Assembly: GCA_946614095.1 (NCBI GenBank)
Contig: CAMOGG010000013.1
Span: 1 to 32,641, forward strand
Length of the DNA: 32,641 nucleotides
Reading direction: 5' to 3'
DNA from: an uncultured Caryophanales bacterium
Lineage (GTDB): Bacteria > Bacillota_I > Bacilli_A > RF39 > UBA660
Made by a program: the position numbers and the translations under genes
The notes under the pieces: generated by a model
Seen by the model: only the letters and a program-made list of their open reading frames with translations
Databases searched by the model: none
Told to the model about the DNA's origin: nothing
In this document: positions 1 to 32,641 of the stretch, piece by piece
Numbering within the stretch: the stretch's first letter is position 1
How the letters are laid out: each line of letters opens with the position of its first letter

Positions 1-2
1 AT

Positions 3-392
3 CATTTTGATGATGTTATTGAAACAACTCTTTTATCTATGTTTTATGGAGCAGAGGTTAAGACAATGATGCCTAAACTTCATAGTGAAAACTTTGAAGG
101 ATTAGAGCTTATTCGACCTTTATATCTTGTACATGAAGATGATATTCTAGCTTGGAAGAAATATCATCATCTAACATTTTTAAACTGTGCTTGTCGATTT
201 ACGGAGAAAAGTTCTTATGATGAAAGCTTAAGTAAGCGTAAAGAAGTAAAAAAATTGATTAAAGAGTTAAAAAAGATTAATGAAAATGTTGATTATAATA
301 TTTTTAAATCATTAGATAATGTCAATGCTGATTGTATTCTTGGATATAAGAAAAATAAAGAATATCATAGTTTTTTGGATGATTATAAATAA
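3..392 (+). CDS. TtcA/TilS-like PP-loop tRNA thiolation ATPase, C-terminal part (5' truncated by window edge)
   Basis: Open frame from position 3 (HFDDVIETTLLSMFYGAEVKTMMPKL...) continuing into LIRPLYLVHEDDILAWKK...CRF; the HxDD..ET motif and the late Cys are typical of TtcA-like proteins. The 39-nt ATG in the ORF track is internal. Confidence 0.7.
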   Translation, partial: HFDDVIETTLLSMFYGAEVKTMMPKLHSENFEGLELIRPLYLVHEDDILAWKKYHHLTFLNCACRFTEKSSYDESLSKRKEVKKLIKELKKINENVDYNIFKSLDNVNADCILGYKKNKEYHSFLDDYK

Positions 393-393
393 T

Positions 394-430
394 AAAAAAA
401 CCTTCTGATTATTGGCAGAAGGTCTTTTTA
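394..430. terminator. Bidirectional Rho-independent terminator between convergent genes
   Basis: Stem ACCTTCTG (400-407) / CAGAAGGT (416-423), A-run before and T-run after. Confidence 0.85.
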
Positions 431-1165
431 ATTTGATGTTGAAATAGATATCATTTTGATATTATCTTTATTAAAATAGAATTCTATGTAGTCTCTAGAA
501 TTGCTTTGATTATCATCTAAATAGTATTTTAAATATACTGCTGTTTCATATGTTTTTTCTTTTACATTATTATATCCAAGAGAAATCATTTTGCTTCTAA
601 CTTCTTCAATGGTACTTGTATAATTTAATTCTCCTATAAAATAAACGTTTTCGCTTCCATCTCCTGGATTATAAAAGTCTCCTGAAATAATGTCACAGTC
701 TTCAATATTTTGTGTTTTGTTTGTTTTATTTATTACTGTTATAACTACTCCTCCAGGATATGATCCTATTCTTCCTCCAGTTGTTGAATTGTTTGGAGCA
801 ATTTGATTCTTTCCTTTGTCACTATCAAATTCCCATCCAACTTTTTTAAAATCTTCTTTTGTACACGGAAAGTTTATTATATTGTTGTTTATTTTTACTT
901 GAAAAAGTTGATTAATTTGTTGTTCTGTTTCTTCACTACTTTTATTTACTTCTTCTTGTTCAATATTTTCTACAGAGTTTTCTTCCTCTTCTACTATTTC
1001 ATTTTGATGAATTGTTTCATTTTGTTTTCTTTGATAGTTTATTATTGATATGACACCGATTCCTATTAATAGTATTAATAATATAATAATTCCTAATATG
1101 AGTGTTTTATTTTTATTTTTACTTAATTCTGACTGATTGTTATTTTGCTCTTCCATTTTAATCAT
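428..1165 (-). CDS. Single-pass membrane-anchored extracytoplasmic protein of unknown function
   Basis: N-terminal TM (LILGIIILLILLIGIGVISII), acidic linker, then a folded-looking domain. No family recognised. Confidence 0.7.
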   Translation of the reverse strand: MIKMEEQNNNQSELSKNKNKTLILGIIILLILLIGIGVISIINYQRKQNETIHQNEIVEEEENSVENIEQEEVNKSSEETEQQINQLFQVKINNNIINFPCTKEDFKKVGWEFDSDKGKNQIAPNNSTTGGRIGSYPGGVVITVINKTNKTQNIEDCDIISGDFYNPGDGSENVYFIGELNYTSTIEEVRSKMISLGYNNVKEKTYETAVYLKYYLDDNQSNSRDYIEFYFNKDNIKMISISTSN

Positions 1166-1374
1166 CCTCTTACTATTTATTGTATCATAGTATTTATATT
1201 TGAAAACTATATTTTTTTAGAAATAGCTTATTGAAATAATAAATTAAATATGTAAGAAATAAATATATATAATTAAGTATTAGAAAATAGTATAAAATTT
1301 GTCTATTAAAATTTGTTTTTTTTGTGTAGAATCATTTTTTTCTTTGAATACATATAATATATTGAGGTGATGAT

Positions 1375-2208
1375 TTGAATCAAACATATACTGTGAAACA
1401 GGGAGATACTTTATGGGGCATTAGTAATCAGTTTGGGGTATCGGTTACGGAACTTGCTTCTTTAAATGATGTAGATGCGAATACTTTACAAATTGGACAG
1501 ACTTTAAAGATTCCTTCTAAAACGGGAATTAATCCAGATAATATGTTTTTATATACCGTTAAGAAGGGCGATACTTTATATTCTATTGCGAAGGTATATG
1601 GTACTAGTGTAAGTGAGATAAAGAAATTAAATTATCTTACAGGAGATTCGTTAGTAGTTGGCCAAGTAATTCGAATACCAGAAGTTTATACTCCTTTTGA
1701 TGAGATTAGTGTTCCTAATTATATTAATTATACTGTTAAGAGAGGAGATAATTTATATTCTATTGCTAGAGAATATGGGGTTGATGTAAATACTCTGATG
1801 CAAGATAATGCTTTATCTAGTACTGTTCTTCGCATTGGACAAAACTTAAAGATTCGAGTTTCTAAAGAATTAGAGGTAGAAGAATGCTTTGGAGAAGACT
1901 ATATTCCAAATGAGACTAATACTTTATATATGGTTAAGAAGGGAGATAGTTTATACTCTATCGCTAGAAAATATCAAACTAGTATAGATGATATTGTTTC
2001 TCTTAATAATTTGAAAAATAATAATTTAAGTATTGGTCAGGTGTTAAAAATACCTAATTCTAGTAATAGTGGTATTACTTATCAGGTTGTTAAGGGGGAT
2101 AATTTGTATTCAATTGCTAGGAAGTTTGGAACAACAGTTGATACAATTAAGAAGAAAAATAATTTGACTAGTAATAATTTAAGTATTGGTCAAATCTTAA
2201 AGATTTAG
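1375..2208 (+). CDS. LysM-repeat protein with five LysM modules
   Basis: Five copies of YTVKxGDTLYSIAxxYGT...LxxNNLxxxxLxIGQxLKIP. TTG start preceded by GAGGTGATG. Confidence 0.9.
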   Translation: MNQTYTVKQGDTLWGISNQFGVSVTELASLNDVDANTLQIGQTLKIPSKTGINPDNMFLYTVKKGDTLYSIAKVYGTSVSEIKKLNYLTGDSLVVGQVIRIPEVYTPFDEISVPNYINYTVKRGDNLYSIAREYGVDVNTLMQDNALSSTVLRIGQNLKIRVSKELEVEECFGEDYIPNETNTLYMVKKGDSLYSIARKYQTSIDDIVSLNNLKNNNLSIGQVLKIPNSSNSGITYQVVKGDNLYSIARKFGTTVDTIKKKNNLTSNNLSIGQILKI

Positions 2209-2216
2209 GAGGTTTT

Positions 2217-2612
2217 ATGAAATATATCATTGATGATAATTTCCTTGATGATTCTAAATACATTGAGTTTATTCAAAATAATCCTGGAAAAGCAAATTTA
2301 AAAATTCGGGCTTTTACGGCAAGTGAGGCACTTCCGTTAGTTGGAATTCATATTGTTGTGCGTACTATGGTAGGAGAGGATGAGTTTGTCTTTTTTGATG
2401 GAGAGACTGATTCATCTGGTATGATTCATACTTTATCACTACCTACTCCTTCTCTAATGCCTGATAATTTAGAAACTCCAAATAGTATTTTGTATGAAGT
2501 TTTAGCAGAGTCAGACACTATGAATATGAGTCGCTTGTATCAAGTTAGGATGTATGATGGAATTTGTGTGATTCAAAACATAGAACTTTTACCAGAATGG
2601 GGGAGTAATTAA
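2217..2612 (+). CDS. Conserved hypothetical protein with carboxypeptidase-regulatory-like beta fold (partner of downstream SpoIID/PG-binding gene)
   Basis: RBS AGGAGG just upstream; KIRAFTASEALPLVGIHIVV...DGETDSSGMIHTLSLP resembles a transthyretin/CarboxypepD_reg-like motif; 1-nt overlap with next gene. Confidence 0.6.
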   Translation: MKYIIDDNFLDDSKYIEFIQNNPGKANLKIRAFTASEALPLVGIHIVVRTMVGEDEFVFFDGETDSSGMIHTLSLPTPSLMPDNLETPNSILYEVLAESDTMNMSRLYQVRMYDGICVIQNIELLPEWGSN

Positions 2613-3955
2613 TGGCTGTTCGTTATCCTATTGTTCCGAATATGATTACGGTTCATTTGGGAAAACCTGATGAAGCAGTTCGAAATATTACCATTCCATT
2701 TACGGATTATATTTCAAATGTTGCGTCTTCTGAATTATATCCGACGTGGCCAGTTAGTGCACTAACTGCCAATATTTATGCCATTATTTCATTTGCTATG
2801 AATCGTATTTATAATGAATGGTATCGTAGTAAGGGGTATAGTTTTGATATTACTTCTTCTTCTGCTTATGATCAAGCTTATACGGAAAATCGTTCTACTT
2901 ATGAAAATATTAATAATATTGTGGAAGATAGTTTTAATAACTATGTTGTGAAAAACGGTCAAATACAACCATATTTTACTCGTTATTGTGATGGAAGAAA
3001 GACTACTTGTAATGGACTTTCTCAATGGGGAAGTGTTTCTTTAGCAAATCAAGGAAAAGGTGCTTTAGATATTTTAAAGTATTACTATGGGAATGATATA
3101 TCTATTAAGTATAATGCTCCAGTTGGGGATAATACTAGTGGATTTCCTGGTTATGATGTGGGGCTGGGAAGTGCAGGAAATCCTGTTTTAGCTATACAAC
3201 GTGATCTACGAAGAATTAGACAAAATTATCCTGCTATACCTGACATTACTGATACTTACGGAATTTATAATGAAGAGACTAGGAGTGCTGTTTTAAAGTT
3301 TCAAGAAATCTTTAACTTACCTGTTACAGGTACTGTTGATAAGGCAACTTGGTACAAGATTAAATATATCTACACAAGTGTGAAAAAGTTATCTGATTTA
3401 TATTCAGAGGGATTAAGTGAGAGTGAAGCAACTTTTTTATATGAAGACGAGTTAAATTATGGAGATACTGGTATTGAAGTGGAACACATTCATTATTTTT
3501 TAGATGCGATTGCTTTTCTAGACTCAGATATACCTAGACTTCCTACAAATTCTATCTATAATGATAATTCTATGATGATGGTAAAAGCCTTTCAGGAAAA
3601 ATATGGTTTACCTGTAACGGGTATCTTTACTTATCAAGATTGGAAAGTTATGAAAGAAGTATATAATTCTTTATTACGAACTTTTAATCCTAATTATCAG
3701 AATTATATTGATGAATTATATCCAGATTATTTTTTAGTACGGGGTACTAGTGGAGATGATGTTTTAAGATTTCAAAGGTTTTTATTATTAATATGTAAAT
3801 ATGATAAGTCTATTCCTGGAGTTCGTGTTAATGGGATTTTTGATGAACTTACAGAACAGTCTGTGAAAAAGTTGCAGAAAGATTATGGCTTTGAAATTAA
3901 TGGTATTGTTGGACCTTTGTTGTGGAGAAAAGTTGTTGAATTGTCAAAACGATAA
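2612..3955 (+). CDS. SpoIID/LytB-like protein with C-terminal tandem peptidoglycan-binding (PG_binding_1) domains
   Basis: N-terminal SpoIID-like region (FTDYISNVASSELYPTWPVSALTANIYAIISFAMNR...CNGLSQWGSVSLANQG) and three PG_binding_1-like units (VLAIQRDLRRI...VTGTVDKATWYKI; VEHIHYFLDAI...VTGIFTYQDW; VLRFQRFL...INGIVGPLLWRKV). Confidence 0.8.
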   Translation: MAVRYPIVPNMITVHLGKPDEAVRNITIPFTDYISNVASSELYPTWPVSALTANIYAIISFAMNRIYNEWYRSKGYSFDITSSSAYDQAYTENRSTYENINNIVEDSFNNYVVKNGQIQPYFTRYCDGRKTTCNGLSQWGSVSLANQGKGALDILKYYYGNDISIKYNAPVGDNTSGFPGYDVGLGSAGNPVLAIQRDLRRIRQNYPAIPDITDTYGIYNEETRSAVLKFQEIFNLPVTGTVDKATWYKIKYIYTSVKKLSDLYSEGLSESEATFLYEDELNYGDTGIEVEHIHYFLDAIAFLDSDIPRLPTNSIYNDNSMMMVKAFQEKYGLPVTGIFTYQDWKVMKEVYNSLLRTFNPNYQNYIDELYPDYFLVRGTSGDDVLRFQRFLLLICKYDKSIPGVRVNGIFDELTEQSVKKLQKDYGFEINGIVGPLLWRKVVELSKR

Positions 3956-4003
3956 TGTATAAAAGAAATAATCTTTATCCATAATAAAAGTGGAGGAGAT
4001 GCT

Positions 4004-4234
4004 ATGAATGATGAACATATTCCACATGATGTTTTTACTTCTAGAGATTTAAATCATTTAAGTGATTTATTTCAACAGAATTATGATGCCTATAAACAAG
4101 CCTATTTTAGTATGAATTATATTCAGAATCCAACAGTATTAAAAGTTTATCAGGAAGCGGTCCAGTTGTTTGATGATGAGTTAAAAATAGCAATTCGTAT
4201 TTTAAGAAATCCTGGTGGTGAGATTGATGAATGA
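4004..4234 (+). CDS. Small helical protein, possible CotF-like spore coat protein
   Basis: 76 aa, RBS GGAGGAG; overlaps the downstream CotF-like gene by 8 nt. Confidence 0.45.
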   Translation: MNDEHIPHDVFTSRDLNHLSDLFQQNYDAYKQAYFSMNYIQNPTVLKVYQEAVQLFDDELKIAIRILRNPGGEIDE

Positions 4235-4520
4235 TTTATCTAGTCAAGTGTTTGATGATCAAGACTATGCTTATTATCTATTATGTACTTTAAAGGATTT
4301 AGAAAAAAAATATTGTATTATGATGATAGATGCTAGTAATGAATGGTTATATGGGATTTATCGAGATTTATTGTTGGATGTTGCTTGTTTACAAAGAAAG
4401 GTTTATCATATGTTGTTTTTAAATGGTTGGTATTTGTTGGAACCAATTCAAGAAAGTTTATTGAAGGAAAAATATCATTTGTTTTTTTCACAATATAAGA
4501 AATTATTGCATAAGAGGTAA
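4227..4520 (+). CDS. CotF-like spore coat protein (ferritin-like helical)
   Basis: Start revised from GTG 4215 to ATG 4227 (ATGAATGA overlap with upstream stop). Two-helix pattern ending ..FLNGWYLLEP resembling the CotF GWY motif. Confidence 0.5.
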   Translation: MNDLSSQVFDDQDYAYYLLCTLKDLEKKYCIMMIDASNEWLYGIYRDLLLDVACLQRKVYHMLFLNGWYLLEPIQESLLKEKYHLFFSQYKKLLHKR

Positions 4521-4522
4521 TT

Positions 4523-4551
4523 TTGACATTTTTTTTGAGTTATGCTACAAT
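4523..4551 (+). promoter_or_regulatory. Sigma-A-type promoter TTGACA-N17-TACAAT
   Basis: TTGACA 4523-4528, 17-nt spacer, TACAAT 4546-4551, upstream of the NlpC/P60 gene. Confidence 0.85.
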
Positions 4552-4579
4552 ACTAAGTCATTCAGGGAGGAAATTTAAT

Positions 4580-5620
4580 ATGAAAACTATTGATGGGTCG
4601 TCGAAGAAGAGATTTTTTTACTTTTTTTCTTTGGTGACAATATCATTAATCATAATGATTAGTTGCTATGTATATCATGATTACTATACTTATAATAGCA
4701 TTAATGTCGTGGTTCGTGAAAATGCTGCTATTGAGTATGGAAGTGCAAATTATAATATACAAGAATTAATAAAAGATGTAGAAGGGGAAATTGTATCTAT
4801 TAAGCAGGATGTTGATACAAATGTAGTTGGTGAACAAGAAATTATTGTTGAGGTTAAAAAAGATAACATTGTAAAAGATGTGCCTATTGTAATTTCTGTA
4901 GTAGATACTGTTGCACCAGTTATTCAATTGAAAGAGGAAAAAGTTACGATTACTAGTGGAGATGATTATGATCTAACTAGTAATGTAGAATCTGTTAATG
5001 ATAGTGTTGATGGTGTGATATCATATTTAAATGAAGTGTCTGAAGATAGTAATTTTTATTATCATTTTACCTATGGTGAAGACATTGATGCAGTGGGAAG
5101 TCATGAAGTTACTTTGACTGCTAAAGATAAGAATGGAAATGTTTCAGAGGCTAAATTTACTTTAGATGTTGTGGCTCCTAAAGTTGAGGAAAAAGCACCA
5201 GTAGTTGTCGCTAATTCGGAACCAGTTTATGCTAATTTGCCTGCAAATGCTAGTGGAGGTGATTTGGTTTCTATTGCTTATTCTTTAGTTGGTTCTCCAT
5301 ATGTTTCAGGTGCAAATGGACCATATGCCTTTGATTGTAGTGGATTTGTACAATATGTTTATTCACAAGTTGGAATTTCTGTAAGTAGAAGTTCTTATAC
5401 CCAAGCATATGATGGAGTTGGGGTAAGTTATCAAGATGCTCAACCTGGAGATATTCTAAGTTGGGGGCATGGTGGTGTAGTTACTCATTCTGCATTATAT
5501 GTTGGTAATGGGATGATGGTTCATGCTACAAATCCTAGTCAAGGAGTAATTGCCAGTAGTGTTGCTGGTTGGGAGAGTGGATCTATCGATAACTTAATGG
5601 CAGTTAGAAGAGTTCAATAA
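4580..5620 (+). CDS. Membrane-anchored NlpC/P60 cell-wall hydrolase with extracellular Ig-like domain
   Basis: Start revised to ATG 4580 behind GGGAGG; the 4523 start lies in the -35 box. TM near N-terminus; catalytic Cys YAFDCSGFVQYVYSQVG and His GHGGVVTHSALYVG. Confidence 0.9.
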   Translation: MKTIDGSSKKRFFYFFSLVTISLIIMISCYVYHDYYTYNSINVVVRENAAIEYGSANYNIQELIKDVEGEIVSIKQDVDTNVVGEQEIIVEVKKDNIVKDVPIVISVVDTVAPVIQLKEEKVTITSGDDYDLTSNVESVNDSVDGVISYLNEVSEDSNFYYHFTYGEDIDAVGSHEVTLTAKDKNGNVSEAKFTLDVVAPKVEEKAPVVVANSEPVYANLPANASGGDLVSIAYSLVGSPYVSGANGPYAFDCSGFVQYVYSQVGISVSRSSYTQAYDGVGVSYQDAQPGDILSWGHGGVVTHSALYVGNGMMVHATNPSQGVIASSVAGWESGSIDNLMAVRRVQ

Positions 5621-5646
5621 AAAGTTATAGAAATATAACTTTTTTT
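5621..5646 (+). terminator. Rho-independent terminator
   Basis: AAAGTTATA-GAAA-TATAACTTT stem-loop followed by T-run. Confidence 0.9.
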
Positions 5647-5695
5647 GTATAACTTTTTTTCTTTGGGATAACCTATTATTAGGAGGTAATAAAAT

Positions 5696-5902
5696 ATGGA
5701 AACGGTTCAAAAAATATTATTAATTATTACAATTGTTGGAGCTGTTAATTGGGGGTTAATTGGTATTATGGACTTTGATTTAGTTGCTTTTCTTTTTGGA
5801 AGTATGAGTCTTTTAACTAGAATTGTATATACTTTAGTTGGTATATGTGGACTTGTAAATATTGGGCTATTGATGAGTCATATTGATTTTAAAAGAGACT
5901 AA
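5696..5902 (+). CDS. DUF378 family small membrane protein
   Basis: ILLIITIVGAVNWGLIGIMDFDLVAFLFG...RIVYTLVGICGL matches the DUF378 pattern; RBS AGGAGG. Confidence 0.85.
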   Translation: METVQKILLIITIVGAVNWGLIGIMDFDLVAFLFGSMSLLTRIVYTLVGICGLVNIGLLMSHIDFKRD

Positions 5903-5956
5903 GGTCTTTTTTTTTGCTTTATTTTGTGATAAGTTATTTATGTTGGGGGGATTTCG

Positions 5957-8206
5957 ATGAGAGAATATGTTGAACGTGTTTTTCGTAAAGAAAAGAAACC
6001 TATTGATATCGATAGGATTTATTTAAAAGTTAGTCATCTGTTGGAAAGTGAGAGGGATGATTTTACTAAACTTAGTAAGGAAGAGAAAGAAGAGATTCGC
6101 TCTATTATAGAAGATGGAGTGAAGAATTATCGATATATTAAAACTCCAAATGATCGATATATATCCATTTTAAAGACTTCTTTTCGTAAGGGAAGGTTCC
6201 ATGGAAATCGTAGTGGTGCCGGAATGGTTATTTCTACTATTTCCTATATTGATCGAGATGGTAATCATGTTGTGAAGGAACAAAAGACTTCTATTTTACG
6301 AGATAATTGTAGTGGTGCTATTGACGGTGATTTGGTATTAGTAGACATTGGTCGTAATGGAGAAAAGCCTAAAATTGAAAAGATTATTAATCGTAATTTG
6401 GAAAATGTAATGGGAGAAGTTATTCGAATAGGAACTAATTATTTTGTTAAGCCGATTGATAAGAAAAAGCAATTTTTAACAATTGCTTTAGAGGGGGAGG
6501 CCATAGAAGGACAACGAGTAGCTGTATCTTTAAAGAAACAAACTAGTGATGATTTTTATATTGGTGAAATTACACGAGTATTTAATCATAAAGATGATCC
6601 AGATGAAGATATTTTATGGGAAGCTTTTAAGTGTGGAATTGATGATCAATTTAGTAAAGAATCTTTAACTCAAGTTGATAATTTACCTCAATCTGTACGT
6701 GATATGGATAAGGTTGGAAGAGAAGACTTAACAGATTGGGAAATCTTTACTATAGATGGTGAGGATACAAAGGATATTGATGATGCTTTGAGTTGTAAGA
6801 AGTTACCTAATGGTAATTATTTGGTTGGAGTTCATATTGCGGATGTTGATTATTATGTTCCAGAGGGTTCTCCTCTTGATATGGATGCTTTTAAAAAGGG
6901 AACTAGTAATTATTTAGCTGGGAAAGTAATTCCAATGTTTCCTCATAAATTATCCAATGGAATCTGTTCTTTGAATCCATATGTTGAAAGATTAACGATG
7001 TCTTGTATTATGGAAGTTTCTCCAAAAGGAAAAGTTGTTCGTCATCGAATTGTTCCAAGTGTTATTCGTTCTCGTTTAAAAATGAGTTATACTAAGGTAA
7101 ATCAATTACTAAAAGATGGTATTATTGATCCAGAGTATGAAGAACATAAGGATACTTTAATTATGCTTAATAAATTGGCTCTCATTTTACGTAAAAATCG
7201 TTTAAGAAATGGAGCTATTGAATTTAATAGACCAGAATTGAAACTTCTTTTTGATGAAAATGGGGAAGTATCTGGATTTGATGTTCGTAGACAGGATGTA
7301 GGAGAAAATTTAATTGAAGAGTTTATGTTACTAGCTAATGAGACTGTAGATAAGCATTTATCTGATTTAGGATATCCTTGTTTGCATCGAGTTCATGGTA
7401 AGCCAAATGAGGAAAGACTTGATCGTTTCTTACAAATGCTTTCAGCTATTAATTTACCATATATGAATTATAATGCTGAAGAATGCTGTGCTGTTCCTAA
7501 AGCTTTACAAGGCTTAGCAGAACATATTAAAAATACGGGAAGATTATCCAATATGCTTTCTACTAATATGGTTCGTTGTATGTCTAGAGCTCGATATTCT
7601 CCAATTAATATTGGTCATAATGGTTTGGCCAAGAAAAACTATTGTCATTTTACTTCTCCAATTAGACGTTATCCAGATTTAACTGTTCATCGTATTTTAA
7701 AAACTTGTTGTTTTGGAAAACATCCACGAGTTGAAGCTAGAAAATGGGAGGCAAAGTTACCAGAAATTGGCAATCAATCATCTAAAATGGAGCGAATTGA
7801 AGACGATGCAGAACAACAAACACTTGCGATGAGATGTAGTGAATTTATGGCTAAGCATATTGGAGATATATATGAAGGAACTATTATTGGATTAAGTGAT
7901 CGTGGAATTCAAGTACAATTAGATAATATGGTAGAAGGAAGAATTCGTACGAGAGACATGAAAGGTGATTATGTTTATAATCCTGTAACCTTTACTTTAC
8001 TATCATTAGATGGTGGAGAAGATTATTATATTGGAGATCGTTTACTGGTAAAAGTGAAGGATGCATCTAAAGAAGAAAAAACAATTGATTTTTCTGTGGA
8101 AAAGAAATTAGATGAAAATAAAACAATTCATTCTAAAAGACATAATCAACTAATGAAAACTAGAGCAAAAAAAGAACGTTTTAATAGAGCTTTTTTTAAT
8201 CAATAG
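5957..8206 (+). CDS. rnr: Ribonuclease R
   Basis: RNB signature DGEDTKDIDDALSC...GVHIADVDYYV, SYTKVNQLL, HFTSPIRRYPDLTVHR, C-terminal S1 domain. Confidence 0.97.
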   Translation: MREYVERVFRKEKKPIDIDRIYLKVSHLLESERDDFTKLSKEEKEEIRSIIEDGVKNYRYIKTPNDRYISILKTSFRKGRFHGNRSGAGMVISTISYIDRDGNHVVKEQKTSILRDNCSGAIDGDLVLVDIGRNGEKPKIEKIINRNLENVMGEVIRIGTNYFVKPIDKKKQFLTIALEGEAIEGQRVAVSLKKQTSDDFYIGEITRVFNHKDDPDEDILWEAFKCGIDDQFSKESLTQVDNLPQSVRDMDKVGREDLTDWEIFTIDGEDTKDIDDALSCKKLPNGNYLVGVHIADVDYYVPEGSPLDMDAFKKGTSNYLAGKVIPMFPHKLSNGICSLNPYVERLTMSCIMEVSPKGKVVRHRIVPSVIRSRLKMSYTKVNQLLKDGIIDPEYEEHKDTLIMLNKLALILRKNRLRNGAIEFNRPELKLLFDENGEVSGFDVRRQDVGENLIEEFMLLANETVDKHLSDLGYPCLHRVHGKPNEERLDRFLQMLSAINLPYMNYNAEECCAVPKALQGLAEHIKNTGRLSNMLSTNMVRCMSRARYSPINIGHNGLAKKNYCHFTSPIRRYPDLTVHRILKTCCFGKHPRVEARKWEAKLPEIGNQSSKMERIEDDAEQQTLAMRCSEFMAKHIGDIYEGTIIGLSDRGIQVQLDNMVEGRIRTRDMKGDYVYNPVTFTLLSLDGGEDYYIGDRLLVKVKDASKEEKTIDFSVEKKLDENKTIHSKRHNQLMKTRAKKERFNRAFFNQ

Positions 8207-8218
8207 CTCTTTTTTCTT
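8186..8218 (+). terminator. Terminator overlapping the 3' end of rnr
   Basis: AGAGCT (8186-8191) / AGCTCT (8205-8210) followed by T-run; the rnr stop is inside the hairpin. Confidence 0.75.
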
Positions 8219-8231
8219 TTTGTTTTTTGAG

Positions 8232-8260
8232 TTGATTAATCATTGTAAAAATGATATGAT
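8232..8260 (+). promoter_or_regulatory. Sigma-A-type promoter TTGATT-N17-TATGAT upstream of cdaA
   Basis: TTGATT 8232-8237, TATGAT 8255-8260, 17-nt spacer. Confidence 0.65.
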
Positions 8261-8331
8261 GATAATAGGTGGGTTTGTGAATAATGATAATTGTTAATTT
8301 TGTTAATAGATAGTTGTAAGGAGATGAGGAA

Positions 8332-9162
8332 ATGGCTATAACAATGTCGGATGTATTATCCATTATTAGGAAGATTGTAGATATATCATTAGTATGGTTT
8401 ATTTTTTATTATATTCTTAAAAATATTAAGAATAATGTTAAATTGTCTCTTATTTTTAAGGGAGTAGCTTTTGTAATATTTTTAAAGATTATTAGTGATT
8501 GGCTTGGTTTTATTACTGTTGGGTATTTATTGGATTATATTATTCAGTGGGGACCAGTTGCTTTGATTATTATTTTTCAACCAGAAATACGTACTATTTT
8601 GGAACAGTTAGGAAGAAGTCAATTACTAGGTAGACATAAAGTTTTAACGGTAGATGAGAGAGAACGTATGGTTTATGAAATGATTAATGCTATTGATTAT
8701 TTAAGAAAAGAAAGAATTGGAGCATTAATTGTTATTGAAAGAGATATTAGTTTAGGAAATTATATTGATAAAGCTAAGAAATTATATGCAGATTTATCTA
8801 GTGACTTATTAATTGCTATTTTCTATGAAGGAAATCCATTACATGATGGTGGGGTTATTATTCAAGGAGATCGTATTACTTGTGCTGGAGCAGTATTTCC
8901 TACTAGTAGTAGTTCTAAATTGAATAGGCGTTTAGGAACTCGTCATAGAGCAGCTCTTGGGCTTGCAGAGGAGACGGATGCTATTTGTATTGTAGTTTCT
9001 GAAGAGACTGGACGAGTATCAATTGCTTTAAAAGGAGAGATGTTATATAATTTGACTCTTGATGATGTTAGAATGATGTTAATTGATGAGCTAAAACCAA
9101 AACAAGATGTTGATTATGAAGAAGAAACAGAAGAGGATGAGATTTATGAAGAGGATAGGTAG
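8332..9162 (+). CDS. cdaA: Diadenylate cyclase CdaA (membrane DisA_N family)
   Basis: N-terminal TMs, NPLHDGGVII, GTRHRAALGLAEETDA motifs. Confidence 0.97.
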   Translation: MAITMSDVLSIIRKIVDISLVWFIFYYILKNIKNNVKLSLIFKGVAFVIFLKIISDWLGFITVGYLLDYIIQWGPVALIIIFQPEIRTILEQLGRSQLLGRHKVLTVDERERMVYEMINAIDYLRKERIGALIVIERDISLGNYIDKAKKLYADLSSDLLIAIFYEGNPLHDGGVIIQGDRITCAGAVFPTSSSSKLNRRLGTRHRAALGLAEETDAICIVVSEETGRVSIALKGEMLYNLTLDDVRMMLIDELKPKQDVDYEEETEEDEIYEEDR

Positions 9163-10504
9163 ATTGTTTGGTAGAATATTCCGTCTTGTTGGATTATTCT
9201 TTGATAAATGGTTGATTACTCCAATTACTAAATTAATTCTTAAGATTATGGGATTTGGAAAATCTCTTGTTAAGAGTTTTGATAAAGTTTCTGGAAAAAA
9301 GTCAACATTATTGATTGTTAGTTTGGTTTTAGCATTTGGAGTATTTATTGTGATTGATCAAGAATCTAATGTTATTATTGATCAGTATGCAGAGATACTT
9401 TATAATCAGCCGGTTACGGCAGTATATAATGAAGAGTCATATGTAGTTGAAGGATTGCCTAAAACAGTTGATATTACTTTGATTGGTCAAAAAAGACATA
9501 TTTTCTTGGCTAAGCAATCCCCATCTAAGGGAGTAAGTGTAGATTTAACTGGTTTAAAACCTGGTAATCATAAAGTAACATTAAAATATACTCAGCGTTT
9601 GAAATCTTTGGATTATAAATTAGATCCTTCTCAAGTAACAGTTACAATATATGAAAAAATTAGTGAAAATCGTACGCTAACTTATGATTTATTGCATCAA
9701 GATAGTTTGGATAGTAAATTATACATTAGTAATGTAGAAATTGATCGTAATGATGTTATTATAAAAGGTGCAGAATATAAATTAAAACAAGTTGCATCCG
9801 TAAAAGCTTTAGTGGATGTTCAAAATATTCCAAATCCTAAAGCTGGGGAGATTACGGTTAAGGATATTCCTTTAGTTGCTTATGATAATGATGGTAAGAT
9901 TGTGGATGTTGAGATTGTTCCTAAAACAGTAGCAGCTAATGTTACTATTACATCTCCAAGTAAGGAAATTCCAGTTAGAATTGTACCTAAGGGTAATTTA
10001 GCATTTGGTAAGTCTATTAAGTCTATGGATGCAAGTTTATCTAAGATTACTGTTTATGGTTCTCAAGAAGCCATTGATGCTATTGAACAACTTGAAGTTG
10101 AAATTGATGTTAAAGGTTTAGAGAAAGATAAAGAATTTAATGTTACTTTGAAGAAACCTAAGGGTATTACAGAACTTAGTAGTAAAACGATGAGAGTTAC
10201 AGTTGTTATTGATAATTCTTCTAGTAAAGAATTCTCTAATATATCTGTACAATCTGAGAACTTGGATAGTAATTTGAAAGTACAAGCATTATCTGATGAA
10301 GACCGTCAAGTAACAGTTGTTGTTAAGGGTAGTGAAGAAGCTATTAATTCTATTCAAACTTCTGATATTACAGCCTTTATTGATTTGAAAGACTATGGTG
10401 TAGGAGAACATGAAGTTGAAGTTCAAGTTACAGGAACTGATTTGAAGCTTGATTATAGTTCTAAGACTAAAAAGATTAAGGTACGTATTACTGAAAAAGA
10501 TTAA
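9146..10504 (+). CDS. cdaR: CdaA regulator CdaR (YbbR-domain protein)
   Basis: Overlaps cdaA; start revised to ATG 9146. One TM then repeated YbbR domains (VDVQNIPN..., IPVRIVPKGN..., VTVVVKGSEEAI...). Confidence 0.92.
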   Translation: MKRIGRLFGRIFRLVGLFFDKWLITPITKLILKIMGFGKSLVKSFDKVSGKKSTLLIVSLVLAFGVFIVIDQESNVIIDQYAEILYNQPVTAVYNEESYVVEGLPKTVDITLIGQKRHIFLAKQSPSKGVSVDLTGLKPGNHKVTLKYTQRLKSLDYKLDPSQVTVTIYEKISENRTLTYDLLHQDSLDSKLYISNVEIDRNDVIIKGAEYKLKQVASVKALVDVQNIPNPKAGEITVKDIPLVAYDNDGKIVDVEIVPKTVAANVTITSPSKEIPVRIVPKGNLAFGKSIKSMDASLSKITVYGSQEAIDAIEQLEVEIDVKGLEKDKEFNVTLKKPKGITELSSKTMRVTVVIDNSSSKEFSNISVQSENLDSNLKVQALSDEDRQVTVVVKGSEEAINSIQTSDITAFIDLKDYGVGEHEVEVQVTGTDLKLDYSSKTKKIKVRITEKD

Positions 10505-10505
10505 T

Positions 10506-10530
10506 AAGAAGGTTTTATCCTTCTTTTTTT
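10506..10530 (+). terminator. Rho-independent terminator
   Basis: AAGAAGG-TTTTAT-CCTTCTT plus T-run. Confidence 0.9.
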
Positions 10531-10579
10531 GTACTATTTTTTGTTTTTCATCATATAGTTTATTAGATTGAGGTGAATT

Positions 10580-11575
10580 ATGAAAAAGTACATTATTATT
10601 TTTATGATGTTTTTTAGTTTAATATTGACTGGATGTGGTAAGAATCATTCAAAAAATGTTGTACAGGATTTTATAAAAAAATATAAAAATTGTCATTCTT
10701 ATCTTTTGACTGGTGAGTTATCAGTACATAATAATGATGATGTTTATCATTATGATGTAGAAGTTTATTATAAGAAGAATGATAAGTATAAAGTTATTCT
10801 TACGAATACTGCTAATCAGCATCAACAAATTATTTTAAAGAATGATGATGGTGTCTATGTATTAACACCAGTGTTGAAAAAAAGCTTCAAGTTTCAAAGT
10901 GATTGGCCTTATGATAATTCTCAAATCTATTTATTAGATGCTTTAGTAAATGATATTCAAAAGGATAAGAATGCGAAAGTAATTGAGAAAGATAAACAAT
11001 ATGTTTTAGAAACAGAAGTACATTATCCAAATAATAGTAAACTAGTCAATCAGAAAATGTTTTTCAATCCTAATAAAAGCTTGAAAAAGGTAGTTGTATA
11101 TGATAAAGATGGTATTGAATGTATGTCTATCGATTTTCATCGTATTCAGTACTCTCCAAAGATTTCTTCTAAAGAATTTTTACTTGATTCTATTATGAGT
11201 CAGGAAGATTCAGAAGAAGTAGAAGAAACAGGTAGTTTGGAGGATGTTATCTATCCTTTATTTATTCCTAGTGGTACTAAGTTGGTTGATGAAGAGAAGG
11301 TTAAAAAGGAAAATGGTAATCGAGTTATAATGAATTATGATGGAGAAAAGTCCTTTCTTTTAGTAGAGGAAACGGCTGACGTTTTTCAAGAGTTTACTAT
11401 TATTCCTAGTACTGGAGAGCCATTTTTATTAATGGATACAATGGGTGTTATGACAAATAATTCTTTATCGTGGAGTAGTGGAGGAGTAGACTTTTATTTA
11501 GTTAGTGATGTTATGAGTCAGGTGGAAATGATTGAGGTTGCTCAATCAATCGGGGAAATTACAGCAATGAAATAA
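10580..11575 (+). CDS. Lipoprotein with LolA-like fold, GerS/YdcC-like
   Basis: Lipobox LILTGCGK; SYLLTGELSVHNNDDVYHYDVEVYYKKNDKYKVILTN...GVYVLTPVLKKSFKFQSDWPYD resembles sporulation-linked LolA/GerS-like lipoproteins. Confidence 0.7.
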   Translation: MKKYIIIFMMFFSLILTGCGKNHSKNVVQDFIKKYKNCHSYLLTGELSVHNNDDVYHYDVEVYYKKNDKYKVILTNTANQHQQIILKNDDGVYVLTPVLKKSFKFQSDWPYDNSQIYLLDALVNDIQKDKNAKVIEKDKQYVLETEVHYPNNSKLVNQKMFFNPNKSLKKVVVYDKDGIECMSIDFHRIQYSPKISSKEFLLDSIMSQEDSEEVEETGSLEDVIYPLFIPSGTKLVDEEKVKKENGNRVIMNYDGEKSFLLVEETADVFQEFTIIPSTGEPFLLMDTMGVMTNNSLSWSSGGVDFYLVSDVMSQVEMIEVAQSIGEITAMK

Positions 11576-11623
11576 TAGACTTCTTTCTTTTATTTGTGGT
11601 ATAATCATTTTGGGTGAGGAAAT

Positions 11624-12175
11624 ATGGCAAAAAGAAAAAAAGCAAATGAAAAAAGAAATTCTTTCAAAAAAAATATGAATAAAATAGATGGTATTGGTGG
11701 TTTAGATAGTGAAATATGGGGGAAAATCATTACTGTTATTATTGTATTAGTAGTATTAGGATTGTTTTATTTATTAACTCTTTATATTACTGGTAAAAAT
11801 ACTGATGATTCTAAAAGCGATGATACATCTGCAGAGACTACTATTTCTTATGATAATATTGTTTTAGGAAAAAGTTTTTCTATGAGTGATGATGATTATT
11901 TAGTAATCTACTATGATAAGAGTGATGAAGATGTTTCTAAAACGTATAGTGAATTAGTATCGACTTATCAAGGAAAAGAGTCTCCATTAAAGGTATATAC
12001 TGTTGATATGAGTAGTGCTTTGAATAAAGGAAATGCTACTGATGGAGAGTCTAATCGTAATCCAGCAAATGCTTCTGAATTAGCAATTCATGGTCCTACG
12101 CTTATTCACTATTCTAATCATACAGCTATAGAATATTTTGAAGGGGAAACAGAAATATCTGATTATCTAAGTTAA
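11624..12175 (+). CDS. Membrane-anchored protein with possible thioredoxin-like domain lacking CxxC
   Basis: TM IITVIIVLVVLGLFYLLTLYIT; DYLVIYYDKSDEDVSKTYSELV...LKVYTVDMS...GPTLIHYSNHTAIEYFEGETEI follows a thioredoxin-fold pattern without cysteines. Confidence 0.55.
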   Translation: MAKRKKANEKRNSFKKNMNKIDGIGGLDSEIWGKIITVIIVLVVLGLFYLLTLYITGKNTDDSKSDDTSAETTISYDNIVLGKSFSMSDDDYLVIYYDKSDEDVSKTYSELVSTYQGKESPLKVYTVDMSSALNKGNATDGESNRNPANASELAIHGPTLIHYSNHTAIEYFEGETEISDYLS

Positions 12176-12198
12176 AAGACAAATTCTGTCTTTTTTTT
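12174..12198 (+). terminator. Rho-independent terminator
   Basis: AAAAGACA / TGTCTTTT stem followed by T-run. Confidence 0.85.
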
Positions 12199-12264
12199 CT
12201 GTCCTTGTATTCTAAATTTTAATTCTTTGTGTTATGATATTGTTAGAGTATATGAGGTGGTTAT

Positions 12265-13542
12265 ATGAAGAAACGTAAAAAGATGAAAAAAGATTCTCCT
12301 CTTTATAAAATGAAGAATAAGTTCAAAAAATGGAAGAGTTCTTCTTTTGAAGAGTCTAAAAAAGAATTTTTTCAAAAGTCAACTTTTTCTATGTTTGAAG
12401 TATTAATTTTATTATTAATTGCAATATTATTTGGTATTTTGATTGGATATATTATTACTTATCATAGAAATCCCTTGGATAAAAATGTTTCTGAAATTGT
12501 AAGTACATATCGTAATATTTTAGATGGTTATTATGGTAAGATTGATGCTAATCAGTTATCTGATGCTGCTGTAAAAGGAATGATCGATTCTTTAAAAGAT
12601 CCTTATTCTAGTTATATGAATGAGCAAAGTACTAGTAGTTTTCAAGAGAATATTGATGGGTCTTTTGTAGGAATAGGTGTAACGGTCTTATTTGATGAAG
12701 ATGGTTATCATCATATTATTGCAGTGAATGAGGATGGCCCTGCTGAAAAAGCGGGAATATTGGTTGATGATATTATTACTGTAGTAGATGGAAAGTCTGT
12801 ACATGATGTTTCTGGTGAAGAGTTTACAAAATTAATAAGAGGTAAAAAAGGTTCTACTGTTCAAATAACAGTTAAAAGAGGAGAAGAAGAGAAAACTTTT
12901 GCAGTAAAGAGAGATATCATTGAAATTCCAAGTGTTTCTAATACTGTAATTGGAACAGATGATCAAAAAGTAGGATATATTCATATTGAGTCTTTTGCTT
13001 CCAATACTTATTCTCAATTTGCAAAAGCATTAAAGAGATTAGAGAAAAAGAAAATTCAGTATTTAGTTATTGATGTTCGAGATAATCCAGGTGGCTATTT
13101 ACTTCAAACACAAGAGATTTTAAGTTTGTTTTTCCCTAAAAAAACGTTATTGTATCAAATAGAGTCTAAGAATGTGAAAAAGAAAGTTGTTTCTTTGTCC
13201 AAAGAATCTAGAGATTATCCAGTGGCAGTTCTTATTAATGGTGGAAGTGCTTCTGCTAGTGAAATTTTAGCATCTTGTTTTCAAGATAATTATAAGAATA
13301 GTATTGTTGTTGGGACAAAATCTTATGGAAAAGGTACTGTTCAAAAAGCTCAGTATTTAAGTAATGGTACTAGTATTAAGTATACGACACAAAAGTGGCT
13401 TACATCGAAAGGAAAATGGCTAGATGGAAAAGGAGTTACTCCTAATATTGTTATAGAACAAGCTGCTGAGTATTATGATAATCCTACTTATAAAACGGAT
13501 TTGCAACTTCAAGAAGCTATCAAAAAATTAAAAGAGTCTTAG
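12265..13542 (+). CDS. S41 family C-terminal processing peptidase (CtpA-like)
   Basis: TM, PDZ domain (GIGVTVLFDEDGYHHIIAVNEDGPAEKAGI), catalytic Ser in GGSASASEILA and Lys in KSYGKGTVQ. Confidence 0.95.
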   Translation: MKKRKKMKKDSPLYKMKNKFKKWKSSSFEESKKEFFQKSTFSMFEVLILLLIAILFGILIGYIITYHRNPLDKNVSEIVSTYRNILDGYYGKIDANQLSDAAVKGMIDSLKDPYSSYMNEQSTSSFQENIDGSFVGIGVTVLFDEDGYHHIIAVNEDGPAEKAGILVDDIITVVDGKSVHDVSGEEFTKLIRGKKGSTVQITVKRGEEEKTFAVKRDIIEIPSVSNTVIGTDDQKVGYIHIESFASNTYSQFAKALKRLEKKKIQYLVIDVRDNPGGYLLQTQEILSLFFPKKTLLYQIESKNVKKKVVSLSKESRDYPVAVLINGGSASASEILASCFQDNYKNSIVVGTKSYGKGTVQKAQYLSNGTSIKYTTQKWLTSKGKWLDGKGVTPNIVIEQAAEYYDNPTYKTDLQLQEAIKKLKES

Positions 13543-13553
13543 GACTCTTTTTT
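13530..13553. terminator. Bidirectional terminator formed by the 3' coding ends of two convergent genes
   Basis: AAAAGAGTC (13530-13538) TTAG GACTCTTTT (13543-13551); both stop codons lie in the hairpin. Confidence 0.9.
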
Positions 13554-14051
13554 GATACAATTTATGACTAATTGGTATTGTTCTTTTGTAGGACTACAAG
13601 TTGTTAGAACTAGTTGGTCTTTTGACTCTTTATTTACATTAATATAGCCATTCTTTTTCTCTTCCCAAATATCTTTTACTTCATAATAATAATTTTTATT
13701 ATTTAAGGTTAATATAATTTCATCTTTTTCTTGTAGTTTATCTAGTTCTTGAAAATAAGCAATTTTACCAGATCCTGAATGAGCTGCTAGAAAAACAATG
13801 CTATTTTCTGTAGGTGGAAAAATAGATTCTTTTAGAATTGTTACATGTTTTTCTACGTTATTTTCTTCACTCCCTATTTTGTATAAGTCTTCTTTTAATT
13901 TGATTTTTTTGATATTTATACGTCCTATTTTTGTTGAAGTTGTTTTATTTATTATAGTAATGTTTGGAATTATTTTTGTATACTCTTCTGTTCTTGGAAT
14001 CATTATACAAACAATACATAGTAATATTATAATGTAATACTTTTTTATCAT
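13539..14051 (-). CDS. Sortase, likely dedicated to the adjacent adhesin
   Basis: Start revised to ATG 14051 (ATGA overlap with adhesin stop). N-terminal TM, catalytic His in VFLAAHSGSG, Cys in LVLTTCSPT. Confidence 0.85.
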   Translation of the reverse strand: MIKKYYIIILLCIVCIMIPRTEEYTKIIPNITIINKTTSTKIGRINIKKIKLKEDLYKIGSEENNVEKHVTILKESIFPPTENSIVFLAAHSGSGKIAYFQELDKLQEKDEIILTLNNKNYYYEVKDIWEEKKNGYINVNKESKDQLVLTTCSPTKEQYQLVINCIKKES

Positions 14052-15469
14052 ATCAATAATAGTAAGATCTGTAGTAAGTAATACCAATTAATTGTCTGCT
14101 TTGTATAGGTATTTGGTACTGCTATTTTGTAATCTTTTAATTCTATTACTTCTTCTTCTTGGTTATCTACTGTAATATTTATTGGGTCTACTTTAGAATA
14201 GCCTTCTGTTGTATTCATTTGTATGAATTGGTATTCTCCATATGGAAGTGTAATTTCTGCAATTCCATCTTCATTGGTAGTAATGGTATCAATAATCTCT
14301 CCATTTTTATTTGTAATATTAAACATTATATTTTTTTCTTTTAAAAAACTATTATTTTCTCCATATTCTTTTTTGACTATAATCTTTTTTTCTATGACTT
14401 TGTTTTCCATAATTAGAGAAGTTTTACTATTCTCTTCACTTACGATGATTTCATATGTATTATCATCTAGAGTATAACCAATCCCTGGAGTTGTTTCTTT
14501 TAAGTAATATTTTCCAAAATTTAAATTATGAATGATAGCTTGATTATCTTTTATTGTCAAATCTTCTATCTTGTTATTATTTTGATCATAAAGTGTATAT
14601 ACTGCACCGTCTAATATTGCTTCTCCTCTTGGTGTAATAGATTGTGTATCTTTATCTATTTTGGATAATTCAAGAAATGTTTTTATTACTTTTACTTTGA
14701 TTTTTGTTTCTAATTTGTTTAAATTTCCAGTTTTGATTAGATTTTGACTATTATTTGATTGATAAAAGATATATGGTTGATTATAAATATTTTCTTGTTT
14801 ATAAATTGTAAAATCATATTTTCCTTCTTTTAATTTGTTTATCGTTAGTTTATTATTTTGTATGGCTATTCTATTATCATCTGTTTGAAAATTATTTAAT
14901 ACTTTGTTTTGATCTTCTATTACTATGGAATGATCTTCTACCATGGTATATGTTTTATTTGCTATAGATGGTAGGATATCATAACTGTTAATTAAATTAT
15001 TAATTTCATTCATTTCTGGTAGATAAGCATTAATGGCATTTCCATTTAGGGTATCTGTGAAGTAATAGTTACCTGATCCATCAGATGCTTGCCAAATCAT
15101 CATTTGAGTAATAGCGTACCATTTGATATCAGTATGATTTTTATAGCCATAACCAAAGTGGGCAATTTTTGATATTCTATCAATCTGTGTTTGTGTTAGA
15201 TTGTTAGGATTTAATGTTGACTCATAAGTTTGTGATTCATTGAAAAAACTAAATGGTTCAATGCAATAGGCGAATTCATTGGTACCGTTTTTTCGAAAAA
15301 ATCTGGCTTTTTGGTAGTATGTTGTTTTTGTTGTGTAGTTATATTTGCTCATATAGATTCCGTCTATATATTCTGCTTCATAGAAAGTTGCTGTTTCTGC
15401 TTTTACCGGTTGTATCCATGATACTAAAATACTAAAGAATGATATTAAGAAAAAACTAATCTTTTTGAT
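14048..15469 (-). CDS. Thioester-domain (Cys-Gln) surface adhesin with SpaA/Cna_B-type repeats and C-terminal sorting signal
   Basis: FAYCIEPFSF...ITQMMIWQ thioester pair; Cna_B-like DGAVYTLYDQNNNKIEDLTIKDNQAIIHNLNFGKYYLKETTPGIGYTLD; C-terminal VPNTYTKQTINWYYLLQILLLLI. Extended upstream of ATG 15352 by 39 in-frame codons encoding a signal peptide (KKISFFLISFFSILVSWIQPVKA) beginning at ATC 15469, 7 nt after AGGAGG. Confidence 0.85.
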   Translation of the reverse strand: MKKISFFLISFFSILVSWIQPVKAETATFYEAEYIDGIYMSKYNYTTKTTYYQKARFFRKNGTNEFAYCIEPFSFFNESQTYESTLNPNNLTQTQIDRISKIAHFGYGYKNHTDIKWYAITQMMIWQASDGSGNYYFTDTLNGNAINAYLPEMNEINNLINSYDILPSIANKTYTMVEDHSIVIEDQNKVLNNFQTDDNRIAIQNNKLTINKLKEGKYDFTIYKQENIYNQPYIFYQSNNSQNLIKTGNLNKLETKIKVKVIKTFLELSKIDKDTQSITPRGEAILDGAVYTLYDQNNNKIEDLTIKDNQAIIHNLNFGKYYLKETTPGIGYTLDDNTYEIIVSEENSKTSLIMENKVIEKKIIVKKEYGENNSFLKEKNIMFNITNKNGEIIDTITTNEDGIAEITLPYGEYQFIQMNTTEGYSKVDPINITVDNQEEEVIELKDYKIAVPNTYTKQTINWYYLLQILLLLI

Positions 15470-15501
15470 ATAAATCCCTCCTTTTTTTTCTTAATGAGGA
15501 A

Positions 15502-15530
15502 ATCATAACATGAAGTTTATTGGTTGACAA
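15502..15530 (-). promoter_or_regulatory. Promoter TTGTCA-N17-TATGAT for adhesin-sortase operon
   Basis: Minus strand: TTGTCA (15530-15525), 17-nt spacer, TATGAT (15507-15502). Confidence 0.75.
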
Positions 15531-15644
15531 ATCATGATTTTTTTATTTTCACGTTGTTTTTAGTAGTGATTTTTTCTTTTTCCTTTAGAAAATTATAATT
15601 TTTATGGTTAGTTTGGAAAGTTAAAAATAAAAATTCATAAAATA

Positions 15645-15653
15645 TGATATAAT
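15645..15653 (+). promoter_or_regulatory. Extended -10 element TGATATAAT upstream of fhs
   Basis: TGATATAAT with no clear -35; short leader to ATG 15671. Confidence 0.4.
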
Positions 15654-15670
15654 ATGGGCGAGGTGATATT

Positions 15671-17281
15671 ATGACTGATATCGAAATATCTAGAAATAGT
15701 AAAAAATTACCAATTGAAGATGTTGCAAAGAAGCTAGGTTTATCTAGAAAAGATTTAGTTTTGTATGGTGAAGATAAGGCTAAAATAAAAATTCATTCTG
15801 GGGACGAGAAGGGAAAGCTTATTTTAGTTACTGCAATTAGTCCAACTCCTTTAGGAGAAGGGAAGACCACTGTGAGTATTGGTCTTGCAGATGCTTTTCA
15901 AAAAATGGGTGAGAGTGTTGTACTTGCTTTAAGAGAACCATCTATGGGTCCTGTTTTTGGAATGAAAGGTGGAGCAACGGGAGGAGGTTACTCACAAGTT
16001 GTTCCAATGGAAGACATTAATCTTCACTTTACTGGAGATTTTCATGCTATTACATCTGCTAATAATTTAATTAGTGCTGCTATTGATAATCATATTTATT
16101 TTGGAAATGAATTGGATATTCAAACCGTTACTTTTCATCGTTGTTTAGATGTGAATGATCGAGCATTACGTCATGTTGATATAGGTACTAGAGAGGATTC
16201 TTTTTCTATTAGTTCAGCAAGTGAAATAATGGCATTGTTTTGTTTAGCTACTTCTTTAGATGATTTAAGAGAAAGACTTGGTAATATTGTTGTTGGACTT
16301 AATCGTAAAGGAGAATATATCTATGTTAGGGATTTGAAGGTTGTTGGATCTTTAATGGCTCTTTTAAAAGATGCATTTTCTCCTAATTTAGTTCAGACTT
16401 TGGAAAATACTCCTGCTATTATTCATGGTGGTCCATTTGCAAATATTGCTCATGGCTGTAATAGTGTTGTTGCGACTAAAACTGCCTTGTCTTTGGCAGA
16501 CTATGTTATAACAGAGGCTGGCTTTGGTGCAGACTTAGGAGCTGAAAAGTTTTTTGATATTAAGTGTCGTATGGCAAATTTGAAACCACATTCTGTAGTT
16601 TTAGTAGCTACTATTAAAGCTTTAAAATATCATGGTGGAGTATCAAAAGATGATATTTATCAAGAAGATATGGAATCAATGAGAAATGGATTTGAAAATT
16701 TAGACAAGCATTATGAGAATTTGAAAAAGTTTGGTGTTCCTGTTGTTGTTTGTTTAAATCGTTTTTCAACTGATACAGATATAGAAATTGAAGAGTTTTC
16801 TCACCATTGTGAAGAAATGAATTATCAATATGCAGTCAGTGATGCATATGCTTTAGGAGGAGAAGGTGCTATCACTTTAGCACATGAAATGTTAAAGGTA
16901 GAAGCAAGTCATTTTCATCCTTTGTATTCTGTTGATGATTCTATTGTTGATAAGATTGATACGGTTTGTAGGAAAATCTATGGAGCAAGTCAAGTACATA
17001 TTTCAGATGAGATTATGAAAAAAATCGAAGTTTTAGAAAAAAATAAAAAAGCAAATCTTCCAATTTGTGTTGCGAAAACTCAATATTCTTTTTCTGACGA
17101 TGCAAAGAAAGTTGGAGTTCCTAAAGATTTTGAAGTAACTGTTCAAGATATTAGACTTTATTCTGGGGCTGGATTTATTACTGTGTTGTTGGGAAATATC
17201 ATGGTAATGCCTGGTTTATCTAGAAGGCCTAATTATGAATTGATTGATGTAGTAGATGGTGAAATTGTTAATTTAAGTTAA
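15671..17281 (+). CDS. fhs: Formate--tetrahydrofolate ligase
   Basis: TAISPTPLGEGKTTVSIGLADA, REPSMGPVFGMKGGATGGGYSQVVPMEDINLHFTGDFHAI, EAGFGADLGAEKFFDIKCR, VMPGLSRRPN. Confidence 0.98.
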   Translation: MTDIEISRNSKKLPIEDVAKKLGLSRKDLVLYGEDKAKIKIHSGDEKGKLILVTAISPTPLGEGKTTVSIGLADAFQKMGESVVLALREPSMGPVFGMKGGATGGGYSQVVPMEDINLHFTGDFHAITSANNLISAAIDNHIYFGNELDIQTVTFHRCLDVNDRALRHVDIGTREDSFSISSASEIMALFCLATSLDDLRERLGNIVVGLNRKGEYIYVRDLKVVGSLMALLKDAFSPNLVQTLENTPAIIHGGPFANIAHGCNSVVATKTALSLADYVITEAGFGADLGAEKFFDIKCRMANLKPHSVVLVATIKALKYHGGVSKDDIYQEDMESMRNGFENLDKHYENLKKFGVPVVVCLNRFSTDTDIEIEEFSHHCEEMNYQYAVSDAYALGGEGAITLAHEMLKVEASHFHPLYSVDDSIVDKIDTVCRKIYGASQVHISDEIMKKIEVLEKNKKANLPICVAKTQYSFSDDAKKVGVPKDFEVTVQDIRLYSGAGFITVLLGNIMVMPGLSRRPNYELIDVVDGEIVNLS

Positions 17282-17284
17282 AAA

Positions 17285-17311
17285 AATACTCATATTATTA
17301 TGAGTATTTTT
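17285..17311. terminator. Bidirectional terminator between convergent genes
   Basis: AAAATACTCAT-ATTATT-ATGAGTATTTT. Confidence 0.9.
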
Positions 17312-18074
17312 ATGTGGTTGATTCCATTTTTTTACATGTTTTTGTATTAGAATCGTATATTTTGTCTTCATCTTTACATTTACAGCCATTTTCAACTTCT
17401 TCTGCATCACTAGGACATTTCTTTTCATCTTGATCTTTTGGTGTGATAACTGTGTATCCAGGTGCTCTTACTTCAATTGTTCCTTGATATTTCATATTTT
17501 TATAAGTTATATAATAGGTATAATTTCCTTGCTCCTGTGTTTTTACTTGGGATAAATCTAAAGTAATATTATTAAGAACTTCTTCGGTAATTTCTTCATT
17601 AATATAAGATGTTGGATTGGTGGAAAGAGAATCCCCAGTTTTAATACTTATATTTTTTAATGTAAAGGTTATATTTGGTAATTCTTTTTCTTTAATTATT
17701 ATTGTTCCAATATATTTTTTCTTTTTATAAGTAATATTGTATTGATAAGTACCAGCTTCGTTAATATTTACTAATGATGTATCTAATTTTAAAGCTTTAA
17801 CTGTTTCTGTATCTAGATTGTCATAATCTTCTAAATAATCTTTTATGTCTACACTTAGAGGTGTATTTAATTCTAATTTAATTTCTTTTAATTTAATTTC
17901 ATTTGTTTTTGCTTGTGTTTCAGCTATTTTTTTCTTACTAATATCAACGCTATAATTCGTATGAATAATTGGTTTTACTTTACCGTTCATAATGGTACCA
18001 CTACCAATGAAAAAGATTCCCCAAACAGCAATAACACTACATAGTATTTTTATTTCTTTATCATTAAACCTCAT
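17310..18074 (-). CDS. Membrane-anchored/secreted protein with two Ig-like repeats and a C-terminal four-Cys module
   Basis: Start revised to ATG 18074 behind AAGGAG. TM IKILCSVIAVWGIFFIGSG; repeated YQYNITYKKKKYIGTIIIKEKE / YTYYITYKNMKYQGTIEVRAPG; C-terminus CPSDAEEVENGCKCKDEDKIYDSNTKTC. Confidence 0.7.
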   Translation of the reverse strand: MRFNDKEIKILCSVIAVWGIFFIGSGTIMNGKVKPIIHTNYSVDISKKKIAETQAKTNEIKLKEIKLELNTPLSVDIKDYLEDYDNLDTETVKALKLDTSLVNINEAGTYQYNITYKKKKYIGTIIIKEKELPNITFTLKNISIKTGDSLSTNPTSYINEEITEEVLNNITLDLSQVKTQEQGNYTYYITYKNMKYQGTIEVRAPGYTVITPKDQDEKKCPSDAEEVENGCKCKDEDKIYDSNTKTCKKMESTT

Positions 18075-18194
18075 ATTCAAACTCCTTATCTTATATTCAT
18101 TATAAACTAAAATTTTTTTATTCACAAGAATAAACCACATTTTTATTGAAAATTACAGTAATTTAACATATAATTTAGACAGAGGTGAATAAGC

Positions 18195-18614
18195 ATGTTA
18201 GGTGAATGGTTTATACTTTTTGTGATTTTATTAATCATTGAACTAGTTACTGTTAATTTAGTAACAATATGGTTTGCAGCTGGTGCTGTTGCAGCTATGA
18301 TTGCGACGATATTTACAGATTCACTGATTTATCAAATGGCTGTTTTCTTGATTGTTAGCTTTTTATCATTATTGATTACCAAACCTTTTTTAAAAAAACT
18401 TAAAAAGTTTGAGGTTGAGCCAACTAACTTAGATCGTGTTATTGGTAAAACAGGAGAAGTAACAAAAAAGATTAGTGAAAATCAAACTGGTGAGGTAAAG
18501 ATATTTGGTAATGTATGGACAGCTGTTAGTGAAGAGGAAATTTCTGTTGGTAGTAAAGTAAAAGTTTTATCTATTGATGGAGTAAAATTAGTAGTAGAGA
18601 AAGAGGAGAAATAA
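18195..18614 (+). CDS. NfeD-like membrane protein
   Basis: Two TMs followed by OB-fold-like segment VIGKTGEVTKKISENQTGEVKIFGNVWTAVSEEEISVGSKVKVLSIDGVKLVVE. Confidence 0.92.
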   Translation: MLGEWFILFVILLIIELVTVNLVTIWFAAGAVAAMIATIFTDSLIYQMAVFLIVSFLSLLITKPFLKKLKKFEVEPTNLDRVIGKTGEVTKKISENQTGEVKIFGNVWTAVSEEEISVGSKVKVLSIDGVKLVVEKEEK

Positions 18615-18615
18615 T

Positions 18616-19533
18616 ATGGGATTAGGATTAGTTGTTATTGTTATTATTGTTGCGATTGGGGTTCTTGGAATTAAGATTATTCCACAATCAAGAGCTTATG
18701 TGGTAGAACGTTTAGGAGCATATCATAGAACGATGCAAACGGGATTACATTATGTGTTTCCATTTGTTGAGAGAGTTGCGAATAATGTTAGTTTAAAGGA
18801 AATTGTTAAAGATTTCCCACCACAACCAGTTATTACAAAAGATAATGTTACTATGCAGATTGATACAGTTGTATATTTTCAGATTACAGATTCTAAGTTA
18901 TATACCTACGGTGTTGAAAATCCAATTAATGCAATCGAAAATCTAACTGCAACTACATTACGTAATATTATTGGTGAATTGGAACTTGATGAGACTCTTA
19001 CTTCACGTGATGTTATTAATACAAAGATGAGAAGTATCTTGGATGAAGCTACTGATCCTTGGGGAGTAAAAGTAAATCGTGTTGAAGTTAAGAATATTTT
19101 ACCTCCAAGAGATATTCAAGAATCTATGGAAAAACAAATGCGTGCAGAGCGTGAAAGACGTGAAGCAATTTTAAAAGCGGAAGGAGAGAAAAAGGCTGCT
19201 ATTTTGATTGCTGAAGGTGAAAAAGAAAGCGTTATTTTAAAAGCTGATGCTGAAAAAGAAGCTAAAATTAAGCAAGCAGAAGGTGAGGCTGCTGCAATCT
19301 TGAAAATTCAAGAAGCTACTGCACAAGGTTTAAAATTATTAAAAGATGCAGATATGGATGAAGCTGTATTAAAATTAAAGAGTTATGAAGCAATGGTTGA
19401 TGTAGCAAATGGTACTGCTACTAAGATTATTGTTCCAAGTGATTTACAGGGACTAGTTACAGCAGGAGAAGTATTAAGTGAATCTTTCCAAAAAAAAGAA
19501 TCTAAAAATGATTCTATTACTAAAAAATTATAA
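18616..19533 (+). CDS. SPFH/band 7 (stomatin/QmcA-like) protein
   Basis: IIPQSRAYVVERLGAYHRTMQTGLHYVFPFVERV...QPVITKDNVTMQIDTVVYFQITD...AEGEKKAAILIAEGEKESVILKADAEKEA. Confidence 0.95.
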   Translation: MGLGLVVIVIIVAIGVLGIKIIPQSRAYVVERLGAYHRTMQTGLHYVFPFVERVANNVSLKEIVKDFPPQPVITKDNVTMQIDTVVYFQITDSKLYTYGVENPINAIENLTATTLRNIIGELELDETLTSRDVINTKMRSILDEATDPWGVKVNRVEVKNILPPRDIQESMEKQMRAERERREAILKAEGEKKAAILIAEGEKESVILKADAEKEAKIKQAEGEAAAILKIQEATAQGLKLLKDADMDEAVLKLKSYEAMVDVANGTATKIIVPSDLQGLVTAGEVLSESFQKKESKNDSITKKL

Positions 19534-19562
19534 AAGGCGTCAATTTGACGTCTTTTCTTTTT
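19532..19562. terminator. Bidirectional terminator overlapping the 3' end of the convergent minus-strand gene
   Basis: AAAAGGCGTCAA / TTGACGTCTTTT. Confidence 0.85.
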
Positions 19563-20364
19563 CATATAAATATTCCATTGGTCTTTGACTTTTATAGTAC
19601 TCATAAGTTTCATTCATTAATATATCTAGATAGGTGTTATTCTTTGTTCTATATTGATGAATTGGTAGAGGAATTGTTGTGTTTTCTATTTGTATTAATA
19701 ATTCAGATTTATTCCAATTGACATCTTTATAGTTTGTAGTACCATCTTGTTTTAATTCTAATATTTCCCATTTACTTATCATTTGATTCTTTCTTTTATT
19801 TTTACGAAACATATATTTACTATTTGGTAGAATATCTATTAGCTTATATTTTCCAATTAATTCTTGGTCAATTTCTTTTGTTATTTTGTGATGTTTTAAG
19901 TAATAAATATAATCTTTGTTTTCTTCTTCTAAATCATATGCTTCTACATATAATTCTATTTCATTATCTTTTATAATTCCTGTTATGAAGTCTCTTATTT
20001 GTATTTTATTGTTATCTGCATAATCAAATAATTCTTGATATAGTTCTTTTATGTTTGATAATTGATCATTTGCTACTAAAAAGTATTTACTTCTACTTGG
20101 GGATAAATGTATTAAGGAATATGAATTTTGTTCTAATGGCTTTTTTTCTTCTACCGTGTATCCAATTAATACATCTATATTATTTTCTTGATAAGACATT
20201 TCTAAATAAGATATGGTTGGGTATATAGGAGTATATCCTAGTTCTATGATTTGTTCTTTTAAACCTTCTATTTCCTTCCAATAATCTTCTTTCTTTTTTA
20301 ATAATATTTTCTTTCCAATTATGTTATTTGGCTTATAGGGAATTAATTTTATTTTTTCTTTCAT
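19540..20364 (-). CDS. Possible GyrI-like effector-binding domain fused to lipocalin-like domain
   Basis: IDVLIGYTVEE...YSLIHLSPSRSKYFLVANDQLSNIKELYQELFDYADNNKIQIRDFITGIIKDNEIELYVEAY resembles a GyrI-like half; IGKYKLIDIL...ISKWEILELKQDGTT...YLDILMNETYEYYKSQRPMEYLYEK resembles the lipocalin-like domain often fused to it. Confidence 0.45.
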   Translation of the reverse strand: MKEKIKLIPYKPNNIIGKKILLKKKEDYWKEIEGLKEQIIELGYTPIYPTISYLEMSYQENNIDVLIGYTVEEKKPLEQNSYSLIHLSPSRSKYFLVANDQLSNIKELYQELFDYADNNKIQIRDFITGIIKDNEIELYVEAYDLEEENKDYIYYLKHHKITKEIDQELIGKYKLIDILPNSKYMFRKNKRKNQMISKWEILELKQDGTTNYKDVNWNKSELLIQIENTTIPLPIHQYRTKNNTYLDILMNETYEYYKSQRPMEYLYEKEKTSN

Positions 20365-20388
20365 TTCATTTTTCCTTTCACAATATTA

Positions 20389-20640
20389 TTATTTGAATAA
20401 TAAATAGATATTTTCTAGGATACATAGAGGAATTCCTAGCTGAAATCTCTTTTTCTTTGTTTTATGATGAAATGTAATCATTCCTAGAAATGTGCCTATG
20501 GCTCCTCCTATTAGGGATATTCCTATTAAACTATTTTCAGGAATTCTCCATTGATGCTTTATTGCGGATAGTTTATCCCATCCCATTAGGATAAACGATA
20601 TGATATTTATACTGATAAAATAAAATATTTTTATTGTCAT
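20389..20640 (-). CDS. DUF1294 family membrane protein
   Basis: GWDKLSAIKHQWRIPENSLIGISLIGGAIGTFLGMITFHHKTKKKRFQLGIP. Confidence 0.92.
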   Translation of the reverse strand: MTIKIFYFISINIISFILMGWDKLSAIKHQWRIPENSLIGISLIGGAIGTFLGMITFHHKTKKKRFQLGIPLCILENIYLLFK

Positions 20641-21569
20641 AGCTTTGCTCCTTGATAGGTATCTCGTTTTTTCATTTCTTTATCAATATCATTTAATACA
20701 CAAAATTTTTTGATTAGCCATGTTGGCTCTATTAATTCTTTTGGATCTGGATCTCCTGTAATTCTATGAATTACTATTTCTGGTCTTAAGTATTCTAGTT
20801 GGCTGATTATAATATCAATATATTCTTCTTTTGTTAGTACATGAAAATGTTCTTTTTGATATAGTTTTTCTAAAGGTGTATCTTTGATAATACTTAACAT
20901 ATGAATTTTTATTCCTTGAATATCTAATTTATTTAAATATTTCACTGTATTTATCATATCTTCTTTTGTTTCATAGGGCAGACCATTAATAATATGTACA
21001 ACTATATCAATCTTTCTTTTTCGTAATTCTCTTACCATTTCTTCAAAACATTTTAGAGTATGACATCGATTAACTAAAATAGAAGTTTCTTCTTTTATTG
21101 TTTGTAGACCTAATTCTATTGTTAGATTTGTTCTTTTATTCAAGTTTTCTAAATAATCTAGACAATCTTTTGTTATGGCATCAGGGCGAGTTGCGATGTT
21201 TAGACCAATTACATTTTCATACTTTAATACTGGTTCGTAGATTTCTTTTAATTTTTCTACTGGAGCATAGGTGTTTGTTCTTGCTTGAAAATAGGCAATG
21301 TATTTTCCGGCTTTCCATTTGTTATGCATCATTTCTTTAATCTTATTAAATTGTGTTTCTATTGGATCTTCTTTTTTTCCAGCAAATTCACCGCTACCAC
21401 TTTTTGAGCAATAGATACAACCACCAATTCCTGTTGTTCCATCTATATTGGGACAGGTGAAACCTGCATTCAGACTTATTTTGAATACTTTGCTATGAAA
21501 TTTATTTTTATAATAATAGTCTAAAGTGTGATATCTTTTATTGTTATTAGAATATAAAAAGTCGTTCAT
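20637..21569 (-). CDS. TIGR01212-type radical SAM protein (YhcC-like)
   Basis: HTLDYYYKNKFHSKVFKISLNAGFTCPNIDGTTGIGGCIYCSKSGSGEFAG and TNLTIELGLQT; ATGA overlap with the DUF1294 gene. Confidence 0.93.
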   Translation of the reverse strand: MNDFLYSNNNKRYHTLDYYYKNKFHSKVFKISLNAGFTCPNIDGTTGIGGCIYCSKSGSGEFAGKKEDPIETQFNKIKEMMHNKWKAGKYIAYFQARTNTYAPVEKLKEIYEPVLKYENVIGLNIATRPDAITKDCLDYLENLNKRTNLTIELGLQTIKEETSILVNRCHTLKCFEEMVRELRKRKIDIVVHIINGLPYETKEDMINTVKYLNKLDIQGIKIHMLSIIKDTPLEKLYQKEHFHVLTKEEYIDIIISQLEYLRPEIVIHRITGDPDPKELIEPTWLIKKFCVLNDIDKEMKKRDTYQGAKL

Positions 21570-21665
21570 ATTGTTCTCCTTATTGTCTTGAAAATTGTTC
21601 TAATTGTAACATCTTTTATGGTTTTTTGCAATCATTTGTGGTATTATTTAGCTAGGTGATAGGCT

Positions 21666-22793
21666 TTGAGAAAGATAAAAAGTGTAAAGATAAAACCTGG
21701 CTTTTCGAAAGTATTAAAGATAGTTGGAACTATTTTTTGTATTTTGCTTGGTGTATTTATTTTTTATGCAAAACAAGTTCGTGATTTGACTTCTATTGGT
21801 TATAGTAGAAAAGCTAGTAATCGTATTCTGTTTTCTTTTCAAAAAGATTATGTTTTATCTGTTGGGGAGAATAAGACTTTAAATGTTGCTTTTGAAAGTG
21901 ATGACTTTCTAGAAAAAAATATGGATCATTATGTAAAAGTTCATTATGTAAAACATGAACATTTGATTTCTCATATTAATCAATTATTAAAAAAGGGGTA
22001 TAGTGATAGTGACATTAATATTATTTTAGCACATGGAAATGATGAAGCTGTTGATCGGTTTATTAAAAGAGATAAGATTCGTTATTTAGAAGAATTTTAT
22101 ACAGTTGATTATGCTAAATTGGATTATTATGATCGTTATGTTGCTTATTCTGATGAGACGGGTGAAGATGAAGAGACTACAGTATTATTTGTTAATCTTG
22201 ATTTTGATAAAGAAAATTATCAGGATAGTACACTCGTTGAGAAGTTTTCTACAGATATGTTAGTCAATAAACATAGAAATTTAGCAGAAGACTTTGTTCC
22301 AAATGAATTAGTAAAAATTAGTGAAGATTATGCCTCTGAAGAAGGTATGGAATGTAGTAAAGTAGCTTTAGATGCTTTTAAAAAGATGAATAGTGCAGCA
22401 TCAAAAGAGGGATTGGAGCTTGTTATTAATTCGGCTTATCGTAGTTATCAAGATCAAGTTGATATTAGTAATGAGTATCTAAAATGGTATGGACAAAATT
22501 ACGTAGATAAATATGTTGCAAAACCTGGTTATTCAGAGCATCAGACGGGACTTGCTTTTGATATAGGTAGTCGTAAAGTAAATGTTTTTGCAAATTCTAA
22601 GGAGTATGAATGGATGTTAGAAAATGCTTATAAATATGGCTTTATTCTTCGCTTTACAAAAAAAGATGAGGATATTACTGGTTTTCGAAGTGAGCCTTGG
22701 CATTATCGATATGTTGGGGAAGATATTGCAAAATATATTCATGAAGAAGATATTACCTTTGAAGAATATTGGGCAATGTTTTTAGATAAATAG
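21666..22793 (+). CDS. D-alanyl-D-alanine carboxypeptidase, VanY/M15B family
   Basis: N-terminal TM; INSAYRSYQDQVD, KPGYSEHQTGLAFDIG, EPWHYRYVG. TTG start. Confidence 0.93.
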   Translation: MRKIKSVKIKPGFSKVLKIVGTIFCILLGVFIFYAKQVRDLTSIGYSRKASNRILFSFQKDYVLSVGENKTLNVAFESDDFLEKNMDHYVKVHYVKHEHLISHINQLLKKGYSDSDINIILAHGNDEAVDRFIKRDKIRYLEEFYTVDYAKLDYYDRYVAYSDETGEDEETTVLFVNLDFDKENYQDSTLVEKFSTDMLVNKHRNLAEDFVPNELVKISEDYASEEGMECSKVALDAFKKMNSAASKEGLELVINSAYRSYQDQVDISNEYLKWYGQNYVDKYVAKPGYSEHQTGLAFDIGSRKVNVFANSKEYEWMLENAYKYGFILRFTKKDEDITGFRSEPWHYRYVGEDIAKYIHEEDITFEEYWAMFLDK

Positions 22794-22801
22794 GATGATT
22801 T

Positions 22802-23047
22802 ATGAAAAAAAAGAAGTATAATAAACTATCGTTGGTAATATGGATTATTTTTTTCCTTCTTTTGATTCAAACAATCTTTTGTTTATATGAACCATCTACA
22901 CAGGGTTCTTTGGATGGGCTAATCTATATTTTATTTGTGTTTTGGTTTCGAGATCTTTTATTAATTATATCTACTATTATCACACTTGTGATTGCTATTT
23001 TTGTTACAGTAAAGCATGGAGAAAAAGAAAACCAGAAAGAAAAATAA
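22802..23047 (+). CDS. Small two-TM membrane protein of unknown function
   Basis: 81 aa with two hydrophobic segments, immediately downstream of the VanY-like gene. Confidence 0.65.
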   Translation: MKKKKYNKLSLVIWIIFFLLLIQTIFCLYEPSTQGSLDGLIYILFVFWFRDLLLIISTIITLVIAIFVTVKHGEKENQKEK

Positions 23048-23068
23048 GGCAAACTTCCGCCTTTTTTT
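23046..23068 (+). terminator. Rho-independent terminator
   Basis: AAGGC-AAACTTCC-GCCTT followed by T-run. Confidence 0.7.
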
Positions 23069-23076
23069 CTTGGATA

Positions 23077-23105
23077 TTTTCTTTAATTATGATATTATGT
23101 TAATA
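23077..23105 (+). promoter_or_regulatory. Candidate promoter TTGGAT-N17-TATTAT upstream of GH31 gene
   Basis: 17-nt spacing of a near-consensus -35 and -10; coordinates approximate to a few nt. Confidence 0.5.
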
Positions 23106-23127
23106 GAGTAATAAGAAGGTGTTTAGT

Positions 23128-25548
23128 ATGTATCCGCTTGGAAAACAATTTGAAGTAGATTATACGAAGGCTAAAAGTGATGGTAAAGTAATTGTTCAAG
23201 GTGGAAACTATCGTCTATCTGTTATTTCAGAAAGGATAGTTCGTCTTGAGTTTTCTCCTGCTGGCCAATTTGTCGATAGACCAACTCAACTAGTTAAAAA
23301 GAGAAATCTTGGTTTACCGGATTTTTCTGTTCGTCAAGATGCTAGTATTGTAGAAATTACGACGAAGTACTATTCTTTAAATTATATAAAAGGACAACCT
23401 TTTGTAGGAACAAAAGTTGATCCGATGAGAAATTTAAAAATAACTTTGCTTTCTCGTGAAAGAGATCGTAATAAAGATTGGTATTATGGACATCCTGAAG
23501 CTAGAAATATGCTTGGAAATATGGTAGGAGTAGATGTTAATATTCCTCTTAACTTACAAAAAGGTTTATATTCTTTAGATGGTTTTGCCTCTTTAGATGA
23601 CTCTAATAGTAAAATTATTATGGAAGATGGAACTTTAGCAGATCCACCAGCAAATCATATTGATATTTATGTTTTTATGTATGATAAAGATTTTAAACAA
23701 GCTTTATTTGATTACTTTAAAATGACAGGAGCTCCTGCGCTAGTTCCTCGATATGCTTTAGGTAACTGGTGGAGTAGAAATATTGAATATGATGAAAAAA
23801 GTGTGGTTTCTTTAATTCGAAATTTTGAAAGAAAAAAGATTCCTATCTCTGTCATGGTTTTTGATCATGATTGGCATATTCGTGAATATGGAGAGGAAAA
23901 AGATTTAAAAACTGGATTTACTTTTAATCCAAAACTATTTCCAAATCCACAAAATACTATTAATGAATTTCATAAAAGAGGAATTCGAGTTGGATTATGT
24001 GTGAATCCTACCAATGGTATTTATCCATTTGAACAAAATTATAAGCAAGCTAGCGAATACTTAAAAATTCAAACTCCTACTATTATAGAATTTGATCCAT
24101 TAAATCCTAAATTGTTGGATGTTTTATTTAAAATATTTTTACATCCGTTAGAGTCTTTAGGAGTTGATTTCTTTTGGAATGATTCTAATGGTGGGATGGA
24201 TGTTACGAAGTTGTGGGCACTAAATCATTATATGTATTTAGATTCTGGAAGAAATAGTAATAAAAGAGCTTTGTTGTTAGCTAGAGGAAGTGTTTTTGCA
24301 CCTCATCGTTATCCTGTATTATATGGAGGTTCTAGTGAGATTAGTTGGAAAGATTTAAAAAAATTGCCTTTTCAATATTTAAATGCTGCAAATATCGGAG
24401 TTAGTTGGTGGAGTCATGATGTTGGTGGTAACCATGGTGGTATTGAAGATGGAGAGTTATATCTTCGCTATGTTCAATTAAGTACTTTTGGACCAATTCT
24501 TCGTTTCCATGGAGCTCGTGGTCCATATTATAAAAAAGAGCCATGGCTATGGGATGCTAAAACAGAAAATATTGCTGCTGATTATTTAAGACTTCGTCAT
24601 CGATTAATTCCATATTTATATACAGAAGCGTATAATTATACGAAATCTGGTACCCCTTTAATTCAACCATTTTACTATAATTATATGTGGGTTTATGATG
24701 ATGATTTATATCGTAATCAGTATTATTTAGGATCTCAGTTATTGGTGTGCCCTATTTTGGAACCAAAAGATCCTATTATGAATCGTACGATTCATCGTTT
24801 CTTTGTTCCTGATGGAACTTGGTATGACTTTGTTACAGGTAAGAAATTTCCTGGTAATAAAAAATATACGTCCTTCTTTAAAGAAGATGATTATCCAGTA
24901 TTTGCTCATTCTGGTTCTATTATTCCATTTTCTAATAGAAGTGATTATAACAATATTGGATTACCAACTGATTTAGAAATACAAATTTTCCCTGGCGCAA
25001 GTAATACTTATACTTTATTTGAAGATGATGGTATTACTTCTTTATACCGAGAAGGATATTTCTTAAAGACATCAATTGATTATAACTATTTACGAAATAA
25101 CTATACTGTTATTATTCGTTCTATTGATGGTAAGAGTGGTATTGTTCCAGAGAGAAGAAACTATAAGATGGTATTCCGTAATACAAAACAAGCTGAAAAC
25201 GTTACGATTTATTTTAATGCTGATAAATTAGATTCTGAAAATTATGTGGATGGAAATGACTTTATTGTTGAAGTTAAAAATGTACCAACAATCGGACAAT
25301 TAACGATTAACTGTAAAGGAAAAGATATTGAAATTGATGCAGTTCGTTTGATTAATGATGATTTTGATAGTATCTTGATGGATCTAAAGATTCATACCTA
25401 TCTAAAAGAAGAAATTGCTGGTATTATGTTTGGTGATTTAGAAATTCCTAAGAAAAGAATTGCTTTAAGGAAATTAAAAAAGAAGGGATTATCAAAAGAA
25501 TATATTAGTTTATTCTTGAAATTGTTAGATTATATTAATGAATTCTAG
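23128..25548 (+). CDS. Glycoside hydrolase family 31 (alpha-glucosidase-like), cytoplasmic
   Basis: ALGNWWSRNIEYDEKSVVSLIRNFERKKIPISVMVFDHDWH, nucleophile region VDFFWNDSNGGMD, WWSHDVGGNHGG, RFHGARGPYYKKEPWLW. ATG 23128 preferred over GTG 23119 (RBS AGAAGG). Confidence 0.92.
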   Translation: MYPLGKQFEVDYTKAKSDGKVIVQGGNYRLSVISERIVRLEFSPAGQFVDRPTQLVKKRNLGLPDFSVRQDASIVEITTKYYSLNYIKGQPFVGTKVDPMRNLKITLLSRERDRNKDWYYGHPEARNMLGNMVGVDVNIPLNLQKGLYSLDGFASLDDSNSKIIMEDGTLADPPANHIDIYVFMYDKDFKQALFDYFKMTGAPALVPRYALGNWWSRNIEYDEKSVVSLIRNFERKKIPISVMVFDHDWHIREYGEEKDLKTGFTFNPKLFPNPQNTINEFHKRGIRVGLCVNPTNGIYPFEQNYKQASEYLKIQTPTIIEFDPLNPKLLDVLFKIFLHPLESLGVDFFWNDSNGGMDVTKLWALNHYMYLDSGRNSNKRALLLARGSVFAPHRYPVLYGGSSEISWKDLKKLPFQYLNAANIGVSWWSHDVGGNHGGIEDGELYLRYVQLSTFGPILRFHGARGPYYKKEPWLWDAKTENIAADYLRLRHRLIPYLYTEAYNYTKSGTPLIQPFYYNYMWVYDDDLYRNQYYLGSQLLVCPILEPKDPIMNRTIHRFFVPDGTWYDFVTGKKFPGNKKYTSFFKEDDYPVFAHSGSIIPFSNRSDYNNIGLPTDLEIQIFPGASNTYTLFEDDGITSLYREGYFLKTSIDYNYLRNNYTVIIRSIDGKSGIVPERRNYKMVFRNTKQAENVTIYFNADKLDSENYVDGNDFIVEVKNVPTIGQLTINCKGKDIEIDAVRLINDDFDSILMDLKIHTYLKEEIAGIMFGDLEIPKKRIALRKLKKKGLSKEYISLFLKLLDYINEF

Positions 25549-25562
25549 GAGGTTAGGTAATT

Positions 25563-26372
25563 ATGAAGAGTATAGATGATATAAAAGTAAGTACAAATAG
25601 ATTAGAAAAATTGAAACAAGCAACTATTGTTAATTATTTATCTGATATTGATTTAGATAATGATTTAGATTTGTATGATACCATGATTCATCTTTTTATT
25701 GAAGGTAAATTAGATGATGCGTTTACTTCTCCTATATTTCAAGATATGGATGTGCATGATCGTGCAAAATTACAATCATTAGTTAGAAAATATGCATCTT
25801 TGTGTTTCTTTGGAGGAAATCCTAACTATTGGACAGACTCTATCGAGGGAGTTTCTTTGATGGATTTTGATTTAATATGTATGAAAATATTAGATAATTA
25901 TCATTTTCTTCTAGAAGTTGCCAAAGATGGTGGTGAAGATACACTTCGTCAATTGAAGAAATTTCAAGATACAGATTTGTTTTCTGAAAATGTTGTGATA
26001 GATTATTTAAGAAATACTTTTGATGATGACAAATTATTGAAAAAAGTATTAATTGATATGTCTAAAAAAGATGGTAATTATAGAGGACTATCTGATAGAC
26101 AAAAAGCAGTTTTATTCCTTTATCCGGCTGGAGTACTATATAAGATTAATCAACAGGATGACAAGGAAGAAATTAGTATTCAATATTTAAAAGATGAAGT
26201 GGTAAAAAGAATTTCTTCTGATTCTGAACTTTCTTCTATGAGTATGGAGGAGATTGCTGGAATATTAGGGGATTCTAATTTTGAAGAAATTATTTCTGAT
26301 ATTTACTTAGATTATACAATGGATGAGATATCATTAATGGATGAGTTATGTAAAAAGAAAAAGATGCTATAG
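25563..26372 (+). CDS. Helical cytoplasmic protein of unknown function, cotranscribed with GH31 gene
   Basis: 269 aa, RBS AGGAGG, 14 nt downstream of the GH31 stop; no motif recognised. Confidence 0.7.
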   Translation: MKSIDDIKVSTNRLEKLKQATIVNYLSDIDLDNDLDLYDTMIHLFIEGKLDDAFTSPIFQDMDVHDRAKLQSLVRKYASLCFFGGNPNYWTDSIEGVSLMDFDLICMKILDNYHFLLEVAKDGGEDTLRQLKKFQDTDLFSENVVIDYLRNTFDDDKLLKKVLIDMSKKDGNYRGLSDRQKAVLFLYPAGVLYKINQQDDKEEISIQYLKDEVVKRISSDSELSSMSMEEIAGILGDSNFEEIISDIYLDYTMDEISLMDELCKKKKML

Positions 26373-26397
26373 GGAGCAGATGAAACTGCTTCTTTTA

Positions 26398-26426
26398 TTT
26401 ACAAAAATATTAGATTATCATATAAT
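26398..26426 (+). promoter_or_regulatory. Promoter TTTACA-N17-TATAAT
   Basis: TTTACA 26398-26403, TATAAT 26421-26426, 17-nt spacer, upstream of the large surface-protein gene. Confidence 0.75.
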
Positions 26427-26451
26427 AGAACCATAATAGAGAGGTTATACG

Positions 26452-29400
26452 ATGAAAAAAATATTTATATTAATATTTACTATAGTTTCTTTCTTTTTCA
26501 TTATTACTACAATAAAAGCTAATACTGTAGTTACTCTTTTCATAGAGGGGGATAGTCGTTATGATTTGAGTGTTCAAGCTGCTAAAAAGATTAATAGTGA
26601 ACGAGAAAAAAATAATCTTGAACAGTTAACTTTGGATGAAGAACTTACTACTATAGCGACTAATCGAGCAAGAGAAATTGCTATTCATTATGATCATGTT
26701 ACTCCAATGGGTGAAGATGTAATGTCTTACTATGATGTTGATAATGAAATTATTGCTCATGTTTCTGATAATGTTATACAGGTAATAGATGAATGGATGG
26801 AAAATGATTATTCTGTATTATTCAACTCTAATTATCGGTCAATTGGAATTGGTTGCTATTCGGTTGAAGGCTATGATTATCAAACGTATTGGGTTGCTGT
26901 ATTTAAGACTTCTCAATCGGATTTTGAATTTACTTCTACTTCTTCTGTTCATGAAGAAAATGAGATTAGAGTTGATTCTAAATATATTAAGAATATTGGT
27001 GTTGATTATTTGTCTTCTACTAATACTCTTTTGATAGGGGAAACTTATTTTTCTCATATGTTATGGATAGAGAATTCTAATTTATCTGGTGTTCATACCT
27101 ATTTGAGGAATACTAGTGCTTCTTGGACTAGTAGTGATTCTAATGTTGTTTCTATTGATAGCGATTTTGGAGCTATTACTGGATTGTCTGGAGGTTCTTC
27201 TTATATTCAAGCTAAAATAGGAAATGTTTTATCGCCATTATATGAAGTTAAAGTAGAGGAAGAAGAAGTATTACCAACTGGTATTTATATTCGAACTAAT
27301 GGAAATGTTAAAACTGTGTATCTTGGAGCAGAAGAAAAAACAAGATTAGAAGCAGTTATTGTACCTAGTTATGCTACTGATAAATCTGTTGTTTGGACTA
27401 GTAGTGATGAGAGAATTGCTAAAATTGATCAAGATGGTATGATTACTCCTATTTCTTTAGGTGAAGTAACTTTTACTGCTACTACTATTAATAATATGAA
27501 AGCTACTTATCGTGTGACAATAGAAGATTTAGATGTTATTGAGATTACTGATTTGACTCTTGAGCCTACTTCTTTTACTGCTTATGTAGGGGAAGAAAAA
27601 AAGATTGATTATCATATTACTCCTTCTAATGCAACTTCATCTACTATTACTTTTACTAGTAGTGATTCTAATGTTGCTATAGTTGATTCTACTGGAATGG
27701 TTACAGCTATTGGTCCTGGGACTGCTAGAATTATTGCTTCTTTTAAAAATGGGGTTACAGCAGTTTGTGTGATTACAGTTTTAGAGTCGGAAATTAAAGT
27801 AGAAAGTATTACTTTTGCGGATCAAGAGAGAACGATAGAGTTAGGAGATACTTATACATTGGAACCAATTATTCGACCACAGAATGCAAGTAATAAGACT
27901 GTTCAATGGTCTGTTTCGAAAGAGGGTATTTTAACAGTTGATAAAAATGGTTTGATTTCTACGATTGCTATTGGGGATGTTGTTGTTACAGCAAGCGTTG
28001 GTGATTTAAGTGGTCAAATTACTATTCATGTAATAGAACCTAGTATAAAGCCTACTGGTGTGGAATTACATTCTCCTAAATCAGAAATAGAGGTTGGAGA
28101 AGTCTTAGAATTAGAGACTGTCATTACTCCAAGTACAGTTTCTAATACATCTCTTTCTTGGAAAAGTAGTAATTCCAGTTTAGCTAGTATTAGTCAGGAT
28201 GGAAAAGTAACGGGACTAATGACAGGAACTGTTCAAATTACAGTTACTACAGTTAATAATCTTAGCGATTCTGTTGAAATTAAAATTATTGATAAAAAGG
28301 CTGAGGTTAATAATATTACAATTAATGATCATGAGGAAAATTTACTAGAAGGAAATCAAATGACTTTAATTGCTAATATTACTCCAGTTGATGCTAATAA
28401 TCAGTCATTAGTTTGGACGAGTAGTGATGAGTCTATTGCAACTGTTTCCAATGGGGTGGTTACGGCTTTAAAAGATGGTACTGTAACGATTACTGTAACT
28501 TCAAAAAATGGGGTTTCTACTTCTACTACGATTCATGTTGTATCGTCTTCTTTGGAAGTTAGTACTGTGTCATTTGACCAGACTATTCTTCATATCAACA
28601 TTGGAGATTCTTACTGTCTTCAGGCTACAATATATCCTGAAAATGCTACCATAAAGACGTTAAGTTGGGAAAGTTCTTCCCCATCTGTTGCGACAGTAGA
28701 TGATTCTGGAAAAATTACAGCTTATCAAGTTGGAACTACAACAATTACTGCTACTTCAACTAATGGAAAAGAAGCACGCTGTGTTGTTGAGGTTTTGGAT
28801 CCTAGTTTGGTTCCTACTGGTGTAGTATTGAATAAAACGAAAGAAACGGTATATGTAGGGGATTATCTTTCTTTAATTGCTGAAATAAAGCCAAAAGGTG
28901 TTGTTAATCAGAATATTGAATGGACTTCTAGTAATGAAGAAGTTGCGACTGTTGATAAGGGAAGGGTTCATGCGATTAAAGAAGGAACTACAACAATTAC
29001 TGCTAGTGCTTATAATGGAGTTTCTGAAAGTTGTACTATCATTGTTAAGATGCCTGAAATTATTTTAGAGGATAATGAAATTGTTCTTGAAGTAGGTAAG
29101 TCTCATTTATTAGAGGTTACAACAAATCCTAAAGATGTTTCAAAGATTTTTTATAGTGATCAGGAGGAAATTGCAGTAGTTGATAGTGAAGGTAATATAA
29201 CTGCTATTTCTCCTGGAGATGCTTCTATTACTATAGAAACTTCAAATGGAGACAAAGCTATTTGTCATGTTATTGTTATTCAAAGACCTACAAAAATTAT
29301 TCCTTCTTCTGAAGATATAACGTTAGAAGAGGGAGAAGAGGAGCAGATTAGAATAACTTTTGAACCTGCTAATACTAGTGAAACTGCTTTGGTTTGGGAA

Positions 29401-30738
29401 AGTAGTAATCCTAAGATTGCAACTGTTGCTAATGGTTTCATTAAAGGAATTGCTGCTGGTACTGCTATGATTACTGTAACTGGAGTTAATCGTATTAGTG
29501 CACAAATTATGGTTACTGTTGTTCCTAAGGAAGGTGTTGAGGTTGAACCAACGGGAATTCAATTAAATCGAAATGAACTATCATTGAAAGTAGGTTCTTA
29601 TTCTTATCTTGATGGAGAGGTTTTGCCAAGTAATGCTACCAATAAGGCTGTTACTTGGGAAAGTAGTGATTCTCGTATTGCAAGTGTGGATAAAACGGGT
29701 AAAGTTATTGGTATTTCTGTTGGTGAAGCTATTATTACTGCAAAAACGATTAATGATAAAAAGGCAGAATGTCGAGTAACTATTGTTCCTAATCCTCAAA
29801 GTTTTTCAGTGTTATATATGACACATGTAGAAGATTATGGAGATCAGAAGTATGTAAAAAATGGGGCAATGTCTGGAACAAGTGGGCAATCTAAGAGATT
29901 AGAAGCTATTCGAATCAAATTAGAAAATCAGCCATATACTGGTAATATTGAATATCGAACTCATGTACAAGATATCGGTTGGATGAGTTATGTAAAAAAT
30001 GGAGCCATGTCTGGAACGAGTGGAAAAGCAAAAAGACTAGAAGCCATTCAAATTAGACTTACTGGTAAACTTGGTGAAAAGTATGATGTTTACTATAGAG
30101 TGCATGCCCAAGATGTAGGCTGGATGAACTGGGCTAAAAATGATGAGATGGCAGGAACAGCTGGATATGGAAGACGATTAGAAGGTATTGAGATAGTTGT
30201 GGTGGAAAAAGGACAAAATCCACCTAGTAGAAGTAATATTAAAAGTAATAAAGCATTCTTACAAAAGCAAATTTCTTATACTACGCATGTTCAAGATATT
30301 GGATGGCAAAGTGAAGTAGCAGATGGAACAATGTCAGGTACAAGTGGACAATCTAAGAGATTAGAAGGAATTAAAATCAAATTGTATAAACCTACTTATA
30401 ATGGTAGTATACGTTATAAAACTCATGTTCAAGATATTGGCTGGCAAAGCTTTGTCTATGATGGTGCAATGTCAGGAACCAGTGGGCAATCAAAGAGACT
30501 AGAAGCTATTCGAGTTGAATTAACAGGTTCTATGGCAAGTCACTATGATATTTATTACCGAGTACATGCTGAAAACTTTGGTTGGATGAATTGGGCCAAG
30601 AATGGGGAGAGTGCAGGTACTGCTCATTATAGTTATCGATTAGAGGGAATCGAAATTGTTTTAGTTGATAAAGGAGAAGCTCCACCAACAAGAACCAATA
30701 TAAAAACTAGTAAGGCATTTATAGATAAAAACTTGTAA
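26452..30738 (+). CDS. Secreted surface protein: signal peptide, CAP/SCP domain, about 11 BIG2 Ig-like modules, six ChW repeats
   Basis: Signal MKKIFILIFTIVSFFFIITTIKA; CAP-like AAKKINSEREKNNLEQLTLDEELTTIATNRAREIAIHYDHVTPMGED; 11 W(T/E)SSD..IA.VD..G.VT.I..G...IT-type modules; six HVQDIGW...AMSGTSGQSKRLEAI ChW repeats. Confidence 0.92.
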   Translation: MKKIFILIFTIVSFFFIITTIKANTVVTLFIEGDSRYDLSVQAAKKINSEREKNNLEQLTLDEELTTIATNRAREIAIHYDHVTPMGEDVMSYYDVDNEIIAHVSDNVIQVIDEWMENDYSVLFNSNYRSIGIGCYSVEGYDYQTYWVAVFKTSQSDFEFTSTSSVHEENEIRVDSKYIKNIGVDYLSSTNTLLIGETYFSHMLWIENSNLSGVHTYLRNTSASWTSSDSNVVSIDSDFGAITGLSGGSSYIQAKIGNVLSPLYEVKVEEEEVLPTGIYIRTNGNVKTVYLGAEEKTRLEAVIVPSYATDKSVVWTSSDERIAKIDQDGMITPISLGEVTFTATTINNMKATYRVTIEDLDVIEITDLTLEPTSFTAYVGEEKKIDYHITPSNATSSTITFTSSDSNVAIVDSTGMVTAIGPGTARIIASFKNGVTAVCVITVLESEIKVESITFADQERTIELGDTYTLEPIIRPQNASNKTVQWSVSKEGILTVDKNGLISTIAIGDVVVTASVGDLSGQITIHVIEPSIKPTGVELHSPKSEIEVGEVLELETVITPSTVSNTSLSWKSSNSSLASISQDGKVTGLMTGTVQITVTTVNNLSDSVEIKIIDKKAEVNNITINDHEENLLEGNQMTLIANITPVDANNQSLVWTSSDESIATVSNGVVTALKDGTVTITVTSKNGVSTSTTIHVVSSSLEVSTVSFDQTILHINIGDSYCLQATIYPENATIKTLSWESSSPSVATVDDSGKITAYQVGTTTITATSTNGKEARCVVEVLDPSLVPTGVVLNKTKETVYVGDYLSLIAEIKPKGVVNQNIEWTSSNEEVATVDKGRVHAIKEGTTTITASAYNGVSESCTIIVKMPEIILEDNEIVLEVGKSHLLEVTTNPKDVSKIFYSDQEEIAVVDSEGNITAISPGDASITIETSNGDKAICHVIVIQRPTKIIPSSEDITLEEGEEEQIRITFEPANTSETALVWESSNPKIATVANGFIKGIAAGTAMITVTGVNRISAQIMVTVVPKEGVEVEPTGIQLNRNELSLKVGSYSYLDGEVLPSNATNKAVTWESSDSRIASVDKTGKVIGISVGEAIITAKTINDKKAECRVTIVPNPQSFSVLYMTHVEDYGDQKYVKNGAMSGTSGQSKRLEAIRIKLENQPYTGNIEYRTHVQDIGWMSYVKNGAMSGTSGKAKRLEAIQIRLTGKLGEKYDVYYRVHAQDVGWMNWAKNDEMAGTAGYGRRLEGIEIVVVEKGQNPPSRSNIKSNKAFLQKQISYTTHVQDIGWQSEVADGTMSGTSGQSKRLEGIKIKLYKPTYNGSIRYKTHVQDIGWQSFVYDGAMSGTSGQSKRLEAIRVELTGSMASHYDIYYRVHAENFGWMNWAKNGESAGTAHYSYRLEGIEIVLVDKGEAPPTRTNIKTSKAFIDKNL
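29809..30735 (+). repeat. Six ChW repeats arranged as two three-unit blocks
   Basis: Unit pattern THVQDIGW..(V)KNGAMSGTSGQSKRLEAI; third unit of each block is the variant YRVHAxxxGWMNWAKN...AGTA...RLEGIEIV(V/L)V(E/D)KG..PP.R.NIK..KAF. Confidence 0.9.
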
Positions 30739-30750
30739 ATCAAATAATAT

Positions 30751-30779
30751 TTGAAAAAGATGTTTTCTTGTGTTATACT
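30751..30779 (+). promoter_or_regulatory. Promoter TTGAAA-N17-TATACT for T-box/leuS unit
   Basis: TTGAAA 30751-30756, TATACT 30774-30779, 17-nt spacer. Confidence 0.7.
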
Positions 30780-30794
30780 TATTTATATTTTGTG

Positions 30795-30988
30795 ATGACT
30801 GAGAAGTAGTAATAAACTGATTTCTTTTAGAGAGTCTATGTTAGGTGGAAATAGATAGGAATCATTTGTGAACTTGTCTTAGGAGCAATTGGGTAATTCC
30901 GTTATCAATTTCAAGTGTATAAGAATACTTATAAATTAAGGTGGTACCGCGAATCATTCGTCCTTATGACGTTTGATTCTTTTTTTTA
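30795..30988 (+). ncRNA. T-box leader (leucine-type inferred from downstream leuS)
   Basis: AGTAGTAA, AGAGAG, GGTGGAAATAG stem I elements; canonical T-box AAGGTGGTACCGCG at 30938-30951; terminator GAATCATTCGTC-CTTAT-GACGTTTGATTC plus T-run. Confidence 0.95.
30951..30988 (+). terminator. T-box-controlled terminator
   Basis: GAATCA..CGTC / GACG..TGATTC stem followed by TTTTTTTT. Confidence 0.85.
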
Positions 30989-30998
30989 GGAGGAGTTT

Positions 30999-31358
30999 AT
31001 GCAAGAATTTTGTTTATTTCTGTTTAGCTTTTTCTTTGTTCTGCTGATTTACGAGTTTTTTGTAGTTCGAAAAGCAAAGAATAAGAAGAAAAAAGATCGA
31101 AAAGAACCAGTTGAGGTTTTGTATTTAGTTCGTAGATATCATTTGGATTTAAAAAAAATTCATTATCCACAATTATTACAGATTGTATCTATTGTTTCTT
31201 CTTTTGATATTGCTTTGATTGTAAGTATTATTATGAATCTTCATAATTATTTATTGGAAATGATTGTTGGAGTTTTTGGTTTAACTATTATTATTGTTTT
31301 AAGTTATCACTTAGTTTATTTATTTTATAAAAGGAAGGGAATGATTCTAGATGAATAA
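30999..31358 (+). CDS. Small membrane protein of unknown function between T-box and leuS
   Basis: 119 aa; N-terminal TM, basic KKKKDRK segment, then two hydrophobic helices; RBS AGGAGGAG; 8-nt overlap with leuS start. Confidence 0.75.
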   Translation: MQEFCLFLFSFFFVLLIYEFFVVRKAKNKKKKDRKEPVEVLYLVRRYHLDLKKIHYPQLLQIVSIVSSFDIALIVSIIMNLHNYLLEMIVGVFGLTIIIVLSYHLVYLFYKRKGMILDE

Positions 31359-32641
31359 TATTAAAAAAATAGAAGAAAAATGGCAAAAATATTGGGATGA
31401 ACATCAATCTTTTAAAGCAGTAAATGGAGGAGATAAGAAGCCTTATTATATTTTGGTTGAGTTTCCTTATCCAAGTGGAGCAGGATTACATGTAGGTCAT
31501 GTGCGTAGTTATACAGCACAAGATGCGATTGCGAGAATGATGAGAATGCAAGGATATAATATTTTATATCCAATGGGATGGGATGCTTTTGGAGCTCCTG
31601 CTGAACAATATGCGATTAAGAATCATATTCATCCTAAAGAAGCAGTAGCAGAAAATATAAAGACATTTAAAGGTCAGATGAAGTCACTTGGTTTTTCTTT
31701 TGATTGGACACGTGAGTTTTCAACAACAGATCCTGAGTATTATAAATGGACACAATGGCAATTCTTACAGTTTTATAAACACGATATGGCTTATAAAGAT
31801 ACCATTCCTGTAAATTGGTGCCCTACTTGTAAGAGTGTTTTGTCTAATGAGGATGCTGCTGGTGGAGTATGTGAGAGATGTGGCTCTGTAGTTGAGCAAA
31901 AAGAGAAGAGTCAATGGATGCTAAAAATGAGTGATTATTCTGAGGATTTATTGAAAGGATTAGATGATACAAATTTCGCAGATCGAGTAAAACTTGGACA
32001 AATTAATTGGATTGGCAAATCTACTGGAGTAGAGGTAGATATTAATATTGTTGATGGTGGAAAGTTTAGTATCTTTACTACTTGTCCTGAAACGATTTAT
32101 GGAATTACGTTTTTTGTTATTGCTCCTGATGGAAAATTAATTAAAGAATTGATGGATAGAGTAGAAAATAAAGATGAAGTAGAAAATTATATTAAGGAAA
32201 CAGCTAAGAAGAGTACTATGGATAGAACAGAACTTAATAAAGGAAAAACAGGAGTAGAAGTAAAGGGAATTAAGGCAATTAATCCAGTTAATGGGAAAGA
32301 AGTTCCAGTATTTTTGGGTGACTTTGTATTAGGAGATTATGGAACTGGAGCTGTTATGGCAGTACCTTCGCATGATCAAAGAGACTTTGAATATGCAAAA
32401 GAACATAACTTAGAGATTATTCAAGTTATAGATTGTGGAGATATATCTGAACATGCTATTGAGAAGACAGAATATATGGGACATGACTATAAGATGATGA
32501 ATTCAGAAGAATTTGATGGTATGGTTGTGGATGAAGCACGTGAGAAGATTTCTGATATGCTAGAAGAAAAAGGTCTAGGGCGTAGAGTTAATAATTATAA
32601 AATGAGAGATTGGATTTTCTCTCGTCAAAGATTCTGGGGAG
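31351..32641 (+). CDS. leuS: Leucyl-tRNA synthetase (3' truncated by window end)
   Basis: MNNIKKIEEKWQKYWDEHQSFKA..., VEFPYPSGAGLHVGHVRSYTAQDAIARMMRMQGYNILYPMGWDAFGAPAEQYAIKN; no stop before the window end. Confidence 0.97.
   Translation, partial: MNNIKKIEEKWQKYWDEHQSFKAVNGGDKKPYYILVEFPYPSGAGLHVGHVRSYTAQDAIARMMRMQGYNILYPMGWDAFGAPAEQYAIKNHIHPKEAVAENIKTFKGQMKSLGFSFDWTREFSTTDPEYYKWTQWQFLQFYKHDMAYKDTIPVNWCPTCKSVLSNEDAAGGVCERCGSVVEQKEKSQWMLKMSDYSEDLLKGLDDTNFADRVKLGQINWIGKSTGVEVDINIVDGGKFSIFTTCPETIYGITFFVIAPDGKLIKELMDRVENKDEVENYIKETAKKSTMDRTELNKGKTGVEVKGIKAINPVNGKEVPVFLGDFVLGDYGTGAVMAVPSHDQRDFEYAKEHNLEIIQVIDCGDISEHAIEKTEYMGHDYKMMNSEEFDGMVVDEAREKISDMLEEKGLGRRVNNYKMRDWIFSRQRFWG

Follow-up and report, generated by a model that had tools for sequence, protein, structure and literature searches.

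A conserved near-cognate start codon at the head of an adhesin-sortase operon in uncultured Bacilli

How is an adhesin gene translated when its reading frame opens with an isoleucine codon? In the window, the whole stretch of 32,641 nucleotides that was analysed, a gene on the minus strand identified as an adhesin by Pfam, structure prediction and sorting motif (14048..15469) begins with ATC at 15469-15467, and the 473-codon frame opened by this codon contains no ATG before the annotated one at 15352. Conserved near-cognate starts known experimentally in bacteria are few and lie mostly in regulators (infC, pcnB, sigR, ccpN and cvfC1). An earlier note, made from the letters alone, had pointed to the ATC as a possible start, and a check of the minus strand bore out its particulars: the ATC follows a Shine-Dalgarno (SD) run, AAGGAGG at 15483-15477, that ends 7 nt before it, an in-frame TAA stands 5' of it at 15493-15491, ATG, GTG and TTG are absent between TAA and ATC, and from the ATC to the ATG at 15352 the frame runs through 39 sense codons. 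Translation from the ATC encodes the Sec signal peptide that had been claimed, IKKISFFLISFFSILVSWIQPVKA, whose 24 codons (15398..15469, minus strand) are accessible only from this codon and lie in register with orthologs that start with M. Gene callers restricted to ATG, GTG and TTG would miss this signal peptide, and hence the secretion of the adhesin.

The promoter described for the gene, TTGTCA-N17-TATGAT, was likewise found on the minus strand. The -35 element TTGTCA, with AT just 5' of it, occupies 15530-15525 and is conserved in orthologs, and after a 17-nt spacer the -10 element TATGAT follows at 15507-15502, preceded by an extended-10 TG at 15510-15509; most orthologs have TGnTAnnnT at the -10 position. 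ATTTG at the -35 (15526-15532) is widely kept: most orthologs have it, some deviate by one base, and the remainder of the -35 and -10 elements is variable; ATTTG may be a regulator site besides a promoter element. Promoter spacing places the predicted transcription start at an A, position 15495 of the minus strand, 7 nt past the -10. This base, a purine (A or G) in almost every intact copy, is also the first base of an inverted repeat that is considered below.

The adhesin protein is present in all 39 same-genus genomes, and its 5' end is readable in 38 of them. The earlier note had looked to relatives for an ATG at this codon, and an answer of two parts was obtained: ATG stands there in seven of the 38, and ATA, ATC or ATT (ATH) in 31, at the identical codon and 6-9 nt past GGAGG. 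Together with one named metagenome-assembled genome (L178), these 31 make 32 ATH orthologs (ATA 19, ATC 8, ATT 5). When 98 orthologs were placed on a tree, one clade of 38 rows took in all 32, and within it the third base of the start was exchanged among A, C and T at least 12 times and changed to or from G only twice. It seems that selection keeps "not AUG" more than any particular Ile codon. Orthologs from other genera begin in this register as well, with ATG or TTG. Since orthologs carry AUH, ATG or TTG in register, this codon is the true start and the lack of AUG there is no defect peculiar to one strain, and since other genera use TTG there, weak starts exist in several separate lineages of the adhesin gene. 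Ortholog comparison indicates that a weak start codon is maintained by evolution in the adhesin gene. Dozens of species have thus retained a near-cognate start in a surface-adhesin operon, with AUG and UUG relatives as natural controls, and such conservation suggests that selection can favour weak start codons as a limit on the output of a surface protein.

Of 36 same-genus genomes, 34 contained the start-region element a single time, always at the adhesin gene, and the reversed control gave zero matches, a distribution beyond what chance would give. Among longer paralogs with a thioester domain, those with a start that was read have ATG and lack the element. The relatives that carry names are uncultured Bacilli known from metagenome-assembled genomes of gut samples (ruminant, rabbit and others), with the more distant Candidatus Faecimonas gallistercoris among them, and the bacterium of the window probably belongs with the RF39-like Bacilli. 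TTG at the same start, with a GGAGGG SD and an intact inverted repeat, was observed in other genera (L084, L086, L089, L090, L151, L158 and others). In one genus member, L052 (G031:C30:1757-3198), the adhesin frame is broken by an internal stop and a frameshift, and the ATA start and inverted repeat are kept.

Weak starts in this gene co-occur with extended SDs. In the window copy the extended SD, AAGGAGGGAT, occupies 15474..15483 of the minus strand. The extended form GGAGGGAT preceded 31 of 32 AUH and 10 of 12 UUG starts, that is 41 of 44 weak starts, vs 1 of 53 AUG starts. The association of weak start, SD type and inverted repeat represents few independent events, as each of the three changes only about seven times on the tree. 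AUG orthologs mostly have GGAGGAA. With the 16S tail GGAUCACCUCCUUUCUA, taken from other families of the class (same-genus genomes have partial 16S genes), the mean SD duplex energy was -15.6 kcal/mol for AUH, -15.0 for UUG and -12.8 for AUG orthologs; with the same tail, the median of the best SDs of other ORFs was -11.2 kcal/mol, and the strongest 5% lay below -15.8 kcal/mol. If an A of the anti-SD bulges out, the GAU of AAGGAGGGAU can form further pairs. The 5' arm of the inverted repeat was considered as a further SD extension and rejected, since the length of its A-run is too variable among orthologs. It has been reported that stronger SDs often compensate for weak starts (PMC5622118).

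A positive control for near-cognate starts is provided by infC, which in the same genus (L101-L126) starts with ATC, but with ATA in the genome of the window (L119, contig C52) and in G022, and is preceded by ATGGAGGTG / GGAGGTG. Among 656 ORFs in 744 kb of this genome and one relative, 5'-terminal GGAGG-AUH starts were found at the adhesin gene and infC only, and the remaining GGAGG-AUH matches lay inside ORFs, behind canonical starts. A lineage-wide relaxation of start codons was rejected, as infC alone shares the feature in these 744 kb. No unusual initiator tRNA was seen on the sampled contigs, a partial coverage in which all Met anticodons are CAU.

It is established that IF3 destabilises initiation at near-cognate codons and that infC and sigR are so controlled (PMC5472188, PMC10158994). 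Like the adhesin start, the infC start is a conserved AUU, AUC or AUA after a strong SD, and infC of the same genomes has AUC or AUA; the two differ in that the adhesin product forms no autoregulatory loop and in that the inverted repeat encloses the adhesin start. In Streptomyces sigR, a GTC or GTT start is repressed by IF3, is non-canonical genus-wide with a free third base (GTC 32, GTT 2), and has an extended SD (PMC5472188), but the codon is GUC instead of AUH, the product is a sigma factor, and there is no operon coupling to a sortase. The portion of the S. aureus account drawn on here (PMC13009471) describes ccpN (AUA) and cvfC1 (AUU) as having conserved near-cognate starts and extended, start-proximal SDs, with an output measured in S. 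aureus at about 10% of that of AUG and a conservation demonstrated within staphylococci and with B. subtilis. These two genes share with the adhesin the conserved near-cognate start and the extended SD, but encode regulatory or small proteins instead of a secreted adhesin, and an inverted repeat at them was not found in that portion of the account. Judged by these sequence features, the adhesin start is a conserved near-cognate start of the infC, sigR and ccpN kind. New here are the setting in an adhesin-sortase operon and the inverted repeat, for which the accounts consulted on infC, sigR and ccpN, the last to the extent of the portion just named, gave no counterpart.

As the best explanation we regard translational attenuation at the near-cognate AUC, against which IF3 would discriminate in the manner of infC, sigR and S. 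aureus ccpN/cvfC1; the comparative evidence makes this quite probable. The AUC would be decoded by ordinary fMet-tRNA with a third-base mismatch; the strong SD would enable initiation, and the poor codon, disfavoured by IF3, would hold it inefficient, leaving adhesin output low and varying with IF3 or growth state. Control of the adhesin start by IF3 is what we infer from the analogy with these systems. Immediately downstream lies a sortase gene (13539..14051, minus strand; Pfam Sortase match, and NCBIfam TIGR01076 above cut-off). Because its ATG and the adhesin stop share bases (ATGA, 14051-14048) and an SD of its own is absent, its output would also be set by the weak adhesin start through translational coupling, and the weak start probably meters adhesin and sortase alike. 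Most orthologs have the overlapping sortase start, and many place it inside the adhesin end. The weak start thus most likely serves a low or adjustable translation of adhesin and sortase, as far as sequence comparison can tell, and the natural series of AUA, AUC, AUU, UUG and AUG orthologs is a ready set for tests of start-codon control.

The inverted repeat around the start raises the question whether RNA structure takes part in this control. The predicted mRNA begins with its 5' arm, ATTAAGAAAAAA (15484..15495, minus strand), recognised from orthologs and the window fold, and its 3' arm, TTTTTTCTTAAT (15444..15455, minus strand), recognised from orthologs, lies within adhesin codons 5-9, so that a perfect repeat of 10-12 bp extends from the predicted transcription start, around ribosome-binding site and start codon, into the coding sequence. 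The repeat is intact in all 44 weak-start orthologs vs 35 of 54 AUG orthologs, and its best stem has a mean of 11.1 bp vs 6.6 bp in shuffled sequences. In the 3' arm the codon pair TTC TTA is present in 44 of 44 weak-start orthologs, TTC being 24% of the other Phe codons in these genes. The outer pair is A-U in 41 cases, G-U in 26, G-C in 12 and never A-C, a pattern that lends mild support to RNA pairing. Within the attenuation mechanism the repeat might, less surely, be a 5'-terminal AU stem-loop that gates or stabilises the initiation region or protects the mRNA. As a tentative proposal, repeat, extended SD and near-cognate codon could together be a dedicated 5'-terminal RNA gate on the adhesin-sortase operon, of a kind not described before, in which the codon would be an evolved part, free among AUA, AUC and AUU and rarely reverting to AUG.

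The alternative that survives best, possible in our judgement but rather unlikely, places control mainly in the repeat, as a bistable 5'-terminal RNA gate that the weak codon only tunes. Here UUUUUCUU would have two possible partners, the 5' arm, with the SD left in the loop, and AAGGAGG, with the SD hidden, and temperature, a ligand or a factor would be the trigger. Both folds are among the predicted structures, and in the second the same 3' arm hides the SD. The alternative also draws on the arms starting at the predicted transcription start, on their integrity in every weak-start ortholog, on the outer pair that is never A-C, and on a repeat that is essentially single-copy per genome, as a cis element would be. 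Against this, fold stability of the window copy is not exceptional, its energy being no better than that of shuffles (z = -0.31), the core pairs are near-invariant with scant covariation, the G-C cases represent one change, and no Rfam match was found for the inverted-repeat region.

It is also conceivable, and less probable than an RNA gate, that the repeat is a DNA operator bound by a regulator of its own, in which case the weak start would be a separate trait. The position of the repeat, straddling the start region of the promoter, is operator-like. Searched for without the SD, however, the repeat occurs at the adhesin gene alone in 37 of 38 matching same-genus genomes, with one extra site in one genome (the repeat reads identically on both strands, so each site was listed twice), the variation of its outer bases is mostly one-sided (A/G vs a fixed T), and no regulator gene was identified nearby. 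A regulon-wide operator was rejected, since the repeat is confined to the adhesin gene in these 37 genomes.

Far less likely is initiation at an ATG elsewhere in the frame, upstream or at 15352. Of the first 30 orthologs, about one in three has an in-frame ATG 10-13 codons 5' of the AUH position, but these upstream ATGs coincide with the -10 element, i.e. lie 5' of the predicted mRNA start, and a stop intervenes in the window copy and in many orthologs. The ATG at 15352 (15350..15352, minus strand), the first in the frame, lacks an SD and lies within the mature protein, as the earlier note had held; a start there would lose the signal peptide together with F29, E31, E33, Y34, I35 and I38, which ortholog alignment shows to be conserved upstream of it. 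Moreover, ATG and TTG orthologs begin at the AUH position, which argues against both alternatives. Among the three readings offered originally, infC-type initiation at the ATC is strongly supported, and the other two, a single ATG-to-ATC change that silenced the adhesin in this strain or a base-call error, suggested by a gene otherwise intact with the canonical ATG absent, are refuted by the genus-wide AUH with its repeated A/C/T exchange and by the intact long ORFs of the 31 of 38 readable same-genus copies, and have almost no chance of being right.

Attenuation at the AUC would act on a product that we assign to the class II thioester-domain (TIE) adhesins. Pfam places a thioester domain (TED, PF08341, 44.9 bits vs a cut-off of 22) at aa 67-142 and SpaA prealbumin-like matches at aa 284-357 in two stretches, and the C-terminus has a VPNT sorting motif (14119-14108, minus strand), matched by [VI]P[ND]T in 71 of 79 readable ortholog C-termini. 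The [YFL]C motif of thioester domains (PMC4450167) and the motifs of class II TIE proteins (PMC6194298) have been defined previously. Cys69, in a YCIE motif (15263..15265, minus strand), is the candidate thioester residue, and Gln242 (14744..14746, minus strand) its candidate partner, both invariant in A1 and A2. The TQxxPhiW helix motif is represented by TQMMIW at residues 121-126, with T121, Q122, I125 and W126 invariant. AlphaFold2 on 18 orthologs reached a pLDDT of 85, and its model has an N-terminal helix at 2-17. Gln242 opens strand 242-247 of the model, and the spacing of the candidate Cys-Gln pair is 173 vs 171 in SaTIE. The nearest solved structures are BaTIE 6fwv, the best Foldseek match, and SaTIE-TED 6fx6 (TM-score 0.65 on target); whole-chain superposition is poor because of domain hinges. 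While SaTIE and BaTIE (PMC6194298) belong to the same protein family, the adhesin described here has fewer stalk domains. In the literature consulted on class II TIE adhesins (PMC4450167 and PMC6194298 among it), we found no description of a weak start.

Elsewhere in the window, 26452-30738 encodes a secreted protein of 1428 aa whose N-terminus is CAP-like; it has numerous Ig-like repeats and, at the C-terminus, H-V-Q-D-[IV]-G-W repeats. The latter presumably resemble clostridial hydrophobic W (ChW) repeats.
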